The notes under the pieces: generated by a model
The model's database searches: none
What the model was told of the DNA's origin: nothing
The model's input: the letters and a program-made list of their open reading frames with translations, nothing else
Shown here: in pieces, positions 1-64,000 of the stretch
Layout of the letters: every line of letters starts with the position of its first letter
Numbering within the stretch: the stretch's first letter is position 1
Position numbers and translations under genes: made by a program
DNA from: Rhodobacterales bacterium RIFCSPHIGHO2_02_FULL_62_130
GTDB taxonomy: Bacteria > Pseudomonadota > Alphaproteobacteria > Rhodobacterales > Rhodobacteraceae
NCBI GenBank assembly: GCA_001828855.1
Contig: MHZT01000048.1
Location: 1 to 64,000, forward strand
DNA length: 64,000 nt
Direction of reading: 5' to 3'

Positions 1-1
1 G

Positions 2-100
2 CTGATCGCTCCGATCGCGATGGAAGAAAAACTGCGCTTCGCCATCCGCGAAGGCGGCCGCACCGTCGGCGCAGGCGTCGTCTCGAAGATCATCGCCTGA
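2..100 (+). CDS. tuf: Elongation factor Tu, C-terminal end (partial)
   Basis: The first 32 codons visible in this frame read as the end of EF-Tu domain 3, closing with the typical [12 protein letters not shown] tail and a TGA stop. EF-Tu brings aminoacyl-tRNA to the ribosome as a GTP complex. The rest of the gene lies before the window. Its place directly upstream of rpsJ matches the str/S10 junction of alphaproteobacteria. Confidence 0.93.
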
Positions 101-148
101 TCGACAACGAATCCCCTTTCCATGGGAGTTCGCACGTTATAAGGACCA

Positions 149-175
149 GCGGCGCACCTTTTCGGGGTGCGCCGC
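149..175 (+). promoter_or_regulatory. Hairpin between tuf and rpsJ
   Basis: GCGGCGCACC pairs perfectly over 10 bp with GGTGCGCCGC around a 7-nt loop. No uridine run follows directly, only an AT-rich stretch, so it is a weak terminator for tuf or a leader structure for the S10 operon. It lies about 97 nt upstream of the rpsJ start. Confidence 0.5.
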
Positions 176-271
176 CGACCATATTTTACGACCAAGACTG
201 ACTAGACGACTCACAAATGTGAACCTATGGGCCGGGCCTGTTGCCCCGCCTACGTTCCGAAGGAAAAACTG

Positions 272-580
272 ATGCAAGGTCAAACCATTCGCATTCGGCT
301 GAAAGCCTTCGATTACCGCGTGTTGGACGCCTCCACGCAGGAAATCGTAAGCACCGCCAAGCGCACCGGCGCCACTGTCCGCGGTCCGATCCCGCTGCCG
401 AACAAGATCGAAAAGTTCACGGTTCTCCGTGGTCCGCACATCGACAAGAAGTCGCGCGACCAGTGGGAAATCCGCACGCACAAGCGTCTTCTCGATATCG
501 TCGATCCGACCCCGCAGACCGTGGACGCGCTGATGAAGCTCGACCTCGCTGCCGGCGTTGACGTCGAAATCAAAGTTTAA
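272..580 (+). CDS. rpsJ: 30S ribosomal protein S10
   Basis: S10 is a small-subunit head protein that also acts in transcription antitermination as NusE. The 102-residue product starts [19 protein letters not shown] and carries the conserved GPIPLP and [12 protein letters not shown] segments. The ATG at 272 gives the usual family length; the frame is open upstream, but the extra 15 residues there do not look like S10. An AAGGAAAA ribosome-binding site sits 5-8 nt ahead. First gene of the S10 cluster, 14 nt before rplC. Confidence 0.97.
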
Positions 581-594
581 GGGGGCATAGAAAC

Positions 595-1302
595 ATGCGC
601 TCTGGCGTTATCGCAAAAAAGCTGGGCATGACCCGGCTGTTCCTTGAAAACGGCACGCAGGTTCCTGTGACCGTTCTTCAGCTCGACAATCTTCAGGTCG
701 TGGCACAACGCACCGCTGACAAGGATGGCTACACCGCCGTTCAACTCGGCGCTGGCGCTGCCAAGGCCAAGCGCACCACTGCCGCGCAGCGTGGCCACTT
801 CGCCAAGGCGAATGTTGCCCCCAAGCGCAAGATCGCGGAATTCCGCGTGTCGCCCGACAACCTGATCGAAGTGGGCGCGGAAATCACCGCCGCGCACTAC
901 CTTGAAGGCCAGTTCGTCGACATCGCCGGCACCTCGATCGGTAAAGGCTTTGCCGGTGCGATGAAGCGTCACAACTTCGGCGGTCTGCGTGCGTCGCACG
1001 GCGTGTCCGTGTCGCACCGTTCGCACGGTTCGACCGGTCAGTGCCAAGACCCCGGCAAGGTGTTCAAAGGCAAGAAAATGGCTGGTCACATGGGCGCTGT
1101 GCGTTGCACCACCCAGAACCTGCAAGTCGTCCGCACGGACGCCGAGCGTGGCCTGCTGATGATCAAGGGCGCTGTCCCCGGTTCCAAGGGTGGCTGGGTC
1201 ACCGTCAAGGATGCCGTGAAGAAAGCTGCTCCGGCTGGTCTGCCGCTTCCGGCGGCCATTCGTTCGGTGGCACCTGTTGCTGCTGAAGGGGGTGAAGCAT
1301 GA
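595..1302 (+). CDS. rplC: 50S ribosomal protein L3
   Basis: Large-subunit assembly-initiating protein L3, 235 residues. The N-terminus [16 protein letters not shown] and the central HNFGG and [25 protein letters not shown] region, which reaches towards the peptidyl-transferase centre, are clear. It overlaps the next gene, rplD, by 4 bp (ATGA), so the two are probably translationally coupled. Confidence 0.97.
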
Positions 1303-1919
1303 AACTTGATGTGATCAAGCTTGATGGCGGCAATGCCGGCACCATCGATCTGGACGAAGCGCTGTTCGGCCTTGAGCCGCGCGCAGACGTGCTGCACCGT
1401 GTGGTGCGTTGGCAGCGTGCGCGTTCGCAGGCTGGCACGCACTCGACGCTGACCCGCGCCGAAGTGTCCTACTCGACCAAGAAGATCTATCGCCAAAAAG
1501 GCACCGGTGGCGCACGTCACGGTTCCAAGAAGGCTCCGATCTTCCGTCACGGTGGCGTTGTCAAAGGTCCGACCCCGCGTTCGCACGCCCATGATCTGCC
1601 GAAGAAATTCCGCGCCTTGGGTCTGCGTCACGCTCTGTCCGCCAAGGCCAAAGCTGGCGAGTTGGTGATTCTGGACTCGGCGACCATTGCCGAAGCCAAA
1701 ACCGCGAACCTGGCCAAATACGCCAAGGAACTCGGCTGGAAGCGCGTGTTGATCATCGACGGTGCAAGCGTTGACGCGAATTTCGCGCTGGCTGCTCGCA
1801 ACATCGAAGGTATCGACGTGCTGCCGACCATCGGTGCGAACGTCTACGACATCCTGAAGCGTGACACCCTGGTGATCACCAAAGCAGGTGTCGAAGCCTT
1901 GGAGGCTCGTCTGAAATGA
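1299..1919 (+). CDS. rplD: 50S ribosomal protein L4
   Basis: L4 lines the exit tunnel; in enterobacteria it also represses its own S10 operon. The 206-residue product has the conserved [22 protein letters not shown] loop region near residues 67-88. Start and stop overlap both neighbours by 4 bp (ATGA at each end), which supports coupled translation of rplC-rplD-rplW. Whether L4 autoregulation exists here cannot be told from sequence. Confidence 0.97.
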
Positions 1920-2212
1920 GCGCGAAACCCGAACACTACGACCTGATCAAAAAGCCCGTCATCACCGAAAAGGCCACCATGGCTTCGGAAAATGGCGCGG
2001 TGGTGTTCCAGGTCGCTATGGACGCAACCAAGCCCCAGATCAAAGAAGCTGTGGAAGCAGTCTTCGGCGTGAAGGTGAAAGCGGTCAACACCACGATCAC
2101 CAAAGGCAAGGTCAAGAAGTTCCGTGGCCGTACCGGCGAGCGGAGCGACAAGAAAAAGGCCTACGTCACCCTCGTTGAGGGAAATACCATCGACGTGACC
2201 ACCGGCCTCTGA
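1916..2212 (+). CDS. rplW: 50S ribosomal protein L23
   Basis: L23 sits at the tunnel exit and docks SRP and trigger factor. The 98-residue product opens with [14 protein letters not shown], the family signature, and contains the [15 protein letters not shown] loop. It overlaps rplD by 4 bp. Unusually it is followed by a strong terminator-like hairpin and a 160-nt gap before rplB. Confidence 0.97.
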
Positions 2213-2231
2213 TAGAAGGCCACGAATCTCG

Positions 2232-2263
2232 CGGCCCCGGTTTTCCGGGGCCGTGGATTTTTT
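2232..2263 (+). terminator. Terminator or attenuator between rplW and rplB
   Basis: CGGCCCCGG and CCGGGGCCG form a 9-bp all-GC stem around a TTTT loop, followed by TGGATTTTTTC. This is a good intrinsic terminator inside a normally uninterrupted operon. With no clear promoter seen between it and rplB, partial termination or regulated readthrough is the likelier role. Confidence 0.75.
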
Positions 2264-2327
2264 CGACCTGGCAGGGCGCAACATCGTCCTGCTGACCAAT
2301 CGGGGACCTTCGGGGCCCTATAACCAT

Positions 2328-2349
2328 TGGGTCCAAACCATCGGACCCA
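2328..2349 (+). promoter_or_regulatory. Inverted repeat upstream of rplB
   Basis: TGGGTCC and GGACCCA are separated by 8 nt, ending 23 nt before the rplB ATG. It could be an RNA hairpin in the rplB leader. No -35/-10 pair of normal spacing was found in this gap. Confidence 0.4.
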
Positions 2350-2372
2350 TCAGCTGACGGAAGACAGAAAGC

Positions 2373-3209
2373 ATGGCACTTAAGTCGTATAAGCCGACGA
2401 CGCCTGGCCAACGCGGGTTGGTTCTGATCGACCGTTCGGAACTGTGGAAAGGCCGCCCGGTCAAAACCCTTACCGAGGGTTTGACGAAGACCGGTGGCCG
2501 GAACAATACCGGACGCGTCACGATGTGGCACAAGGGTGGGGGCGCCAAGCGTCTTTACCGCGTTGTCGATTTCAAACGTCGTAAATTCGACATTCCGGCG
2601 GTCGTCGAGCGGATCGAATACGATCCGAACCGTACCGCCTTCATCGCTTTGGTGCGCTACACCGATGGCGAACTGGCCTACATCCTTGCTCCGCAGCGTC
2701 TGGCCGTGGGTGACTCTGTCATCGCCGGTGCAAAGACCGACGTGAAGCCGGGCAACGCCATGCCGTTCTCGGGCATGCCGATCGGTACCATCATCCACAA
2801 CGTCGAGCTGAAAGCCGGCAAGGGCGGCCAGTTGGCCCGCGCTGCAGGCACCTACGCCCAGTTCGTTGGTCGTGACGGTGGCTATGCCCAGATCCGTTTG
2901 TCCTCGGGCGAACTGCGTCTGGTGCGTCAGGAATGCATGGCGACCATCGGTGCCGTGTCGAACCCCGACAACTCGAACCAGAACTTCGGTAAAGCTGGCC
3001 GTATGCGTCACAAGGGCGTCCGCCCGACGGTGCGCGGTGTTGCAATGAACCCGATCGATCACCCGCATGGTGGTGGTGAAGGCCGGACCTCGGGTGGTCG
3101 TCACCCGGTTACCCCGTGGGGTAAAGGGACCAAGGGCAACAAGACCCGCAAGGCCAAGGCTTCGGACAAGCTTATTGTTCGGTCGCGTAACGCGAAGAAA
3201 GGGCGCTAA
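2373..3209 (+). CDS. rplB: 50S ribosomal protein L2
   Basis: L2 is a core 23S rRNA-binding protein needed for subunit joining and peptidyl transfer. The 278-residue product has the SH3 and OB-like halves and the conserved C-terminal [14 protein letters not shown] motif with its functional histidine. It begins [16 protein letters not shown]. The stop is 3 nt before rpsS. Confidence 0.98.
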
Positions 3210-3212
3210 TCC

Positions 3213-3491
3213 ATGGCACGTTCTATTTGGAAAGGCCCGTTTGTTGACGCTTACGTGCTGAAGAAGGCCGAGAAGGCGAAAGATTCGGGCAAGAACGAAG
3301 TGATCAAGATCTGGTCGCGCCGTTCGACGATTCTGCCGCAGTTCGTCGGGCTGACCTTTGCCGTCTATAACGGCAAAAAGCACATCCCGGTCGCCATCAC
3401 GGAAGAGATGATCGGCCAGAAGTTTGGTGAATACTCGCCGACGCGCACCTACTACGGTCACGCCGCCGACAAAAAAGCGAAACGGAAGTAA
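3213..3491 (+). CDS. rpsS: 30S ribosomal protein S19
   Basis: Head protein of the small subunit that contacts the A-site tRNA side and forms a pair with S13. The 92 residues include the family-specific [16 protein letters not shown] start and the [24 protein letters not shown] segment. It is packed 3 nt after rplB and 3 nt before rplV. Confidence 0.97.
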
Positions 3492-3494
3492 GCC

Positions 3495-3875
3495 ATGGCA
3501 AACGATAAAAATCCGCGCCGCGTGGCCGAAAACGAAGCGCAGGCAATTGCGCGTATGCTTCGCACCTCGCCGCAGAAGCTTAACCTTGTTGCGGGCCTGA
3601 TCCGTGGCAAGAAGGTGGAAAAGGCTCTTGCCGATCTGACCTTCTCCAAGCGCCGCATCGCTGGCGACGTGAAGAAGTGCCTGCAGTCGGCCATTGCCAA
3701 CGCAGAAAACAACCACGGCCTTGACGTCGACAGCCTTGTCGTCGCCGATGCTTATGTTGGCAAGAACCTGGTGATGAAGCGGGGCCGTCCGCGGGCTCGT
3801 GGTCGCTTTGGCAAGATCATGAAACCGTTCAGCCAGCTGACCATCACGGTCCGTCAAGTTGGGGAGTCTGCATAA
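3495..3875 (+). CDS. rplV: 50S ribosomal protein L22
   Basis: L22 extends a beta hairpin into the exit tunnel, the site of macrolide-resistance changes in other species. The 126-residue product has the [21 protein letters not shown] motif and the hairpin [14 protein letters not shown] near the C-terminus. The stop overlaps the rpsC start by 1 base (TAATG). Confidence 0.97.
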
Positions 3876-4591
3876 TGGGTCAGAAGGTTAACCCCATCGG
3901 GATGCGCCTCCAGGTCAACCGCACCTGGGATAGCCGTTGGTTCGCTGAATCGAAAGATTACGGCAATCTGCTGCTGGAAGATCTGCGTATGCGCGAGTTC
4001 ATCCACGAAGAGTGCAAGCAGGCTGGCGTGTCGCGCGTCATCATCGAGCGTCCGCACAAGAAGTGCCGTGTGACCATTCACACCGCACGTCCGGGCGTCA
4101 TCATCGGCAAAAAAGGTGCTGACATCGAAGGCCTTCGCAAGAAGCTTTCCGTGTTCACCAAGTCGGAACTGCACCTGAACATCGTCGAAGTCCGCAAGCC
4201 CGAGCTTGACGCTCAGCTGGTGGCCGAGTCGATCGCACAGCAAATGGAACGCCGGGTTTCTTTCCGTCGCGCCATGAAGCGTGGCGTTCAGAATGCGATG
4301 CGTATGGGCGCCCTTGGCATCCGCGTGAACGTCGCTGGCCGTCTTGGCGGTGCCGAGATCGCACGGACCGAATGGTATCGTGAAGGCCGTGTGCCGCTGC
4401 ACACCCTGCGCGCTGACATCGACTATGCGCTGTCCGAAGCCATGACGCCCTATGGCATCATCGGTGTGAAAGTGTGGATCTTCAAAGGCGAAATCCTTGA
4501 GCATGATCCGCAGGCCCATGATCGCCGTCTTGCCGAAGCGCAAGAAGGCGCAGCACCGCGTTCGCCTCGCCGCGACCGCGAACGCGCGTAA
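3875..4591 (+). CDS. rpsC: 30S ribosomal protein S3
   Basis: S3 forms part of the mRNA entry channel. The 238-residue product has the type-2 KH domain with [12 protein letters not shown] and the C-terminal S3 domain with [17 protein letters not shown] and [22 protein letters not shown] basic tail rich in Arg, typical of alphaproteobacteria, ends the protein. Confidence 0.97.
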
Positions 4592-4605
4592 GGGAGTAGA
4601 AGAAG

Positions 4606-5019
4606 ATGTTGCAACCGAAACGGACTAAGTTCCGCAAGCAGCACAAGGGCCGTATCCACGGCGAAGCGAAGGGCGGCTTCCTGCTGAACTTCGGCTCCTT
4701 TGCGCTGAAAGCTACCGAGCCAGAGCGTGTGACGGCCCGTCAGATCGAAGCGGCCCGCCGCGCGATCACCCGTCACATGAAACGTCAGGGCCGTGTCTGG
4801 ATCCGGATTTTCCCGGATGTCCCGGTCTCGTCCAAGCCCACCGAAGTTCGTATGGGTAAGGGTAAAGGCTCGACCGACTACTGGGCAGCCAAGGTCAAAC
4901 CGGGCCGCATCATGTTCGAAATCGACGGCGTTGCCGAATCGATCGCGCGTGAAGCCCTGCGTCTGGGTGCGATGAAGCTTCCGGTCACCACCCGCGTTGT
5001 GGCCCGCGAAGACTGGTAA
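4606..5019 (+). CDS. rplP: 50S ribosomal protein L16
   Basis: L16 helps build the A-site region of the large subunit. The 137-residue product starts [16 protein letters not shown] and carries [23 protein letters not shown] and the [18 protein letters not shown] motif. In most bacteria rpmC follows within a few bases; here a terminator, a repeat and an unrelated gene come first. Confidence 0.97.
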
Positions 5020-5024
5020 TCAGA

Positions 5025-5077
5025 GTCGGGTAGCCCAAATTTTGCATCGCAAAATTCGGGCCATAACCCCGACCTAC
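5025..5077 (+). repeat. Family-1 palindrome with a nested AT-rich hairpin
   Basis: GTCGGG (5025) pairs with CCCGAC (ending 5073), followed by CTAC as in the other family-1 copies. Instead of the usual short loop it holds a second inverted repeat, AAATTTTGC-ATC-GCAAAATT flanked by GCCC/GGGC. It sits immediately after the rplP stop. Confidence 0.6.
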
Positions 5078-5080
5078 ATG

Positions 5081-5110
5081 GCCCCTGCCGGAAACGGCGG
5101 GGGCTTTTTC
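5081..5110 (+). terminator. Intrinsic terminator after rplP
   Basis: GCCCCTGCCG pairs with CGGCGGGGGC (10 bp with one G-T wobble) around a GAAA tetraloop, followed by TTTTTC. It should end or reduce transcription of the S10 operon at rplP. Confidence 0.85.
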
Positions 5111-5126
5111 ATATGGTGAAAGGCCC

Positions 5127-5525
5127 ATGGGAATGTCTGCTATCACTCTGACGGTTCTGAACACCTACAAGCTGAAGAAAACCCCCGAGGATTTCCGCAC
5201 CGCGATCCGCGCTTTGGCCGCACGTGTGCAGGCCGAGGGTCACTCCGGCGTTTTGTCTTACCGCTTCTTCGTCAGCGAAACTGATGGAAAGGCGCGCGCC
5301 GTCATCGACTATGCCGATGCGGCGGCTTGGATCGGGCATCATGATATTGCGATGTCGTGGCCGGAAATGGCTGCCCTGCATACTGTCGCGGTCTTGCACG
5401 AAGTGACCTTTCTGGGCGAGATGACGGGCCAGATCAAAGACTGGCTGAAAGGCTCGTCGCTGACCGCGCGGGTGACCGATGGCTACAGCCTTGCCGCAGG
5501 GTTTCAGCGTGTGCAGCAAGGGTGA
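5127..5525 (+). CDS. Hypothetical protein, possible dimeric alpha/beta-barrel (ABM-like)
   Basis: A 132-residue soluble protein wedged between rplP and rpmC. The pattern of an N-terminal strand, a helix, then LSYRFFVSETDGKARAVIDYADAAAWIGHH followed by an amphipathic helix resembles antibiotic-biosynthesis-monooxygenase or stress-responsive ferredoxin-like barrels; no catalytic residue can be assigned. Start ATG 5127 or ATG 5133; an AAAGG site fits the second slightly better. It lies between a terminator upstream and a predicted promoter downstream, so it is not clearly co-transcribed with the ribosomal genes. Coding seems real; function unknown. Confidence 0.7.
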   Translation: MGMSAITLTVLNTYKLKKTPEDFRTAIRALAARVQAEGHSGVLSYRFFVSETDGKARAVIDYADAAAWIGHHDIAMSWPEMAALHTVAVLHEVTFLGEMTGQIKDWLKGSSLTARVTDGYSLAAGFQRVQQG

Positions 5526-5534
5526 ATCTTTTCC

Positions 5535-5563
5535 TTGCCCTTCTGCCCCCTCTCCGCTATTGA
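5535..5563 (+). promoter_or_regulatory. Predicted sigma-70 promoter for the rpmC (spc) operon
   Basis: TTGCCC at 5535-5540 and TATTGA at 5558-5563 with exactly 17 bp between. It lies just after the hypothetical gene and would start RNA near 5570, right before a structured leader. It would restart ribosomal-protein transcription after the rplP terminator. Confidence 0.55.
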
Positions 5564-5570
5564 CCCCCAT

Positions 5571-5660
5571 CCAGCGGATTCCGGCAACGGGATTCGCTGG
5601 TTCATCATTGATCCACCGGGTTCAGTGTAACCCTGCAAACGTGGCAGGGGCGCTCTGGTG
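5571..5660 (+). promoter_or_regulatory. Structured leader RNA upstream of rpmC
   Basis: Three hairpins can be drawn: CCAGCG (5571) with CGCTGG (ending 5600), enclosing a smaller CC/GG pairing; GGGTT-CAGTGT-AACCC; and CCCTGC-AAACGTG-GCAGGG. The last two share bases and could be alternatives. The leader would be about 110 nt long from the predicted start. It may be a ribosomal-protein-binding autoregulatory site; that is inference. Confidence 0.4.
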
Positions 5661-5681
5661 ATTGAGAAAAGGAAAAGGCGC

Positions 5682-5885
5682 ATGAACGCCAAAGAACTGT
5701 TGACCCAGACGCCGGACCAGCTGCGTGACAGCCTGGTGGCTCTGAAGAAAGAAGCGTTTAACCTGCGCTTCCAAGCTGCGACCAACCAACTGGAAAACAC
5801 CGCCCGCATCCGTGCCGTCCGTCGTGACGTTGCGCGTATCAAGACCGTGTTGAACCAGAAAGCCGCTGCTGCGGCGGCGAACTGA
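5682..5885 (+). CDS. rpmC: 50S ribosomal protein L29
   Basis: Small helical protein near the tunnel exit. The 67-residue product begins [19 protein letters not shown] and has the L29 signature [24 protein letters not shown]. The ATG at 5682 is chosen over an earlier in-frame ATG at 5658 because it matches family length and follows GGAAAAGG. Confidence 0.95.
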
Positions 5886-5896
5886 GGAGTAGACCC

Positions 5897-6130
5897 ATGC
5901 CGAAACGTATCCTGCAAGGCGTCGTGACCTCGGACAAGAACGAGCAAACCATCACCGTTCTGGTGGAACGACGCTTCAAGCACCCGCTGCTGCAAAAGAC
6001 CGTGCGTAAGTCGAAAAAGTATCGCGCGCATGACGAGAACAACACCTACAAGACCGGCGATACCGTTCGCATTGAAGAATGCGCGCCGATCTCGAAAACC
6101 AAACGCTGGACGGTGGTTGTCGCGGCCTAA
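5897..6130 (+). CDS. rpsQ: 30S ribosomal protein S17
   Basis: Primary 16S rRNA-binding protein with an OB fold. The 77-residue product contains [42 protein letters not shown], close to the S17 signature, and [16 protein letters not shown]. It follows rpmC by 11 nt after a GAGGAG ribosome-binding site. Confidence 0.96.
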
Positions 6131-6199
6131 GGCCGTAACTTCTATCCAGCACTATTACGAAACCCTGGGCAATGATGCCCAAAGGTCGGGAGAAACCAA

Positions 6200-6568
6200 A
6201 TGATCCAGATGCAGACCAATCTGGATGTTGCTGATAACTCGGGCGCTCGCCGGGTTCAGTGCATCAAGGTTCTAGGCGGTTCGCACCGCCGCTATGCATC
6301 CGTTGGCGACATTATCGTTGTGTCCGTCAAGGAAGCTATTCCTAAAGGCCGTGTGAAAAAAGGCGACGTCCGTAAGGCCGTTGTTGTTCGCACTGCAAAA
6401 GAAGTTCGCCGTGAAGACGGCACCTCGATCCGTTTTGACCGCAACGCTGCCGTCATCCTGAACAACCAGGGTGAACCGGTCGGTACGCGTATCTTCGGGC
6501 CGGTTGTGCGTGAACTCCGCGCCAAGAACTTCATGAAGATCATCTCGCTGGCTCCGGAGGTGCTCTGA
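6200..6568 (+). CDS. rplN: 50S ribosomal protein L14
   Basis: L14 sits at the subunit interface and forms bridges with 16S rRNA. The 122 residues begin [27 protein letters not shown], a near-invariant opening, and end [18 protein letters not shown] overlap of 1 base links it to rplX. A 69-nt spacer with no obvious signal separates it from rpsQ. Confidence 0.97.
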
Positions 6569-6873
6569 TGGCCGCTAAGCTGAAAAAAGGCGATAAGGTT
6601 ATCGTTCTGGCCGGCAAGGACAAGGGCAAGCAGGGCGAGATTTCGTCTGTGGCACCCAAGGACAACAAAGCCGTGGTCGAGGGCGTGAACATCGCGATCC
6701 GTCACACCAAGCAGTCGCAAGCCTCGCAGGGCGGTCGTCTGGCGAAAGCCATGCCGATTGATTTGTCGAACCTGTCGCTGATCGACTCCAAGGGCAAAGC
6801 AACCCGCGTTGGCTTCCGTATGGAAGGCGACAAGAAGGTCCGCTTCGCCAAGACCACCGGGGAGGCCATCTGA
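6568..6873 (+). CDS. rplX: 50S ribosomal protein L24
   Basis: Assembly-initiator protein with a KOW domain, seen as [21 protein letters not shown] at residues 5-25. At 101 residues it has the usual bacterial length, with [15 protein letters not shown] in the middle. It shares one base with both rplN and rplE (TGATG at each end). Confidence 0.97.
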
Positions 6874-7433
6874 TGCTGGACCAAGCCACCTACACTCCGC
6901 GTCTGAAGGCTGACTATGTGGCCCGGATTCGTCCGGCTCTCATGGAAGAGTTCGGCTACAAGAACGCGATGCAGTTGCCCCGTCTGGACAAGATCGTCCT
7001 GAACATGGGCGTTGGTGAAGCCGTCAAGGACACCAAGAAGGTCAAGCAGGCCGCTGAAGAGCTGTCGCTGATCGCGGGCCAAAAGGCTGTGATCACCCAC
7101 GCCAAGAACTCGATCGCCGGGTTCCGCGTGCGTGAGCAGATGCCGCTGGGCTGCAAGGTTACCCTGCGTGGCGACCGGATGTATGAATTCCTGGACCGTC
7201 TGATCACGATTGCGCTGCCGCGCGTCCGCGACTTCCGCGGCGTGAAGCCGACCTCGTTCGATGGCCGTGGCAACTACGCCATGGGCTTGAAAGAGCAAAT
7301 CGTGTTCCCCGAAATCGAATTCGACAAAGTCGATGAAGTGCTCGGCATGGACATCATCATCTGCACCACCGCCAAGACCGATGCGGAAGCGAAGGCTTTG
7401 TTGAAGCAATTCAACATGCCCTTCACATCCTGA
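6873..7433 (+). CDS. rplE: 50S ribosomal protein L5
   Basis: 5S rRNA-binding protein of the central protuberance. The 186 residues contain [22 protein letters not shown] and [32 protein letters not shown], both diagnostic. In E. coli S8 represses the spc mRNA near this gene start; a comparable site was not recognised here. Confidence 0.97.
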
Positions 7434-7452
7434 TCGCGCGAGGAACCTGACA

Positions 7453-7758
7453 ATGGCAAAAAAATCCATGGTGAACCGCGAAGTGAAGCGGGCAGCTCTT
7501 GTGAAGCAGCACGCTTCCAAGCGCGCCGCTCTCAAAGTGGTGATCAACGACCAGTCCAAGCCGGTGGAAGAGCGCTTCAAGGCCACTCTGAAACTCGCTG
7601 CGCTGCCCCGCAACTCGTCCGCGACCCGGCTGCACAACCGCTGCCAGCTCACGGGTCGTCCGCATGCTTTCTATCGCAAACTGAAACTCTCGCGGATCAT
7701 GCTTCGTGAACTGGCCTCGTTCGGTCAGATCCCGGGCATGGTTAAGTCGAGCTGGTAA
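7453..7758 (+). CDS. rpsN: 30S ribosomal protein S14 (long, zinc-free form)
   Basis: Head protein of the small subunit. At 101 residues this is the long C-minus type, with no CxxC zinc motifs, ending in [25 protein letters not shown] and PGMVKSSW. It starts [13 protein letters not shown]. The spacing of 12 nt to rpsH contains a strong AAGGAGGT site that overlaps its stop codon. Confidence 0.96.
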
Positions 7759-7770
7759 GGAGGTCGCAAA

Positions 7771-8169
7771 ATGATGATGAACGATCCTCTCGGCGACATG
7801 CTTACCCGCATCCGCAACGCACAACTCCGTGGCAAGTCGACCGTTTCGACCCCCGCTTCGAAGCTGCGCGCCTGGGTTCTGGACGTGTTGGCCTCTGAAG
7901 GCTACATCCGTGGCTACGAGCGTGCCAAGACCGACAACGGTCAGGGCGAGCTGGTGATCAGCCTCAAGTACTACGAAGGCACCCCCGTGATCCGCGAGTT
8001 GAAGCGCGTGTCCAAGCCGGGCCGTCGTGTGTACATGTCCGTCAAGGAAATCCCGACCGTTCGCAACGGCCTTGGTGTTTCCATCGTCTCCACGCCGAAA
8101 GGCGTTATGTCTGATGCAGCTGCACGGTCCGCCAATGTTGGTGGCGAAGTGCTCTGCACCGTGTTCTGA
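7771..8169 (+). CDS. rpsH: 30S ribosomal protein S8
   Basis: Central-domain 16S rRNA binder. The product has [14 protein letters not shown] at the start and [14 protein letters not shown] with a GEVLCTVF end, the S8 signature. Three ATG codons are in tandem; the first (7771) is best placed, 7 nt from AGGAGG, giving 132 residues, while the third would give the more common 130. Confidence 0.96.
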
Positions 8170-8179
8170 GGAGGGCGGT

Positions 8180-8713
8180 ATGTCTCGTATTGGCAAGAAG
8201 CCCGTCGCACTGGTGAAAGGCGTTTCCGCGTCGATCTCCGGTCAGACCATCGAAGTGAAGGGTCCGAAAGGCACCCGCAGCTTCACCGCAACCGACGACG
8301 TGACCCTCACGATCGACGGCGAAATTGTGAAAGTGACGCCGCGCGGCACTTCCAAGCGCGCCCGTCAGCAGTGGGGCATGGCCCGTTCGATGGTGGAAAA
8401 CCTGATCCAGGGTGTGACCACCGGCTTCAAAAAAGAGCTTGAAATTCAGGGCGTGGGTTACCGCGCTGCGATGGCAGGCAACATTCTGAAGCTGTCGCTC
8501 GGCTACAGCCACGAAGTCAACTTCGAGGTTCCGGCCGGCGTCACCGTGACGTCCCCGAAACAAACTGAAATCGTTGTGGAAGGCATTGACCAACAGCTTG
8601 TTGGCCAGGTCGCCGCGAACATCCGCGAGTGGAAAAAGCCCGAGCCGTATAAAGGCAAAGGTATCCGCTACAAGGGCGAGTTCGTCTTCCGCAAGGAAGG
8701 CAAGAAGAAGTAA
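8180..8713 (+). CDS. rplF: 50S ribosomal protein L6
   Basis: Two-domain 23S rRNA-binding protein near the sarcin-ricin loop. The 177-residue product begins [18 protein letters not shown] and ends with the signature [14 protein letters not shown]. The ATG at 8180 follows GAGGAGGG; upstream open frame belongs to rpsH in another phase and is not part of L6. Confidence 0.97.
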
Positions 8714-8724
8714 GGGGCGCAATC

Positions 8725-9084
8725 ATGGCGAACAACAAGAGAGATCTGTTCCTCAAGCGCCGCCAGCGCGTCCGGAACAAAATCAAGGCAACATCCCACG
8801 GGCGCCTGCGCCTGTCGGTTCACCGCTCGTCCAAGAACATCAGCGTTCAGCTGATCGACGACGTCAAAGGCGTGACCTTGGCTTCGGCATCCACTCTCGA
8901 AAAAGAGTTGGGTTTCGTCGGCAAGAACAACGTCGAAGCAGCAACCAAGGTTGGTGCGACGATCGCCGAACGGGCTAAGCAGGCCGGTGTCGAAGAGTGC
9001 TACTTCGACCGCGGTGGTTTCCTCTTTCACGGTAAGATCAAGGCTTTGGCCGACGCTGCCCGTGAAGGCGGACTGAAGTTCTGA
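8725..9084 (+). CDS. rplR: 50S ribosomal protein L18
   Basis: 5S rRNA-binding protein. The 119 residues carry [18 protein letters not shown] and the closing [26 protein letters not shown], typical of L18. It is 11 nt from both neighbours. Confidence 0.97.
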
Positions 9085-9095
9085 GGAGTTGAAAA

Positions 9096-9680
9096 ATGGC
9101 AGAACGTGAAAACCGTCGTGATGACCGTGGCCAGCGTGGCGGCGACCGTCGGGACAACCGTCCGGAAGAAACTCCGGAATTCGCAGACCGTCTGGTGGCG
9201 ATCAACCGCGTGTCCAAAACCGTAAAAGGCGGCAAGCGCTTTGGCTTTGCAGCTTTGGTGGTTGTGGGCGACCAGCGCGGTCGCGTCGGCTTCGGCAAGG
9301 GCAAAGCCAAGGAAGTTCCGGAAGCGATCCGCAAGGCGACCGAGCAGGCCAAGCGCCAGCTTATCCGCGTGCCGCTGAAAGACTCCCGTACGCTGCACCA
9401 CGACATGGAAGGCCGTCATGGCGCCGGTAAAGTCGTGATGCGCGCCGCTGTCGCGGGCACCGGCATCATCGCCGGTGGTCCGATGCGCGCTGTGTTCGAA
9501 ATGTTGGGCCTGCAGGATGTGGTGGCAAAGTCCATCGGCTCGCAGAACCCCTACAACATGATCCGCGCCACCATCGACGGTCTCAAGTCCGAGACCTCTC
9601 CCCGTCAAGTCGCGGCACGCCGTGGCAAGAAGGTGGCAGAGATCCTGAACAAGCCCGCCGCTGAAGTCGTGGAGGCCTGA
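9096..9680 (+). CDS. rpsE: 30S ribosomal protein S5
   Basis: S5 shapes the mRNA channel and decoding fidelity. The 194-residue product has an extended Arg/Asp-rich N-terminus (residues 1-25), then the dsRNA-binding-like domain with [19 protein letters not shown] and the C-terminal [18 protein letters not shown]. Only 2 nt separate it from rpmD. Confidence 0.97.
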
Positions 9681-9682
9681 TC

Positions 9683-9877
9683 ATGACCGCAAAGAAAACC
9701 ATCGTCGTCAAGCAGGTGGCTTCGGCTGCCCGCCGTCCGGCTGTGCAGACCGCGACCCTCAAGGGTCTGGGCCTGAACAAGATGAACCGCACCCGTGAAC
9801 TGGAAGATACGCCTTCGGTTCGTGGCATGGTCCGCAAGATCTCGCATCTTGTGACGATCATCGAAGAGCGCGGCTAA
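9683..9877 (+). CDS. rpmD: 50S ribosomal protein L30
   Basis: A 64-residue L30, with [49 protein letters not shown], the complete L30 signature. In most bacteria rplO follows at once; here a terminator and about 1.4 kb of other genes intervene. Confidence 0.96.
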
Positions 9878-9881
9878 TCCC

Positions 9882-9903
9882 GTAGGTCGGGGTTCACCCC
9901 GAC
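9882..9903 (+). repeat. Family-1 palindromic repeat
   Basis: A GTAG head followed by GTCGGGG, TTCA and CCCCGAC: a 7-bp perfect stem with a 4-nt loop. It directly follows the rpmD stop and precedes that operon's terminator. Confidence 0.75.
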
Positions 9904-9913
9904 TCTGCAACAA

Positions 9914-9945
9914 ACGCCCCGCCGCAAGGTGGGGCGTTTTGCTTT
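9914..9945 (+). terminator. Intrinsic terminator after rpmD
   Basis: ACGCCCCGCC pairs with GGTGGGGCGT (10 bp, one wobble) around a GCAA tetraloop, then TTTTGCTTT. It closes the first half of the spc operon. Confidence 0.85.
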
Positions 9946-9952
9946 GTGTGAA

Positions 9953-9977
9953 ACATTTTCTTCCGGTGCGAAAATGT
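9953..9977 (+). repeat. AT-rich inverted repeat upstream of the GFA gene
   Basis: ACATTTTC and GAAAATGT form perfect 8-bp arms separated by 9 nt, in an otherwise GC-rich genome. A TAATCT hexamer follows 5 nt downstream and could be a -10 element, so the palindrome may be an operator for the gene at 10031. Confidence 0.45.
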
Positions 9978-10030
9978 CATGCTAATCTTCCGACAGCCCC
10001 CCGGGAGAGGGGCATTTCAGGGAGGAAATT

Positions 10031-10471
10031 ATGACTGCAAAATACACCGGCGGCTGCGCCCATGTGCATGTCACCGCCGCTGCCGAACCGATCGACAACC
10101 ACGAATGCCACTGCAATGTCTGCAAATCCGTGACGGGTCAGCACACCACGCATGTGGCGTTTTTCAACTATGGCGATCTGAAGGCCGATCATCCCGAAAA
10201 GATGAAGCGGGTGCCGTTCAACGCCAACAACCCCGACGGCCCGCTGGAAATCTGCCTCTGCACCGATTGCGGCGCGGTTCTGATGCTGGACGACAAACAG
10301 CACCGCATCCGTGTCGCCGTGCCGAACGTGATGGGTTATGACGACGCGGCCTTCCCCAAGGCCACCTATCATGCGTTCTGGGACGAGAGCAAAGGCTACG
10401 CCAAGCCCACAGATGGCCGCCCGGTGTTCGAAGGCCTGCGCCCCGAGTTCGTCTGGCCCGCCGGCGCCTAA
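10031..10471 (+). CDS. GFA/CENP-V family zinc protein
   Basis: 146 residues with the cysteine layout of the GFA (glutathione-dependent formaldehyde-activating enzyme-like) fold: Cys9, Cys26-x-Cys28-x2-Cys31 and Cys75-x-Cys77-x2-Cys80, expected to bind zinc. Family members are soluble and include glutathione S-hydroxymethyl transferases, but most are uncharacterised, so the substrate is unknown. A GGAGGA site precedes the ATG. It sits as an insertion between rpmD and rplO with no visible link to translation. Confidence 0.8.
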   Translation: MTAKYTGGCAHVHVTAAAEPIDNHECHCNVCKSVTGQHTTHVAFFNYGDLKADHPEKMKRVPFNANNPDGPLEICLCTDCGAVLMLDDKQHRIRVAVPNVMGYDDAAFPKATYHAFWDESKGYAKPTDGRPVFEGLRPEFVWPAGA

Positions 10472-10580
10472 GTAGGGCGGGGTTCACCCCACCAATCGCG
10501 CGCGTAGCGGCGGGGTCAACCCCGCCCTACAGCCCGATAAGGGCCACACCACGCGCTGTAGGTCGGGGTTCACCCCGACC
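10472..10580 (+). repeat. Cluster of three family-1 repeats
   Basis: Copies at 10472-10493, 10509-10530 (opposite orientation) and 10558-10580. The first two face each other, so GTAGGGCGGGGTT and AACCCCGCCCTAC can also fold into one larger stem-loop. The cluster fills the gap between the convergent GFA and MAPEG genes and may act as a two-way transcription barrier. Confidence 0.75.
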
Positions 10581-10608
10581 CCGCCAATCTGTGACCAACG
10601 ACGCCCGC

Positions 10609-11082
10609 TCACCCCGCAAAGGTGACCACCGCGACCAGCACCTGCACGGCCATCGCCATCACGATCAGCGACCCCACAGTATAAAACACCGACCGCAGTT
10701 CATGGCTTTGCCGCGTGGCATAGGCTAGGGCATGCAAGGCGCGGGCGGCCACGAAACCATACATCAGCAGTTGCGCCAGCCAGAGCGGCGGGCCGATGGC
10801 CACAAAAGCGAAACCGACCGCCCAGAAGGCCGGAATATTCTCAAGATCATTGCGGTGCATCCGGCGTGAGCGGTCGACATAATCGCTCAGATCAAGCTGG
10901 CTCGGGTCCGGCGCGGGGTTGTAAAGCCCCGGTCGTAGATCCTCGGGGCTGGCCCAGCCCGTTTTCGCCCGCATCATGCGGTAGACGGTCATCCAGCCTT
11001 GGCCCATCACTTTCAGGACCGTCAGCGCAACGGCGATCAGATAGACGCGAAAAACGGGGTTCTCGACACTCAGCAGTTCCAT
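10609..11082 (-). CDS. MAPEG family membrane protein
   Basis: 157 residues with four likely membrane helices (near residues 8-28, 72-92, 95-115, 130-152). The RMHRNDLENIPAF stretch before helix 2 matches the MAPEG (membrane-associated eicosanoid and glutathione metabolism) signature. Bacterial members are mostly of unknown substrate; some have glutathione transferase activity. The ATG at 11082 follows GGAG. It is the only opposite-strand gene inside the ribosomal cluster; together with the neighbouring GFA gene it may mark a glutathione-linked insertion. Confidence 0.8.
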   Translation of the reverse strand: MELLSVENPVFRVYLIAVALTVLKVMGQGWMTVYRMMRAKTGWASPEDLRPGLYNPAPDPSQLDLSDYVDRSRRMHRNDLENIPAFWAVGFAFVAIGPPLWLAQLLMYGFVAARALHALAYATRQSHELRSVFYTVGSLIVMAMAVQVLVAVVTFAG

Positions 11083-11149
11083 GGCACACTCCGGCCGGTT
11101 TCCGCGAAAGTTTCGCACCGCTTCGTCCCGCGTCAAGCAAGATGAAGCC

Positions 11150-11178
11150 TTGATCCGCTTGGCTGCTGCCTCTATACG
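11150..11178 (+). promoter_or_regulatory. Predicted sigma-70 promoter for rplO-secY-adk
   Basis: TTGATC at 11150-11155 and TATACG at 11173-11178, 17 bp apart. Predicted start near 11185 coincides with a hairpin GTGGCC-GCCTAT-GGCCAC (11185-11202). It would restart transcription after the inserted genes. Confidence 0.6.
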
Positions 11179-11271
11179 CCGCCAGTGGCCGCCTATGGCC
11201 ACAAGAATCATAATCGCCGCGTTTGCCCCCGCCGTCGCAGCTAGGGCAGTTCCGGCATAGGAGTATGCGAC

Positions 11272-11766
11272 ATGAAATTGAATGAACTGCACGACAATCC
11301 CGGTGCGGCCAAGAAGCAAAAGCGCGTTGCGCGTGGTCCGGGTTCGGGCAAGGGCAAAACCGCTGGCCGTGGTATCAAGGGTCAGAAATCGCGTTCGGGC
11401 GTGGCTATTGGCGGCTACGAAGGCGGCCAGATGCCGCTCTATCGGCGTCTGCCGAAGCGCGGCTTCAACAAGCCGAACCAGGATCGTTTCGCCGTGATCA
11501 ACCTTGGCCTGATCGAAAAGTTCATCGGTCTGGGCAAGCTGGATGCTTCGGTTGAAATCACCGAGGATATGCTGGTTGACGCGGGCCTGACCGGCCACAA
11601 GCGTGACGGTATCCGCATCCTGAACAAGGGCGAGATCAAGTCGGCTGTCAAACTGAACGTGACCGGCGCTTCGGCTGCTGCGGTTGAGGCTGTTGCCGCT
11701 GCTGGCGGCACGCTGACCGTTGCTCCGGTGCTGGCGCCGCATGGCAAGTCGGTGCGTAAGGCTTAA
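11272..11766 (+). CDS. rplO: 50S ribosomal protein L15
   Basis: L15 is a late large-subunit protein. The 164-residue product has [22 protein letters not shown], the Gly-rich basic N-terminal arm ([20 protein letters not shown]) and [15 protein letters not shown]. It starts a separate transcription unit here and ends 115 nt before secY. Confidence 0.97.
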
Positions 11767-11774
11767 TAAGGGAT

Positions 11775-11847
11775 TGTGAGCGGGCTTTAGACCGCTTACA
11801 TCATCGTAAGTTTCCCGCGCCGCCAACCGGAAACGGTTTGGCGGCGC
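11775..11847 (+). promoter_or_regulatory. Two hairpins between rplO and secY
   Basis: GTGAGCGG/CCGCTTAC (11775-11798) is followed by a long stem at 11817-11847, GCGCCGCCAACCG with CGGTTTGGCGGCGC around a GAAA loop and one bulge. There is no U-tract, so a role in mRNA stability, processing or attenuation between rplO and secY fits better than termination. Confidence 0.5.
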
Positions 11848-11881
11848 TTCCCATAACGGGTTTACGCAGAAAGAACTGGGC

Positions 11882-13237
11882 ATGGCATCTGCTGCAGAGC
11901 AAATGGCGGCGAACCTCAGCTGGGGTGCGCTTGGCAAGGCGACTGATCTTCGTCAGCGCATCTTCTTCACCATCGGCTTGCTGATGGTTTACCGGCTTGG
12001 CACCTACATCCCGGTTCCGGGCATCGATGGCACCGCGCTGCGCGAGTTTATGGACAATGCGGGCGCTGGTCTCAGCGGCATGCTGAACATGTTCACCGGC
12101 GGCGCGATCAGCCGCATGGGCATCTTCGCGCTGGGGATCATGCCCTATATCTCGGCTTCGATCATCATTCAGCTTCTGGCCTCGATGATTCCCGCTTTCG
12201 AGCAGATGAAGAAAGAGGGCGATCAGGGCCGCAAAAAGATGAACCAGTGGACGCGGTATCTGACCGTCGCGCTGGCCACCTTCCAAGGCTTCGGCATTGC
12301 AAAATCGATCGAGGCGGGCGGTCTGGCGCACACGCCGGGCTTCTTCTTTGTCGCGGCCTGCGTGATCACGCTGGTCGGTGGCACCATGTTCCTGATGTGG
12401 CTGGGTGAGCAGATCACCGCACGCGGCATCGGCAACGGCACCTCGCTGATCATCTTCGTCGGCATCGTGGCCGAGATTCCGGCTGCTTTGGCGCAGTTCT
12501 TCAGCCAAGGCCGCGCAGGTGCGATCTCGACTCCGGTCATCATCGGCGTGCTGGTGATGGTGGTTGCGGTGATTGCGGCGGTTGTGTTCATGGAGCGCGC
12601 GCTGCGGAAAATCCACATCCAGTATCCCCGCCGTCAGGTCGGCATGAAGGTCTATGACGGCGGCTCGTCGCATTTGCCGATCAAGGTGAACCCGGCGGGC
12701 GTTATCCCGGCGATCTTCGCCTCGTCGCTGCTGCTGCTGCCGACCACGATCTCGACCTTTTCGGGGGCCAACTCCGGCCCGATCATGTCAACGATTCTGG
12801 CCTATTTCGGCCCCGGCCAACCGTTGTATCTGCTGTTCTTCGTGTCGATGATCGTGTTCTTCGCCTATTTCTACACCGCGAACGTGTCGTTCAAGACGGA
12901 TGAAGTGGCCGAGAACCTGAAGAACCAGAACGGCTTTATTCCGGGCATCCGTCCGGGCAAAAAGACCCAAGACTACCTAGATTACGTGGTGACGCGTATT
13001 CTGGTGCTTGGCGCGGCCTATCTTGCTGCGGTCTGCCTTCTGCCCGAAGTGCTTCGCAGCCAGTTTGCGATCCCCTTCTACTTCGGTGGCACCTCGGTGC
13101 TGATCGTTGTGTCGGTGACGATGGACACGATTAACCAGATCCAGTCGCATCTTCTGGCGCACCAGTATGAAGGCCTGATCGAAAAGTCGCAGTTGCGCGG
13201 CAAAAAGCGCGGGGCCAAAGCCCCCGCACGGCGCTGA
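11882..13237 (+). CDS. secY: Protein translocase subunit SecY
   Basis: Central pore of the Sec translocon in the inner membrane, partner of SecE and SecG. The 451-residue protein has about ten membrane helices, the [16 protein letters not shown] segment after helix 1, the [15 protein letters not shown] motif, and the cytosolic loop [18 protein letters not shown] that binds SecA and ribosomes. It lies 7 nt before adk, as in many alphaproteobacteria. Confidence 0.98.
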
Positions 13238-13244
13238 GGCAGAC

Positions 13245-13895
13245 ATGGCGAATATCATCCTTCTCGGGCCACCGGGGGCCGGCAAAGGCACCCAAGCCAA
13301 GCGTCTGGTTGACGAACGCGCCATGGTGCAGCTTTCCACCGGCGATATGCTGCGCGAAGCCAAGACCTCTGGCACTGCCATGGGCAACAAGGTTGCCGAG
13401 GTCATGGCGCGGGGCGAGCTTGTCACCGATGACATCGTGATCGGTCTGATCGAGGAAAAGCTGACCGGCGCTGCCGGTGGCGGCTTTATCTTTGACGGCT
13501 TCCCGCGCACGCTGAAACAGGCCGATGCCTTGGGCGACCTTCTGGCGCGCACGGGGCAGGGTCTGGATGCCGTGATCGAGATGCAGGTCGATGACGCGGC
13601 CTTGGTCGCGCGCATCACCGGCCGCTATACCTGCGGCCAGTGTGGCGAGGTCTATCACGACAGCACCCGCCCGACCAAAGTGGACGGCACCTGTGATGTC
13701 TGCGGCAGCCATGATCTGCGGCGGCGCGCCGACGACAACGAAGACGCCCTGAAAACCCGTCTGATGGAATATTACAAGAAGACCTCGCCCTTGATCGGCT
13801 ACTACTACGCCAAGGGCGGGCTTTCTTCGGTTGATGGCTTGGCGGAAATGGATGCCGTCGCAGCGGCCATCGCCAAAGTGCTTGACAAGGCGTGA
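13245..13895 (+). CDS. adk: Adenylate kinase (zinc-LID form)
   Basis: Catalyses ATP + AMP to 2 ADP. The 216-residue product has the P-loop GPPGAGKGT at 8-16, the AMP-site [14 protein letters not shown] near 83-96, and a long LID with Cys130-x2-Cys133 and Cys150-x2-Cys153, which should bind zinc structurally. Coupled to secY at 7 nt. A predicted promoter for the alpha operon begins 17 nt after its stop. Confidence 0.97.
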
Positions 13896-13912
13896 AATCT
13901 TTCTCCCTGCCC

Positions 13913-13941
13913 TTGACGGGCGGGGGAAAAGCCCCTAATGC
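13913..13941 (+). promoter_or_regulatory. Predicted sigma-70 promoter for rpsM-rpsK-rpoA-rplQ
   Basis: TTGACG at 13913-13918 and TAATGC at 13936-13941, spaced 17 bp. The expected leader of about 120 nt has short hairpins (CCCC-TATT-GGGG; GGTTC-TGGCGCTAC-GGAAC). In E. coli S4 represses this operon at the rpsM leader, but rpsD is absent from this window. Confidence 0.6.
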
Positions 13942-14067
13942 ACGGCGTCCTGCAGCGGAATCGTCTTGCGGGGTTCCCCTATTGGGGATTCGGTCTGTCC
14001 CACGACGGGGCAGAGTTGTGAAAAAAGGTTCTGGCGCTACGGAACCGCAACCATAAGGAAGACACGT

Positions 14068-14436
14068 TTGGCACGTATTGCTGGCGTCAACATCCCGACC
14101 ACGAAACGGGTCCCGATCGCTCTGACCTACATCACCGGTATCGGCCCCTTCGTTGCTGAGCAGATCTGCGAAGCAATCAACATCGACCGCGCCCGTCGCG
14201 TCAACCAGTTGACCGACGCCGAAGTGCTGGCGATCCGCGAATACATCGACGCAAACGTCACCGTGGAAGGCGACCTGCGTCGCGAAACCTCGATGAACAT
14301 CAAGCGTTTGATGGATCTTGGCTGCTATCGTGGCCTGCGTCACCGTAAAGGTCTGCCCGTCCGCGGTCAGCGCACGCACACGAACGCTCGCACCCGCAAG
14401 GGCCCCGCAAAAGCCATCGCTGGCAAGAAGAAATAA
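14068..14436 (+). CDS. rpsM: 30S ribosomal protein S13 (TTG start)
   Basis: Small-subunit head protein contacting the P-site tRNA and L5. The mature sequence (M)[25 protein letters not shown] starts at a TTG codon at 14068, placed 7 nt after AAGGAA, giving the standard 122 residues. It ends [25 protein letters not shown], the S13 signature. The open frame extends upstream but the extra residues do not resemble S13. The rare start codon could lower translation. Confidence 0.95.
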
Positions 14437-14451
14437 GGGGAGCGTTTAGAT

Positions 14452-14847
14452 ATGGCACGCGATACCAAATCGTCCCGCACGAAGAAAAAAGAGCGCAAGA
14501 ATATCGCCGCTGGCGTGGCGCACGTTAACTCTTCGTTCAACAACACCAAAATCCTGATCTCCGACGTTCAGGGCAACGCTATCTCCTGGTCGTCCTCGGG
14601 GACGATGGGCTTCAAGGGTTCGCGGAAATCGACCCCCTACGCCGCCCAGATGGCTGCCGAAGATGCGGGCCGCAAGGCTCAGGAACATGGCGTGAAAACG
14701 CTGGAAGTCGAAGTGCAAGGTCCGGGTTCGGGCCGTGAATCGGCTCTGCGCGCGCTGGCTGCTGTCGGCTTCAACATCACCTCGATCCGTGATGTGACCC
14801 CGCTGGCCCACAACGGCTGCCGTCCGCCGAAGCGCCGTCGCGTCTGA
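14452..14847 (+). CDS. rpsK: 30S ribosomal protein S11
   Basis: Platform protein of the small subunit. The 131 residues have [26 protein letters not shown] and end with [18 protein letters not shown], the diagnostic C-terminus. A hairpin follows before rpoA. Confidence 0.97.
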
Positions 14848-14862
14848 CTTTCTTTTCTATTG

Positions 14863-14895
14863 TCGGGCCGTGCGATGTCGCGCGGCCCGATTTCG
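14863..14895 (+). terminator. Hairpin between rpsK and rpoA (weak terminator or attenuator)
   Basis: TCGGGCCG pairs with CGGCCCGA over 8 bp with partial pairing in the loop, followed by TTTCG only. The poor U-tract suggests partial termination, which could set the ratio of S11 to RNA polymerase alpha. Confidence 0.5.
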
Positions 14896-14962
14896 TCATT
14901 TCTGAACCTCGGGCGTCCTCTGCGATCGGACATGAGCAGAAGACAAGTATGGAGGCGGTCAC

Positions 14963-15979
14963 ATGATCCACAAAAATTGGCAAGAATTGATCAAACCGAC
15001 GCAGCTGGTCGTGAAGCCGGGGGCCGATGCACAACGCACCGCCACCGTCATCGCGGAACCGCTGGAGCGTGGGTTCGGTCTGACCTTGGGCAACGCGCTG
15101 CGCCGCGTTCTGATGTCGTCGCTGCAGGGCGGGGCCATCACCTCGGTGCAGATCGACAACGTCCTGCATGAATTCTCGTCGGTTGCCGGTGTGCGTGAAG
15201 ACGTCACCGACATCGTGCTGAACCTGAAAGGCGTTTCGATCAAGATGGACGTGGACGGGCCGAAGCGCCTGTCGATTTCCGCCAAGGGTCCGGGCGTTGT
15301 CACCGCTGGCGACATCTCGGAAACCAACGGCATCGAAGTGCTGAACAAAGATCACGTCATCTGCCACCTTGATGACGGCGCCGATGTGTTCATGGAACTG
15401 ACCGTGAACACCGGCAAAGGCTATGTTGCCGCCGACAAGAACCGCCCGGAAGATGCGCCGATTGGCCTTATTCCGATCGACGCGATCTATTCGCCGGTCA
15501 AGAAAGTCAGCTACGAAGTGCAGCCGACCCGCGAAGGTCAGGTGCTGGACTATGACAAGCTGACGATGAAAATCGAAACCGATGGCTCGCTGACGCCGGA
15601 AGACGCCGTGGCCTATGCCGCGCGCATCCTGCAAGACCAGCTTTCGATCTTCGTGAACTTCGACGAGCCGGAATCGGCGCTCAAGGGCGAAGTGGATGCG
15701 GGTCTGGAATTCAACCCGCTGCTGCTGAAGAAAGTTGACGAGCTGGAGCTTTCGGTCCGCTCGGCCAACTGCCTGAAGAACGACAACATCGTCTACATCG
15801 GCGACCTGATCCAGAAAACCGAAGCCGAGATGCTCCGCACCCCGAACTTCGGCCGCAAGTCCTTGAACGAAATCAAGGAAGTGCTGTCGGGCATGGGTCT
15901 GCACCTTGGCATGGAAGTCGAGGATTGGCCGCCGGAAAACATCGAAGATCTGGCCAAGCGTTTCGAAGACCAGTTCTGA
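14963..15979 (+). CDS. rpoA: DNA-directed RNA polymerase subunit alpha
   Basis: Alpha dimer scaffolds RNA polymerase assembly. The 338-residue protein has the N-terminal domain ([23 protein letters not shown] near 36-58) and a C-terminal domain with [28 protein letters not shown] and [19 protein letters not shown], which contacts UP elements and activators. It precedes rplQ with 220 nt of repeat-filled spacer. Confidence 0.98.
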
Positions 15980-15986
15980 TGGGGGA

Positions 15987-16044
15987 GTCGGGGTTAACCC
16001 CGACCTACCGCATCCGCCGAACGTAGGTCGGGGTTCACCCCGAC
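15987..16044 (+). repeat. Face-to-face pair of family-1 repeats
   Basis: Copies at 15987-16008 and 16023-16044 in opposite orientation. AACCCCGACCTAC and GTAGGTCGGGGTT give a 13-bp perfect stem between the two copies, as an alternative to each copy folding alone. They lie in the rpoA-rplQ spacer, which is presumably transcribed. Confidence 0.75.
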
Positions 16045-16068
16045 TGACGATCCCAAAAATACCGCGTC

Positions 16069-16088
16069 TGGCGGGGTTCACCCCGCCA
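16069..16088 (+). repeat. Family-1 repeat, short form
   Basis: TGGCGGGG and CCCCGCCA form an 8-bp stem around TTCA. It lacks the GTAG head of other copies. Third copy in the rpoA-rplQ gap. Confidence 0.7.
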
Positions 16089-16199
16089 AACGCAAAATGC
16101 CCGGTCATCCGGGGAAAACATGGGTCATCTGACCCCAAGGTGAGCGGGACCAATCGTAGGCCCTGCCGGACAAAGCAAAACACGCGATAGGAGATTCCA

Positions 16200-16619
16200 A
16201 TGCGTCACTCTTCCGGTTACCGTAAACTGAACCGTACCCATGAACACCGCAAAGCGATGTTCGCCAACATGGCCGGTTCGCTGATCGAGCATGAGCAGAT
16301 CAAGACCACCCTGCCGAAGGCCAAAGAACTGCGTCCGATCATCGAAAAGCTGATCACGCTGGCCAAGCGCGGCGACCTGCACGCCCGTCGTCAGGCCCAT
16401 GCCCAGCTCAAGCAAGACATCCACACCGAGCGTCTGTTCGCCATCCTTGGCCCGCGCTACGCAGAGCGTCAGGGCGGTTACGTCCGCGTTCTGAAGGCTG
16501 GCTTCCGCTATGGCGACATGGCTCCGATGGCGATCATCGAGTTTGTGGATCGCGACACCTCGGCCAAAGGCGCTGCTGACCACGCCCGCACCGCTGCCGA
16601 AGACGCGTCCGAGGCATAA
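16200..16619 (+). CDS. rplQ: 50S ribosomal protein L17
   Basis: Large-subunit protein near the tunnel exit. The 139-residue product begins [46 protein letters not shown], the L17 signature, and ends in an Ala-rich acidic tail common in alphaproteobacteria. AGGAGA lies 6 nt ahead of the ATG. Last gene of the alpha operon. Confidence 0.97.
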
Positions 16620-16644
16620 GCCTTTCGACACCGTTCCGGAAAAG

Positions 16645-16668
16645 GCCCGCCTAACGGCGGGCTTTTTT
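16645..16668 (+). terminator. Intrinsic terminator after rplQ
   Basis: GCCCGCC and GGCGGGC form a perfect 7-bp stem around TAAC, followed by six T. It ends the alpha operon. Confidence 0.9.
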
Positions 16669-16713
16669 CATATCCGGCTTTCCCCGCCGCACCTGCCCGC
16701 GTAGTCTGTTGCC

Positions 16714-18021
16714 ATGGCCGACCTTTTCGACACGCCCCCCACCGCCCAGCCCAATGCGCCGCGCCCCTTGGCCGACCGCCTGCGTCCGCGCAGCCTGTCC
16801 GAGGTGATCGGTCAGACCCATGTGCTGTCTCCCGAAGGCCCGTTGGGGGCGATGCTGGCCGCGCATAGCTTGTCGTCGCTGGTGCTGTGGGGACCGCCCG
16901 GTGTCGGCAAAACCACCATCGCGCGGCTGTTGGCGGCCGAAACCGATCTGGCCTTTGTGCAGATTTCCGCGATCTTTACCGGCGTGCCGGAACTGCGAAA
17001 GGTGTTTGAATCCGCTAAAATCCGGCGTCAGAACGGGCAGGGGACTTTGCTGTTCGTGGACGAAATCCACCGCTTCAACAAAGCCCAGCAGGACGGCTTC
17101 CTGCCCTATATGGAAGACGGCACCATCCTTCTGGTCGGCGCCACCACCGAAAACCCCAGCTTTGAATTGAACGCGGCACTGTTGTCACGCGCGCAAGTGA
17201 TTGTTCTGGAACGGCTTAATCTGGTCGATCTGGAACGCCTTGCCCAACGTGCCGAAAAGGAGCTGGCCCGCGCTCTGCCCCTGAACGGCGACGCGCGCGA
17301 GGTGATGATCGAGATGGCCGACGGCGATGGCCGCGCCCTCCTGAACCTGATCGAGCAGGTGGCGGCGTGGCGCGTGGACAAACCGCTGACCCGCGATCAG
17401 CTTTCCACCCGCCTGATGCGCCGCGCCGCGAAATACGACAAATCCGGCGAAGAGCATTACAACCTGATCTCGGCCCTGCATAAATCCGTGCGCGGGTCCG
17501 ACCCGGATGCAGCACTTTACTGGTTCGCGCGGATGCTGGAGGGGGGCGAAGACCCGCGCTTTCTGGCCCGCCGCATCACCCGCATGGCGGTCGAGGATAT
17601 CGGCCTTGCCGACCCGCAGGCGCAGCAGGTCTGTCTTGAAGGCTGGCAGACCTATGAACGTCTTGGCAGCCCCGAGGGCGAACTCGCCTTGGCGCAGGCC
17701 GTTGTCTATCTGGCACTCGCGCCCAAATCCAATGCGGTTTACGCCGCCTACAAGGCCGCACGGGCGGCGGCGCGCGACACCGGCAGCCACCCGCCCCCGC
17801 TGCACATCCGCAACGCGCCGACGCGGCTAATGAAAGACATCGGCTATGGTGCGGGCTATGCCTATGACCATGATCAGGAGGACGCCTTCTCGGGGCAGGA
17901 TTACTTCCCCGAAGGCATGAAGCGCCCGATCTACTACAACCCGCCCGAACGCGGGTTCGAGCGCGAGTTGAAAAAACGCATCGACTATTTCAGCAAACTC
18001 CGCGCCAAACGGCAAAGCTGA
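16714..18021 (+). CDS. rarA: Replication-associated recombination protein A (AAA ATPase)
   Basis: RarA/MgsA acts at stalled forks, related to clamp-loader subunits and eukaryotic WRNIP1. The 435-residue protein has Walker A GPPGVGKTT near 65-73, Walker B LLFVDEIHRFNKAQQD near 110-125, sensor GATTENPSFE, and the C-terminal tetramerisation region ending YYNPPERGFERELKKRIDYF. It starts 46 nt after the rplQ terminator. Confidence 0.95.
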   Translation: MADLFDTPPTAQPNAPRPLADRLRPRSLSEVIGQTHVLSPEGPLGAMLAAHSLSSLVLWGPPGVGKTTIARLLAAETDLAFVQISAIFTGVPELRKVFESAKIRRQNGQGTLLFVDEIHRFNKAQQDGFLPYMEDGTILLVGATTENPSFELNAALLSRAQVIVLERLNLVDLERLAQRAEKELARALPLNGDAREVMIEMADGDGRALLNLIEQVAAWRVDKPLTRDQLSTRLMRRAAKYDKSGEEHYNLISALHKSVRGSDPDAALYWFARMLEGGEDPRFLARRITRMAVEDIGLADPQAQQVCLEGWQTYERLGSPEGELALAQAVVYLALAPKSNAVYAAYKAARAAARDTGSHPPPLHIRNAPTRLMKDIGYGAGYAYDHDQEDAFSGQDYFPEGMKRPIYYNPPERGFERELKKRIDYFSKLRAKRQS

Positions 18022-18037
18022 ACGCCGCCGAGGGACC

Positions 18038-18061
18038 AAGATTTTTCGGATGAAAAATCTT
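18038..18061 (+). repeat. AT-rich palindrome (family 4)
   Basis: AAGATTTTTC-GGAT-GAAAAATCTT: perfect 10-bp arms, 4-nt loop, in the rarA-fluC gap. On either strand little T-tract follows. It resembles the inverted repeats at 5037-5055 and 9953-9977. Confidence 0.6.
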
Positions 18062-18112
18062 CTTTACCCAAGCAGCATTGACAAAATCCGCCTTCGGGCA
18101 GAGAGAAACCCA

Positions 18113-18466
18113 ATGATCTGGACTATCTCGCAAGTCGCCCTTGGCGGCGCAATCGGCTCTGTCCTGCGCTACCTGACCGTCTCAGCCGTCAGCGCCCCGC
18201 TTGGCACGTTCCTTGTGAACGTGGCGGGCAGCTTTGTCATGGGCATCCTGTTCGTCGTGCTGTCCAGCCGCCCCGCGCTGTCACCGCTGTTGATGACCGG
18301 CATCCTTGGCGGCTTTACCACCTTTTCCGCCTTCAGCCTTGATGCGCTGAAGCTCTGGCAATCCGGCCAGACCCCCGCCGCGCTGGCCTATATCGCCGGA
18401 TCGGTCCTTCTTTCCCTTGTTGCCATAGCCCTTGGCGCAGCCCTAGCCCGTGGAGCCTTCGCATGA
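18113..18466 (+). CDS. crcB: Fluoride ion channel CrcB/Fluc
   Basis: Small dual-topology membrane protein that exports fluoride. The 117 residues hold four membrane helices, the GGAIGSVLRY opening, LGTFLVNVAGSFVMG with the conserved Asn, and the GGFTTFSAFSLDAL motif with pore Phe and Ser residues. The ATG at 18113 is chosen over 18050 by family length. No fluoride riboswitch was recognised upstream. The end overlaps the next gene by 4 bp. Confidence 0.93.
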   Translation: MIWTISQVALGGAIGSVLRYLTVSAVSAPLGTFLVNVAGSFVMGILFVVLSSRPALSPLLMTGILGGFTTFSAFSLDALKLWQSGQTPAALAYIAGSVLLSLVAIALGAALARGAFA

Positions 18467-19509
18467 GCGACGTAAAACTTCTGACCGTATCCGCCGATGA
18501 GGGCGAGCAGCGGCTTGACCGTTGGTTCAAGCGCCGCTTTCCGCATGTCACCCAAGGGGCGGTGGAAAAGATGTGCCGCACGGGGCAGGTGCGCGTCGAT
18601 GGCGGGCGCTGCAAGGCGTCCGACCGGATCATTCCGGGTCAGACCGTCCGTGTTCCGCCCTTGCCTGATACCGAAGCCCCCTCGCGTCCGCGCGCAGGTG
18701 GCGTCAGCCCCGCCGACACCAAGATGATTCAGGACGCCGTGCTGTGGAAGGATGAGCATATCATCATCCTGAACAAGCCTCCCGGCCTGCCCAGCCAAGG
18801 CGGCTCGGGCCAAGGCGACCGCCATGTCGATGGCCTGACCGAGGCGCTGAAATTCGGCTATAAAGATCGGCCCAAGTTGGTGCATCGTCTTGATAAAGAC
18901 ACCTCCGGCCTGCTGATGCTGGCCCGCACCGATCGCGTTGCGCGGGCGCTGTCGGAATCCCTGCGCCACCGCAATACCCGCAAGATCTATTGGGCCGCCG
19001 TCGCAGGCGTGCCGAACCCGCGCAAAGGCTCGATCAAATATGCGCTGATGAAGGCGCCGGGGCATGGGCGCGGTGGCGAAGGCGAAAAGATGATGTGCAT
19101 CCACCCCGCAAAGGTGGGCGATTATCCCGATGCCAAACGCGCCCAGACCGATTATTTCGTGCTGTGGTTCCTTGGCAATCGTCTGTCGTGGATGGCCTTA
19201 GAACCTGTCACGGGCCGCACGCACCAGCTTCGCGCCCATATGGCCGAGATGGGTCACCCGATCTTGGGTGATGGCAAATATGGCGGTTCCGGCGTCGAGA
19301 ATATGGGTGATGGCTGGGGGGCCAGCATTGGCGGCGACATCAGCCGCAAGCTGCACCTGCATGCGCGGATGCTGAAATTCCAGCATCCGATCACCAAGGA
19401 AATGATGACCTTCGTGGCCCCTCTGCCGGACCATATGGCGCGGACGTGGAAGACCCTTGATTGGGGCGAAAAAGATGTGCCGCTTGACCCGTTCGGGGAT
19501 GCTGAATGA
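18463..19509 (+). CDS. rluC: RluA-family 23S rRNA pseudouridine synthase (RluC-like)
   Basis: Converts uridines of 23S rRNA to pseudouridine. The 348-residue protein has an N-terminal S4 RNA-binding domain (RLDRWFKRRFPHVTQGAVEKMCRTGQVRVDG) and a synthase domain with the catalytic Asp in HRLDKDTSGLL, plus GRTHQLRAHMAEMGHPILGDGKYGG. ATGA overlaps join it to crcB before and the ATP12 gene after. RluC versus RluD specificity is judged from overall resemblance only. Confidence 0.88.
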   Translation: MSDVKLLTVSADEGEQRLDRWFKRRFPHVTQGAVEKMCRTGQVRVDGGRCKASDRIIPGQTVRVPPLPDTEAPSRPRAGGVSPADTKMIQDAVLWKDEHIIILNKPPGLPSQGGSGQGDRHVDGLTEALKFGYKDRPKLVHRLDKDTSGLLMLARTDRVARALSESLRHRNTRKIYWAAVAGVPNPRKGSIKYALMKAPGHGRGGEGEKMMCIHPAKVGDYPDAKRAQTDYFVLWFLGNRLSWMALEPVTGRTHQLRAHMAEMGHPILGDGKYGGSGVENMGDGWGASIGGDISRKLHLHARMLKFQHPITKEMMTFVAPLPDHMARTWKTLDWGEKDVPLDPFGDAE

Positions 19510-20213
19510 GCGCGTGGAAAGCAAAACGGTTCTGGAAACAGGCCACGGCCGAGGCTTGTGAGGGCGGTTTCACCGTCAAACTCGATGGCCGCGCGGTTAA
19601 AACGCCCGCCAAACGTTTGCTGGTGGTGCCGACGCTTGCGATGGCGCAGGCCATCGCCGCCGAATGGGACGCGCAACAGGGCTTGGTCAAGCCCGATACA
19701 ATGCCCGTCACCCGCGCCGCCAATTCCGCGCTGGACAAGGTGTCTATGCAGTTTGACGAGGTGGCGGGTCTGCTGCTGGCCTATGGGGCCAGCGATCTTC
19801 TGTGTTACCGCGCCACCGGCCCGCAAGGTCTGATCGACCGGCAGGCGGCGGGGTGGACTCCGGTGCTGGAATGGGCGGCGCAGGCTTTGGCCGCCCCGCT
19901 GAACGTCACCACCGGCATCGTGCATGTCGATCAGCCGCAAGCCAGCCTTGACCGCCTTTCCACCCTCGTGCGCGGCTTTTCCCCGTTCCAGTTGGCGGCT
20001 TTCCACGATCTTGTGGCGATTTCCGGCTCGCTTATTCTGGCGCTGGCGGTCACCGAAGCCCATCTTTCCGCCGATCAGGCATGGGATCTAAGCCGAATCG
20101 ATGAGACGTGGCAGGCCGAACTTTGGGGCGTCGATGACGAAGCCGCTTTGCTCGAAGCCAGCAAATGCGCCGCTCTGCACGAGGCGGCCCGATTCTTCGG
20201 ATTGTGCGGGTAA
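19506..20213 (+). CDS. ATP12 family F1-ATPase assembly chaperone
   Basis: 235-residue soluble protein with the ATP12 pattern: KRFWKQATAEACEGGFTVKLDGRAVKTPAKRLLVVPT, then AIAAEWDAQQGLVKPDTMPVTRAANSALDKV. In mitochondria ATP12 chaperones the F1 alpha subunit; alphaproteobacterial homologues are thought to do the same. It overlaps the pseudouridine synthase by 4 bp. The F1 genes are not in this window. Confidence 0.93.
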   Translation: MSAWKAKRFWKQATAEACEGGFTVKLDGRAVKTPAKRLLVVPTLAMAQAIAAEWDAQQGLVKPDTMPVTRAANSALDKVSMQFDEVAGLLLAYGASDLLCYRATGPQGLIDRQAAGWTPVLEWAAQALAAPLNVTTGIVHVDQPQASLDRLSTLVRGFSPFQLAAFHDLVAISGSLILALAVTEAHLSADQAWDLSRIDETWQAELWGVDDEAALLEASKCAALHEAARFFGLCG

Positions 20214-20241
20214 CAATCTTTCACAGCGACACGGGTTGGCA

Positions 20242-20287
20242 GGGCAAATCTTACATTGCCCGCTGTCAAAACGTTGCGATTACGCAA
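20242..20287 (+). promoter_or_regulatory. Two palindromes upstream of bztA
   Basis: GGGCAA-N8-TTGCCC (20242-20261) and TTGCG-ATTA-CGCAA (20274-20287). Both are regulator-sized and lie 160-200 nt before the bztA start. No convincing -35/-10 pair could be fixed nearby. The regulator is unknown. Confidence 0.35.
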
Positions 20288-20444
20288 AGATTTCGCAGAG
20301 CAGTGGTTTCGCTTGACCAAACAAACCGCTTTGACCGAAACTGCCCGACACTGGCGGCAAAAGTCGTCACCGGTATCGCACCTGCGACCCACGCAGGGCA
20401 TCAAAACCACCGCCACCAAGGGCGGTGAACAGGAAGAGGTAAGT

Positions 20445-21461
20445 ATGAAGAAATCCGTATTCCTCGGCACCCTTGCCGCGACCACCATGCTGGCAGGCTT
20501 TGCTGCCGCCGGCACGCTGGAAGACGTCAAGGCACGGGGCGAACTGATCTGTGGCGCGAACGTCGCGCTGACCGGCTTTGGCGCGCCGGATGCCGAAGGC
20601 AACTATGTCGGCTTTGACGTTGATCTGTGCAAGGCCGTGGCTGCCGCAGTTCTGGGCGATGCCTCGAAGGTCAAATATGTTCCGACCACCGGCGAAACCC
20701 GTTTCACCGCGCTGGCCTCGGGCGAAGTTGACGTTCTGATCCGCAACTCGACCTGGACCTACTCGCGCGACACCGACCTCAAGTTCGATTTCGTCGCAGT
20801 GAACTACTATGACGGTCAGGGCTTCATGGTCAAAAAAGACCTTGGTGTTTCCTCCGCCAAAGAGCTGGATGGCGCCACCGTCTGCATCCAGACCGGCACC
20901 ACGACCGAGCTGAATCTGGCCGACTTCTTCAAGGCCAACAACATCAGCTACACCCCCGTCACCGTCGGCGACGATTCCGAAGCCCAGCGTCAGTATGAAG
21001 CCGGCGCTTGCGACGCCTTCACCACCGACGCTTCGGGTCTGGCCTCGAACCGCACCGCCATGGCCGATCCGGCAAACCACATCATCCTGCCGGAAATCAT
21101 CTCGAAAGAGCCGCTTGGCCCGGTCGTGCGTCATGGCGACAACAACTGGGGCGATATCGTCCGCTGGACCTATTACGCGCTGGTCGCTGCCGAAGAAAAA
21201 GGCATCACCAAAGCCAATATTGACCAGATCGCTGCCTCGACCACCGATCCGGAAGTAAAGCGGATTCTGGGCCTTGAAGGCGACATGGGCGCGATGATGG
21301 GTCTTGATGCCGAATGGGCCAAGCGCGCGATTGCCGCCAGCGGCAACTATGGCGAGATCTTTGAAGCCAACATCGGCGCTGCAACCCCGATCGGTCTGGC
21401 GCGCGGTCTGAACGCGCAATGGACCCAAGGCGGCCTGCAATACGCACCGCCCTTCCGTTGA
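20445..21461 (+). CDS. bztA: Glutamate/glutamine/aspartate/asparagine ABC transporter, periplasmic binding protein
   Basis: Captures acidic and amide amino acids in the periplasm, by analogy with R. capsulatus BztA and rhizobial AapJ. The 338-residue protein has a signal peptide (MKKSVFLGTLAATTMLAGFAAAG) and the family-3 binding fold: LEDVKARGELICGANVALTGFG, DVDLCKAVAAAVLGD, RFTALASGEVDVLIRN. The ATG at 20445 is chosen because it starts the signal peptide and follows GGAAGAGG. First gene of bztABCD. Confidence 0.95.
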   Translation: MKKSVFLGTLAATTMLAGFAAAGTLEDVKARGELICGANVALTGFGAPDAEGNYVGFDVDLCKAVAAAVLGDASKVKYVPTTGETRFTALASGEVDVLIRNSTWTYSRDTDLKFDFVAVNYYDGQGFMVKKDLGVSSAKELDGATVCIQTGTTTELNLADFFKANNISYTPVTVGDDSEAQRQYEAGACDAFTTDASGLASNRTAMADPANHIILPEIISKEPLGPVVRHGDNNWGDIVRWTYYALVAAEEKGITKANIDQIAASTTDPEVKRILGLEGDMGAMMGLDAEWAKRAIAASGNYGEIFEANIGAATPIGLARGLNAQWTQGGLQYAPPFR

Positions 21462-21475
21462 TCTGATCGAAGGAC

Positions 21476-21508
21476 CGGGCGCAGCGAAAGCTGCGCCCGT
21501 TTCGTCTT
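21476..21508 (+). promoter_or_regulatory. Hairpin between bztA and bztB
   Basis: CGGGCGCAGC-GAAA-GCTGCGCCCG, a perfect 10-bp stem with a GNRA loop, followed by TTTCGTCTT. Such a structure after a binding-protein gene usually protects the upstream mRNA or partially terminates, giving more binding protein than permease. Confidence 0.75.
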
Positions 21509-21596
21509 GCACCGAACAATAGCCTGAACCGCTGGGGCGCAGACCCCGATAGATTGGCCAAAGGCCAGCGCGCGGTCAGGACAGGGGGTATTTTGA

Positions 21597-22898
21597 ATGG
21601 CACTTGCCGCTGACACGCCGAAAGACAGCTTTCGGCTGAGTATGCTTATATACGACACCCGGTTCCGGGCGATCACCATTCAGGTGATCGTGCTGATCCT
21701 AGTGCTGCTGGGGATCGGATGGTTGGTCAACAACACCATCGAGAATCTGGCCGCCAAGGACAAGGACATCAACTTCAGCTTCCTGTTCAGCCGCGCCGGT
21801 TACGACATCGACCAGCAGTTGATCCCCTACACCAATGACAGCACCCACGGGCGCGCCTTGGTGATCGGGTTGTTGAACACGCTGGTTGTGGCGTTTTTCG
21901 CCTGCATCTTCGCCACCCTGATCGGGGTTTTCGCGGGCGTGCTGCGCCTGTCGAAAAACTGGCTGGTGGGCCGCCTGATGACCGTCTACGTCGAGGTGTT
22001 CCGCAACGTCCCCCTGCTTCTGTGGATCTTGCTCGCCTTCGTGATCTTCTCGGAAACCATGCCCGAGCCGAAGGATTTCAAAACCACGCAAGCAATGGTT
22101 GACGCTGGCACCACCCCTGCCGCGCAGATGATCCTGTTTGACAGCGTAGCCATCACCAATCGCGGCACGAACATTCCGGCCCCGCTGCTGGAACGCCCCT
22201 TGGGCGGGACCGAGGCGTTTGGCGTGCCGATCAACTTTTCGGTGCTGGCCACCTTGCTGGTGATCGCCGGATCGATCTGGGTCAACTACCTTGTCCGCCG
22301 CCGCGCCAAGGCTGTTCAGGAAGACACCGGCATCCGCCCCGTCACATGGTGGAAAAGCCTGCTGATCCTGATCGCGCCCACCCTTGCCCTGCTGATCGCC
22401 ATGGGCTTCCACCTTGAGGTTCCGGCCTTTCCGATGGGTGAAAACGGCGTATCCAAAGGCTTCAACTTTGTCGGCGGCATCAATGTCGCCCATTCCTTCA
22501 CCGCGCTGCTGATCGCGCTGTCGCTGTATCACGGCACCTATATCGCCGAGGCCGTGCGCTCGGGCATCCTTGCCATCTCGCGCGGGCAGACCGAGGCGGC
22601 CTATGCCCTTGGCCTGCGCCCCGGTCGCACCATGAGCCTGATCATCCTGCCGCAAGCCCTGCGCGTCATCATCCCGCCGCTGATCAGCCAGTTCCTGAAC
22701 ATCACCAAGAACACCACCTTGGGCGTTGCGATCAGCTATCTTGACCTCAAAGGCACGCTGGGCGGCATCACCCTGAACCAGACGGGGCGCGAGCTTGAGT
22801 GTATGTTGCTGATGATGCTGATCTATCTGATCCTGTCCCTGCTGATTTCCTCGGGGATGAACGTCTACAACACTGCCGTGAAACTGAAGGAGCGCTAA
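21597..22898 (+). CDS. bztB: Amino-acid ABC transporter permease BztB
   Basis: Inner-membrane permease of the HisMQ type. The 433-residue protein is long for the family because extra helices and a periplasmic loop lie between the first helices and the core, as in BztB/AapQ. The coupling segment EAVRSGILAISRGQTEAAYALGLRPGRTMSLIILPQALRVIIPPL is clear. It is 1 nt from bztC and should pair with it. Confidence 0.94.
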   Translation: MALAADTPKDSFRLSMLIYDTRFRAITIQVIVLILVLLGIGWLVNNTIENLAAKDKDINFSFLFSRAGYDIDQQLIPYTNDSTHGRALVIGLLNTLVVAFFACIFATLIGVFAGVLRLSKNWLVGRLMTVYVEVFRNVPLLLWILLAFVIFSETMPEPKDFKTTQAMVDAGTTPAAQMILFDSVAITNRGTNIPAPLLERPLGGTEAFGVPINFSVLATLLVIAGSIWVNYLVRRRAKAVQEDTGIRPVTWWKSLLILIAPTLALLIAMGFHLEVPAFPMGENGVSKGFNFVGGINVAHSFTALLIALSLYHGTYIAEAVRSGILAISRGQTEAAYALGLRPGRTMSLIILPQALRVIIPPLISQFLNITKNTTLGVAISYLDLKGTLGGITLNQTGRELECMLLMMLIYLILSLLISSGMNVYNTAVKLKER

Positions 22899-22899
22899 G

Positions 22900-24348
22900 A
22901 TGACCAAATCTTCGCTGTCCTTCGTGCGCCGCGACATGCTGGCCCCGCAATCCGCCCCCGTCACCGAACGCGGCGCGGTGAAATGGCTGCGCGAGAACCT
23001 GTTTTCCAGTATCGGCAACTCTGTGCTGACCATCCTGGGCCTGCTGGTGCTGTTCTGGATCGTCCAGGCGTCCTTGCCTTGGCTGTTGAACGGGGTCTGG
23101 CAGGCCAATTCGCTGGGTGAATGTCGCACCATCATCGCAGCCACGGCGGGCGAGGGCGCATCGGGGGCTTGCTGGGCGATGATCGCACAGCGCTGGAACC
23201 AGTTCATGTTCGGCTTCTACCCCAAGACCGATTACTGGCGTCCGATCCTGTCCTTTGCTCTGATGTTCGTGGCGCTGACTCCGGTGCTTTACTACGGGCT
23301 GCGGCGTGCCGCGATGCTGATGGTCGGGACTGTTGGCGTGCTTGCCGTGCTGTCCTTGGCCTTGGTGCAAACCGACGGCTGGCATGACGCGCTGGTGGCG
23401 GCTGTGATGCTGGGCCTGTTTGCCGTTGCGGCGATCATGCCGAAAAAGCTGGTCTGGGTGACTTTGGTTTTTCCGGCGGTCGGCTTTTTCCTGCTGTGGG
23501 GCGGGTCGGTCTGGGGTCCGGTTGGCACCCTGTTCGGCTTTGGCATCTGGGTGGCGATCTGGCTTGTGCTGCAATCCCGTCTTGGTGTTGTGGTTCCGGC
23601 GGCAATCGGTCTTGTGGCGGCAAGCCTGTGGTGGCTTGTGCTGCAAACTTCGGTCACGACGGCCCTGCACGGCATCGCGCCCTTGGGTCTGACCGCGATT
23701 GATTCTGACCAGTTCGGCGGCTTCCTTCTGGCCTTTGTCATCGGGGTGACGGCGATTTCGGCCTCGCTTCCCATCGGCATCCTTTTGGCCTTGGGGCGGC
23801 AGTCCGACATGCTGCTGATCAAAACGCTGTCGGTCGGTTTTATCGAGTTTGTGCGGGGCGTGCCGCTGATCACCATGCTGTTCACGGCCTCGCTGCTGCT
23901 GCAATACTTCCTGCCACCGCGCACCAATTTCGACCTGATCCTGCGCGTGATCATCCTCGTGTCGCTGTTCGCCTCGGCCTATATCGCCGAGGTGATCCGC
24001 GGCGGTCTGGCCGCCCTGCCGCGCGGCCAGTATGAGGCGGCGGATGCACTGGGCCTTGATTACTGGCAGGCACAGCGGCTGATCATCATGCCGCAGGCGC
24101 TGAAAATCTCGATCCCCGGCATCGTGTCGTCCTTCATCGGTCTGTTCAAGGACACCACGCTTGTCGCGCTGGTGGGCTTGGCCGATCCGCTGCAAGGCAT
24201 CACCAAAATCGTGCGCGCCGACATCGCGTGGAAGGGCATCTACTGGGAGCCTTTCATTTTCGTCGGCGCGATCTTCTTCCTCTTCTGCTTCGGCATGTCC
24301 CGATACTCGATGTATCTGGAGCGCAAGCTGAAGACAGATCACCGTTAA
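22900..24348 (+). CDS. bztC: Amino-acid ABC transporter permease BztC
   Basis: Second permease, 482 residues, with an enlarged N-terminal half containing additional membrane helices (about 130-290) before the transport domain. The EAA loop is [59 protein letters not shown]. This large insert is characteristic of BztC/AapM. It ends 10 nt before bztD. Confidence 0.94.
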
Positions 24349-24358
24349 GGAGGCCAGA

Positions 24359-25129
24359 ATGGCAGACGCACAAAAGAAAATGCAGGTTCTGGACGAGGTG
24401 GCGATCCAGATCACCGCGATGAACAAATGGTATGGCACCTTCCACGTGCTGCGCGATATCAACATGACGGTGAACCGGGGCGAGCGTATCGTGATCTGCG
24501 GCCCGTCAGGGTCGGGCAAATCGACGCTGATCCGCTGCATCAACCGGCTGGAGGAACATCAGCAGGGCCAGATCGTCGTCGATGGCACCGAATTGACCAA
24601 CGATCTGAAGAACATCGACAAGGTGCGCTCCGAAGTCGGGATGGTGTTCCAGCACTTCAACCTGTTCCCGCATCTGACGATTCTGGAAAACCTGACGCTG
24701 GCCCCGATCTGGGTCCGCAAGGTTCCCAAGCGCGAGGCCGAGGAAACCGCGATGTATTTCCTCCAAAAGGTGAAAATCCCCGAGCAGGCCCACAAATATC
24801 CGGGGCAGTTGTCCGGCGGCCAACAACAGCGCGTCGCCATCGCGCGGTCGCTGTGCATGAAGCCACGGATCATGCTGTTTGACGAACCCACCTCGGCACT
24901 GGACCCCGAGATGATCAAAGAGGTGTTGGACACCATGATCCAGCTTGCCGAAGAAGGCATGACGATGATCTGCGTGACGCATGAAATGGGCTTCGCCCAA
25001 GCCGTCGCCAACCGCGTGATCTTCATGGACCAAGGCCAGATCGTCGAGCAGAACGAACCGCGCGAGTTCTTCAACAACCCGCAGTCGGACCGCACCAAAC
25101 TGTTCCTGTCGCAGATTCTGGGCCACTAA
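24359..25129 (+). CDS. bztD: Amino-acid ABC transporter ATP-binding protein
   Basis: 256-residue ATPase: Walker [10 protein letters not shown] near 50-58, Q-loop [12 protein letters not shown], signature [15 protein letters not shown], Walker [15 protein letters not shown], and the H-loop VTHEMGF. It should energise BztBC. The start follows TAAGGAGG that overlaps the bztC stop. Confidence 0.96.
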
Positions 25130-25135
25130 AAGCAA

Positions 25136-25160
25136 AGGGTGCGTGGAAACCACGCACCCT
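25136..25160 (+). repeat. Family-2 palindromic repeat
   Basis: AGGGTGCGTGG-AAA-CCACGCACCCT: perfect 11-bp arms, just after the bztD stop and ahead of its terminator. It shares the GGGTGCGTG core with copies near 56.8, 63.8 and 64.0 kb. Confidence 0.75.
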
Positions 25161-25173
25161 ACACCCGTCTTGC

Positions 25174-25200
25174 AAGCCCCCGCACCTGTCGGGGGCTTTT
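25174..25200 (+). terminator. Intrinsic terminator after bztD
   Basis: AAGCCCCCG and CGGGGGCTT form a 9-bp stem around a 7-nt loop, followed by TT to give TTTT. It also lies at the 3' end of the convergent sixA gene and could serve both. Confidence 0.85.
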
Positions 25201-25204
25201 GCGT

Positions 25205-25708
25205 TCAGACCACAATCTCGCGCGGGATGATGAAATCGACGGTGGCGCCCATGCCGAAGCCAACCTCTTCCCAGCTATCGATGATGAAATCCGCCACCAG
25301 CGTCGCCCCTGTGGGATAGCGGTCAAACTCGGGGTTCAGGGGCGCATGCGCCACCAGTCGCGCGGCAAATTCCGCGATGCCGGGGTTATGGCCGATCATC
25401 ATCACCGTATCGGCCTGCGCGTGGCGCAGCACCGCCAGCATCACATCCGGCCCTGCATGATACAGCGCCGGTTTCAGCTCCATCAGCGGGGTGGCGGGCA
25501 GGGCGGGGGCGATGCCCGACCATGTTTGCCGCGTGCGCACCGCATCGGAACACAGCACCTTTTGCGGCACATAGCCGCGCGAGGCCAGCCATTGCCCCAG
25601 ATCGGCGGCGGCGGCCTTGCCACGCTCGTTCAGGGGGCGGTCGTGGTCGGGGGTCAGAGGGTCGTCCCAGGCGGATTTCGCGTGGCGAGTCAGGATCAGA
25701 CGCTTCAT
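25205..25708 (-). CDS. SixA-like histidine phosphatase
   Basis: 167-residue member of the histidine phosphatase superfamily. The first catalytic His is in LILTRHAKSAW (residues 4-14, RHA rather than the common RHG); further markers are RPLNERGKAAA, CSDAVRTRQTW and the second His in GHNPGIAEFA. E. coli SixA dephosphorylates phosphohistidine proteins; the substrate here is unknown. The start overlaps the upstream Fe-S gene by 4 bp, so it is the last gene of a three-gene unit. Confidence 0.85.
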   Translation of the reverse strand: MKRLILTRHAKSAWDDPLTPDHDRPLNERGKAAAADLGQWLASRGYVPQKVLCSDAVRTRQTWSGIAPALPATPLMELKPALYHAGPDVMLAVLRHAQADTVMMIGHNPGIAEFAARLVAHAPLNPEFDRYPTGATLVADFIIDSWEEVGFGMGATVDFIIPREIVV

Positions 25709-26403
25709 TTGTGGAACTGTCCCATATGATAGGCGGAATGTTCTGGCAGTCTTGCATAAGCAGCCGACAGCGGGCAAGCCCGCCGCACCGCACAACCGAA
25801 ATTCATGCAATCGGCACCCGCCGCGCTGTCCAGAAACCCATGACAGGCCGGCACATCATAGCCCGCAGCCCCCAGCGCGCCCGCAGGGCAGGCCGCAAGG
25901 CAGGGCTTGGCGCAACTGTCACAGGGACGCGCCGCCACCGCTGGCACCTCGATCACCTGTTTCAGTGCCAGCACCCCGCGAAAGCTGACCATAAGCCCCT
26001 GTTCCGCCTGCACCAGCAGCCGCACGGGGCTGTCCCAGACCCGCCCCGTCCGCAGCGCCCATTGATAAAACGGATGATAGGGCGGCCCGCCAAAGGGAAA
26101 CAGCGCCTTCGCGCCCAGATCGCAGGCCATCCCCCCGATCACCCGCCGCGACCAGCGGTCCACCGGATCAACCCCGCCCCATTCGGGTTGCGCCCGCACA
26201 TGCGCCCAGTATCCCGGCTCGGCTGGCCCCAGCATCAGCACGGTGCGCGTGCCTGCGGGCAACCCCGCCTCACCGTCACAGGCAAAGCCACCCAGCACCG
26301 CCAGATGATGCGCCGCCGCCATCGCCGTGATCTGCGCCAGATCTACCGCCGGAACGGCAGCCACAGCGCCCATCCCAGCCGTGCCGGTTTCTCGTCCTGC
26401 CAT
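25705..26403 (-). CDS. 4Fe-4S ferredoxin-like protein, distant QueG-like
   Basis: 232 residues with two cysteine groups in the C-terminal third: CDSCAKPCLAACP (C-x2-C-x3-C-x3-CP) and, about 30 residues on, CMNFGCAVRRACP (C-x4-C-x5-CP) plus a preceding lone Cys. This suggests two Fe-S clusters with altered spacing. The N-terminal part (PVDRWSRRVIGG, FPFGGPPYHPFYQWA) faintly resembles epoxyqueuosine-reductase-type proteins, but assignment as QueG is not supported. ATG 26403 overlaps the upstream gene by 61 bp; ATG 26373 is a plausible shorter start. Confidence 0.7.
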   Translation of the reverse strand: MAGRETGTAGMGAVAAVPAVDLAQITAMAAAHHLAVLGGFACDGEAGLPAGTRTVLMLGPAEPGYWAHVRAQPEWGGVDPVDRWSRRVIGGMACDLGAKALFPFGGPPYHPFYQWALRTGRVWDSPVRLLVQAEQGLMVSFRGVLALKQVIEVPAVAARPCDSCAKPCLAACPAGALGAAGYDVPACHGFLDSAAGADCMNFGCAVRRACPLSAAYARLPEHSAYHMGQFHK

Positions 26404-27134
26404 TGCAGCCCCACCACCATATCATCATGCCCGCCCGCAGGCTGCGGCACATAGGTGCCAAAGATGCGGTCCCAGACCGACAAAGCAAAGCCGTAATTGC
26501 TGTCATGTTCGGCCCGATGCACCGAATGATGCACGCGGTGCATGTCGGGCGTCACCAGCACCAGCCGCACCGCCCGATCCAACCACGCGGGCAGCCGCAG
26601 GTTCGAATGATTGAACAAAGCTGTGCCGTTCAGGATCACCTCGAACAGCAGCACCGCAATCGCCTGTGGCCCCAGCAGATAGACCAGCCCGATTTTCACC
26701 GCCATCGAGGCCAGAATCTCAACCGGATGAAACCGCACCGCCGTCGTGACATCCATATCGCGGTCGGCATGGTGAACACGATGAAACCGCCAGAACAGCG
26801 GCACCTTGTGGGTGATCAGATGCTGCGCCCAGATCGCGAAATCCAGCAGCAACAGGGCCAGTGCCACCTCAACCCACCAAGGCCAGGCCAGATGGTTGAA
26901 CAGCCCCCAGCCCATCCGCCACGCATCCAGCGCCGCGCCGATGGCCAGCAAGGGCAGCACCACCGACAAGGCCCGCAGCGCCAGCGTGTTCAGCACTGTA
27001 AAGCCGATATTGGTGATCCAGCGCCCGCCGCGCGGCTGCACCCGCGCCCGCCGCGGGGCCAGCGCCTCAAGCGCGGCAAACACCACGAACAGCCCCAGAA
27101 ACACGGATAACCGGATCAAAGCCTCATTCGGCAT
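26343..27134 (-). CDS. Sterol desaturase / fatty acid hydroxylase family protein
   Basis: 263-residue membrane di-iron enzyme with three histidine clusters: HLITH (about 104-108), HRVHH (about 117-121) and HRVHHSVH (about 198-205). Hydrophobic helices precede each. Family members hydroxylate or desaturate lipids; the substrate here is not known. It leads the three-gene overlapping unit with the Fe-S protein and the SixA-like phosphatase; the Fe-S protein might supply electrons, which is inference. Confidence 0.88.
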   Translation of the reverse strand: MPNEALIRLSVFLGLFVVFAALEALAPRRARVQPRGGRWITNIGFTVLNTLALRALSVVLPLLAIGAALDAWRMGWGLFNHLAWPWWVEVALALLLLDFAIWAQHLITHKVPLFWRFHRVHHADRDMDVTTAVRFHPVEILASMAVKIGLVYLLGPQAIAVLLFEVILNGTALFNHSNLRLPAWLDRAVRLVLVTPDMHRVHHSVHRAEHDSNYGFALSVWDRIFGTYVPQPAGGHDDMVVGLQWQDEKPARLGWALWLPFRR

Positions 27135-27185
27135 GGCGCACCTTTATATTCATCTCTTTGAACATAAGCGCGCCACGCCAGATTA

Positions 27186-28085
27186 CTAGCGCTTAACCTT
27201 CGGTTTCACGCGCGGCTCGGTGGACCGGATCTGCGACCCCGCGCCATGATCGGTGAACAGCTCCAGCAGGCAGGCATTCGGGATGCGCCCGTCAAGGATC
27301 GTCACCGCCCGCACGCCCTGATCCAAGGCCATCAGCGCGGTTTCGGTCTTGGGAATCATCCCGCCTGCAATCACGCCATCCGCTGTCATCTGCCGCACTT
27401 CTTCGGGGGTGATCTGGGTCATCACCACGCCTTCGGCATTTTTCACACCCGACACATCGGTCAACAGCAACAGACGGTCCGCCTGCAACGCCCCCGCAAT
27501 CGCCCCCGCTGCGGTGTCGCCGTTGACGTTGAAGGTCTCGTTGTCCGCCATGCCGGTGGCGACGGGCGCGACCACCGGAATGATGCCCGCGTTGTAAAGA
27601 TCGCGCAGCACCTGCACGTTCATTTCCACCGGCTTGCCGACGAAACCGAGTTCGGGATCATCCGCAACGCAGACCATCAGATCGTCGTCCTTGCCGGAAA
27701 TCCCCACCGCGCGCCCGCCTGCATCCATGATCGCCTGCACGATGCGCTTGTTGACCAGACCCGACAGGATCATCTCGACCACCTGCACGGTGGCCTTGTC
27801 GGTCACCCGCTTGCCACGCACGAATTCCGATTTGATGCCCAGCTTGGTCAGCATCTCGTTGATCATCGGGCCGCCGCCATGCACGACAACCGGATTGACG
27901 CCCACCTGCCGCATCAGCACGATATCGCGCGCGAATTCCGCCATCGCGGCATCGTCACCCATCGCGTTACCGCCGAATTTCACCACCACCACCGCGCCGG
28001 AATAGCGTTGCAGGTAGGGCAGGGCCTCGGACAGCATCTTGGCGGTGGTGAAAGCGTCGGTCATGGTCAGGGTCTGCTGTTTCAT
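27186..28085 (-). CDS. argB: Acetylglutamate kinase
   Basis: Second step of arginine synthesis, phosphorylating N-acetylglutamate. The 299-residue product has [10 protein letters not shown] near 35-44, [14 protein letters not shown], and [15 protein letters not shown] with [22 protein letters not shown] near the end. ATG 28085 follows GGAG; a start at 28064 is possible. In several relatives argB follows engB; here they are about 28 kb apart. Confidence 0.96.
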
Positions 28086-28167
28086 GGGGGGACTCCGCAG
28101 GATTTTCGCGTTCCTAGCCCCTTTGCGCTCCTGTGCCAAGCAATCTGTGGGTTTGCGGCGAAGTGTT

Positions 28168-28197
28168 AAGATTTCGTAAAAAGGGCATATCTATAAT
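28168..28197 (+). promoter_or_regulatory. Candidate promoter for the SDR gene
   Basis: A consensus TATAAT lies at 28192-28197 in a local AT-rich stretch, with only a weak -35 (AAGATT, about 18 bp upstream). The leader to the SDR start would be about 100 nt. Confidence 0.4.
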
Positions 28198-28303
28198 GTT
28201 GAAATCATGTAACAAAAATTGGTCCCGCGTTGGGGCCGCCCCAAAGCGCCCTTGCAATCCCCGCCCAAAAGCCGCAGCCTGCGTCCCTGAAGTGGAGGCC
28301 AGA

Positions 28304-29035
28304 ATGTCCGAGCAGAAAACCCTTGTCCTGACCGGAGCAAGCCGGGGAATCGGCCACGCCACCGTCAAGCGTTTTTCAGCCGAGGGCTGGCGGGTTCTGA
28401 CCTGCTCGCGCCAGCCTTTCGACCCGCGCTGCCCCTGGCCGGGAGGCGAGGAAAACCACATCCAGATCGATCTGGCCGACCCCAACAAGACCATCGAAGC
28501 GATTGCCACGATCAAGTCAAAGATCAACGGCCGCCTGCACGCGCTGGTCAACAATGCCGGAATCTCTCCGAAAGGCGAGGGCGGCAAGCGCCTGAACACG
28601 CTGGAAACCGATCTGCGGACATGGGGGCAGGTGTTCCATGTGAACTTCTTTTCCTCGGTCATCCTCGCCCGTGGTCTGCAGCACGAACTGGCCGCCGCGA
28701 AAGGATCGGTGGTGAACGTGACCTCTATCGCAGGCGTGCGGGTGCATCCCTTTGCGGGTGCCGCCTATGCCACGTCCAAAGCCGCCCTCGCCGCCCTGAC
28801 CCGCGAGATGGCGCATGATTTCGGCCCCCTCGGCGTGCGCGTGAACGCGATTGCCCCAGGTGAGGTGGAAACCGCAATCCTGTCGCCCGGCACCGACAAG
28901 ATCGTCGAAAAGCTGCCGATGCAGCGTCTGGGTCAGCCGAAAGAGGTGGCTGACGTGATCTGGTTCCTGTGTTCCGACCAGTCCAGCTATATCTCTGGCG
29001 CCGAGATCGAAGTGAACGGCGCCCAGCACGTTTGA
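28304..29035 (+). CDS. Short-chain dehydrogenase/reductase (SDR)
   Basis: 243-residue classical SDR: nucleotide motif TGASRGIGHA at 10-19, NNAGIS, catalytic Ser in NVTSIAG and Tyr-x3-Lys in YATSKAA. The end, YISGAEIEVNGAQHV, is typical. Substrate unknown. GGAGG precedes the ATG. It is convergent with the malonyl-CoA synthetase gene, 10 nt apart, so the two are not an operon. Confidence 0.9.
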   Translation: MSEQKTLVLTGASRGIGHATVKRFSAEGWRVLTCSRQPFDPRCPWPGGEENHIQIDLADPNKTIEAIATIKSKINGRLHALVNNAGISPKGEGGKRLNTLETDLRTWGQVFHVNFFSSVILARGLQHELAAAKGSVVNVTSIAGVRVHPFAGAAYATSKAALAALTREMAHDFGPLGVRVNAIAPGEVETAILSPGTDKIVEKLPMQRLGQPKEVADVIWFLCSDQSSYISGAEIEVNGAQHV

Positions 29036-29045
29036 ACCGGAACGG

Positions 29046-30554
29046 CTAGCCTTTGAACCAATCCGCATAGGTCTGCCGCAGCAGGTTCTTCTGCACCTTT
29101 CCCATCGTGTTGCGCGGCAGATCATCCACCACCACCGCCGCCTTTGGCTGCTTGAACCGCGCCAGCCTGTCGCGGATCGCCGCCAGCGCCGCATCGGCTG
29201 ACAAATTCGCCCCCTTGCGCGTGGCCAGCACGGCGAAAACTGCTTCACCAAAGTCAGGATGCGGCAGGCCGATCACCGCGCTTTCCAGCACGCCCTCCAC
29301 CTCGTCCAGCAGCAGTTCGACCTCTTTTGGATAGACGTTGAAGCCGCCGGTGATCACAAGATCCTTCGCGCGGCCCACGATGGTGACATAGCCATCGCCA
29401 TCCTGCGTCGCCAGATCGCCGGTGATGAACCAGCCATCCTCGCGCAACTCTTCGCGGGTCTTTTCGGGCATCTGCCAGTATCCGGCAAAGACGTTCGGCC
29501 CGCGCACCTCGATCACACCCACAGCGCCTTGCGGCACTTCTACGCCTTCGGCCACGATCCGCACCTCTACCCCCGGCAGCGGCAGACCCACCGTCCCGGC
29601 CCGCCGATCCCCGTCATAGGGGTTCGAGGTGTTCATGTTGGTTTCGGTCATGCCATAGCGTTCCAGAATCCGGTGACCCGTGCGGGCCTGAAACGCCACA
29701 TGGGTTTCCGCCAGAAGCGGGGCCGAGCCTGACACGAACAGCCGCATATGCCCCGCCAGATCGCGGGTAAAGGCGGGTGCGTCCAGCAGGCGGGTGTAGA
29801 AGGTCGGCACCCCCATCATTGCCGTGGCCTGTGGCAGCAGGCGCAGCACGGTGTCCGCGTCAAAGGTCGGCAAAAAGATCATCGCCCCGCCGGTTAGCAA
29901 GCTGATGTTGGAGGCCACAAACAGCCCGTGGGTATGGAAAATCGGCAGAGCGTGCAGCAGCACGTCGTCCTTGGTAAAGCGCCACAGATCGGCCAGAACC
30001 TCGGCGTTGGACAGCAGGTTGCGATGGGTCAGCATCGCACCCTTGGACCGGCCAGTGGTGCCTGAGGTGTAAAGGATCGCCGCCAGATCATCCGGTCCGC
30101 GATCTGCGGGCGCAATCCGGTCGGGCTGCCCAGCCATCAGATCGGGCAGGCTGCCCACGCCATTGCCATCCAGAGTTAGCAGATGCGCGCTGTGACGAGT
30201 GGCGACCGGTGCTAGACTTTGCGCTTTGGCCGGATCGCAGAGAAAAACCTTCGGGGTGGCATTGCCAAGGAAATAGTCCACCTCGTCCGGCGTATAGGCG
30301 GTGTTCAGCGGCAAAAATACTGCACCCAAGGCCACCGAAGCGCCGTAAACCGCCAAGGACATTGGTGATTTTGCGACCTGCACCGCAACGCGATCCCCCG
30401 TCACAACCCCCGCCGCGCGCAAGGCATGGGCCGCGCGGGCGACCAGTGCCAGAAAATCCTGCCCCGACAGGCTGCTGCCATCGGGCAGGATCAGCAGGCG
30501 GTCTTGGCGGGAGGCGAGCGGCGCGAAAAGCGCGTCAAACAGGGTGTTCGGCAT
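29046..30554 (-). CDS. matB: Malonyl-CoA synthetase (acyl-CoA ligase family)
   Basis: Forms malonyl-CoA from malonate, CoA and ATP. The 502-residue enzyme has the adenylation motifs AILYTSGTTGRSKGAML near 158-174, YGMTETNMNT near 283-292, GDLA, and the C-terminal lysine in PRNTMGKVQKN. Overall resemblance is to alphaproteobacterial MatB rather than acetyl-CoA synthetase. No malonyl-CoA decarboxylase is adjacent; methylmalonate is a possible substrate. Confidence 0.88.
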   Translation of the reverse strand: MPNTLFDALFAPLASRQDRLLILPDGSSLSGQDFLALVARAAHALRAAGVVTGDRVAVQVAKSPMSLAVYGASVALGAVFLPLNTAYTPDEVDYFLGNATPKVFLCDPAKAQSLAPVATRHSAHLLTLDGNGVGSLPDLMAGQPDRIAPADRGPDDLAAILYTSGTTGRSKGAMLTHRNLLSNAEVLADLWRFTKDDVLLHALPIFHTHGLFVASNISLLTGGAMIFLPTFDADTVLRLLPQATAMMGVPTFYTRLLDAPAFTRDLAGHMRLFVSGSAPLLAETHVAFQARTGHRILERYGMTETNMNTSNPYDGDRRAGTVGLPLPGVEVRIVAEGVEVPQGAVGVIEVRGPNVFAGYWQMPEKTREELREDGWFITGDLATQDGDGYVTIVGRAKDLVITGGFNVYPKEVELLLDEVEGVLESAVIGLPHPDFGEAVFAVLATRKGANLSADAALAAIRDRLARFKQPKAAVVVDDLPRNTMGKVQKNLLRQTYADWFKG

Positions 30555-30732
30555 GGAAGTCTCCAAGGGATGTGTCTTTTTGGCATGCGCGCGTGTGCCG
30601 CTCAAGCATTTGGAAACGTGCTGTTTCCGAAAGCGTCGCCTGTGTCGCGCAAACTCCGCGTGTGCGTCACTTTCCTGCCGCGGTTCGCCGCGATCTTGTG
30701 CCTGTCGAAAACACACCAAACAGGAGAGTGAC

Positions 30733-30876
30733 ATGAAATTCGGAATTGCCCTGTTTGCACGGTTTGGGCTGTTCGCCCGCAAAGAGCCTGCCCCCGATAT
30801 GTTCGAACTGCGCCTGCAAAAGCACACCACGCGCGAGCAACGGCGCGCGGTGCAATCGACCCTGTTCAGAAGTTGA
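30733..30876 (+). CDS. Small hypothetical protein
   Basis: A 47-residue basic product (MKFGIALFARFGLFARKEPAP..., ending STLFRS) with an amphipathic or hydrophobic start. AGGAG is well placed 7-11 nt before the ATG, which is the main support. It overlaps the convergent mipZ 3' end by 11 bp. No family recognised. It could be a chance frame. Confidence 0.4.
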   Translation: MKFGIALFARFGLFARKEPAPDMFELRLQKHTTREQRRAVQSTLFRS

Positions 30877-31675
30877 CGGTAACGCCCGGAAGCCGCAACT
30901 CTTTCATCAGGTCGCGGACTTCCTGACGGGCGGCGATGTTGGACAGGTTCAACTGATCAACGCCAGTGTCGCGCAGATCAAGCAGGGTCAGGCCGCGCGG
31001 GAACAACTCTCGGAAGATCACACGCTCGGAAAAACCGGGCGAGACGCGAAAGCCGATGCGCTTGGACAGTTCTTCCAGCGCGGCCCCGACTTTCTTCTTG
31101 TTGTGCATCTGTTGCGCGCCAAGGCGGTTTCGCAAAACGATCCAGTCGATCGGCTTTAGCCCCGCCTGCGCGCGCAACTGCCGCGCATTCCAGACCATCT
31201 CGGAGTAAATCGACGGGCCTTTGACGCGGCCGGTTTCGGCATCGACACGGGCCAGCAGATCAAAGTCGATAAAACTGTCGTTCAGCGGCGTGATCAGCGT
31301 ATCGGCCAAGGAATGGGCCACCTGCGACAGGCGGGTGTGGCTACCGGGGCAATCGATGATGATGAAATCCGATACCGGTTCCAGCGCAGCAATCGCCGTG
31401 GACAGGCGGTGATCGAAGGGATTTTCGCCCGGTTGCAGGGCGGCGGGTTCGGCCTCGGGCAGGTCGCGGTAATCGGGGGTCGGCAGCGTCAACCCCGCGC
31501 GGGCCAGATAGGCGCGGCGGTTTTCAATATAGCGGCCAAAGCTTTTCTGCCGCAGATCAAGATCAAGCGCGCCAACGCGGTGGCCCATCCGGCACAGTGC
31601 AGTTGCCACATGCATACAGGTGGTCGATTTGCCCGACCCGCCCTTTTCGTTGCCAACAACGATGATATGCGCCAT
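30866..31675 (-). CDS. mipZ: Division-plane positioning ATPase MipZ
   Basis: ParA-type ATPase that forms polar gradients and blocks FtsZ assembly away from midcell. The 269-residue product has the deviant Walker A KGGSGKST at 11-18, LDLDLRQKSF, IIIDCPGSH, TPLNDSFIDFDLLARVD and the MipZ-specific end NRLGAQQMHNKKKVGAALEELSKRIGFRVSPGFSERVIFRELFPRGLTLLDL. It follows rpmE on the same strand by 160 nt. MipZ normally works with ParB, not present here. Confidence 0.94.
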   Translation of the reverse strand: MAHIIVVGNEKGGSGKSTTCMHVATALCRMGHRVGALDLDLRQKSFGRYIENRRAYLARAGLTLPTPDYRDLPEAEPAALQPGENPFDHRLSTAIAALEPVSDFIIIDCPGSHTRLSQVAHSLADTLITPLNDSFIDFDLLARVDAETGRVKGPSIYSEMVWNARQLRAQAGLKPIDWIVLRNRLGAQQMHNKKKVGAALEELSKRIGFRVSPGFSERVIFRELFPRGLTLLDLRDTGVDQLNLSNIAARQEVRDLMKELRLPGVTVNF

Positions 31676-31787
31676 GTGGTGCTGCCTTTGTAAGTCCAAG
31701 TATGGGACTTTCTATACGGTCCTGCGCGGGCCGAGGAAAGCACGAATGGGCTGGCGGGCGCGGGGGCGGATTGCTCCTTTGCCAAGC

Positions 31788-31816
31788 AAAAGGGCGCGCC
31801 GATGGCACGCCCTTTT
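31788..31816 (-). terminator. Intrinsic terminator after rpmE
   Basis: On the - strand AAAAGGGCGTGCC-ATC-GGCGCGCCCTTTT: about 13 bp with one wobble and T-tracts on both sides, so it can work in both directions. It separates rpmE from mipZ. Confidence 0.85.
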
Positions 31817-31835
31817 CCGTAACGCAGCGGTTGGA

Positions 31836-32057
31836 TCAGAAACCCAGACCGGCGTATTTGTTCTTGAACTTCGACACGCGGCCGCCGGTGTCCATCAGTT
31901 TGGCCGAGCCGCCGGTCCATGCCGGATGCGCCAGCGGGTCGATGTCCAGCGCCATCTGGTCGCCTTCTTTGCCCCAGGTGGTTTTGGTCTGGAACACGGT
32001 GCCATCCGTCATCTTGACGTTGATGAGGTGGTAATCGGGGTGGATGCCCTGTTTCAT
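31836..32057 (-). CDS. rpmE: 50S ribosomal protein L31 (zinc-free form)
   Basis: 73-residue L31 starting [20 protein letters not shown] and ending [14 protein letters not shown]. The CxxC zinc motif of the classical L31 is absent, so it is the cysteine-free form used independently of zinc. It is 11 nt after rplS and probably co-transcribed with it. Confidence 0.96.
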
Positions 32058-32068
32058 CGGTCCGGTCC

Positions 32069-32443
32069 TTATTCAGCTTTGGCTTTGTAAGTGGTGTCTT
32101 CGGCGATACGGGCCGACTTGCCGCGACGATCGCGCAGGTAGTACAGCTTGGCGCGACGCACGCGGCCACGACGGACCACTTCGATGCTGTCGATGTTGGT
32201 CGAATAGAGCGGGAACACACGCTCCACGCCTTCGCCGAACGAAATCTTGCGGACGGTGAACGAGGCAGAGATGGTCGCGCCACCTTTGCGGCCGATCACG
32301 ACGCCTTCGTAGGCCTGCACGCGCGAACGGGTGCCTTCGGTCACTTTGTAGCCGACGCGAACGGTATCACCGGCTTTGAAATCCGGAATTTTCTTGCCGA
32401 GCGCGGCGATCTGTTCCGCCTCAAGCTGTGCGATCAAGTTCAT
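32069..32443 (-). CDS. rplS: 50S ribosomal protein L19
   Basis: Subunit-interface protein. The 124-residue product has [34 protein letters not shown] and [37 protein letters not shown], the L19 signature. In many bacteria it follows trmD within a few bases; here a 384-nt gap with its own promoter, leader and two repeats separates them. Confidence 0.97.
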
Positions 32444-32649
32444 CGCAAGTCCTTTCAGTTGCTCGGGGTTTTCCCCGAAGATGAAGCCGCCCCAGAGCTT
32501 TTAGTCTTCATCGGGTCCCTACCTGCAAAGGTAAGCCCGCCAAAGGTTGGGCCTGCGTTTCTTTGGCCGATCCTGCAGGCCACGTCGGGGGAAGAGCCAG
32601 ACGTATCGGCAAAAAGGAATCGGGCCAGACGGGTAAAGATACCCCTGAC
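32444..32649 (-). promoter_or_regulatory. Long structured leader of rplS
   Basis: From the predicted start near 32649 the transcript has about 200 nt before rplS. It contains TACCT-TTGC-AGGTA, a longer hairpin GATGAAG/CTTCATC over the possible leader peptide, and CGGGGAAAACCCCG just before the ribosome-binding site. The length and structure suggest autoregulation by a ribosomal protein; not demonstrated. Confidence 0.4.
32455..32511 (-). CDS. Possible leader peptide upstream of rplS
   Basis: An 18-codon frame starting ATG at 32511, product [18 protein letters not shown], with AGGG placed 5 nt ahead and its stop 11 nt before rplS. It is inside a predicted leader hairpin (CCCGATGAAG with CTTCATC). 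Translation of it could change the fold of the rplS leader. Could equally be chance. Confidence 0.3.
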
Positions 32650-32655
32650 AGGGGG

Positions 32656-32684
32656 CGTATAGGGGGACGGGGCGGGTGGGTCAA
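32656..32684 (-). promoter_or_regulatory. Predicted sigma-70 promoter of rplS-rpmE
   Basis: Reading the - strand: TTGACC (32684-32679) and TATACG (32661-32656) with exactly 17 bp between, all-C-rich spacer. It makes rplS independent of trmD. Confidence 0.65.
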
Positions 32685-32699
32685 GGGGGCGGTGGCAGA

Positions 32700-32721
32700 G
32701 GCGGGGTGAACCCCGACCTAC
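32700..32721 (+). repeat. Family-1 palindromic repeat
   Basis: GGCGGGG-TGAA-CCCCGACC followed by TAC, in reversed orientation relative to the 9.9-kb copy. It lies just upstream of the rplS promoter. Confidence 0.75.
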
Positions 32722-32778
32722 GCTGTGTAGTGAAGGTGGGTCTTGCCGCGGTTCTCCCGACAGCACAGAGCGGGAAGA

Positions 32779-32800
32779 GTCGGGGTGAACCCCGACCTAC
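32779..32800 (+). repeat. Family-1 palindromic repeat
   Basis: GTCGGGG-TGAA-CCCCGAC followed by CTAC, a perfect 7-bp stem. It lies 28 nt after the trmD stop, where it could help end the trmD transcript. Confidence 0.75.
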
Positions 32801-32827
32801 GGAGGCAGTGTGGAGGATTTGCCGGAT

Positions 32828-33643
32828 TTACGATTTGCGGCGCAGGTAGGCTTGCCAGAGGTCTGGACGGCGGGTTTTGGTGATCTCTTCGGCCTGCGTC
32901 TGCCGCCATTTGGCGATCTCGCCGTGGTGGCCGGATTGCAGCACGTCGGGTATGGCCAAGTCGTTCCACACGGCGGGGCGGGTGTATTGCGGATGCTCCA
33001 GCAGCCCGTGCGAGAAGGATTCCTCTTCGGTTGACGCCTGATTTCCCAGCACCTTGGGCAGCAGCCGCACGGTGGCGTCGATCAGGGCGGTGGCGGCAAT
33101 TTCGCCTCCGGTCAGGACGAAATCGCCAAGGCTGACCTCTTCTATATGGTGGTGATCCAGCAGGCGCTGGTCCACGCCTTCGAAGCGGCCGCACAGCATT
33201 GTCAGCCCGTCGGCCTTGGAAAACCGCCGCGCCATGGCCTGATCAAAGGGCCGACCGCGCGGCGACAAGTAGATGATCGGCCAACGCAGGCGGTCTTGCG
33301 ATGTGCCTTCTGCGGCCTTGGTCAACGCTGCGTCCAGCACATCGGCGCGCAGCACCATGCCCGCGCCACCGCCCGCAGGGGTGTCATCGACGTTCAGATG
33401 CTTGCCGATCCCGAAGGGCCGCAGGTCGATTGTCTCAAGCGCCCAAAGCCCCATGTCCAGCGCCTTGCCGGTCAGCGACAGGCCAAGCACGCCCGGAAAA
33501 GCATCGGGAAACAGCGTGATGATCTTGGCCTTCCACGCGCCTTTGACGCGGAAAGGTTCTTCCATCAGATCGCGCGGCTTCAGGCTGGCGGAAATTGACA
33601 GGCGGCCATGGGATTTCAGGGTTTTGGGGGCTTCATCGGTCAT
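32828..33643 (-). CDS. trmD: tRNA (guanine-37-N1)-methyltransferase
   Basis: Methylates G37 next to the anticodon, preventing frameshifts. The 271-residue SPOUT enzyme has KAKIITLFPDAFPGVLGLSLTGKAL, the knotted AdoMet site with LCGRFEGVDQRL and EVSLGDFVLTGGEIAA, and a C-terminal YTRPAVW region. About 35 residues precede the usual start of the family; an internal start cannot be excluded. Confidence 0.96.
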   Translation of the reverse strand: MTDEAPKTLKSHGRLSISASLKPRDLMEEPFRVKGAWKAKIITLFPDAFPGVLGLSLTGKALDMGLWALETIDLRPFGIGKHLNVDDTPAGGGAGMVLRADVLDAALTKAAEGTSQDRLRWPIIYLSPRGRPFDQAMARRFSKADGLTMLCGRFEGVDQRLLDHHHIEEVSLGDFVLTGGEIAATALIDATVRLLPKVLGNQASTEEESFSHGLLEHPQYTRPAVWNDLAIPDVLQSGHHGEIAKWRQTQAEEITKTRRPDLWQAYLRRKS

Positions 33644-33686
33644 GGGGCGGTTCTACAGGGGCAGGGCGGGGCAGGAAAGCGGATTG

Positions 33687-34598
33687 TCAATTCAGCCCGT
33701 CCTCGGGCGCGGCGCGGTTGGTGGCATCAATCAGATGGCGGAGCGGCTGTTCGGCTCCGGTTCCGGCATATGTTTCCAGCACCTCCTCAAGCCGGCTGAC
33801 CGAGGGGGATGGTCCCCACAGGTCATGATCCTCATCGAGTGCGGCGGTAAGGCGGCGGGCGAAAAGTGCGATCAGCTCCGGTGCGGCCCCTTTCGAGGTC
33901 AGCGCCGCAAGCGCAACGGTCGGGCCATCGCCGCCAACGATCTCGATCAATCGCCCGTCTGTGGCATGCAGGATCAGCGCGAGCAGTTCCAGTTGCGAAG
34001 GCAGTTCGGCATTGACGCGGTCCAGCAGGGCGGCGCGAACGGCGGTCTCGTCGGTGGCCATGCCAATGGCGTCCAACTGGCGGCAGATTTCTGCCTCGGG
34101 CGTGTCATCGGGCAGGGCAAACAGGGGTGCCAGCCGCTGTTGCGCCAGCGCGATTCGGCCCCTGTGGTAGGCGGGAGGCGGGGCGTGGATCTGGCGCAGG
34201 GCCTGATCCAGTAACTGATCGATCTGTGCGGCCTTCCACGGGTTCCAGACCAGACGCGACAGCGGTATCGACAGGAAGGAAATCGCAAGCGGCAGCAGCG
34301 CCGGAAAGGGCAGTAGCAGGCCAAGCCCGCCACCCAGCCCGCGCCCGATGCCAAACAGGATGGCCACCAGCAAAACCTGCACCAAGACCTGCGTTATCGC
34401 TACGCCCAGAACCGAAGGCTTGCGCCATTCGGCCGCCGTGCGCGGCCATTGATGCGGGCGCAAGATAAACAGCCACAGCACGAAAATCGCCACAAACAGC
34501 GGCACCATTGCCCAGCCAAAGCCGCCAAGACCCGCCAGCAGCGGACCCAGATACAGCAGGGCCGTGGCCCCCATCAGCAGGCGCAGTCTGGTTTGCAT
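33687..34598 (-). CDS. Hypothetical membrane protein between rimM and trmD
   Basis: 303 residues, no family recognised. Four membrane helices near 8-26, 28-46, 62-84 and 91-114 are followed by a soluble region of about 185 residues rich in Ala, Leu and Asp/Glu, probably helical. It is 33 nt from rimM and 43 nt from trmD, on the same strand, so it is likely co-transcribed with tRNA and ribosome maturation genes; a role there is only suggested by position. Confidence 0.8.
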   Translation of the reverse strand: MQTRLRLLMGATALLYLGPLLAGLGGFGWAMVPLFVAIFVLWLFILRPHQWPRTAAEWRKPSVLGVAITQVLVQVLLVAILFGIGRGLGGGLGLLLPFPALLPLAISFLSIPLSRLVWNPWKAAQIDQLLDQALRQIHAPPPAYHRGRIALAQQRLAPLFALPDDTPEAEICRQLDAIGMATDETAVRAALLDRVNAELPSQLELLALILHATDGRLIEIVGGDGPTVALAALTSKGAAPELIALFARRLTAALDEDHDLWGPSPSVSRLEEVLETYAGTGAEQPLRHLIDATNRAAPEDGLN

Positions 34599-34630
34599 CG
34601 GGTTATCCTTTGCGGGGCGGCAGCGGTAGG

Positions 34631-35137
34631 CTATTCCAACCCCTCGGGCAGATCGACAACGATCCGACCCGCGGCCAGATCCACCGTCGGCACCACAGCC
34701 AGCGTAAAGGGTAGCAGCAACGCGGTTTTCAGCCCCGCCCCTGTGATCTCGAGCAGATCGCCCGCGCCGTGGTTATGCACAGCATGAACACGGCCAATCA
34801 CGGCACCACCGGTATCGCGGGCCTCAAGCCCGATCAGATCGGCGTGGTAAAACTCGTCATCGGGCAACGAGGGCAGCTTGCTACGGTCGGCATAAAGACT
34901 GACGCCGCGCAGGGCATCGGCCTGTTCTTTGGTGGCAACGCCTGACACATGCGCGCCAAGGCCCCCCGCGACGGGGCGGGTCAGCTTGACGGTAAAGCTG
35001 CGCTTGCCGTCTTCGGTATAAAGCGGACCATAGCTGGCGATGGCTTCGGGATCGGTGCAGAAACTTTTCAGCCGCACCTCGCCCTGCACCCCGAAAGAGC
35101 CTGCGATTGCGCCGACACAGATGCGGTCAGGGGTCAT
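34631..35137 (-). CDS. rimM: 16S rRNA processing protein RimM
   Basis: Assists maturation of the 30S head, binding S19. The 168-residue product has the N-terminal barrel [22 protein letters not shown] and the PRC-like C-terminal domain with [38 protein letters not shown]. The start is directly adjacent to the bluB stop. Confidence 0.95.
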
Positions 35138-35770
35138 TCAGCGGCTCTCCATCCAAAGGGTGTTGTCGCGGATTTCCCAGCCCGCGCGTTCCAGTTCCGG
35201 CGTATCGTCCAGCGTTTCAGGCAGGCCCACGCAGAGATAGCCGATCAGACGCCAGTCGGGAGAAACCTGCAAGTCCTGACACAGCCGCGCCGGATCAAGA
35301 ATGGAAACCCAACCGACTCCCAGCCCTTCGGCCCGGGCCAGCAGCCAGAATTGTGTGATTGCACTGACCACGGAATAGGCGCGGGTTTCGGGCATGGTGC
35401 GCGCACCCAGTTGCGTGCCTTTGGTCGTGGCATCATCGCAGAATACCGCCAGATGAATGGGGGCTTCACACATGCCTGACAGTTTAAGACCCGCATAAAG
35501 TCTGGCTTTTTCGTCGCAGTATCCGGCCAAGGCATCGGAATTTGCGGCCATGAAATTCGCAATCGCTGCCGCGCGCGCCTGATCGGATGTCACCTTGATC
35601 ACACGCCACGGCTGCGACAGGCCCACGGAAGGGGCCAGTGAAAATGCATCGAGGCAGCGGTTCAGCACCGCTGCCTCGATTGGATCGGTGCGGAAACGGC
35701 GCACATCGCGCCGCCACCGCATCAGGTCGCGCAGGTCCGCCCGGAAGCTGTCGGAAAAAGTACCATTCAC
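35138..35770 (-). CDS. bluB: 5,6-Dimethylbenzimidazole synthase BluB
   Basis: Cuts reduced FMN to make the lower ligand of vitamin B12, an oxygen-dependent step. The 210-residue nitroreductase-fold protein has MRWRRDVRRFRTDPI near 17-31, APSVGLSQPWR, MCEAPIHLAVFCDD, TMPETRAYSVVSAI and GLGVGWVSILDP, a close match to the BluB pattern. It lies between rpsP and rimM, an unusual place. No cobalamin riboswitch was seen upstream, so expression may follow the ribosomal operon. Confidence 0.93.
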   Translation of the reverse strand: MNGTFSDSFRADLRDLMRWRRDVRRFRTDPIEAAVLNRCLDAFSLAPSVGLSQPWRVIKVTSDQARAAAIANFMAANSDALAGYCDEKARLYAGLKLSGMCEAPIHLAVFCDDATTKGTQLGARTMPETRAYSVVSAITQFWLLARAEGLGVGWVSILDPARLCQDLQVSPDWRLIGYLCVGLPETLDDTPELERAGWEIRDNTLWMESR

Positions 35771-35786
35771 CGCCGGGCTGCCCGGA

Positions 35787-36140
35787 TTATTCAGCAGCAG
35801 GCGCTTCGGCGCGGGCGGCTTTCTTCTTGGCCAGTTCGGCCATGCGCTTGCCGGGGACGGCCGATTTCGGGTTGTTACGGACCTTCTTTTCCAGAATGCC
35901 AGCAGCTTCCAGCATGCGTGCGATACGGTCGGTCGGCTGTGCGCCTTGGCCCAGCCAATGCTTGACGCGCTCGACGTTCATCTTCACGCGCTCTTCGCTG
36001 TCTTTGGCCAAGAGCGGGTTGTAGGTGCCAAGCTTTTCAAGGAAGCGGCCATCGCGCGGGTTGCGGCTGTCGGTGGCAACGATCGAATAGTGCGGGCGCT
36101 TCTTGGAACCACCACGGGCCAGACGGATTTTCATGGACAT
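35787..36140 (-). CDS. rpsP: 30S ribosomal protein S16
   Basis: 117-residue S16: [43 protein letters not shown] is diagnostic. The C-terminus has an Ala/Lys extension ([17 protein letters not shown]), common in alphaproteobacteria. It follows the chorismate mutase gene by 56 nt containing a family-1 repeat. Confidence 0.97.
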
Positions 36141-36164
36141 GAGTTTAGTCTCCTTGGGTATTTG

Positions 36165-36186
36165 GTAGGGCGGGGTTCACCCCGCC
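36165..36186 (+). repeat. Family-1 palindromic repeat
   Basis: GTAG head, GGCGGGG-TTCA-CCCCGCC stem. It fills the short gap between rpsP and the chorismate mutase gene, inside what is otherwise one operon. Confidence 0.75.
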
Positions 36187-36196
36187 ATGGTTTCGG

Positions 36197-36505
36197 TTAT
36201 TTCTGTAGTTTCTCGTGATGCCTGATGACTTCTGAGATGATGAAGGTCAGGAATTTCTTGGCGAATTCGGGGTCAAGATCAGCTTCTTTCGACAGCCATT
36301 CCAGCCGCTCGATCTGGCGGGCCTCGCGGTTCGGATCTGACGGCGGCAGATCATGTTCGGCCTTCAGCCGCCCGACCGCCTGCGTCCGCTTGAAGCGCTC
36401 GGCCAGCGTGTAGACAAGGATCGCATCCAGCCGGTCGATGCTTTCGCGGTGGTCTTTCAGCACCTCGGCGGCGCGGGTGATGGCGTCGGTCATCGCGGCA
36501 CTCAT
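36197..36505 (-). CDS. Chorismate mutase (AroQ type)
   Basis: Converts chorismate to prephenate for Phe and Tyr synthesis. The 102-residue all-helical product has the AroQ layout: RESIDRLDAILVYTLAERFKRTQAVGRLKAEHDLPPSDPNREARQIERL with conserved Arg and Lys, then an EVIRHHEKLQK end. Its ATG overlaps the ffh stop by 4 bp (ATGA), indicating coupling. Confidence 0.92.
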   Translation of the reverse strand: MSAAMTDAITRAAEVLKDHRESIDRLDAILVYTLAERFKRTQAVGRLKAEHDLPPSDPNREARQIERLEWLSKEADLDPEFAKKFLTFIISEVIRHHEKLQK

Positions 36506-37998
36506 TTCTTCTTCATCAGGCCCGACAGGCCCGACGGCAGCGTCAGGCCGCGCGGCATGCCCGGAAAGCCGCCGCCCATGCCCATGCCTTCTTTCATGCC
36601 CTTGGCCGCAGCTTCCATGGCTTCGGGGGACATATTGGCCAGATCGGGCGCGCCGCCCTTGCCCATCATCTGTTTGATGGCCTGTTTCATCATGCCACCC
36701 TTGCCCATCTTCTTCATCATGTCGGCCATCTGCTTGTGCTGTTTCAGAAGCTTGTTCAGCTCTGACACCTCAAGCCCAGCACCGGCGGCGATGCGTTTCT
36801 TGCGGCTGGCGGCCAGCAGATCGGGGTTGGCGCGTTCTTTCTTGGTCATCGAGTTGATGAGGGCGATCTGGTGCTTCAGCATCTTGTCGTTGAAACCGGC
36901 CTCTTCGGCCTGTTTCGCCATCTTGCCCATGCCCGGCATCATGCCCATCAGGCCCTGCATGCCGCCCATTTTCATCATCTGCTCAAGCTGGCTGCGCAGG
37001 TCGTTCATGTTGAACAGACCTTTGGCGAACCGCTTGGCCATGCGTTCGGCCTGTTCGGCCTCAAAGGTCTCGCGCGCCTTTTCGACAAGGGCCACGATGT
37101 CGCCCATGCCAAGGATGCGACCCGCAACGCGGTCGGCCTCAAAGGTCTCAAGCGCGTCCATCTTTTCGCCAAGACCGACAAAGCGGATCGGCTTGCCGGT
37201 CACGGCGCGCATCGACAGGGCGGCACCGCCACGGCCATCGCCGTCCATACGGGTCAGCACGACGCCCGAGATACCGACCTTGCCGTCGAATTCGGCAGCG
37301 ACGTTCACGGCGTCTTGGCCTGTCAGGCCATCGACGACCAACAGAGTTTCGCGCGGCTGGGCGATGTCGCGCACGGCCTGAATTTCGTCCATCAACACTT
37401 CGTCGATGTGCAAACGGCCTGCGGTATCAAGGAACAGCACGTCATAGCCGCCCAAAGACGCCTGAGTCTTGGCGCGCTTGGCGATCTGGACGGCGGTTTC
37501 GCCTTTGACGATGGGCAGGCTGTCAACGCCGACTTGGCCTGCCAGAATCGCCAACTGCTCCATAGCGGCGGGGCGGTTGGTGTCCAAGGACGCCAGCAGC
37601 ACGCGCTTGCCGTTCCGCTCTTTCAGGCGCTTGGCCAGTTTCGCGGTGGTGGTGGTTTTGCCCGAACCTTGCAGGCCGACCATCAGGATGGCCGAAGGCG
37701 GGTTGTCGATTTTCAGCGCTTCGGGTTCGTCATCGCCCGCCAGAACGCGCACCAATTCGTCATGCACGATCTTGACGACCTGCTGACCGGGGGTGATGGA
37801 TTTGGTGACGGCCTGACCAATCGCGCGGGTCTTGACGGCTTTTACAAAGTTGCGCGCCACATCCAGCGAGACGTCGGCCTCAAGCAGGGCCACCCGCACT
37901 TCGCGCAGGGCGGTATCGACGTCGGCCTCGGACAGCGCGCCTTGTTTGGTCAGTCGGTCAAAGACAGAACCAAGGCGTTCTGAAAGGCTTTCGAACAT
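36502..37998 (-). CDS. ffh: Signal recognition particle protein Ffh
   Basis: GTPase that, with 4.5S RNA, targets nascent membrane proteins. The 498-residue protein has the N domain, the G domain (GLQGSGKTTTTAKLAKRL near 108-125, DTAGRL, TRMDGDGRGGAAL) and a methionine-rich M domain from about 330. The C-terminus adds a Met/Gly-rich tail (MGMGGGFPGMPRG). It has its own predicted promoter and a structured leader. Confidence 0.97.
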   Translation of the reverse strand: MFESLSERLGSVFDRLTKQGALSEADVDTALREVRVALLEADVSLDVARNFVKAVKTRAIGQAVTKSITPGQQVVKIVHDELVRVLAGDDEPEALKIDNPPSAILMVGLQGSGKTTTTAKLAKRLKERNGKRVLLASLDTNRPAAMEQLAILAGQVGVDSLPIVKGETAVQIAKRAKTQASLGGYDVLFLDTAGRLHIDEVLMDEIQAVRDIAQPRETLLVVDGLTGQDAVNVAAEFDGKVGISGVVLTRMDGDGRGGAALSMRAVTGKPIRFVGLGEKMDALETFEADRVAGRILGMGDIVALVEKARETFEAEQAERMAKRFAKGLFNMNDLRSQLEQMMKMGGMQGLMGMMPGMGKMAKQAEEAGFNDKMLKHQIALINSMTKKERANPDLLAASRKKRIAAGAGLEVSELNKLLKQHKQMADMMKKMGKGGMMKQAIKQMMGKGGAPDLANMSPEAMEAAAKGMKEGMGMGGGFPGMPRGLTLPSGLSGLMKKK

Positions 37999-38068
37999 CG
38001 CGCGCTCCTAGGCTTCGTTTCGCCCTTGCGGGCAGGTTGACGGGTTTCCCAAGGCCAATGGGCAACGG

Positions 38069-38097
38069 CACCTGTGGGCGCAACGCGCTGACAGGTG
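38069..38097 (-). promoter_or_regulatory. Hairpin in the ffh leader
   Basis: CACCTGT and ACAGGTG form 7-bp arms with a 15-nt apical part that contains an inner GCGC-AAC-GCGC-like pairing. It lies about 70-100 nt before the ffh start, within the roughly 150-nt leader from the predicted promoter. A conserved ffh leader motif has, to my recollection, been proposed in alphaproteobacteria; membership is not tested. Confidence 0.45.
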
Positions 38098-38154
38098 GCG
38101 ATCCCGGCATAAGCCAAGGGACCGGAAGCGAATGGCCTCCGGGGAATTCTGGCG

Positions 38155-38183
38155 CGGATACGCCCGATCATGGCAGGAGTCAA
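38155..38183 (-). promoter_or_regulatory. Predicted sigma-70 promoter of ffh
   Basis: On the - strand TTGACT (38183-38178) and TATCCG (38160-38155), 17 bp apart. Predicted RNA start near 38148, giving a leader of about 150 nt. Confidence 0.6.
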
Positions 38184-38236
38184 GCGTTTGGCGGCAATGC
38201 GGCCCGCGCAGGGTATTCCGCGCGCATCCCTGCAAG

Positions 38237-38275
38237 CGTGTCCTTATCAATCGTGTCCTTATCAATCGTGGCCTT
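38237..38275 (+). repeat. 15-bp tandem direct repeat
   Basis: The unit CGTGTCCTTATCAAT occurs at 38237-38251 and 38252-38266, with a third partial copy (CGTGGCCTT) to 38275. It lies between the divergent ffh and LysR-family genes, about 55 bp upstream of the ffh -35, and could be a pair of regulator half-sites or a replication slippage product. Confidence 0.6.
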
Positions 38276-38330
38276 GCAAATCCAGCCTTGGGCAGACAGG
38301 CTTGGGGCAGGCAAGAGAAGGAGCGCATCG

Positions 38331-39218
38331 GTGGGGCTTGAAAACTGGGACGAGATCCGCACGGCCTATCAGGTGGCCCGGATGGGAACGGTTTCGGGGG
38401 CGGCCGAGGTTTTGGGCGTTCACCATGCCACGGTGATCCGGCATATTGATGCGCTGGAAAAGCGGCTTGGCTCTAAGTTGTTTCAGCGCCACGCGCGCGG
38501 TTATACCCCGACCGAGGCCGGGCGTGATCTGTTGCTGGTGGCGCAGACCACCGAAGAACAGTTTGGCCAGCTTGCAAGCCGGATCAAAGGGCAGGGCGAG
38601 ACGGTGGCAGGAGAATTGGTTGTCACCGCGATCACCGGAATCGAAGCCTTGCTGACACCGGTTTTTGCCGAGTTTCAGGCGCAGCATCCGGCGGTTGTGA
38701 TCCGCTTTCTGACCGATATGCGGCTGTTCCGGCTGGATTACGGCGAGGCGCATGTCGCCATCCGCGCAGGCGGAACGCCACAAGAGCCTGACAACGTGGT
38801 GCAACCGCTGCTCCGCATGCGGATGGGCCTTTATGCGTCGCGGCGTTATGTAGAGCAGCACGGGCTGCCATCGGGACCGGAAGATTTCCGCAAACACCGC
38901 TTTATCGGGGCGGATAGCCCCGAAAGCCGCGCGCCGTTCCATCGCTGGCTGCGCGAGAACGTGCCTGCTGATTGCATCACCTACCGCGTCACCGAATCCG
39001 CCGCGACCGAGGCGGCGTTGCGGGCAGGGCTGGGGATCGGTTTTCATGGCGTCTGGGAGGCAACGCGCGACCCTGATCTGATCGAGGTGATGCCGCCGCT
39101 GACGGAATGGGAATCGCCGTTGTGGATCGTCACCCATGTCGATCTGCACCGCACGTTGAAGGTGCAAAGCTTTCTTGCCGCCTTGAAACAGGCCGCTGCG
39201 GGCTGGAGCTGCAAGTGA
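38331..39218 (+). CDS. LysR-family transcriptional regulator (GTG start)
   Basis: 295 residues: an N-terminal winged helix (WDEIRTAYQVARMGTVSGAAEVLGVHHATVIRHIDALEKRLGSKLFQRHARGYTPTEAG) and a LysR substrate-binding domain. The GTG at 38331 is 7 nt after AAGGAG and gives the normal family length; no ATG fits. It overlaps the following exporter by 4 bp (GTGA), so it is probably co-expressed with it. Effector unknown. Confidence 0.88.
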   Translation: MGLENWDEIRTAYQVARMGTVSGAAEVLGVHHATVIRHIDALEKRLGSKLFQRHARGYTPTEAGRDLLLVAQTTEEQFGQLASRIKGQGETVAGELVVTAITGIEALLTPVFAEFQAQHPAVVIRFLTDMRLFRLDYGEAHVAIRAGGTPQEPDNVVQPLLRMRMGLYASRRYVEQHGLPSGPEDFRKHRFIGADSPESRAPFHRWLRENVPADCITYRVTESAATEAALRAGLGIGFHGVWEATRDPDLIEVMPPLTEWESPLWIVTHVDLHRTLKVQSFLAALKQAAAGWSCK

Positions 39219-40123
39219 CCCAAGTGCAGCGCGGGCATCTGGCGATGCTGTGCTTTTCTGCGCTGGTGGCGGGGTCGTTTTCCTTGGGGGCGATGGCCGC
39301 GCCCTATGTGTCGCCCTCGGCGCTGACGGTGCTGCGTTTTGCGCTGGCGGCCAGTCTGGTGGGGGCGGCGGCGCTGGCGACGACCGGATTGCCGCGCAGC
39401 GCATGGCAGGCTCCGTGGCGCTATGTGGTGTTGGGCGGGCTGCTGGCAGCCTATTTCGTGCTGATGTTTGAAGGCCTGCGAACGGCCGAGGCGGTTCCTG
39501 CGGCGGCGGTGTTCACGCTGACACCGGTGATGGCGGCAGGGTTCGGTTGGCTTTTGCTGCGACAGGTGACGACGGTGCGGATGGCCGTTGCGCTGGTGGT
39601 GGGGGCGATGGGCGCGCTGTGGGTGATCTTTCGCGCCGATCTGGCGGCGGCGTTGCGGCTTGAGGTCGGACGGGGCGAGGTGATCTACTTTTTCGGCTGT
39701 ATCGCCCATGCGCTTTATGCGCCGATGGTGCGAAAGCTGAACCGTGGAGAACCTGCGGTGGTGTTTACCTTTGGCATGATGGTTGCTGGATTGGGTCTGC
39801 TGACGCTTTGGGGCTGGCGTGATGTCGTGCAAACCGATTGGGCAAACCTGCCGCGGATTGTCTGGATATGTCTGATCTATGTCTCGGTTGCGGCCAGTGC
39901 GATGACCTTTGTTCTGTTGCAATATGCCACGCTGCGCCTGCCTGCGGCCAAGGTGATGGCCTATACCTATCTGGTTCCGGCATGGGTGACGCTGTGGGAG
40001 CTTGCATTGGGTCGGGGTGCGCCGCCCCTGCAGGTTTCGGGTGGCGTGGTGCTTACCGTTGTTGCGCTGGCCCTGCTGCTCAAGGATGAAACTGCGGGCA
40101 GGGGCGTGACAGCCAAAGCTTGA
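39215..40123 (+). CDS. DMT/EamA-family transporter (GTG start)
   Basis: 302-residue membrane protein with about ten helices in two EamA repeats (for example LRFALAASLVGAAALA, AVFTLTPVMAAGFGWLLLRQVTTVRMAVALVVGAMGALWVIF, then AYTYLVPAWVTLWELALG). Family members export amino acids or metabolites. The GTG at 39215 overlaps the LysR stop and follows GGAG. The pairing suggests the regulator and exporter respond to the same unknown compound. Confidence 0.87.
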   Translation: MTQVQRGHLAMLCFSALVAGSFSLGAMAAPYVSPSALTVLRFALAASLVGAAALATTGLPRSAWQAPWRYVVLGGLLAAYFVLMFEGLRTAEAVPAAAVFTLTPVMAAGFGWLLLRQVTTVRMAVALVVGAMGALWVIFRADLAAALRLEVGRGEVIYFFGCIAHALYAPMVRKLNRGEPAVVFTFGMMVAGLGLLTLWGWRDVVQTDWANLPRIVWICLIYVSVAASAMTFVLLQYATLRLPAAKVMAYTYLVPAWVTLWELALGRGAPPLQVSGGVVLTVVALALLLKDETAGRGVTAKA

Positions 40124-40148
40124 CAGAAGGCCGGGAACGCGCTGCACT
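40120..40148 (+). promoter_or_regulatory. Candidate promoter of the PAAR gene
   Basis: A perfect TTGACA at 40120-40125 and a poor -10 (TGCACT at 40143-40148) with 17 bp between. It overlaps the stop codon of the exporter gene. Confidence 0.35.
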
Positions 40149-40176
40149 GGGTCTATTGAATCCAAGGAATACAGCC

Positions 40177-40473
40177 ATGCCTCCTGCCGCGCGAATTGGC
40201 GATATGCATACCTGCCCGCAGGTCACACCCGGAACGCCACCGATTCCGCATGTGGGTGGTCCGGTCGTCATGGGCGCACCGAATGTCCTGATCGGCAAAA
40301 TACCGGCATCACGGATCGGGGATACATGCGTTTGCGTCGGGCCGCCGGATTCGATTGCCAAGGGGTCGGCCACGGTAAAAATCGCCGGAATGCCCGCCGC
40401 CCGCTTGGGGGATATGACTGCGCATGGCGGCAGCATTGTGGTGGGGCTGCCAACGGTGATGATCGGCGGCTAG
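40177..40473 (+). CDS. PAAR-domain protein
   Basis: 98 residues made almost only of a PAAR domain: PAARIGDMHTC near the start, IPASRIGDTCVC in the middle and MPAARLGDMTAHGGSIVVGLPTVMIGG at the end. PAAR proteins cap the VgrG spike of type VI secretion systems or contractile injection machines, binding a metal through His/Cys. No tss or vgrG gene is in this window. It precedes the TPR-CHAT gene by 92 nt on the same strand. Confidence 0.88.
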   Translation: MPPAARIGDMHTCPQVTPGTPPIPHVGGPVVMGAPNVLIGKIPASRIGDTCVCVGPPDSIAKGSATVKIAGMPAARLGDMTAHGGSIVVGLPTVMIGG

Positions 40474-40565
40474 GTCTTCTGTCAGATCACCCCGCAAGCT
40501 GACGGTGTTTAGGCTTGATGCTTTGATGGCTTGGGTATCCTTTTTGGACCCAGAGGAGGGATGTC

Positions 40566-43487
40566 ATGCGCTTGGCGGCGACGATGGCGGTTTTGATGAT
40601 GCTGGGCGCGCCCGCTATCGGCCAAGAGATGACCGCAACCGAAGAGGCTGCCTACACCGCTTTGTGGCAGTTGACCCAGCAGGGCCAAGAGTTGCTGGCA
40701 GCCGGTGATCTGGCGGGGGCCGAGGCGGCATTTGCCGATGTCTTGGCTTTGGTTGAGCGGGATCTGCCCGACGAGGCACTGACACGGGCTGCGGCCTTGC
40801 ACAATCTGGCTGCGGTGCGCGCCGATCTGGGGCAGTTTGTTCAAGCCGAAGCGATGGCGCGTGCTGCCCTGGATATCCGGCGACGCCTGGGCGAGGCCGG
40901 TGCCATCGCCAGCTCCGAGCGGTTGCTGGGAACAATTCTGCACGATCTGGGGCAGTTGGACGAGGCGAGGGCGCTGATCGAGGCGTCGGTAGTGGCGCAG
41001 TTGAACGATGCCAATGTGCCGCGCGTTTCGCTGGAAAAGGATATGGCGGCATTGGCCGAACTTACGGCTTTGCTGGGCGATCCTGCGGCTGCCATGCAGA
41101 TTTTGGGGCAGCTGGAGCCGTATTTGCCGCAAATGACGCCTTCGCAGGCGGTGGCGGTCTATGCGGGGCTGGGTCGGGTTCAGTCCATTATGGGGCGGCC
41201 CGAACTGGCCGAGGCGGCTTACCGGCAGGTGTTGACGCTTTCGGCAGGGCTGGCCTTTGGCGCGGAATGGCGACCCCAAGATCAGGCGGTGGCACTGGGT
41301 AATCTTGGCACGATGTTGCTGCGTCAAGGCCGTGCCGCCGAGGCAGAGCCGCTGTTCCGGCAGGCGTTGACTGGCGCGCAAGGGGGGGCTGTCGCGGCGA
41401 ACTTGCTGGACGGGTTGGGGGCCGCTTTGGCTGCGCAGGGCGTCATGCAGGCCGCTTGGCAGGCGCAAAGGCAAGCCCTTGATCTGCGGTTGGCGGCTTT
41501 GCCCGAAGATCACCCTCAGGTCGCAGCCTCGTTTGCAACACTTGGTGCGACGCTGCTGCGCGCGGGCGAATTTGCAGTGGCGGAGCAGACATTGTCGCGG
41601 GCGGTCGCGTTGTTGGCGCAGCGGAATGATGGTCTGCGGCTGGCACGGGCGGCGCTAGCGCTGGGGGCGGCAGAAGCGGCGCTGGGCAAGCCGGGCTTCG
41701 CGCGGGCCAAGGCAGCTTTGGCCGATTTGCAGGCGATTCTGCCAAAGGACCATCCCGATCTGGTGCGGGCGGGGTTCTCGACGGCATGGCTCGGTTTGGC
41801 CGAGGGGCAAGCACCCGAAGCGTTGTCCCTTGCGCGGGTCGCCTTGGCGGGTTTTGCCGCGCAGGCGGGGCGGGTGGGCGCGGATGCCACCATTGCTGCC
41901 GCGCAAGAACCGGATATGCGGCGGCAGGTTCTGGCACTGGTCGATGCCGCCTATGAGGTGGACCCCGTCGGCCTGATGGACGAGGCGTTTCAGGCCGCGC
42001 AATGGGCCACCGCCAGCAAAGCCGCACGTGCGACGCGGCGCATGGTGGCGCGCTTTGCCAGCGAGGACGATGCCTTGGGGCAGGTGGTGCGGGCCAAACA
42101 GGATCTGGTCGATCTGTGGTCTGCCAAGGATGCCGAGTTGTTGGAAAGGCTGGCGCGCGGGGCGGATAGTGCGGCCGTTCAGGCCGAGATGGCACAGATC
42201 GACGCCCGGATCGCGCAAACCGAAGCCGCAATCCTGGCAGCCAATCCGCAATACGAGGCTTTGGTGTCAGAGCATGTTTTGACACTGGCCGAGACGCAGG
42301 CTTTGCTTGGTCCTGACGAGGCGCTTTTGATGATCGTGCCGGCGGTCGATGCCAGCTATGTTTTCGTGGTTTCGGCAACGGCGGCTGTGTGGCACCGGAC
42401 AGATCTGGGGCAAGAGGCGATGTCCTTGCAGATCAAGGCTTTGCGCGCCGATCTTGACCCCTCGCAGCAAACCCGCAGCGCTGCGGCCCTGACGGATGAC
42501 GCGCCCAAGACTGGCCCGAGTTTTGATCGTGGGACGGCTTTTGCGCTGTATCAAAGTCTGGTTGCGCCGGTACAGCCAGTGTTGACAGAGGCGTCGCGGG
42601 TGCTGGTGGTGGCCGATGGACCAATCGCATCCCTGCCGCTTGCGCTGCTTGTCGGGGCACAACCACAGGGGGATGACGGCGACCCGAAGGCGCTGACAGA
42701 TACCGAATGGTTGGCCAAGCGCTATGCCTTTGCCACGCTGCCGGGCGTGCAGAGTTTGGTGGGGCTGCGGGATCGTGTGGCCCCTTCGGATCGGGGTGGC
42801 TTTGCGGGCTTTGGGGCGCCGGATTTCGGTGGAACCTCGCAACCCGTTGCCTTGGCAGGATTTTTCGATGGCGCGCTTGCGCGTGCGGCGGCGCTGCAAG
42901 GGCTTGCGCCATTGCCCGCCACACGCACCGAACTCCGGGGTCTGGCGCGGGCGCTGGGGGCCGATGCGGCCGACCTGCGCCTTGGGGCAGACGCGACCGA
43001 AGCGGCGGTGCGCGGTGCTGATCTGTCAGAGGTTGCGGTGATTGCTTTTGCCACACATGGTTTGCTTGCAGGCGAGATTACGGGATTGGCCGAACCGGCG
43101 CTGGCCTTTACGCCGCCTGCCGTTCCAAGCCCGCTGGATGACGGGTTGCTAACCGCATCCGAGGCCGCGCGACTAAAGCTGCGGGCGGATTGGGTCATTC
43201 TGTCGGCCTGCAATACCGCCGCTGCGGATGGCACTCCGGGGGCCGAGGGGCTGTCGGGGCTGGCGCAGGCGTTTCTTTACGCGGGGGCGCGCGGGTTGTT
43301 GGTCAGCCATTGGCCGGTTCGCGACGATGCCGCCGCAGCGCTGACGCAAGCGGCGGTTGCGGCCAGAGGCAGGGGCGTCGGGCAGGCCGATGCGCTGCGA
43401 CGTTCGATGCTGGATCTGATGCAAAAACCCGGCATGGCGCATCCGATGGTGTGGGCACCGTTTGTGGTGGTGGGGGACGGTCGCTGA
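40566..43487 (+). CDS. Exported TPR-CHAT protein, caspase-like peptidase
   Basis: 973 residues: a signal peptide (MRLAATMAVLMMLGAPAIGQ), about 400 residues of degenerate TPR repeats (EAEAAFADVLAL, ALHNLAAVRADLGQFVQAEAMARAAL and similar), a helical linker (about 470-580), and a C-terminal CHAT domain. The catalytic pair is visible as His831 in FATHG and Cys882 in LSACNTA, followed by GLAQAFLYAGARGLLVSHWPV. CHAT is the separase/caspase-like peptidase clan. The signal peptide places it in the periplasm or outside. GAGGAGGG precedes the start. Substrate unknown. Confidence 0.88.
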   Translation: MRLAATMAVLMMLGAPAIGQEMTATEEAAYTALWQLTQQGQELLAAGDLAGAEAAFADVLALVERDLPDEALTRAAALHNLAAVRADLGQFVQAEAMARAALDIRRRLGEAGAIASSERLLGTILHDLGQLDEARALIEASVVAQLNDANVPRVSLEKDMAALAELTALLGDPAAAMQILGQLEPYLPQMTPSQAVAVYAGLGRVQSIMGRPELAEAAYRQVLTLSAGLAFGAEWRPQDQAVALGNLGTMLLRQGRAAEAEPLFRQALTGAQGGAVAANLLDGLGAALAAQGVMQAAWQAQRQALDLRLAALPEDHPQVAASFATLGATLLRAGEFAVAEQTLSRAVALLAQRNDGLRLARAALALGAAEAALGKPGFARAKAALADLQAILPKDHPDLVRAGFSTAWLGLAEGQAPEALSLARVALAGFAAQAGRVGADATIAAAQEPDMRRQVLALVDAAYEVDPVGLMDEAFQAAQWATASKAARATRRMVARFASEDDALGQVVRAKQDLVDLWSAKDAELLERLARGADSAAVQAEMAQIDARIAQTEAAILAANPQYEALVSEHVLTLAETQALLGPDEALLMIVPAVDASYVFVVSATAAVWHRTDLGQEAMSLQIKALRADLDPSQQTRSAAALTDDAPKTGPSFDRGTAFALYQSLVAPVQPVLTEASRVLVVADGPIASLPLALLVGAQPQGDDGDPKALTDTEWLAKRYAFATLPGVQSLVGLRDRVAPSDRGGFAGFGAPDFGGTSQPVALAGFFDGALARAAALQGLAPLPATRTELRGLARALGADAADLRLGADATEAAVRGADLSEVAVIAFATHGLLAGEITGLAEPALAFTPPAVPSPLDDGLLTASEAARLKLRADWVILSACNTAAADGTPGAEGLSGLAQAFLYAGARGLLVSHWPVRDDAAAALTQAAVAARGRGVGQADALRRSMLDLMQKPGMAHPMVWAPFVVVGDGR

Positions 43488-43528
43488 TCGGGCGTGATCT
43501 ATGCCATCGTCATGATATTTTACCAAAT

Positions 43529-43572
43529 CGTCAAAAAACTGTCAGCCCAGCGTCACACGCGGCCCCTAGCTA
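43529..43572 (+). promoter_or_regulatory. Pho-box-like array and -10 for the ABC operon
   Basis: The pentamer CGTCA/TGTCA occurs at 43529, 43540 and 43551, an exact 11-bp period. The last two form CTGTCAG-N4-GCGTCAC (43539-43556), close to the PhoB consensus of two CTGTCAT-like units with 4 bp between. A -10-like TAGCTA (43567-43572) begins 10 bp after the array, the classical PhoB distance. No normal -35 is present. Confidence 0.6.
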
Positions 43573-43680
43573 GCGCCCTGTGCGATCCGGGTGGTCGCCC
43601 CGTGCGCTGTGCGATCTTTCGCAAGGCGGCGCAGCGAGGGTGATGCCGTGGATATGGCACAGCCATGACAGGAGACGGAT

Positions 43681-44799
43681 ATGAATACCCTTAAAGCCCT
43701 TGCATCGGGCAGCAGCCTGATCGCCATGCTTGCCGCCGCTGCAACCCCCACGATGTCGCTGGGCGAAACCTTGGCCGAGATCGAGGCCGCGGCCAAGGCG
43801 GAAGGTATGCTGACCACCATCGCGCTGCCGCATGACTGGTGCAACTATGGCGAGATCATCGCCAGCTTCAAAGCCAAATACCCCGAAATCACCGTGAATG
43901 AACTGAACCCCGATGCGGGTTCCGCTGACGAGTTGGAAGCTATCCGCGCCAACGCCACCAACACCGGCCCGCAGGCCCCCGACGTGATCGACGTTGGTCT
44001 GGCTTTTGGTCCTCAGGCCAAGGCCGAAGGGCTGATCCAGCCCTACAAAGTGCAGGCATGGGACGAAATTGCCCCCGAAATCAAGGATGCCGACGGCTTT
44101 TGGGCTGGTTCGTATTATGGTGTGATGGCGTTCGGTGTGAACACCGATCTGGTGCCGACCGTCCCGACCAAGTGGGACGATCTGCTGAAGCCGGAATATG
44201 CGGCCTCTTTCGCGCTGACCGGTGATCCGCGCGCCTCGAACCAAGCCATTCTGGCGATCCTGTCGGCAGGTCTGTCGCGCGGTGCCGAAGCTGGCGAAGC
44301 GTCGGGCACCAAGGGTCTGGAGTTCATGGCCGAGCTGAACAAGGCAGGCAACTTCGTGCCGGTTTCGGGCAAGTCGGGCACCATCGCCCAAGGCCAGACC
44401 CCGATCGTTGCCGCATGGGATTATAACCTGCTGGCATGGCGTGACGCTCTGGCAGGCAACCCGCCGGTCGAAGTCGTAATCCCCGAAGGTCCGGTTCTGG
44501 CAGGCGTGTATGTGCAGGCGATCAGCGCCTATGCACCGCACCCGAATGCCGCGAAACTGTGGATGGAGCATCTGTTCTCGGACGAAGGCCAGAATGGTTA
44601 TGTGAAGGGCTACTGCCACACCGCACGCTTCAACAGCATGGTTGCAGCAGGCAAGGTTCCGCAAGAGTTGCTGGACGCGCTGCCTCCGGCTGACGCCTAT
44701 ACCCGCGCCGTATTCCCGTCGGTGGAACAGCAAGAGGCCAACAAGGCCGTTGTGACTGGCCAGTGGGATAGTGTTGTCGGCGCTGCTGTCGCTGAATAA
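43681..44799 (+). CDS. ABC transporter periplasmic binding protein (family 1)
   Basis: 372 residues with a signal peptide (to about residue 28) and the type II binding fold: EIIASFKAKYPEITVNELNP, DVIDVGLAFGPQAKAEGLIQPYK, YYGVMAFGVNTDLVPTVPTKWDDLL. It resembles the iron/polyamine/2-aminoethylphosphonate group of binding proteins. The Pho-box-like site upstream favours a phosphorus-related ligand such as a phosphonate or phosphoester, but this is inference. AGGAG lies 6 nt before the ATG. Confidence 0.85.
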   Translation: MNTLKALASGSSLIAMLAAAATPTMSLGETLAEIEAAAKAEGMLTTIALPHDWCNYGEIIASFKAKYPEITVNELNPDAGSADELEAIRANATNTGPQAPDVIDVGLAFGPQAKAEGLIQPYKVQAWDEIAPEIKDADGFWAGSYYGVMAFGVNTDLVPTVPTKWDDLLKPEYAASFALTGDPRASNQAILAILSAGLSRGAEAGEASGTKGLEFMAELNKAGNFVPVSGKSGTIAQGQTPIVAAWDYNLLAWRDALAGNPPVEVVIPEGPVLAGVYVQAISAYAPHPNAAKLWMEHLFSDEGQNGYVKGYCHTARFNSMVAAGKVPQELLDALPPADAYTRAVFPSVEQQEANKAVVTGQWDSVVGAAVAE

Positions 44800-44813
44800 G
44801 CCCTGATACCCAG

Positions 44814-44852
44814 ATCCCCGCCCGGCGCTCCCCCGGGCGGGGATTCTTTTTT
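44814..44852 (+). terminator. Terminator-like hairpin after the binding-protein gene
   Basis: ATCCCCGCCCGG and CCGGGCGGGGAT form a perfect 12-bp stem around a 7-nt loop, then TCTTTTTT. Readthrough would still feed the permease genes, giving an excess of binding protein. Confidence 0.85.
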
Positions 44853-44867
44853 GACGGAATCCCCCGC

Positions 44868-45740
44868 ATGTCCCAATCCTTGCCACCTCGGCGCAGCCTG
44901 CCCTTGGCCACATGGGCGGGGGTGGTGCCGTTCTTTGCCTTTGCCCTGCTGTTTCTGATCCTGCCCACCGGATATATCGTGCTGGGCGCATTTCGGGACT
45001 GGACGGGCGGCTTTACGCTGTCGAACATCGCGGGGCTGTGGCAGGGGCCGATCCTGAAGGCGCTGTCGCTTTCCTTGCAGCTTAGTCTGCTGACAGCGGT
45101 TCTGGGCTGTGCTGCGGGTCTTGGCATTGCCGCTGCCGTTACAAAAGGTGGTCTGCCCGCTCCGCTGCGGGCAATCACGATGACCTTTTCGGGTGTCGCG
45201 TCGAACTTTGCCGGTGTGCCTCTGGCCTTTGCCTTTATCGCCACGCTTGGGCGGCTGGGTCTTGTCACGGTGCTGCTGCGCGATCTGTTCGGCATCAACC
45301 TGATGGCAAGCGGTTTCAATCTGATCAGCTTTACCGGCCTGACGCTGGCCTATCTTTATTTCCAGATTCCGCTGATGGTGCTGATCATCACGCCTGCGCT
45401 GGACGGGTTGCGCCGCGACTGGCGCGAGGCTGCCGAAAGCCTTGGTGCTACGGGTGGGCAATATTGGCGGCTGGTGGCGCTGCCGGTGCTGTGGCCTGCG
45501 ATCCTTGGCACCTTTGCGCTGCTGTTTGCCAATGCCTTTGGCGCGGTGGCCACGGCGATGGCGCTGACGGGATCGTCCCTGTCACTGCTGCCGATCATCC
45601 TGTTCGCGCAGATCCGCGGCGATGTGCTGCAAGACCCGCATCTGGGCTATGCCGTGGCCTTTGGCATGATTGTGATCACGGGGCTTTCGAACCTTGCCTA
45701 TGTGTTGCTGCGCGCCCGCGCCGAAAGGGGGCAGAAATGA
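44868..45740 (+). CDS. ABC transporter permease 1
   Basis: 290 residues, about six membrane helices; the EAA-type coupling loop reads DWREAAESLGATGGQYWRLVALPVLWPAILGTF. It belongs to the spermidine/iron/phosphonate permease group. It overlaps the second permease by 4 bp and starts 16 nt after the terminator-like hairpin. Confidence 0.9.
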   Translation: MSQSLPPRRSLPLATWAGVVPFFAFALLFLILPTGYIVLGAFRDWTGGFTLSNIAGLWQGPILKALSLSLQLSLLTAVLGCAAGLGIAAAVTKGGLPAPLRAITMTFSGVASNFAGVPLAFAFIATLGRLGLVTVLLRDLFGINLMASGFNLISFTGLTLAYLYFQIPLMVLIITPALDGLRRDWREAAESLGATGGQYWRLVALPVLWPAILGTFALLFANAFGAVATAMALTGSSLSLLPIILFAQIRGDVLQDPHLGYAVAFGMIVITGLSNLAYVLLRARAERGQK

Positions 45741-46525
45741 AGCCTGCACGTTTGACCGCATGGATCGGCTTTGGTCTTGGCACCGCGTTCTTTCTGCTGC
45801 CGCTTATCGGCACGGTCGAGTTTTCGCTGCGCGCACGGCGCGGTGTCTATTCGCTGGACGCCTACCGCAACGTCATCACCGACCCGCAATTCCATCAGAC
45901 ACTGGGCTATTCCGCGATCCTGTCGGTGCTGACGGTGATTCTTGGCGCGCTGATCGTCGCCCCCACGGCGTTCTGGGTGCGGCTGAAGCTGCCGCGCCTG
46001 CGGCCGGTGGTCGAGTTTATCACCCTGCTACCCTTGGTGATCCCGCCCATTGTGATCGTGTTCGGTTATATCCGCATGTATAACACCTCATCCCTGCTGC
46101 CTCTGACCGGCACCTCGCTTGGCACCGATCTGCTGCTGACCTGCGGTTATGCCACGCTGTCGCTGCCCTATATGTACCGCGCCATCGACACCGGCCTGCG
46201 AACGCTGGACATCCGCGCGCTGACCGAGGCCGCGCAATCGCTGGGCGCGGGCTGGGGTATCATTCTGGTGCGGGTGATTCTACCCAATCTGACGGTGGCC
46301 ATCCTGTCGGGAGCCTTCCTGACCTTTGCCATTGTGATCGGCGAATATGTGCTGGCGGCCCTGCTGAACCGTCCTGCCTTCGGACCGTGGATGGTCTGGA
46401 TGGGCGGCAACCGCGCCTATGAACCTGCCGCCCTTGCCGTCATGGCCTTTGCCCTGACTTGGGGCGCGATGGGGCTGATCCAACTTTTGTCCCGCTTTTC
46501 CCCTTCCAGACAGGCTGCGCGCTGA
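45737..46525 (+). CDS. ABC transporter permease 2
   Basis: 262 residues with six helices and the coupling loop ALTEAAQSLGAGWGIILVRVILPNLTVAILSGAFLTF. The ATG at 45737 overlaps the stop of permease 1 (ATGA). It ends in a 1-base overlap with the ATPase gene (TGATG), so the three are translated as a unit. Confidence 0.9.
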   Translation: MKPARLTAWIGFGLGTAFFLLPLIGTVEFSLRARRGVYSLDAYRNVITDPQFHQTLGYSAILSVLTVILGALIVAPTAFWVRLKLPRLRPVVEFITLLPLVIPPIVIVFGYIRMYNTSSLLPLTGTSLGTDLLLTCGYATLSLPYMYRAIDTGLRTLDIRALTEAAQSLGAGWGIILVRVILPNLTVAILSGAFLTFAIVIGEYVLAALLNRPAFGPWMVWMGGNRAYEPAALAVMAFALTWGAMGLIQLLSRFSPSRQAAR

Positions 46526-47595
46526 TGCCCTTTATCACCTTGACCGACCTTCAGAAATCTTTCGCCAATACCCGTGTGGTGAAGGATTTTTCCCTGACCT
46601 TGGAGAAGGGCGAGTTTGTGTCGCTGCTTGGCCCTTCGGGCTGCGGCAAAACCACTGTGCTGCGGATGGTTGCGGGTTTCGAAACCGAAGATCGCGGCGA
46701 GATCCGCATTGACGGGCAGTCAATGGCGGGCCTTGGACCGCGACAGCGCAAGATCGGCATGGTGTTCCAAAGCTATGCGCTGTTTCCCAACCTTACCGTT
46801 GCCGAAAACGTAGCTTTCGGGCTGCGGGTGGCCGGTGTGGCGCGCGATGAAACCAGCCGCCGCGTTGATGAAATGCTTGAGATGGTGGGGCTGTCCGGCT
46901 TTGCGGCGCGCTATCCGTGGCAACTGTCGGGCGGCCAGCAACAACGGGTTGCCTTGGCCCGCGCCATCGCCCCGCGCCCGCGCGTGCTGCTGCTGGACGA
47001 GCCGCTGTCGGCCCTGGACGCCAAGATCCGTGTGGCACTGCGGTCCGAGATTCGCGCCATCCAGCGTGCCTTGGGCATCACGACGCTGTTCGTGACGCAT
47101 GATCAGGAAGAGGCGCTGGGCATGTCGGACCGTGTGGTCGTGATGCATGATGGCCGGGCCGAGCAGATTGGCACCCCTGCCGCAGTTTATGACACCCCCG
47201 CCACCCGCTTTGTCGCGGGCTTTATCGGCACGCTTAATCTGGTCGAGGCACAGGTGGCCGATGCCAGCACGGGGCGGCTGACCTCTTCGCTTGGGCCTGT
47301 CAGCCTTGATCGCGTGATTCCCGCAAGAGACGGCCAAAGTGTCACCCTTGCGATCCGTCCGCAGGCAATGGACCTGCATGCCACTGGCGCGGCTTTGCCA
47401 TCTGGCCATATCGCCCTGCCAGCCATACTTCAGAACGTGGAATTTCTTGGCTCGATCCTGCGGATACAGGCCCAGATCGGGCCGCAGACTCTGCTTGTTG
47501 ACCGTTTCAACCGCGACACAACCAACCTTCCCGCTTTGGGGCAGATGTTGAACCTGTCGGTTGCGGCAAAGGATGTCGTCCTGCTGAACGCGTGA
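46525..47595 (+). CDS. ABC transporter ATP-binding protein
   Basis: 356 residues: Walker A GPSGCGKTT near 37-45, Q-loop VFQSYALFPNLTV, signature [15 protein letters not shown], Walker B VLLLDEPLSALD, H-loop VTHDQEEALGMSD, and a C-terminal TOBE region from about 260 (SVTLAIRPQAMDL). This is the PotA/FbpC/PhnT type. A weak 6-bp hairpin (AAGCGG/CCGCTT, 47596-47613) follows the stop and may also end the convergent tRNA transcript. Confidence 0.93.
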   Translation: MPFITLTDLQKSFANTRVVKDFSLTLEKGEFVSLLGPSGCGKTTVLRMVAGFETEDRGEIRIDGQSMAGLGPRQRKIGMVFQSYALFPNLTVAENVAFGLRVAGVARDETSRRVDEMLEMVGLSGFAARYPWQLSGGQQQRVALARAIAPRPRVLLLDEPLSALDAKIRVALRSEIRAIQRALGITTLFVTHDQEEALGMSDRVVVMHDGRAEQIGTPAAVYDTPATRFVAGFIGTLNLVEAQVADASTGRLTSSLGPVSLDRVIPARDGQSVTLAIRPQAMDLHATGAALPSGHIALPAILQNVEFLGSILRIQAQIGPQTLLVDRFNRDTTNLPALGQMLNLSVAAKDVVLLNA

Positions 47596-47613
47596 AAGCG
47601 GTAAAGGCCGCTT
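47596..47613 (-). terminator. Weak hairpin between the ABC operon and tRNA-Arg
   Basis: AAGCGG and CCGCTT with a 6-nt loop. It sits downstream of both convergent units; only a short T-run follows on the - strand. Confidence 0.4.
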
Positions 47614-47643
47614 ATCGTTCGCATTTTCCTGCAAGGGAGAAGA

Positions 47644-47720
47644 TGGTGGACCCAGAGCGATTCGAACGCCCGACCCTCAGATTCGTAGTCTGATGCTCTA
47701 TCCAGCTGAGCTATGGATCC
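47644..47720 (-). tRNA. tRNA-Arg (anticodon ACG)
   Basis: A 77-nt cloverleaf: acceptor GGATCCA with TGGGTCC (one G-U pair), D-arm AGCTCAGCTGGATAGAGC, anticodon arm TCAGA-CTACGAA-TCTGA with ACG, T-arm GGGCG-TTCGAAT-CGCTC, and an encoded CCA end. ACG (probably edited to ICG) reads CGU, CGC and CGA. It has its own predicted promoter. Confidence 0.96.
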
Positions 47721-47732
47721 ATCTTGCGGCGG

Positions 47733-47761
47733 GGTTTAGCCCCCCACGCGCGGCAATGCAA
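47733..47761 (-). promoter_or_regulatory. Predicted promoter of tRNA-Arg
   Basis: On the - strand TTGCAT and TAAACC spaced 17 bp, with the RNA start expected about 6 nt before the mature tRNA end. It begins 17 nt after the end of the histidine kinase gene. Confidence 0.6.
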
Positions 47762-47777
47762 GGGCGAAAAAACACGA

Positions 47778-49205
47778 TTATGCAGGTTCTGCCGGACCTT
47801 GAGCTTTTGGCAGGCGGAGCAGGAATTCCGTGCCTTCGCTGTCAGAGCGTGCAAGCTCCAGAATGCCGCCATGTCCGCGCACCAGTTCGGCGGCGATGGC
47901 AAGCCCAAGTCCGGTGCCGCCCTTGCGTGCGCCGCCCTGAAACGCCTCGAACAGATGCTCGCGCGCCTTTTCCGGCAGACCGGGGCCAGTGTCGCCAATG
48001 CGAATCCACCATTCGACGGGGTTTTCCCCGGCGCTGATTTCAATCGTGCCGCCTGTGCCGGTTGCTTCGATTGCCTGCCGCGCGTTGCGGATCAGGTTGG
48101 ACAGGACGCGGAACAACTGTTCGCCATCCGCGCGCAGAACCATGCCTTGCGGCACTTCGATCAGGCAGGTCACATCGCCGTCGCCTGCCAATCCCTCCGC
48201 CTCGGCCACATCGTCAACCAACGCCGAAAGATCGACGGGGCGCAGGGTGGGGGGCGGCTCTTCTGCCTTCCCGAAGGTCAGCGTTGATTCGCACAAGGAC
48301 ACCGCGCGCGAGATCGAGGCGACCAGCTTGGGCGCTGCCCGTGCCACGACGGGATCGGCGCTGCTTTCGATGCGGTCGGCAAAAAGCTGGGCGGTGGACA
48401 GGATATTCCGCAGATCATGACTGATCTTGGCCACAGCACCGCCAAGCTGGGCCAGCCGTTCCTTTTGCTTCAGCGAGCCGGTCAGCTGCTGCTGCATGCT
48501 TTGCATCGCCTCTTCTGCGGCACGCAGCTCCATCACCTTGGCCGTTGGGGCGATCACGCGGCGGGCGTCCTCGGGGGCCTCGGCATAGGCCTTCATGTGC
48601 AGCACCACGCGGCGGATCGGCAGAACGATCAGGCGCTGCACGGCCAGAAATAGGAAGAAAGCCGTCACAACCGAGATCAGCGCCGACAAAAACAGGATTC
48701 GCACACCGTAATCCAGCATGGCATGACGCAGCGGGGTGGCCTCCATGGTGATTTCGATCAGCAGGCCTGCCTGCTGCACCGGAGAGCCGATCACGCGGAT
48801 AATCTGCTCGCCGGGATCGGCAAGACAAATGAAGGCATCACGGATCAATTCCCACGGACCAGCCTCGCGCAGATCGAAAGTGTCCGAAATCGGATGGGGA
48901 ATTTCCGAAGATAGCACCAATTGCCGCACCTCGTCGCGGCGCAGCACGACGTTGTACACCTCGGCATTGGCAAGCAGTTCCTTTTCCAGCGCCGGAGTCA
49001 CCATATCTTCGGCTGCAAGCTGGGCCAAAGCTGCAATCTGGGCCTTTTCCAGCCGCATCGTCAGGAAATCGGCACGGAATCGGGCAATCGAGGGAACAAA
49101 GATCAGCACCTCGGTCAGCATGACAAAACCGATTGTCAGCATCAGGAACCGCCCCGACAGGGTGTTCAGAAATCCGCCCCGCCTGACTGCCACGCCTTTT
49201 GTCAT
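47778..49205 (-). CDS. Sensor histidine kinase (orphan)
   Basis: 475 residues: membrane helices at about 18-40 and 168-190 flank a 125-residue periplasmic sensor; a short HAMP-like stretch follows, then the H-box KISHDLRNILS with phosphoacceptor His263, N-box NLIRNARQAI (Asn374), DTGPGLP and GGTGLGLAIA. No response regulator gene is adjacent. It may sense envelope conditions; the signal is unknown. Confidence 0.9.
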   Translation of the reverse strand: MTKGVAVRRGGFLNTLSGRFLMLTIGFVMLTEVLIFVPSIARFRADFLTMRLEKAQIAALAQLAAEDMVTPALEKELLANAEVYNVVLRRDEVRQLVLSSEIPHPISDTFDLREAGPWELIRDAFICLADPGEQIIRVIGSPVQQAGLLIEITMEATPLRHAMLDYGVRILFLSALISVVTAFFLFLAVQRLIVLPIRRVVLHMKAYAEAPEDARRVIAPTAKVMELRAAEEAMQSMQQQLTGSLKQKERLAQLGGAVAKISHDLRNILSTAQLFADRIESSADPVVARAAPKLVASISRAVSLCESTLTFGKAEEPPPTLRPVDLSALVDDVAEAEGLAGDGDVTCLIEVPQGMVLRADGEQLFRVLSNLIRNARQAIEATGTGGTIEISAGENPVEWWIRIGDTGPGLPEKAREHLFEAFQGGARKGGTGLGLAIAAELVRGHGGILELARSDSEGTEFLLRLPKAQGPAEPA

Positions 49206-49382
49206 CCCTGTTGCACTGCTATTCCGCCACGGTGCCGCCTTGAGGCTGGAATATCAAAGAGTTTCGCGCATAAATAGACCCCGCCTGTGATCCGCGCGTG
49301 TCGCCGCCCAAGCGGTGACGTGGTTTCGGGGTGCATGCCTGTGCGGATCGGGAATTGTTGCAGAATTCTCGCATCGGTTCCG

Positions 49383-49411
49383 TTGACTTGTCGCAATTCC
49401 CCCCCTAAAGG
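49383..49411 (+). promoter_or_regulatory. Predicted sigma-70 promoter of rpmH
   Basis: TTGACT at 49383-49388 and TAAAGG at 49406-49411, 17 bp apart, with a leader of about 58 nt to rpmH. It probably drives rpmH-rnpA-yidD. The rest of the gap back to 49206 shows nothing clear. Confidence 0.65.
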
Positions 49412-49475
49412 ACGGGCTTCAAGTTTACGTCTTCGAATCCTGTGGGTTCGATGCACCCGTCTGATGGAGACCGCG

Positions 49476-49610
49476 ATGAAGCGCACTTTTCAACCGTCGA
49501 ACCTGGTTCGCGCCCGCCGCCACGGCTTCCGCGCCCGTATGGCAACCAAAGGCGGCCGTCTTGTGCTGGCAGCCCGCCGCGCCAAGGGCCGCAAAAAGCT
49601 GTCGGCCTGA
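49476..49610 (+). CDS. rpmH: 50S ribosomal protein L34
   Basis: 44 residues, [22 protein letters not shown] then [22 protein letters not shown]: a complete L34. It heads the conserved rpmH-rnpA-yidD-yidC order. Confidence 0.97.
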
Positions 49611-49651
49611 TCTCTGACTGATCCTTCGGGATCAGACGCAGGAGTGATGAA

Positions 49652-50068
49652 ATGACACCGCCGAAGGGTTCGGACATTGGCATGATCGCCGAAGCGTCCG
49701 ATGCGCCCTCGGCGGTTTCTTCTTGCGTTGTCGAAACGATGCAGCACCGCCCCGATTTTCTGCGAACCGCGCAGGGGCGCAGGCAAGGCACGGGCAGTTT
49801 TCTGCTGCAAGGGCGCCCGCGCAATGATGACCGCAGCCTAGTGCGGATCGGGTTTACGGCATCCAAGAAGATCGGCAACGCTGTGGCACGGAATCGCGCC
49901 AAGCGGCGGATGCGTGCTTTGGCGCGCGCGCTTTTGCCAGAGTTGGCGCGTGCAGGCTGGGATTACGTTCTGGTCGCCAAGCCTGATGCGACCGTATCAC
50001 GCGATTTCAAGGAAATGCTGGCCGATCTGGCCACCGCCCTGCGCTCTGTCCACAAGGATCGCGCATGA
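49652..50068 (+). CDS. rnpA: Ribonuclease P protein component
   Basis: Protein cofactor of RNase P in tRNA 5' maturation. The 138-residue product has a 30-residue low-complexity N-terminus and then RPDFLRTAQGRRQGTGSFLLQ, RIGFTASKKIGNAVARNRAKRRMRAL with the RNR motif. AGGAG lies 10 nt before ATG 49652. The end overlaps yidD by 4 bp. Confidence 0.93.
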   Translation: MTPPKGSDIGMIAEASDAPSAVSSCVVETMQHRPDFLRTAQGRRQGTGSFLLQGRPRNDDRSLVRIGFTASKKIGNAVARNRAKRRMRALARALLPELARAGWDYVLVAKPDATVSRDFKEMLADLATALRSVHKDRA

Positions 50069-50316
50069 CCCCGCTGGCGCAGCTTGTGGCGCTTCCCGTG
50101 CGCGCCTACCGTTTGGTGCTGTCGCCATGGGTCGGAAATGGCTGCCGATTTCAGCCCACCTGCTCGGCCTATGCGATGGAAGCGTTAGAGCGGCACGGTG
50201 CGGTCAAGGGCAGCGCCCTGATGGTGCATCGTATCTGCCGCTGTCACCCGTGGGGCGGGGCGGGTTACGATCCGGTGCCGGGTGCCGATGCCGAATTCGA
50301 CAAGAACCGGCCCTAA
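50065..50316 (+). CDS. yidD: Membrane protein insertion efficiency factor YidD
   Basis: 83 residues with the family core AYRLVLSPWVGNGCRFQPTCSAYAMEALERHGAVKG and CRCHPWGGAGYDPVP. It assists YidC in membrane insertion. ATGA overlap with rnpA. It is followed by a family-3 repeat acting as a possible terminator. Confidence 0.95.
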   Translation: MTPLAQLVALPVRAYRLVLSPWVGNGCRFQPTCSAYAMEALERHGAVKGSALMVHRICRCHPWGGAGYDPVPGADAEFDKNRP

Positions 50317-50333
50317 GCGTTTCACCTTGGCTT

Positions 50334-50391
50334 AAATACTCCCGCCAGAGGCACCTTGCCTATGGGGCGAAGCCTCCGGCGGGAGTATTTT
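50334..50391 (+). repeat. Family-3 palindromic repeat
   Basis: AAATACTCCCGCC (50334-50346) and GGCGGGAGTATTT (50378-50390) are perfect 13-bp arms, with GAGGC/GCCTC inner pairing and a loop of about 20 nt. The right arm ends in TATTTT, so it may also terminate the rpmH-rnpA-yidD transcript. A second example is at 63856-63930. Confidence 0.8.
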
Positions 50392-50485
50392 GACCACGAT
50401 GAAAGCCTGCCCCGCCCACATCCCAGCGAGGTTTTGCAATCTGGCACCCGCTCTGGCATATCCACGTGCAACGAAGGGGGTTCCC

Positions 50486-51361
50486 ATGCTGGACGACGAT
50501 ATCGGCGACGACATTCATCCGCTGTTTCACGGCGCACCCGCGACCCCCGAGTTCAGGAAGCTGCGGAAGCGGATCTTGCGTGAAGTGCGCGATGCCATCG
50601 AAACCTATGGCATGATCGAGCGCGGGTCGCGGTGGCTGGTTTGCCTGTCAGGGGGTAAGGACAGCTATACCCTGCTGGCGATTCTGCATGAATTGCAGTG
50701 GCGCGGTTTGCTGCCTATCGATCTTTTGGCCTGCAATCTGGATCAGGGGCAGCCGAATTTTCCGGCCACTGTCCTGCCTGCCTTTCTGGAAAAGATGGGG
50801 GTGCCGCACCGGATCGAATATCAGGACACCTATTCGATCGTGACCTCAAAGATTGCGCCCGGCGGAACGATGTGCAGCCTGTGTTCGCGCTTGCGGCGCG
50901 GCAACCTTTATCGGATTGCCCGTGAGGAAGGCTGCTCGGCGGTCGTGCTGGGGCATCATCGGGACGACATACTCGAGACGTTTTTCATGAACCTGTTCCA
51001 TGGCGGGCGGCTGGCAACGATGCCGCCCAAACTGGTGAACGAGGAGGGCGATCTGTTCTTGTATCGCCCCTTGGCCTTTGTTGCCGAGGCGGATTGCGAT
51101 GCCTTTGCCAAGGCCATGAATTACCCCATTATTCCCTGTGATCTTTGTGGCAGCCAAGAAGGGCTGCAGCGGGTTCAGGTCAAAAAGATGCTGGATGAAT
51201 GGGAAGCGCGTACCCCCGGTCGCCGACAGGTGATGTTCCGGTCTTTGATGAATGTGCGGCCGTCGCATCTTGCTGATCCGGGGATTTTTGACTTTGCCGG
51301 TTTGATGCGCGGATCGTTCGAGTTTTCGACAAATCCTCCGCAACTTAAGGATGTGGATTAA
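50486..51361 (+). CDS. ttcA: tRNA 2-thiocytidine(32) synthetase TtcA
   Basis: Thiolates C32 of some tRNAs using ATP and an Fe-S cluster. The 291-residue protein has the PP-loop SGGKDS at 55-60, CSLC (Cys130, Cys133) and CDLC (Cys218, Cys221), and the TtcA-specific [22 protein letters not shown] 50486 gives family length; an earlier in-frame ATG at 50390 lies inside the repeat. Confidence 0.94.
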
Positions 51362-51417
51362 CACTCCCCTCAGGCGTTTTACCTAGTCTGGATAGGACGG
51401 GGCTTGGTTCCCGGACT

Positions 51418-52983
51418 TTGGCGGGGCTATGTCTGATGCGGATCAACTCTTTGTCCGATGCGGTCTTGGCGGCGCGGTGGTGTGCGGCGCAACTGCGACG
51501 GCCGGAACTGATGGTGTTTCTTCCTGCGGCCACCTTGGCTGCGTTCTGGCTTGGCGGGGAAGAGGTGCTGATTCTGACCGCGCTTGGGGCACCGCTGATC
51601 TTTGCCATCGCGGGGGCTTTCCGCTTTGGTGACTTGGCTGTTGCGGCTTTAGCGGATGCATCCGCTGCGCCATCGCTGCGAAGTCATATTGTTACGATAC
51701 TCGATCAAGTGTTCCGCGATGCGCCGGTCAGTGGACGCACAACCGCTTGTCTTGTTGTGCAGTTCGACGAGGCGGATGTTCTTCTTGATCGCCACGGACG
51801 CGCCGCCCAGACCGAAGTTTTGGCGCGCTCGGCCGAACGGTTATGCGCGGCGCTGCGGGACGGTGACACTGTGGCCCGCCTGGAAGGGGGGGGCTTTGCC
51901 GTGGCCTTGGCCGCAGTGCGCCGCCTTGATCTGGAAACCGTGGTGCAATTGGCCGCGCGGTTGCAGGCCGCGGTGGCTGTGCCGACCAGTGTGAACGCGA
52001 CACGGCTTTATACAAGCTGCTCGATTGGCTTCTGTCTGGCGTCCCGCGCGCCCGAGGCGCAGGGCAGCGCGCTGCTGGACGCAGCACAGATTGCTGCGGA
52101 TGAGGCGCTTCGCAACGGTCCGGGGGCGATTCGTGCCTTTGCCCCCGACATGGCCCGCCGGTCTGCTGATCGGGATGCGCTGCGCGAAGACCTGGAGCAG
52201 GCATTGGACAAGGGCCAGATTCGCGCACATTTTCAGCCACAGGTTTCAACGGTTACAGGTGCCATCACCGGCTTTGAGGCGTTGGCGCGATGGCATCATC
52301 CTGACCGGGGGCTGATCGCTCCGGTTGAATTTCTGCCGGTGCTGGAAGACGCCGGTCTGTCTGAGCGTTTGGGCGAAGTGATGCTCTATAACGCGCTGGC
52401 CGCCTTGTCGCAGTGGGACAAGGCTGGCATGGCTGTTCCGATGGTGTCGGTGAACTTCTCGGCTTGCGAGTTGCGAAATCCGCGGCTTGCGGGGAAATTG
52501 AAATGGGAGTTGGACCGCTTCAATCTTGAGCCGCAGCGACTGTGCATAGAAGTGCTGGAAAATGTGGTGGCCGAAACCGAGAATGACGTCATCGTTTCGA
52601 ACATCGCAGCGCTGGCCCGCTTGGGATGTGGGATTGATCTGGATGATTTCGGGACAGGCCATGCGTCCATCACGTCAATACGCCGCTTTGCCGTGGGCCG
52701 CATCAAGATTGACCGCAGTTTTGTGACCCATGTGGATGAAGACCGCGAGCAGCAGAAGATGCTCGGGGCGATTTTGTCGATGGCAGAACAGTTGGGGCTG
52801 GGAACTCTTGCCGAAGGGGTCGAGACAGCGGGCGAACATGCGATGCTGGCGCAATTGGGCTGCGGTGACGTGCAGGGCTTCGGTATCGCGCATCCGATGC
52901 CTGTCGAGGAAACCGTGGATTGGATCATCAACCATCGCGCGCGGCAAAGTGTGGTTCCGCGTATCGGTCAAAGGGCAAGATAG
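51418..52983 (+). CDS. EAL-domain c-di-GMP phosphodiesterase with degenerate GGDEF
   Basis: 521 residues: two membrane helices (about 30-68), a GGDEF-like domain (about 85-245) whose motif is EGGGF at 156-160, so no cyclase activity is expected, and an EAL domain from about 255 with EAL at 287-289, SVNFS, IEVLEN, LDDFGTG, KIDRSF and LAEGVET. All metal and catalytic positions of an active phosphodiesterase look intact. Start may instead be ATG 51436. It sits between ttcA and yidC without a functional link that I can see. Confidence 0.88.
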   Translation: MAGLCLMRINSLSDAVLAARWCAAQLRRPELMVFLPAATLAAFWLGGEEVLILTALGAPLIFAIAGAFRFGDLAVAALADASAAPSLRSHIVTILDQVFRDAPVSGRTTACLVVQFDEADVLLDRHGRAAQTEVLARSAERLCAALRDGDTVARLEGGGFAVALAAVRRLDLETVVQLAARLQAAVAVPTSVNATRLYTSCSIGFCLASRAPEAQGSALLDAAQIAADEALRNGPGAIRAFAPDMARRSADRDALREDLEQALDKGQIRAHFQPQVSTVTGAITGFEALARWHHPDRGLIAPVEFLPVLEDAGLSERLGEVMLYNALAALSQWDKAGMAVPMVSVNFSACELRNPRLAGKLKWELDRFNLEPQRLCIEVLENVVAETENDVIVSNIAALARLGCGIDLDDFGTGHASITSIRRFAVGRIKIDRSFVTHVDEDREQQKMLGAILSMAEQLGLGTLAEGVETAGEHAMLAQLGCGDVQGFGIAHPMPVEETVDWIINHRARQSVVPRIGQRAR

Positions 52984-53064
52984 GAATTTGCGGCATGGTT
53001 GGGCCATTGGCGCGGAGTTTTGTGACAATAGCGGCAGGGAGGGCGGACAATCGGGGAAAACCGC

Positions 53065-53093
53065 TTGACCTTTCCGCCCCCCTTCTGTTGAAC
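53065..53093 (+). promoter_or_regulatory. Candidate promoter of yidC
   Basis: TTGACC at 53065-53070 and TTGAAC at 53088-53093, 17 bp apart; the -10 is weak. It lies 37 nt before the yidC start. Confidence 0.35.
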
Positions 53094-53129
53094 CACCGCT
53101 GACCCTGAACAGGAATGGTGGTGGTCCCT

Positions 53130-54950
53130 ATGGACGATCAAAACAAGAACCTCATCCTCGCAACCGTGCTTAGCTTCCTGGTGATCCTGGGTTGGTTTGT
53201 GGCCGGCCCCATGCTTTTCCCGCAATGGTTTCCCGAGGAAACGGCCCTGACGACTGGCACTGCAACCGGCGATGCTGCGGCACCTGCTGCTGCGGAAGAG
53301 CCTGCCCCGACTGCCGCAGCCGTTGAAACCGAGCCGCAGCCGGATGCGCCGCGCCTGTCGATCGATACGCCCAAGCTGCAGGGATCTATCTCGATGCTGG
53401 GCGGGCGGATCGATGATCTGTCGCTGAAAACCTATCGCGAGACGCTGGATGCAGATTCGCCCAATGTGCAACTGCTGTCGCCGGTTGGCAAAGAGCATCC
53501 CTATTATGCCGTGTTTGGCTGGCTTGCTGGCAACGGGCTGTCTGCGGATGACGTTCCGGGCGCAAAGGCTGAATGGAAGATCGTCTCGGGTGCGACCCTG
53601 TCCCCGGAAAATCCGGTCACGCTGAGCTGGGAAAATGGCAAGGGGCTGATCTTTACCCGCACCATCGCGGTAGATGCTGACTTCATGTTCACTGTGAAAG
53701 ACGCCGTGCAGAACACTGGCACCGCCGAAGCGCGCCTTGCGCCCTATGGCATCATTGCCCGCCATGGCCTGCCGGAATTGCAGAATATCTATGTGGTGCA
53801 TGAAGGTGTGGTCAGCCGCACGGATGGTACGCTGGAAGAAAATGATTATTCGTCGGTTTCCGGCCTGTCCAAGGACGAAAACGAAGGTTATCCCGCCGAG
53901 GTGATCGAGGCGACGACCGATGGCTGGATTGGCTTTACCGACCACTATTGGATGACGACGCTGATCCCCGAACAGGGCAAGCCCTATAAATCCATTACGA
54001 AATACGTCCCCGAGGCTGACATCTATCAGACCGAGGTACGTCAGCCCGTGATGGCGATTGCGCCGGGAGCTTCGGCTGAAACCACGACCCGCCTGTTTGC
54101 GGGTGCGAAAGAATGGGAAACCATCCGCGGCTATCAGAATTCAGAAGGTATCCCGGGGTTCATCGATTCGATTGACTGGGGCTGGTTCTACTTCCTGACC
54201 AAACCGATCTTTGCCGTGCTGCACTTTATCCATGGCCTGATCGGCAACATGGGTCTGGCGATCATCGGGCTGACCTTCATCCTCAAAGTGCTGGTGCTGC
54301 CGCTGGCCTACAAGTCCTACGTCTCGATGGCGCGCATGAAAGAATTGCAGCCTGAAATCGAGGCGCTGAAAGAGCGGACTGGCGAAGACAAACAGAAGAT
54401 GCAGCGCGAGATGATGGCGCTGTACAAGGAAAAGAAGGTCAATCCGGCTGCCGGTTGCTTGCCGATCTTCATCCAGATTCCGATTTTCTTCAGCCTTTAC
54501 AAAGTGATCTTCGTCACGATCGAATTGCGCCACGCGCCGTTCTTTGGCTGGCTGAACGATCTGTCGGCCCCTGACAGCTCTTCGCTATATAACCTGTTTG
54601 GCGCCTTCCCGTGGGATGCCCCGATGGCGGGCAGCTTGACGCATACGATCTTTATCGGCGTGTTGCCGATCATCCTTGGCATCACCATGTGGCTACAACA
54701 AAAGCTGAATCCGGCACCCGCCGATCCGGTGCAGCAGCAGATCTTTGCGTGGATGCCGTGGGTCTTCATGTTCATGCTGGGCAGCTTTGCAAGCGGCTTG
54801 GTCATCTACTGGATCACGAACAACACGATTACCTTCATCCAGCAATATCTGATCATGCGAAGCCACGGGCATAAGCCGGACCTTTTTGGTAACATCAGAT
54901 CAGGCTTCAAGAAAAAGGCTGCGCCCATCGCGAAGGGCAAGTCGAAATGA
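53130..54950 (+). CDS. yidC: Membrane protein insertase YidC
   Basis: Inserts and folds inner-membrane proteins, alone or with SecYEG. The 606-residue protein has the N-terminal anchor (MDDQNKNLILATVLSFLVILGWFV), a large periplasmic beta domain, and the conserved core from about 355: GLTFILKVLVLPLAYKSYVSMARMKELQPEIEALKE, NPAAGCLPIFIQIPIFFSLYKV with the hydrophilic groove, and later helices. ATG 53130 is preferred to 53115 for spacing and family start. It overlaps the MOSC gene by 4 bp. Confidence 0.96.
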   Translation: MDDQNKNLILATVLSFLVILGWFVAGPMLFPQWFPEETALTTGTATGDAAAPAAAEEPAPTAAAVETEPQPDAPRLSIDTPKLQGSISMLGGRIDDLSLKTYRETLDADSPNVQLLSPVGKEHPYYAVFGWLAGNGLSADDVPGAKAEWKIVSGATLSPENPVTLSWENGKGLIFTRTIAVDADFMFTVKDAVQNTGTAEARLAPYGIIARHGLPELQNIYVVHEGVVSRTDGTLEENDYSSVSGLSKDENEGYPAEVIEATTDGWIGFTDHYWMTTLIPEQGKPYKSITKYVPEADIYQTEVRQPVMAIAPGASAETTTRLFAGAKEWETIRGYQNSEGIPGFIDSIDWGWFYFLTKPIFAVLHFIHGLIGNMGLAIIGLTFILKVLVLPLAYKSYVSMARMKELQPEIEALKERTGEDKQKMQREMMALYKEKKVNPAAGCLPIFIQIPIFFSLYKVIFVTIELRHAPFFGWLNDLSAPDSSSLYNLFGAFPWDAPMAGSLTHTIFIGVLPIILGITMWLQQKLNPAPADPVQQQIFAWMPWVFMFMLGSFASGLVIYWITNNTITFIQQYLIMRSHGHKPDLFGNIRSGFKKKAAPIAKGKSK

Positions 54951-55693
54951 CAGGGCGGCTGGCGCAGATTTGCCGCCATCCGATCAAGGGACACGGACGC
55001 GAAGACCTCGCGTCCGTTCGTCTTTTGGCGGGGGAGTGTCTGCCGTGGGATAGGCATTGGGCTGTGGCGCATGAGGCTGCGCAGATTCAGGATGGCTGGA
55101 ACCCTTGCGTGAATTTTGCGCGGGGGGCGAAGGCCCCTGCATTGATGGCGATCACCTCGCGTCTGGATGAGGCAAGCGGCGTGGTCACTTTGGCCCATCC
55201 TGACCGGGGCGAGATCAGCTTTGACCCCGATGCCGCACAGGATTTGCCGCGCTTTCTGGATTGGGTGCGACCTTTGAACCCGCAAGACCGTGCGCAACCG
55301 GTGCAGATCGTCAGCGCCGGACGTGGCATGACCGACAGCGATTTCCCCTCGATTTCCGTTCTGTCGACGGCATCTTTGGCTGATCTCTCGGTGCGGATGG
55401 GGCAGGATCTGTCCCCGCACAGGTTCAGGGGCAATCTGTGGCTTGATGGGGCGGAACCTTGGGCCGAGTTCGGCTGGATTGGCCGGACCTTGCGGATCGG
55501 CGGGGCAGTTCTGAGACTCGAAGAACGTATAACACGCTGCAAGGCGACCACGGTTGACCCGGAAACCGGGCTTGTGGCGGGCGACACTTTGGGTGCGCTG
55601 GATCAGGCCTTTGGCCATCAGGATTTCGGTGTCTATGCTGTTGTGATAGAAGGCGGACCCATCGCGGTCGGCGATGAATGGAGCCTGATATGA
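54947..55693 (+). CDS. MOSC-domain protein
   Basis: 248 residues with an N-terminal MOSC beta-barrel (RLAQICRHPIKGHGREDLASVRLLAGECLPWDRHWAV) and a C-terminal MOSC core (ISVLSTASLADLSVRMGQDLSPHRFRGNLWLDG, TRCKATTVDPETG with the conserved Cys). MOSC proteins bind molybdenum cofactor or carry sulfur; related YcbX/YiiM proteins detoxify N-hydroxylated bases. It overlaps yidC and engB by 4 bp each. Confidence 0.9.
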   Translation: MTGRLAQICRHPIKGHGREDLASVRLLAGECLPWDRHWAVAHEAAQIQDGWNPCVNFARGAKAPALMAITSRLDEASGVVTLAHPDRGEISFDPDAAQDLPRFLDWVRPLNPQDRAQPVQIVSAGRGMTDSDFPSISVLSTASLADLSVRMGQDLSPHRFRGNLWLDGAEPWAEFGWIGRTLRIGGAVLRLEERITRCKATTVDPETGLVAGDTLGALDQAFGHQDFGVYAVVIEGGPIAVGDEWSLI

Positions 55694-56340
55694 GCCTGCA
55701 ATTCACCCTTTCCCCCGAACCCGAATTCGAAGCACGCGAGGCGGGCCGGTTGATGTTCGCGGGGCCGGTCGATTTCGTCAAAGGCGTTGTGGCGATGTCG
55801 GGCCTGCCGCCCGCCGACCGGTTGGAGGTTTGCTTTGCTGGCCGCTCAAATGTCGGTAAGTCCAGCCTGATCAATGCCTTGACGGGCCGCAAAAGCCTTG
55901 CCCGCGCGTCAAACACGCCGGGGCGGACGCAAGAGATCAACTACTTCGATCTGGGCGGCTCTCGCTTTCTGGTGGACCTTCCCGGTTATGGCTATGCCGA
56001 GGCGCCGGTGGCCATCGTCGCCAAATGGCAGGCTTTGTTGAAAAGCTATCTGGCGGGGCGGCAGACGTTGCGTCGGGCCTTTGTGCTGATCGACACGCGG
56101 CATGGCGTCAAAGCCGTGGATGAGGAAATCCTGCAACTGCTGGATCGTTCGGCCGTGACGTTTCAGGCGGTGCTGACCAAAGCCGACAAAGTATCCAAGG
56201 CCGAGCGCGACGCCGTGATCGAGCAGGTCAAGGGCGCGTTGGCGAAACATCCGGCAGCCTACCCTGAAATCGTCGTGACCAGTTCCGAAAAGGGCGACGG
56301 GATCGAAACCCTACGCGCGATCATCGCTACTTTGGTCTGA
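55690..56340 (+). CDS. engB: Ribosome-associated GTPase EngB/YihA
   Basis: GTPase of large-subunit assembly. The 216-residue product has G1 GRSNVGKSS near 52-60, G2 NTPGRTQ, G3 DLPGYGYA, G4 TKADKV and G5-like TSSEKGDG. ATG 55690 overlaps the MOSC stop. Its 3' end overlaps the convergent ArsR-type gene by 30 bp. Confidence 0.95.
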   Translation: MSLQFTLSPEPEFEAREAGRLMFAGPVDFVKGVVAMSGLPPADRLEVCFAGRSNVGKSSLINALTGRKSLARASNTPGRTQEINYFDLGGSRFLVDLPGYGYAEAPVAIVAKWQALLKSYLAGRQTLRRAFVLIDTRHGVKAVDEEILQLLDRSAVTFQAVLTKADKVSKAERDAVIEQVKGALAKHPAAYPEIVVTSSEKGDGIETLRAIIATLV

Positions 56341-56685
56341 CCTGTCCGGCCCCGCGTCGGGCGGATCTGAAAGCTCTGTCTCCAGAAACCGTTCGAACGC
56401 GTCCAGATCGACGGGTTCGAACTGCCCGAACCCTTGCATCCAGACCGATGCCGCGCGCAGGGCGTCTGGCTCCAGCTTGCACCAGATCACGCGGCCACGA
56501 CGTTCGCGGGTGATCAACCCCGCATCGGCAAGGATGCCAAGGTGCTTGGAAATCGCGGCCAAAGACATCTGGAACGGCTCGGCCACATCCGTCACCGCCA
56601 TGTCATCCTCCAAAAGCATGGTCAGGATTGCGCGGCGCGTCGGGTCGGCAAGGGCCGAGAATACGGGGTCAAGCGGATGGGTCAT
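56311..56685 (-). CDS. ArsR-family transcriptional regulator
   Basis: 124 residues with an ArsR winged helix: LADPTRRAILTMLLEDDMAVTDVAEPFQMSLAAISKHLGILADAGLITRERRGRVIWCKLEPDALR. The metal-binding ELCVCDL motif is missing, so it is probably not an arsenic sensor; such regulators often control a neighbouring START-domain protein, which is absent here. The C-terminal tail is acidic. Overlaps engB at the 3' end. Confidence 0.88.
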   Translation of the reverse strand: MTHPLDPVFSALADPTRRAILTMLLEDDMAVTDVAEPFQMSLAAISKHLGILADAGLITRERRGRVIWCKLEPDALRAASVWMQGFGQFEPVDLDAFERFLETELSDPPDAGPDRSDQSSDDRA

Positions 56686-56763
56686 GGCGCAACTATCATG
56701 GCGGGGCGGTTGATCGTCAACCGTTTGGTTGAATATCCAAAGCACTGGCATCGGCGGTAAAGG

Positions 56764-56787
56764 GTAGGGTGCGTGATTTCACGCACC
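56764..56787 (+). repeat. Family-2 palindromic repeat
   Basis: GTAGG head then GGTGCGTG-ATTT-CACGCACC (56768-56787), 8-bp arms. Located between the divergent ArsR-type gene and the F0 operon. Confidence 0.7.
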
Positions 56788-56845
56788 TTGTGAAAGTATC
56801 AATAAAACAATGGCTTACCTGACGACGCGCCCCCTTTTTCGGTGC

Positions 56846-56874
56846 TTGACTCAGAAGCCCCACCTTCGTAGGTA
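56846..56874 (+). promoter_or_regulatory. Predicted sigma-70 promoter of the F0 operon
   Basis: TTGACT at 56846-56851 and TAGGTA at 56869-56874, 17 bp apart, followed by atpI at 56903. It should drive atpI-B-E-F'-F. Confidence 0.65.
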
Positions 56875-56902
56875 TCCCCCGAACCATCTGAGGGCTTTTG
56901 CC

Positions 56903-57265
56903 ATGGTGACGGACGCTGATCGCGCGCGGCTAGAAGCGCTGGAAAAGCGGATTTCGCAGGCGAAGGGGGCGGCAGCGCCCAAGCGAAACCCGAAGGCGGA
57001 TGGCCATTCCCAAGCGCAGCTTGCGTGGCGGATGGTGATCGAACTTGTGGCCGGTCTGATGATCGGTTTCTGCATCGGATACGCTTTGGATTTCCTGTTG
57101 GGAACCATGCCGGTGTTTCTGGTGTTGTTTATTCTGGCGGGCTTTGCGGCGGGGGTGAAAACCATGCTGCGGTCTGCCAAAGAGATGCAGGACAAAGCAA
57201 CCGCTGCGGCGGTTGACCAGCAACCAAAAGCCACTCCGGTGGCCGATGATGAAGAGGAAGACTGA
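56903..57265 (+). CDS. atpI: F0 assembly protein AtpI
   Basis: 120 residues: a charged N-terminal helix, two membrane helices ([23 protein letters not shown] and [19 protein letters not shown]) and an acidic tail. AtpI helps assemble the c-ring. ATG 56903 is used; GTG 56906 is an alternative. It ends 1 nt before the atpB start. Confidence 0.92.
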
Positions 57266-57266
57266 C

Positions 57267-58040
57267 GTGGCAGGCGAAGCACAGAGCGAAGGTGGTTTGG
57301 CGTTCCATCCGCTGGATCAGTTCCAGGTTCAGCCCCTGTTCGGGCATGGTCCGATCGAATGGTATACCATCACCAACGTCACGCTGTGGCTGGCGCTTGC
57401 TGCCGTGGCGATCATCTTCGTGTTCGTTGTCGGGTCTTCGGCGCGCAAAATGATCCCGACACGTTTGCAGTCGGTGGGTGAGGTTGCCTACAGCTTCGTT
57501 CACAACATGGTTGAGGATGTCGCGGGCCATGACGGCGCAAAATACTTCCCGCTGATCATGACGCTGTTCGTCTTCATCCTGTTTGCCAACATGCTGGGTC
57601 TGCTGCCCGGTTCGTTCACGCCCACCACCCACATTGCCGTGACGGCTGTTCTGGGCTTTGGCGTGTTCCTGTTCGTTACCCTGCTGGGTCTTTACAAGCA
57701 CGGTCTGCACTTCCTCGGTCTGTTCTGGATGTCGGATGCGCCGCTGGTTCTGCGCCCGATCATCGCCGTGATCGAAGTGATTTCCTACTTTGTCCGCCCT
57801 GTCAGCCACTCGATCCGTCTTGCTGGCAACATCATGGCCGGTCACGCCGTTATGAAAGTTTTCGCCGCCTTCGCGCCGATGATCCTGATTTCCGGGATCG
57901 GTGTGCTGGTGACGCCGGTGTCGATCCTCGCGATCACCGCCATCTATGCGCTGGAGGTTCTTGTGGCCTTCATCCAAGCCTACGTCTTCACCATCCTGAC
58001 CTGCGTTTACCTCAAGGATGCGCTGCATCCGGGCCACTAA
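57267..58040 (+). CDS. atpB: ATP synthase F0 subunit a
   Basis: Stator channel of the proton path. The 257-residue protein has five or six helices and the essential Arg in [20 protein letters not shown]. It is placed at GTG 57267, 8 nt after AGAGGAAG and giving [10 protein letters not shown]; the ATG codons at 57246 and 57249 overlap atpI and are alternatives. Confidence 0.93.
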
Positions 58041-58086
58041 CGCCTGTCTCTGACACCTATCCAAATTCCATCGTAAGGAGAATATC

Positions 58087-58326
58087 ATGGATCTCGCAAC
58101 CGCAGCCGCTCTCGGCAAATTCATCGGCGCTGGTCTGGCCGCTATCGGTTCCGGCGCTGCCGCAATCGGCGTTGGCAACGTTGCTGGCAACTTCCTGGCT
58201 GGCGCCCTGCGTAACCCGTCGGCAGCCGGCTCGCAGACCGCGACCCTGTTCATCGGTCTGGCCTTTGCAGAAGCTCTGGGGATCTTCTCGTTCCTCGTCG
58301 CTCTGCTGCTGATGTTCGCCGTCTGA
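58087..58326 (+). CDS. atpE: ATP synthase F0 subunit c
   Basis: 79-residue hairpin that forms the rotor ring. Two membrane helices with the Gly/Ala-rich first helix ([24 protein letters not shown]), the polar RNPSAAG loop and the proton-binding Glu in [18 protein letters not shown] precedes the start. Confidence 0.97.
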
Positions 58327-58409
58327 TCTGACGCTCGCATCCTTACGGTCAAGGGTGTCGCCTTTGCGCGGCATCCTTGAACTTCCAAAAGGGTCCGACG
58401 GAGGGCAAA

Positions 58410-58958
58410 ATGACGACCACCACCACAACTACCGAAGCCGCGGCGGAAGTCGCGCACGAGACAGCAAAGGCAGGTATGCCGCAGCTGGATTTCTCGACTT
58501 TCCCGAACCAGATCTTCTGGCTCGTCGTCACGCTGCTCGTGATTTACTTTGTCCTGTCGCGCATTGCTTTGCCGCGTATCGGCGGGGTTCTTGCCCAGCG
58601 TGCCGGTGCGATCACCAGCGATCTGTCGGCTGCCGAAGAGTTGAAGCAAAAGGCCATTGCGGCTGAAAAAGCTTACAATGACGCACTGGTCAAGGCGCGG
58701 GCTGAAGCTGCGAAAATCGTGGCCGAAGCCAAAACCGGCATCCAGCAGGATTTGGCCGTCGCTACGGCCAAGGCTGATGCAGAGATTGCTGCCAAATCTG
58801 CAGAATCGGAAAAAGCGATTTCCGAAATTCGTGCGGGCGCGGTTGAAGCTGTAAAGGAAGTTGCCCAGAACACGGCCAAGGAATTGGTTGCTGCCTTGGG
58901 TGGTTCTGACGATGCCAAAGCGGTTGCCGCCGCAGTTTCCGCTCGGCTGAAGGGGTAA
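58410..58958 (+). CDS. atpF': ATP synthase F0 subunit b'
   Basis: 182 residues, Thr-rich N-terminus, one membrane helix ([17 protein letters not shown]) and a long Ala/Lys/Glu coiled coil forming the peripheral stalk with b. A separate b' gene is typical of photosynthetic and related alphaproteobacteria. ATG 58410 follows GGAGGG. 5 nt before atpF. Confidence 0.95.
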
Positions 58959-58963
58959 GGCGT

Positions 58964-59521
58964 ATGAAAAAACTGATCCTTCCGCTGGCACTTCTGTCCG
59001 CATCGCCTGCATTTGCTGCTGGCGGTCCGTTCTTCTCGCTGCACAACACCAACTTTGTCGTGCTGCTGGCCTTTATCGTGTTCGTTGGTATCCTGCTGAA
59101 AGCAGGCGCTCCGGGCAAGATTGCAGGTCTGCTGGACGCGCGCGCTGTCAAGATCAAAGCTGATCTCGACGAAGCCCGCGCACTGCGGGACGAAGCTAAA
59201 GAGCTTCTGGCATCTTATGAGCGCAAGCAACAAGAAGTGCAGGAGCAATCCGCACGCATTGTTGCCAATGCCAAGGAAGAAGCAGAAGCCGCTGCGGCGC
59301 AGGCCAAGGCCGACCTGAAAGTCACCATTGCGCGCCGTCTGGCTGCTGCGGATGACCAACTGTCTTCGGCGCAGGCCTCGGCGATCCGTCAGGTGCGCGA
59401 ACAGGCGATCTCTGTCGCCGTTGCTGTTGCGGGTGAAGTTCTGGCCAAGCAGGCCAACCCGGCATCGCAGGCTGCTTCGATCGATGCGGCGATTGCACAG
59501 GTTGAAGCCAAGTTGCACTAA
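58964..59521 (+). CDS. atpF: ATP synthase F0 subunit b
   Basis: 185 residues: N-terminal hydrophobic segment (MKKLILPLALLSASPAFAAGG), a membrane helix (NFVVLLAFIVFVGILL) and a coiled-coil stalk. The first segment looks like a signal peptide, as in other alphaproteobacterial b subunits. Last gene of the F0 operon; F1 genes must lie elsewhere. Confidence 0.95.
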   Translation: MKKLILPLALLSASPAFAAGGPFFSLHNTNFVVLLAFIVFVGILLKAGAPGKIAGLLDARAVKIKADLDEARALRDEAKELLASYERKQQEVQEQSARIVANAKEEAEAAAAQAKADLKVTIARRLAAADDQLSSAQASAIRQVREQAISVAVAVAGEVLAKQANPASQAASIDAAIAQVEAKLH

Positions 59522-59542
59522 AGCTGGCAAGCCCAAGGAACA

Positions 59543-59568
59543 AAGCCCGGTCAGTGACCGGGCTTTTT
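59543..59568 (+). terminator. Intrinsic terminator after the F0 operon
   Basis: AAGCCCGGTC-AGT-GACCGGGCTT with TTT following: a perfect 10-bp stem with T-tract. Confidence 0.9.
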
Positions 59569-59572
59569 CATT

Positions 59573-60340
59573 TCAGCGGGTGTTCTCGTGATCCAGTCGC
59601 TGACGTGCAACGGCCTCGTTGCGGGTGGCTTTGATCTGGTCTGCCATGGATCGCTCGACAAAGGTCAAGTGCGCTTCGACAGCACTGCGGGCGGCAGCCG
59701 GATCGCGGGACTGGATCGCCGCGTTGATTGCGCGGTGCTGGTCAAGCAACTGGTCCCGAGTCGCGCGGTTCTTGAACATCACCTGACGGTTATAGAACAC
59801 GCCGCGCCGCAGCAGATCATACATAGACCGCAGCATATGCAGCATGATGACGTTATGGCTGGCTTCGATGATCGCCATATGGAAATTCGCATCCAACTCG
59901 GATTCATCCGCCGGATCACGCTTTTGGTGGGCGGCTTCCATCTTGGCAAAGATGGTGGCGATGACGGCAAGATCGGTGTCCGAGGCAAATCTGGCAGCGC
60001 GCTCGGCGGCCAGCCCTTCCATATCGCGGCGAAAGGCCACGTAATCGAACACCGCCTCTTCATGGCTTGAGAATAGGCCGATCAGGGCTGGTGAAAATGC
60101 CGATCCCAGCACGTCAGCCACAAAAATCCCCGCGTTGGGGCGGCTGTCCAAAAGCCCACGCTCTTGCAGGTCAGCCACGGCTTCGCGCAGCGAGGGCCGC
60201 GAGACCCCAAGCCGTTCCGACAACTCGCGCTCGGACGGCAGGCGTTCGCCGGGGCGCAAGATGCCACGCAGGATCAGAAGTTCAATCTGATGCACCACGG
60301 ATTGAGACAGCTTGCCAGCGTCGATTTTCTGAAAGGGCAT
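59573..60340 (-). CDS. FadR/GntR-family regulator, PdhR-like
   Basis: 255 residues: N-terminal winged helix (GERLPSERELSERLGVSRPSLREAVADLQERGLL) and an all-helical FCD ligand domain with DANFHMAIIEASHN and HRAINAAIQ, expected to bind a metal and a carboxylate. ATG 60340 is preferred because the earlier ATG at 60367 lies inside the operator. The operator (ATTGGT/ACCAAT) is of PdhR/LldR/GlcC type, suggesting control of pyruvate, lactate or glycolate use. Confidence 0.9.
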   Translation of the reverse strand: MPFQKIDAGKLSQSVVHQIELLILRGILRPGERLPSERELSERLGVSRPSLREAVADLQERGLLDSRPNAGIFVADVLGSAFSPALIGLFSSHEEAVFDYVAFRRDMEGLAAERAARFASDTDLAVIATIFAKMEAAHQKRDPADESELDANFHMAIIEASHNVIMLHMLRSMYDLLRRGVFYNRQVMFKNRATRDQLLDQHRAINAAIQSRDPAAARSAVEAHLTFVERSMADQIKATRNEAVARQRLDHENTR

Positions 60341-60351
60341 GACATGGCTCC

Positions 60352-60390
60352 AGATTGGTTTGAACATATGACCAATCTTGGGCCGGTCAA
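60352..60390 (-). promoter_or_regulatory. PdhR-type operator over the regulator's own promoter
   Basis: AGATTGGT (60352-60359) and ACCAATCT (60371-60378) are perfect 8-bp arms around 11 nt. On the - strand TTGACC (60390-60385) and TATGTT (60368-60363), 16 bp apart, form a promoter whose spacer and -10 are covered by the palindrome. This is the layout of autorepression. Confidence 0.65.
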
Positions 60391-60394
60391 TGGC

Positions 60395-60423
60395 AAAGGG
60401 CCGGACATAGTGTCCGGCCCTTT
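60395..60423 (-). terminator. Terminator after the OmpA-like gene
   Basis: AAAGGGCCGGACA and TGTCCGGCCCTTT form a 13-bp perfect stem around 3 nt, with AAA/TTT ends that serve both directions. It insulates the regulator promoter from the lipoprotein gene. Confidence 0.85.
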
Positions 60424-60439
60424 GAGGCATTTGGCCAGA

Positions 60440-61096
60440 TCAGCGGGTCGGGCGAATGATGATTTCAACCCGACGGTTGGCCGAGCGGCCTTCTGGCGTC
60501 AGATTCGAGGCAATCGGTTGATCTTCGCCGCGCCCATAGGCAGCAATGCGGGCGTTCGGCACGCCGCTTTCGCGCAGCACATTGGCGACGGATACAGCAC
60601 GGCGCTGCGACAGATCCTGATTGTAGGCTGCAGAACCGGAGTTGTCGGTGTGGCCGATCACCTCGATGGTGCTGTTCGGATAGCGGATCAGGTTGGCGGC
60701 AACGGCTTTGATGTCGCGGGTCAGATCAGGGCGCAGGTTGGCGCTGTCGGTGGCGAACAGCACGTCTTGCGGCATATTGACGACCAGATAATCGCCGTTG
60801 TTCACAACAGAAATGTTCGAGTTGCCAATCGAGCCGCGCAAATCTGCCGCTTGCTGGTCCAGCGTCGCCCCGATCACACCGCCCAAAGCTGCACCCAAAG
60901 CGCCGCCGACCACGGCATTGCCAAGCCGGTTGTCGCCACCTTGGCTTGCACCTGCGACAGCGCCAATCAACCCGCCCATGATGGCACCATTCTTGGCGCG
61001 GGCATTCGGATCGTCAGGGTATGCATTGGGATCAACGCAGGCGGTCAGGCCCATAACTGAGATGACCGAGAAAAGAACCGGAGTCTTCAACATCAT
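60440..61096 (-). CDS. OmpA-family outer-membrane lipoprotein
   Basis: 218 residues with a lipoprotein signal ending in the lipobox LTAC near residue 20, a glycine-zipper region (GAIMGGLIGAVAGA, GGALGAALGGVIGA) and a C-terminal OmpA-like domain (VLFATDSANLRPD, VIGHTDNSGSAAYNQDLSQRRAVSVANVL) that binds peptidoglycan. Anchors the envelope; related to YiaD. ATG 61096 follows GAGG at 7 nt. A TATAAA at 61144-61149 is a likely -10. Confidence 0.92.
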   Translation of the reverse strand: MMLKTPVLFSVISVMGLTACVDPNAYPDDPNARAKNGAIMGGLIGAVAGASQGGDNRLGNAVVGGALGAALGGVIGATLDQQAADLRGSIGNSNISVVNNGDYLVVNMPQDVLFATDSANLRPDLTRDIKAVAANLIRYPNSTIEVIGHTDNSGSAAYNQDLSQRRAVSVANVLRESGVPNARIAAYGRGEDQPIASNLTPEGRSANRRVEIIIRPTR

Positions 61097-61204
61097 TTTA
61101 CTGCCTCGTTTTGCATGGCGGGCCACTTCGAGCCTTGGCGCGTTTTATAGCACTGCCGCTTGCATCGGGACAGGGTCCGCCGGATGGCGGCAGGTTTCCG
61201 CCCA

Positions 61205-62038
61205 TCACATTGCGGTTAGCGCGTCATCCCGCGCGGATTCCCATGCAAGCATCGCGCGCTTGATCGGCAAGCCCCAGTGATAGCCACCCAAGCCCCCCGA
61301 CTTCCGCAAGGCACGGTGACATGGCACCAGAAAGCTGATCGGATTACGTCCAACAGCGGTGCCGACGGCCCGCTGTGCCGAAGGATGGCCGACCGCACTC
61401 GCCAGTTCCGAATAGGTGGTGACATGGCCGGAGGGGATATGCAGCAGCGCCTCCCAAACCTTGATCTGGAACGGCGCGCCGATCAGATGCAGATGCGCCC
61501 GGCCACCCATCGCGGCCAGCGCCATCGGCCCAATGCTTGCGTCCTCGACATAGGTCGCCTTTGGCCAGCGGGCCGTCAAATCCTGCATCGACCAGTCGCG
61601 CCCGAATTCCTCGGTAAACCCCAGCCCGCAGATGCCGCGATCGGTGGCCATCACCAGCGCCTCGCCAAAAGGGGTTTGCACATAGGCCCAGCGGATCACC
61701 AGACCAGCCCCCGCCGCCGCATAGGCGCCCGGCGACATCGCCTCCCATGTCAGGAACAGGTCATGCAGACGCCCGCCGCCTGACAGCCCCGCCGCATGGG
61801 CGGTTTCCAGCACCGTGAAGCGTTCGGCCAGCAAGCGGCGGGCATGATCCAGTGTCAGATATTGCTGGTAGCGTTTGGGCGAGACACCGACCCAAGCCGA
61901 GAACACCCGTTGGAAATGCGCGGCACTCATGCCCATGCGCGCTGCCAGATCATCAAGCGTAAGGGCAGGGCCAGCCGCATCAATGATCTTCAGCGCGCGG
62001 GCAATGACGGCATAATGATAGGCGGATTGATCGGTCAT
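61205..62038 (-). CDS. AraC-type DNA-binding plus O6-methylguanine-DNA methyltransferase (Ada-like fusion)
   Basis: 277 residues: an AraC helix-turn-helix domain (about 10-105, LDDLAARMGMSAAHFQRVFSAWVGVSPKRYQQYL) fused to an MGMT domain with the active-site PCHR (Cys240), GTAVGRNPISFLVPCHR and GGYHWGLPIK. The N-terminal zinc/methylphosphotriester domain of full Ada is missing. It repairs alkylated guanine; whether it still regulates is unclear. Divergent from nth. Confidence 0.92.
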   Translation of the reverse strand: MTDQSAYHYAVIARALKIIDAAGPALTLDDLAARMGMSAAHFQRVFSAWVGVSPKRYQQYLTLDHARRLLAERFTVLETAHAAGLSGGGRLHDLFLTWEAMSPGAYAAAGAGLVIRWAYVQTPFGEALVMATDRGICGLGFTEEFGRDWSMQDLTARWPKATYVEDASIGPMALAAMGGRAHLHLIGAPFQIKVWEALLHIPSGHVTTYSELASAVGHPSAQRAVGTAVGRNPISFLVPCHRALRKSGGLGGYHWGLPIKRAMLAWESARDDALTAM

Positions 62039-62134
62039 GGCGGTCTCCTTGCACGCAGGATAGGGCGGCGCGCGGGCGGGCGCGACCCGTTTCCTGCGGC
62101 TTGTGGGGCGGGCCGCGCCGTTGCATACAAGGGC

Positions 62135-62779
62135 ATGGCACGCCAACTCGATTACCCCGCGATGAAACGCATCTTCACCCGCTTTCAGCAGGCCGAGGCC
62201 GAGCCGAAAGGGGAGCTTGATCACACCAACGCCTTTACGCTGGTGGTGGCCGTAGCTCTTTCCGCCCAAGCAACGGATGTCGGGGTGAACAAGGCCACCA
62301 AGCACCTGTTCCAGATCGCCGACACGCCGGAAAAGATGCTGGCCTTGGGCGAGGAGGGTGTGATCGAGCATATCAAGACCATCGGCCTTTTCCGCAACAA
62401 GGCAAAGAACGTAATCAAGCTGTGCCAGTTGTTGATCGAAAAGTTCGACAGTCAGGTGCCCTCCAGCCGCGCCGCGCTGCAATCCTTGCCCGGTGTGGGG
62501 CGCAAGACCGCGAATGTGGTGCTGAACATGTGGTTCCACCAGCCCGCGCAGGCGGTGGACACCCATATCCTGCGCGTCGGCAACCGCACCGGCATTGCCG
62601 TGGGCAAGGACGAGGTCGCGGTCGAACGCGCCATCGAGGATAACGTGCCCGCCGAGTTCCAGCAGCACGCCCACCACTGGCTTATCCTGCACGGGCGGTA
62701 TATCTGCGTCGCGCGCAAGCCCAAATGCGGCATCTGCCCGATCCGCGATGACTGCCAGTATGAGGAAAAGACCGAATGA
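62135..62779 (+). CDS. nth: Endonuclease III
   Basis: Bifunctional glycosylase/AP lyase for oxidised pyrimidines. The 214-residue product has the helix-hairpin-helix LPGVGRKTANVVL with catalytic Lys124, Asp142 in AVDTHILRVGNR, and the Fe-S loop Cys191-x6-Cys198-x2-Cys201-x5-Cys207. ATG 62135 begins the family-length protein. It overlaps the PfkB gene by 4 bp. Confidence 0.96.
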   Translation: MARQLDYPAMKRIFTRFQQAEAEPKGELDHTNAFTLVVAVALSAQATDVGVNKATKHLFQIADTPEKMLALGEEGVIEHIKTIGLFRNKAKNVIKLCQLLIEKFDSQVPSSRAALQSLPGVGRKTANVVLNMWFHQPAQAVDTHILRVGNRTGIAVGKDEVAVERAIEDNVPAEFQQHAHHWLILHGRYICVARKPKCGICPIRDDCQYEEKTE

Positions 62780-63759
62780 AGCGTTATCAGGTTGTCGGCA
62801 TCGGCAATGCCATCGTCGATGTGTTCACCCAGGCCGATGACAGCTTTCTAGAGCTGATGGGCATCGAGAAGGGCATCATGCAACTGGTCGAACGCGAGCG
62901 GGGCGAATTGCTTTACGCCGCGATGAAAGACCGCGTGCAGGCTCCGGGCGGGTCGGTGGCCAATACGCTTGCAGGTATCGGCAATCTGGGCCTGACGACC
63001 GCCTTCATCGGCCGCGTGCATGACGATGCGCTGGGGCGGTTCTATGCGTCGTCCATGGCCGCAGGCGGCACTGATTTCGTCAACGCGCCCGTGGCGGGGG
63101 GAGAATTGCCCACCTCACGGTCGATGATCTTTGTGGCACCGGATGGTGAGCGGTCGATGAACACCTATCTGGGGATTTCGTCCGAACTCGGACCAGATGA
63201 TGTTTCCGACGATGTGGCGGGACAGGCGTCCGTGCTGTTCCTTGAAGGCTATCTCTATGACAAGCCCAAGGGCAAAGCCGCCTTCGAGCGTGCCGCCAAA
63301 CTGTGCCAAGCTGCGGGCGGGCAGGCAGGCATCGCCCTGTCCGACCCTTTCTGCGTAGACCGCCACCGCGACGACTTCCGCCGTCTGGTCAAGGACCTGG
63401 ACTATGTGATCGGCAACGAACACGAATGGTCGTCGCTTTACCAAACCGATCTTGATGCGGCGCTGGAGCAGGCGGCACAGGATTCGGGACTGGTGGTCTG
63501 CACGCGTTCGGGCGACGAGGTGATTGTGATTCGCGGCTCCGACCGCGCCGTGGTGCCGGTGAAACGCGTGGTTCCTGTGGACGCCACCGGCGCGGGCGAC
63601 CAGTTCGCCGCCGGCTTCCTGTTCGGCCTGTCCACAGGGCGCTCGCTGGAAACCGCAGGCCGCATGGGCTGCATCGCCGCCGCCGAAGTCATCAGCCACT
63701 TCGGCGCCCGGCCCGAAGCCAACCTGCGTGACCTGTTTGTTCAGGAAGGCCTGCTCTGA
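62776..63759 (+). CDS. PfkB-family carbohydrate/nucleoside kinase (adenosine-kinase-like)
   Basis: 327 residues: PGGSVANTLAGIGNLG near 58-73 and the catalytic DATGAGDQFAAGF at 269-281. Its closest look is to bacterial proteins annotated as adenosine kinase, with a VGIGNAIVDVF start; the true substrate could be another sugar or nucleoside. ATGA overlap with nth suggests coupling. Confidence 0.9.
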   Translation: MKRYQVVGIGNAIVDVFTQADDSFLELMGIEKGIMQLVERERGELLYAAMKDRVQAPGGSVANTLAGIGNLGLTTAFIGRVHDDALGRFYASSMAAGGTDFVNAPVAGGELPTSRSMIFVAPDGERSMNTYLGISSELGPDDVSDDVAGQASVLFLEGYLYDKPKGKAAFERAAKLCQAAGGQAGIALSDPFCVDRHRDDFRRLVKDLDYVIGNEHEWSSLYQTDLDAALEQAAQDSGLVVCTRSGDEVIVIRGSDRAVVPVKRVVPVDATGAGDQFAAGFLFGLSTGRSLETAGRMGCIAAAEVISHFGARPEANLRDLFVQEGLL

Positions 63760-63770
63760 CCCACCGCGCA

Positions 63771-63795
63771 GGTGCGTGGCAAGCACGCACCCTAC
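63771..63795 (+). repeat. Family-2 palindromic repeat
   Basis: GGTGCGTG-GCAAG-CACGCACC followed by CTAC. It begins 12 nt after the PfkB stop. Confidence 0.75.
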
Positions 63796-63855
63796 CCATA
63801 GCGGTGTGGCCTGTGCTGCACCTTGTAGTGGTGTCGCTTGTTAGGCGGATATAGG

Positions 63856-63930
63856 GCCTCCGGCGGGGATATTTATGCAGAGAGGATTGAACCGGAGCTT
63901 CATCTTGGCCCAAATACTCCCGCCGGAGGC
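63856..63930 (+). repeat. Family-3 repeat, long form
   Basis: GCCTCCGGCGGGGATATTT (63856-63874) faces AAATACTCCCGCCGGAGGC (63912-63930); the arms match except for two adjacent swapped bases, with 37 nt between. Same core as the 50.3-kb element. Confidence 0.75.
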
Positions 63931-63985
63931 TCTGTTCTCTGTGCTGCACCATGGTGCAGGTCTGGCACCGACTTTTGCATCAGGG

Positions 63986-63997
63986 GTAGGGTGCGTG
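63986..63997 (+). repeat. Family-2 repeat, cut by the window end
   Basis: GTAGGGTGCGTG, the left half of the family-2 palindrome, in the last bases of the window. The right half is outside. Confidence 0.55.
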
Positions 63998-64000
63998 CTT

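Follow-up and report, generated by a model that had tools for sequence, protein, structure and literature searches.

The regulatory element in front of a four-gene ABC importer operon in the window (the whole 64,000-nucleotide stretch of DNA analysed here) is very likely a canonical Pho box, as predicted from its layout, and PhoB very likely controls the operon, judging from the recurrence of the element in relatives. In the proposed mechanism, the array of three units would provide tandem 11-bp half-sites bound head to tail by phosphorylated PhoB (PhoB~P), and would substitute for the -35 of a promoter whose -10 is TAGCTA. On phosphate starvation PhoB~P would recruit RNA polymerase and switch on the operon, whose binding protein, two permeases and ATPase would import a small phosphorus compound, most likely a phosphonate or phosphomonoester. 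We hold this reading as a whole, from box to ligand class, to be probable and have good confidence in it; PhoB binding, induction at low phosphate and the class of ligand are all three what we infer from comparison. The features are listed in Table 1.

Table 1. Predicted promoter elements and genes of the importer operon (window coordinates).
Feature	Position	Strand	Basis or remark
Three 11-bp Pho-box units	43529..43556	+	CGTCAAA AAAC TGTCAGC CCAG CGTCAC, read directly
-10-like TAGCTA	43567..43572	+	10 bp gap after third heptamer
Periplasmic substrate-binding protein, PF13343 (AfuA/PhnS-like), 372 aa	43681..44799	+	Pfam 88.1 bits
ABC permease 1	44868..45740	+	PF00528
ABC permease 2	45737..46525	+	PF00528 on longer ORF
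ABC ATPase, PhnT2-like, below PhnT2 cut-off	46525..47595	+	TIGR03265

A Pho box stands in place of the -35 element, with the -10 about 10 nt downstream. Direct reading of the sequence places GTCA units at 43530, 43541 and 43552 of the forward strand (C-GTCA at 43529, T-GTCA at 43540 and C-GTCA at 43551), so that the three units and exact 11-bp period claimed in an earlier sequence-only reading are borne out, as is the TAGCTA that it had placed 10 bp 3' of the array. The definition applied here comes from PMC4415409, which gives CTGTCAT as the E. coli core and requires two or more 11-nt direct repeats with a conserved TGTCA-type heptamer; the array has three such repeats, and its -10 lies at the distance expected of a Pho box. 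Some positions of the units deviate from the Pho consensus, and G+C content is high in the -10 region. Across the whole 4,970,223-base genome the strict three-unit pattern YGTCA-N6-BGTCA-N6-BGTCA has one match on the forward and none on the reverse strand, and its reversed-pattern control has none on either. The looser GTCA-N7-GTCA matches four times on the forward strand of the window, two of these inside the array. A degenerate two-unit pattern, TGTYACNNNNCNGTYRC, was discarded as uninformative because its genome-wide count was barely above that of the reversed control (7 vs 6).

Scoring of the region with a weight matrix, which the earlier reading had proposed as a check, ranked the array first in the 64 kb at 15.6 bits. 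The matrix was trained on 90 upstream regions without the window and loci L009-L015, and it gave 15.6 bits at 43540 and 11.6 bits at 43529; no other position on either strand exceeds 8.1 bits, and on one strand of 4 Mb of order-1 random sequence nothing reached 15.6 bits. Among the promoters of the window's clade that were held out in this way, six of eight reach 10 bits (L010 has 7.3 and L012 0.8). The preferred register within the array varies by matrix, other training sets favouring 43529 or 43542. When the 17-bp half-site core is scored alone, units 1+2 (43529) have 17.3 bits, the top of the forward strand, and the best score on the reverse strand is 10.1 bits. Units 2+3 (43540) have 7.8 bits by the same measure, which is not rare, and this register gets to 15.6 bits only with the spacer and -10 included. 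The near-consensus pair CTGTCAG-N4-GCGTCAC that had been singled out is therefore correct in its letters (CTGTCAG at 43539-43545, CCCA at 43546-43549 and GCGTCAC at 43550-43556) but is not the best pair, as it is outscored by units 1+2 on the half-site core. Most likely all three units form a single array, and the -10 follows the third.

Conservation was determined in promoters of orthologous importers. From named genomes the 80 best of 477 relatives were taken, which belong mainly to Rhodobacteraceae and Rhizobiaceae, and a further 29 loci came from genomes of the family; these 109 relative loci and the window gave 110 upstream regions, and removal of two that were too short and ten that were redundant left 98, window included. 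A simple EM motif finder run on the 98 promoters found CTGTCACA.AACTGTCACa.g.c.cc.CTA, which is the classical Pho box followed by the TA of a -10, so that a TA at the matching distance is itself part of the motif found de novo. In-sample, 76/98 promoters have a site of at least 15 bits and 82/98 one of at least 12 bits, leaving 22/98 importer promoters below 15 bits and 16/98 below 12; in four order-1 randomised promoter sets, 0-1/98 reached 15 bits. The log-likelihood of the real motif is 797, against 113-145 in five randomised searches of equal effort and 123-131 where randomised sets were searched with fewer starting points.

A motif trained on the 43 promoters grouped as Rhodobacteraceae, with at least 10 bits counted as transfer, was recovered in 15/18 RpiR-linked rhizobial, 10/11 Paracoccus and 10/11 MocR-linked promoters (randomised mean 0.0-0.1); seven of the 98 promoters belong to none of these four clade groups. 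Training on the other groups alone gave motifs of less reach. That from the RpiR-linked promoters resembles coding sequence of the upstream gene and did not transfer, the MocR group taught the finder its own conserved promoter, again with no transfer, and the 11 Paracoccus sequences gave a motif that transfers to just 7/51 Rhodobacteraceae promoters and to 0/18 and 0/11 of the others. The box sites of the MocR-linked clade are doubtful, as its TTGTTGTCCAATTGTTACAT sites may be a MocR operator instead of a Pho box. The motif persists when this clade and the window are left out, with 67/86 promoters at 12 bits or more.

Copies from the window's own genus were scored with the held-out matrix. There are 11 such loci besides the window, of which L178 has no upstream sequence; nine of the ten scored have 10.8-20.0 bits and one (L179) has 9.4, and the nine same-genus promoters compared have at most 4% of their 8-mers in common with any training promoter. 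Eight plasmid-borne copies were looked at out of 327 records with a match, one of them a 50%-identical paralogue, and six of the eight are at 12 bits or above (the exceptions being Caballeronia at 1.5 and Terrarubrum at 9.6). Loss of the 11-bp array in orthologues had been named as an outcome that would count against the earlier reading, and here the result is divided. The letter-exact array is not conserved: a strict or relaxed two-unit GTCA pattern is present in just 6/109 upstream regions, a count for which 12 loci had the wrong strand, and box units in the orthologues are degenerate (TGTTAC, CTTCAT, TGTCGC). What is conserved, far above the randomised controls, is the box with its 11-bp phase and the TA downstream of it.

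The genome encodes PhoB (340.3 bits vs an NCBIfam cut-off of 296.2), with PhoU directly before it. When the 16 kb around phoU-phoB were scanned with a matrix trained on importer promoters from other organisms, the best site (L185:6191, 14.2 bits) was a tandem array; it lies 100 bp upstream of the first ORF of an operon that ends in phoU-phoB. The first four genes of this operon are taken as pst genes by gene order; pstS was not found in the genome by TIGR00975. Among 30 loci carrying the C-P lyase gene phnG from relatives, many of which come from one genus and hence are not independent, 19 have a match of at least 12 bits, and the density of matches in phnG loci is 109 per Mb of strand vs 6.4 in importer loci downstream of the importer start. 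As the motif is kept in orthologues and present at the phoU-phoB operon and phn loci, phosphate-starvation control is well supported by comparison, in agreement with the PhoB control that had been proposed from the site layout. Two Pho-box-like sites of 15.5 and 10.9 bits were also observed about 5 kb behind phnG in the window's genome (L170 12395-12412), where they form a near-palindromic pair.

The importer had been labelled family 1, which needs correcting, since the binding protein's best Pfam match is SBP_bac_6 (PF13343, against a gathering cut-off of 24.6 bits) and family 1 (PF01547) has 41.7 bits. The ATG of permease 2 overlaps the stop of permease 1 and was chosen by sequence reading and by analogy with the orthologue L120, the ORF list having a longer TTG start at 45464. 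The start of the ATPase was likewise set at an ATG where the list begins at TTG 46459; the longer ORF scores 409.3 bits with TIGR03265 (PhnT2) vs a cut-off of 457.7. Directly behind the operon is a tRNA-Arg gene (anticodon ACG, 47644-47720, reverse strand), a possible landing site. The neighbours on either side are a 973-aa TPR-CHAT protein (40566-43487), whose gene stops some 40 bp short of the Pho array, and a histidine kinase (HisKA + HATPase_c, 47778-49205) convergent with the importer.

Of 394 genomes sampled from the family, 63 carry a relative at least 45% identical to the importer, and many rhizobia have orthologues as well. With the copies of L009-L014, which belong to Gemmobacter straminiformis and to Rhodobacteraceae MAGs, the window's binding protein shares 84-89% identity, but with copies of its own genus (L171-L177) just 65-70%; six of the latter (L172-L177) sit near phnG. 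One genome, G394, has two copies. The window's copy may have been acquired separately from those of its genus.

The genomic surroundings of relatives point towards phosphorus compounds. Within the genus, the importer is present in 11 of the 15 genomes searched, six of which have it 7.0-7.7 kb from phnG; in the other five phnG is on a different contig or was not found, and in the window's genome the two are on different contigs. At L169, the single locus examined gene by gene, the importer is divergent from phnC, phnD and phnE, all above curated cut-offs, with box-like sites on both strands of the importer/phnC intergenic region and a phn hexapeptide transferase nearby; phnM of this locus has 377.6 vs 253 for NF011987, but 255.8 vs 390.55 for TIGR02318. 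Across the 394 family genomes the importer is present in 63, phnG in 199 (two of which score below the family's cut-off) and both in 43, so that phnG is found in 43/63 importer genomes vs 156/331 others (Fisher p 0.0024, uncorrected for phylogeny). No phnG was found in 20/63 importer genomes, indicating that C-P lyase is not required. In the wider family, among the matches listed, one 45%-identical copy besides G247 lies about 30 kb from phnG (G321).

Other neighbours were counted in the 109 relative loci (for 29 of them the flank is limited to about 1.5 kb), and the RpiR/SIS, MocR and TIM-barrel clusters were typed by one member each. The operon lies behind RpiR/SIS regulators in 21 loci and beside MocR regulators in 15; a TIM-barrel protein is present in 14 and, by position, an inositol-monophosphatase-family protein like that of L124 in 11. 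The L124 phosphatase is nearest HisN, at 251.9 vs a cut-off of 275.15 and so below it. These neighbouring enzymes and regulators act on phosphorylated compounds, which is no proof of the ligand. In L124 (11958-13768) and L125 (11900-13737) the TIM-barrel and inositol-monophosphatase-family genes come after the importer genes, and a divergent PLP-dependent aminotransferase-family (MocR-like) gene is upstream of the importer. In Sinorhizobium meliloti (L127 7974-17059) a 50%-identical importer has a box-like site of 13.5 bits, and genes for an NTP-transferase, a GHMP kinase and a CDP-alcohol phosphatidyltransferase follow downstream, a cluster that looks like phospho-compound biosynthesis.

For the binding protein, an AlphaFold model built with 47 orthologues reaches a mean pLDDT of 84.9. 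By E-value the Foldseek order is 5t1p, PhnS 4r6y, P5PA 6wce, PotF variants, MctA (metal-citrate) and AfuA-type G6P binders, the values being close together after 5t1p. According to the part of PMC8427247 used here, the phosphate anchors of P5PA are Thr37 and Ser147. Distant profile alignment, on which all of the residue mapping depends and in which positions were counted by hand, puts these on S81 and S186 and Tyr103 on Y145; the AfuA-type Ser/Thr anchors are thus present at S81 (S or T in 47/47 orthologues) and S186 (S in 47/47), and the position of a third anchor, P5PA S183, lies in a loop without a confident alignment. The sugar-pocket pair H205-D206 of AfuA is not kept, its place, mapped through P5PA H203, being taken by Y248-N249 (Y in 46/47 and N in 47/47), so the organic part or tail of the ligand probably differs.

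From all this a phosphorus-containing ligand is likely. The earlier guess of a phosphonate, phosphoester or metal complex stands in part, as the phn neighbourhood in sister species and the phosphate-anchor residues favour the first two, and nothing specific was found for a metal complex. Such a substrate is still conceivable because metal-citrate binders have the same fold, and the main alternative is accordingly an importer that is PhoB-controlled but takes up a metal chelate or polyamine-like compound. The Foldseek matches include PotF variants and MctA, several of the proteins matched by sequence bear the name Fe3+ SBP, and PhoB is reported to regulate iron responses in a cyanobacterium (PMC11126600). 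Query-normalised TM-scores are up to 0.69 for PotF, 0.62-0.67 for metal-citrate binders, 0.62 for PhnS and 0.63 for P5PA, so that the polyamine binders fit as well as or better than PhnS and P5PA; E-values, in contrast to TM-scores, put PhnS and P5PA slightly ahead of PotF and MctA. Weighed against the sister-species phn genes and the retained anchors, a non-phosphorus ligand appears unlikely.

As for what binds the array, another OmpR-family regulator with an 11-bp direct repeat would have to be considered, notably CenR, whose motif in Rhodobacter is TGA-N8-TGA (PMC9275681, as excerpted). The reverse strand of GTCA-N7-GTCA includes this motif, and the array fits the loose pattern, which is frequent elsewhere on the forward strand of the window (TCA-N8-TCA nine times and TGA-N8-TGA 15 times). 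Only 19/78 orthologous sites of at least 12 bits have TCA-N8-TCA in register, however, and T replaces C at weights of 0.17 and 0.32 in the two half-sites (the TGTTAC units), which the CenR motif does not allow; these weights are from an earlier 100-region matrix that included loci read on the wrong strand. With the same full motif at the phoU-phoB operon and phn loci, and a spacing to the -10 that suits replacement of the -35, binding by CenR or a similar regulator is quite improbable. It is hardly credible that the array arose by chance and regulates nothing, for although the strict letter pattern is not conserved in orthologues and degenerate two-unit matches such as TGTYACNNNNCNGTYRC are as common as noted above, the held-out matrix scores, the cross-clade transfer and the randomised controls all speak against it.

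A PhoB-controlled Pho box thus remains the preferred reading, and its recurrence before the importer in many relatives suggests uptake of a phosphorus compound when phosphate is scarce. Tying the importer to the phosphate-starvation response narrows its substrate to a testable class. Neither the importer nor its Pho box is named in the open-licence literature searched, and prior mention elsewhere is possible; as far as that literature shows, the assignment of this importer family to the Pho regulon is new. The case is evenly balanced for a further proposal, that these would form a widespread family of PhoB-controlled importers of Rhodobacterales and Rhizobiales with the anchors of AfuA and P5PA, Tyr-Asn in place of His-Asp, and a ligand beyond those of the 2-aminoethylphosphonate (AEP), hexose-phosphate, PLP and glycerol-phosphate systems. 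If the ligand is a phosphonate or phosphate ester outside the known systems, the importer would supply a missing phosphorus-scavenging step in soil and aquatic Alphaproteobacteria.

Compared with the Pho boxes of the PhoB regulon in E. coli and S. meliloti, the array shares the placement before the -10 and differs in nothing essential. The closest solved structure to the binding protein is 5t1p of Campylobacter jejuni (30-31% identity, target TM-score up to 0.91), which bears only the title 'putative periplasmic solute-binding protein' and which, we presume, may derive from a PhosR-controlled locus. In the chick host, ABC binding-protein genes are co-induced with pst (PMC3749233, from the extract consulted). 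The fold and the phosphate-anchor positions (T37/S37 to S81 and S147/S148 to S186) are shared with AfuA, which binds hexose phosphates, and P5PA, which binds pyridoxal phosphate; the ring-binding Y103 of P5PA corresponds to Y145 by profile alignment, and where AfuA has H205-D206 the window protein has Y248-N249. The glycerol-phosphate binders GpxB and UgpB likewise belong to ABC importers of phosphate esters in Rhodobacteraceae, and in the part of PMC12718374 seen GpxB is classed in the PhnD-type PhnT family and UgpB in CUT1; the window protein has no PF12974 match. The 2-aminoethylphosphonate importers PhnSTUV and AepXVW have binding proteins of the same family, AepX and PhnS being placed in pfam13343 in the portion of PMC8316502 available. 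PhnS (4r6y) is a top fold match and the ATPase is nearest PhnT2, but the binding protein clearly misses the NCBIfam equivalog cut-offs (51 vs 395.3 for PhnS and 39.2 vs 392.75 for phnS2), so we do not classify the importer as one for AEP. A precedent for a PF13343 importer under PhoBR is AepX of Pseudomonas putida BIRD-1, whose induction on phosphate depletion depends on PhoBR (PMC8316502).
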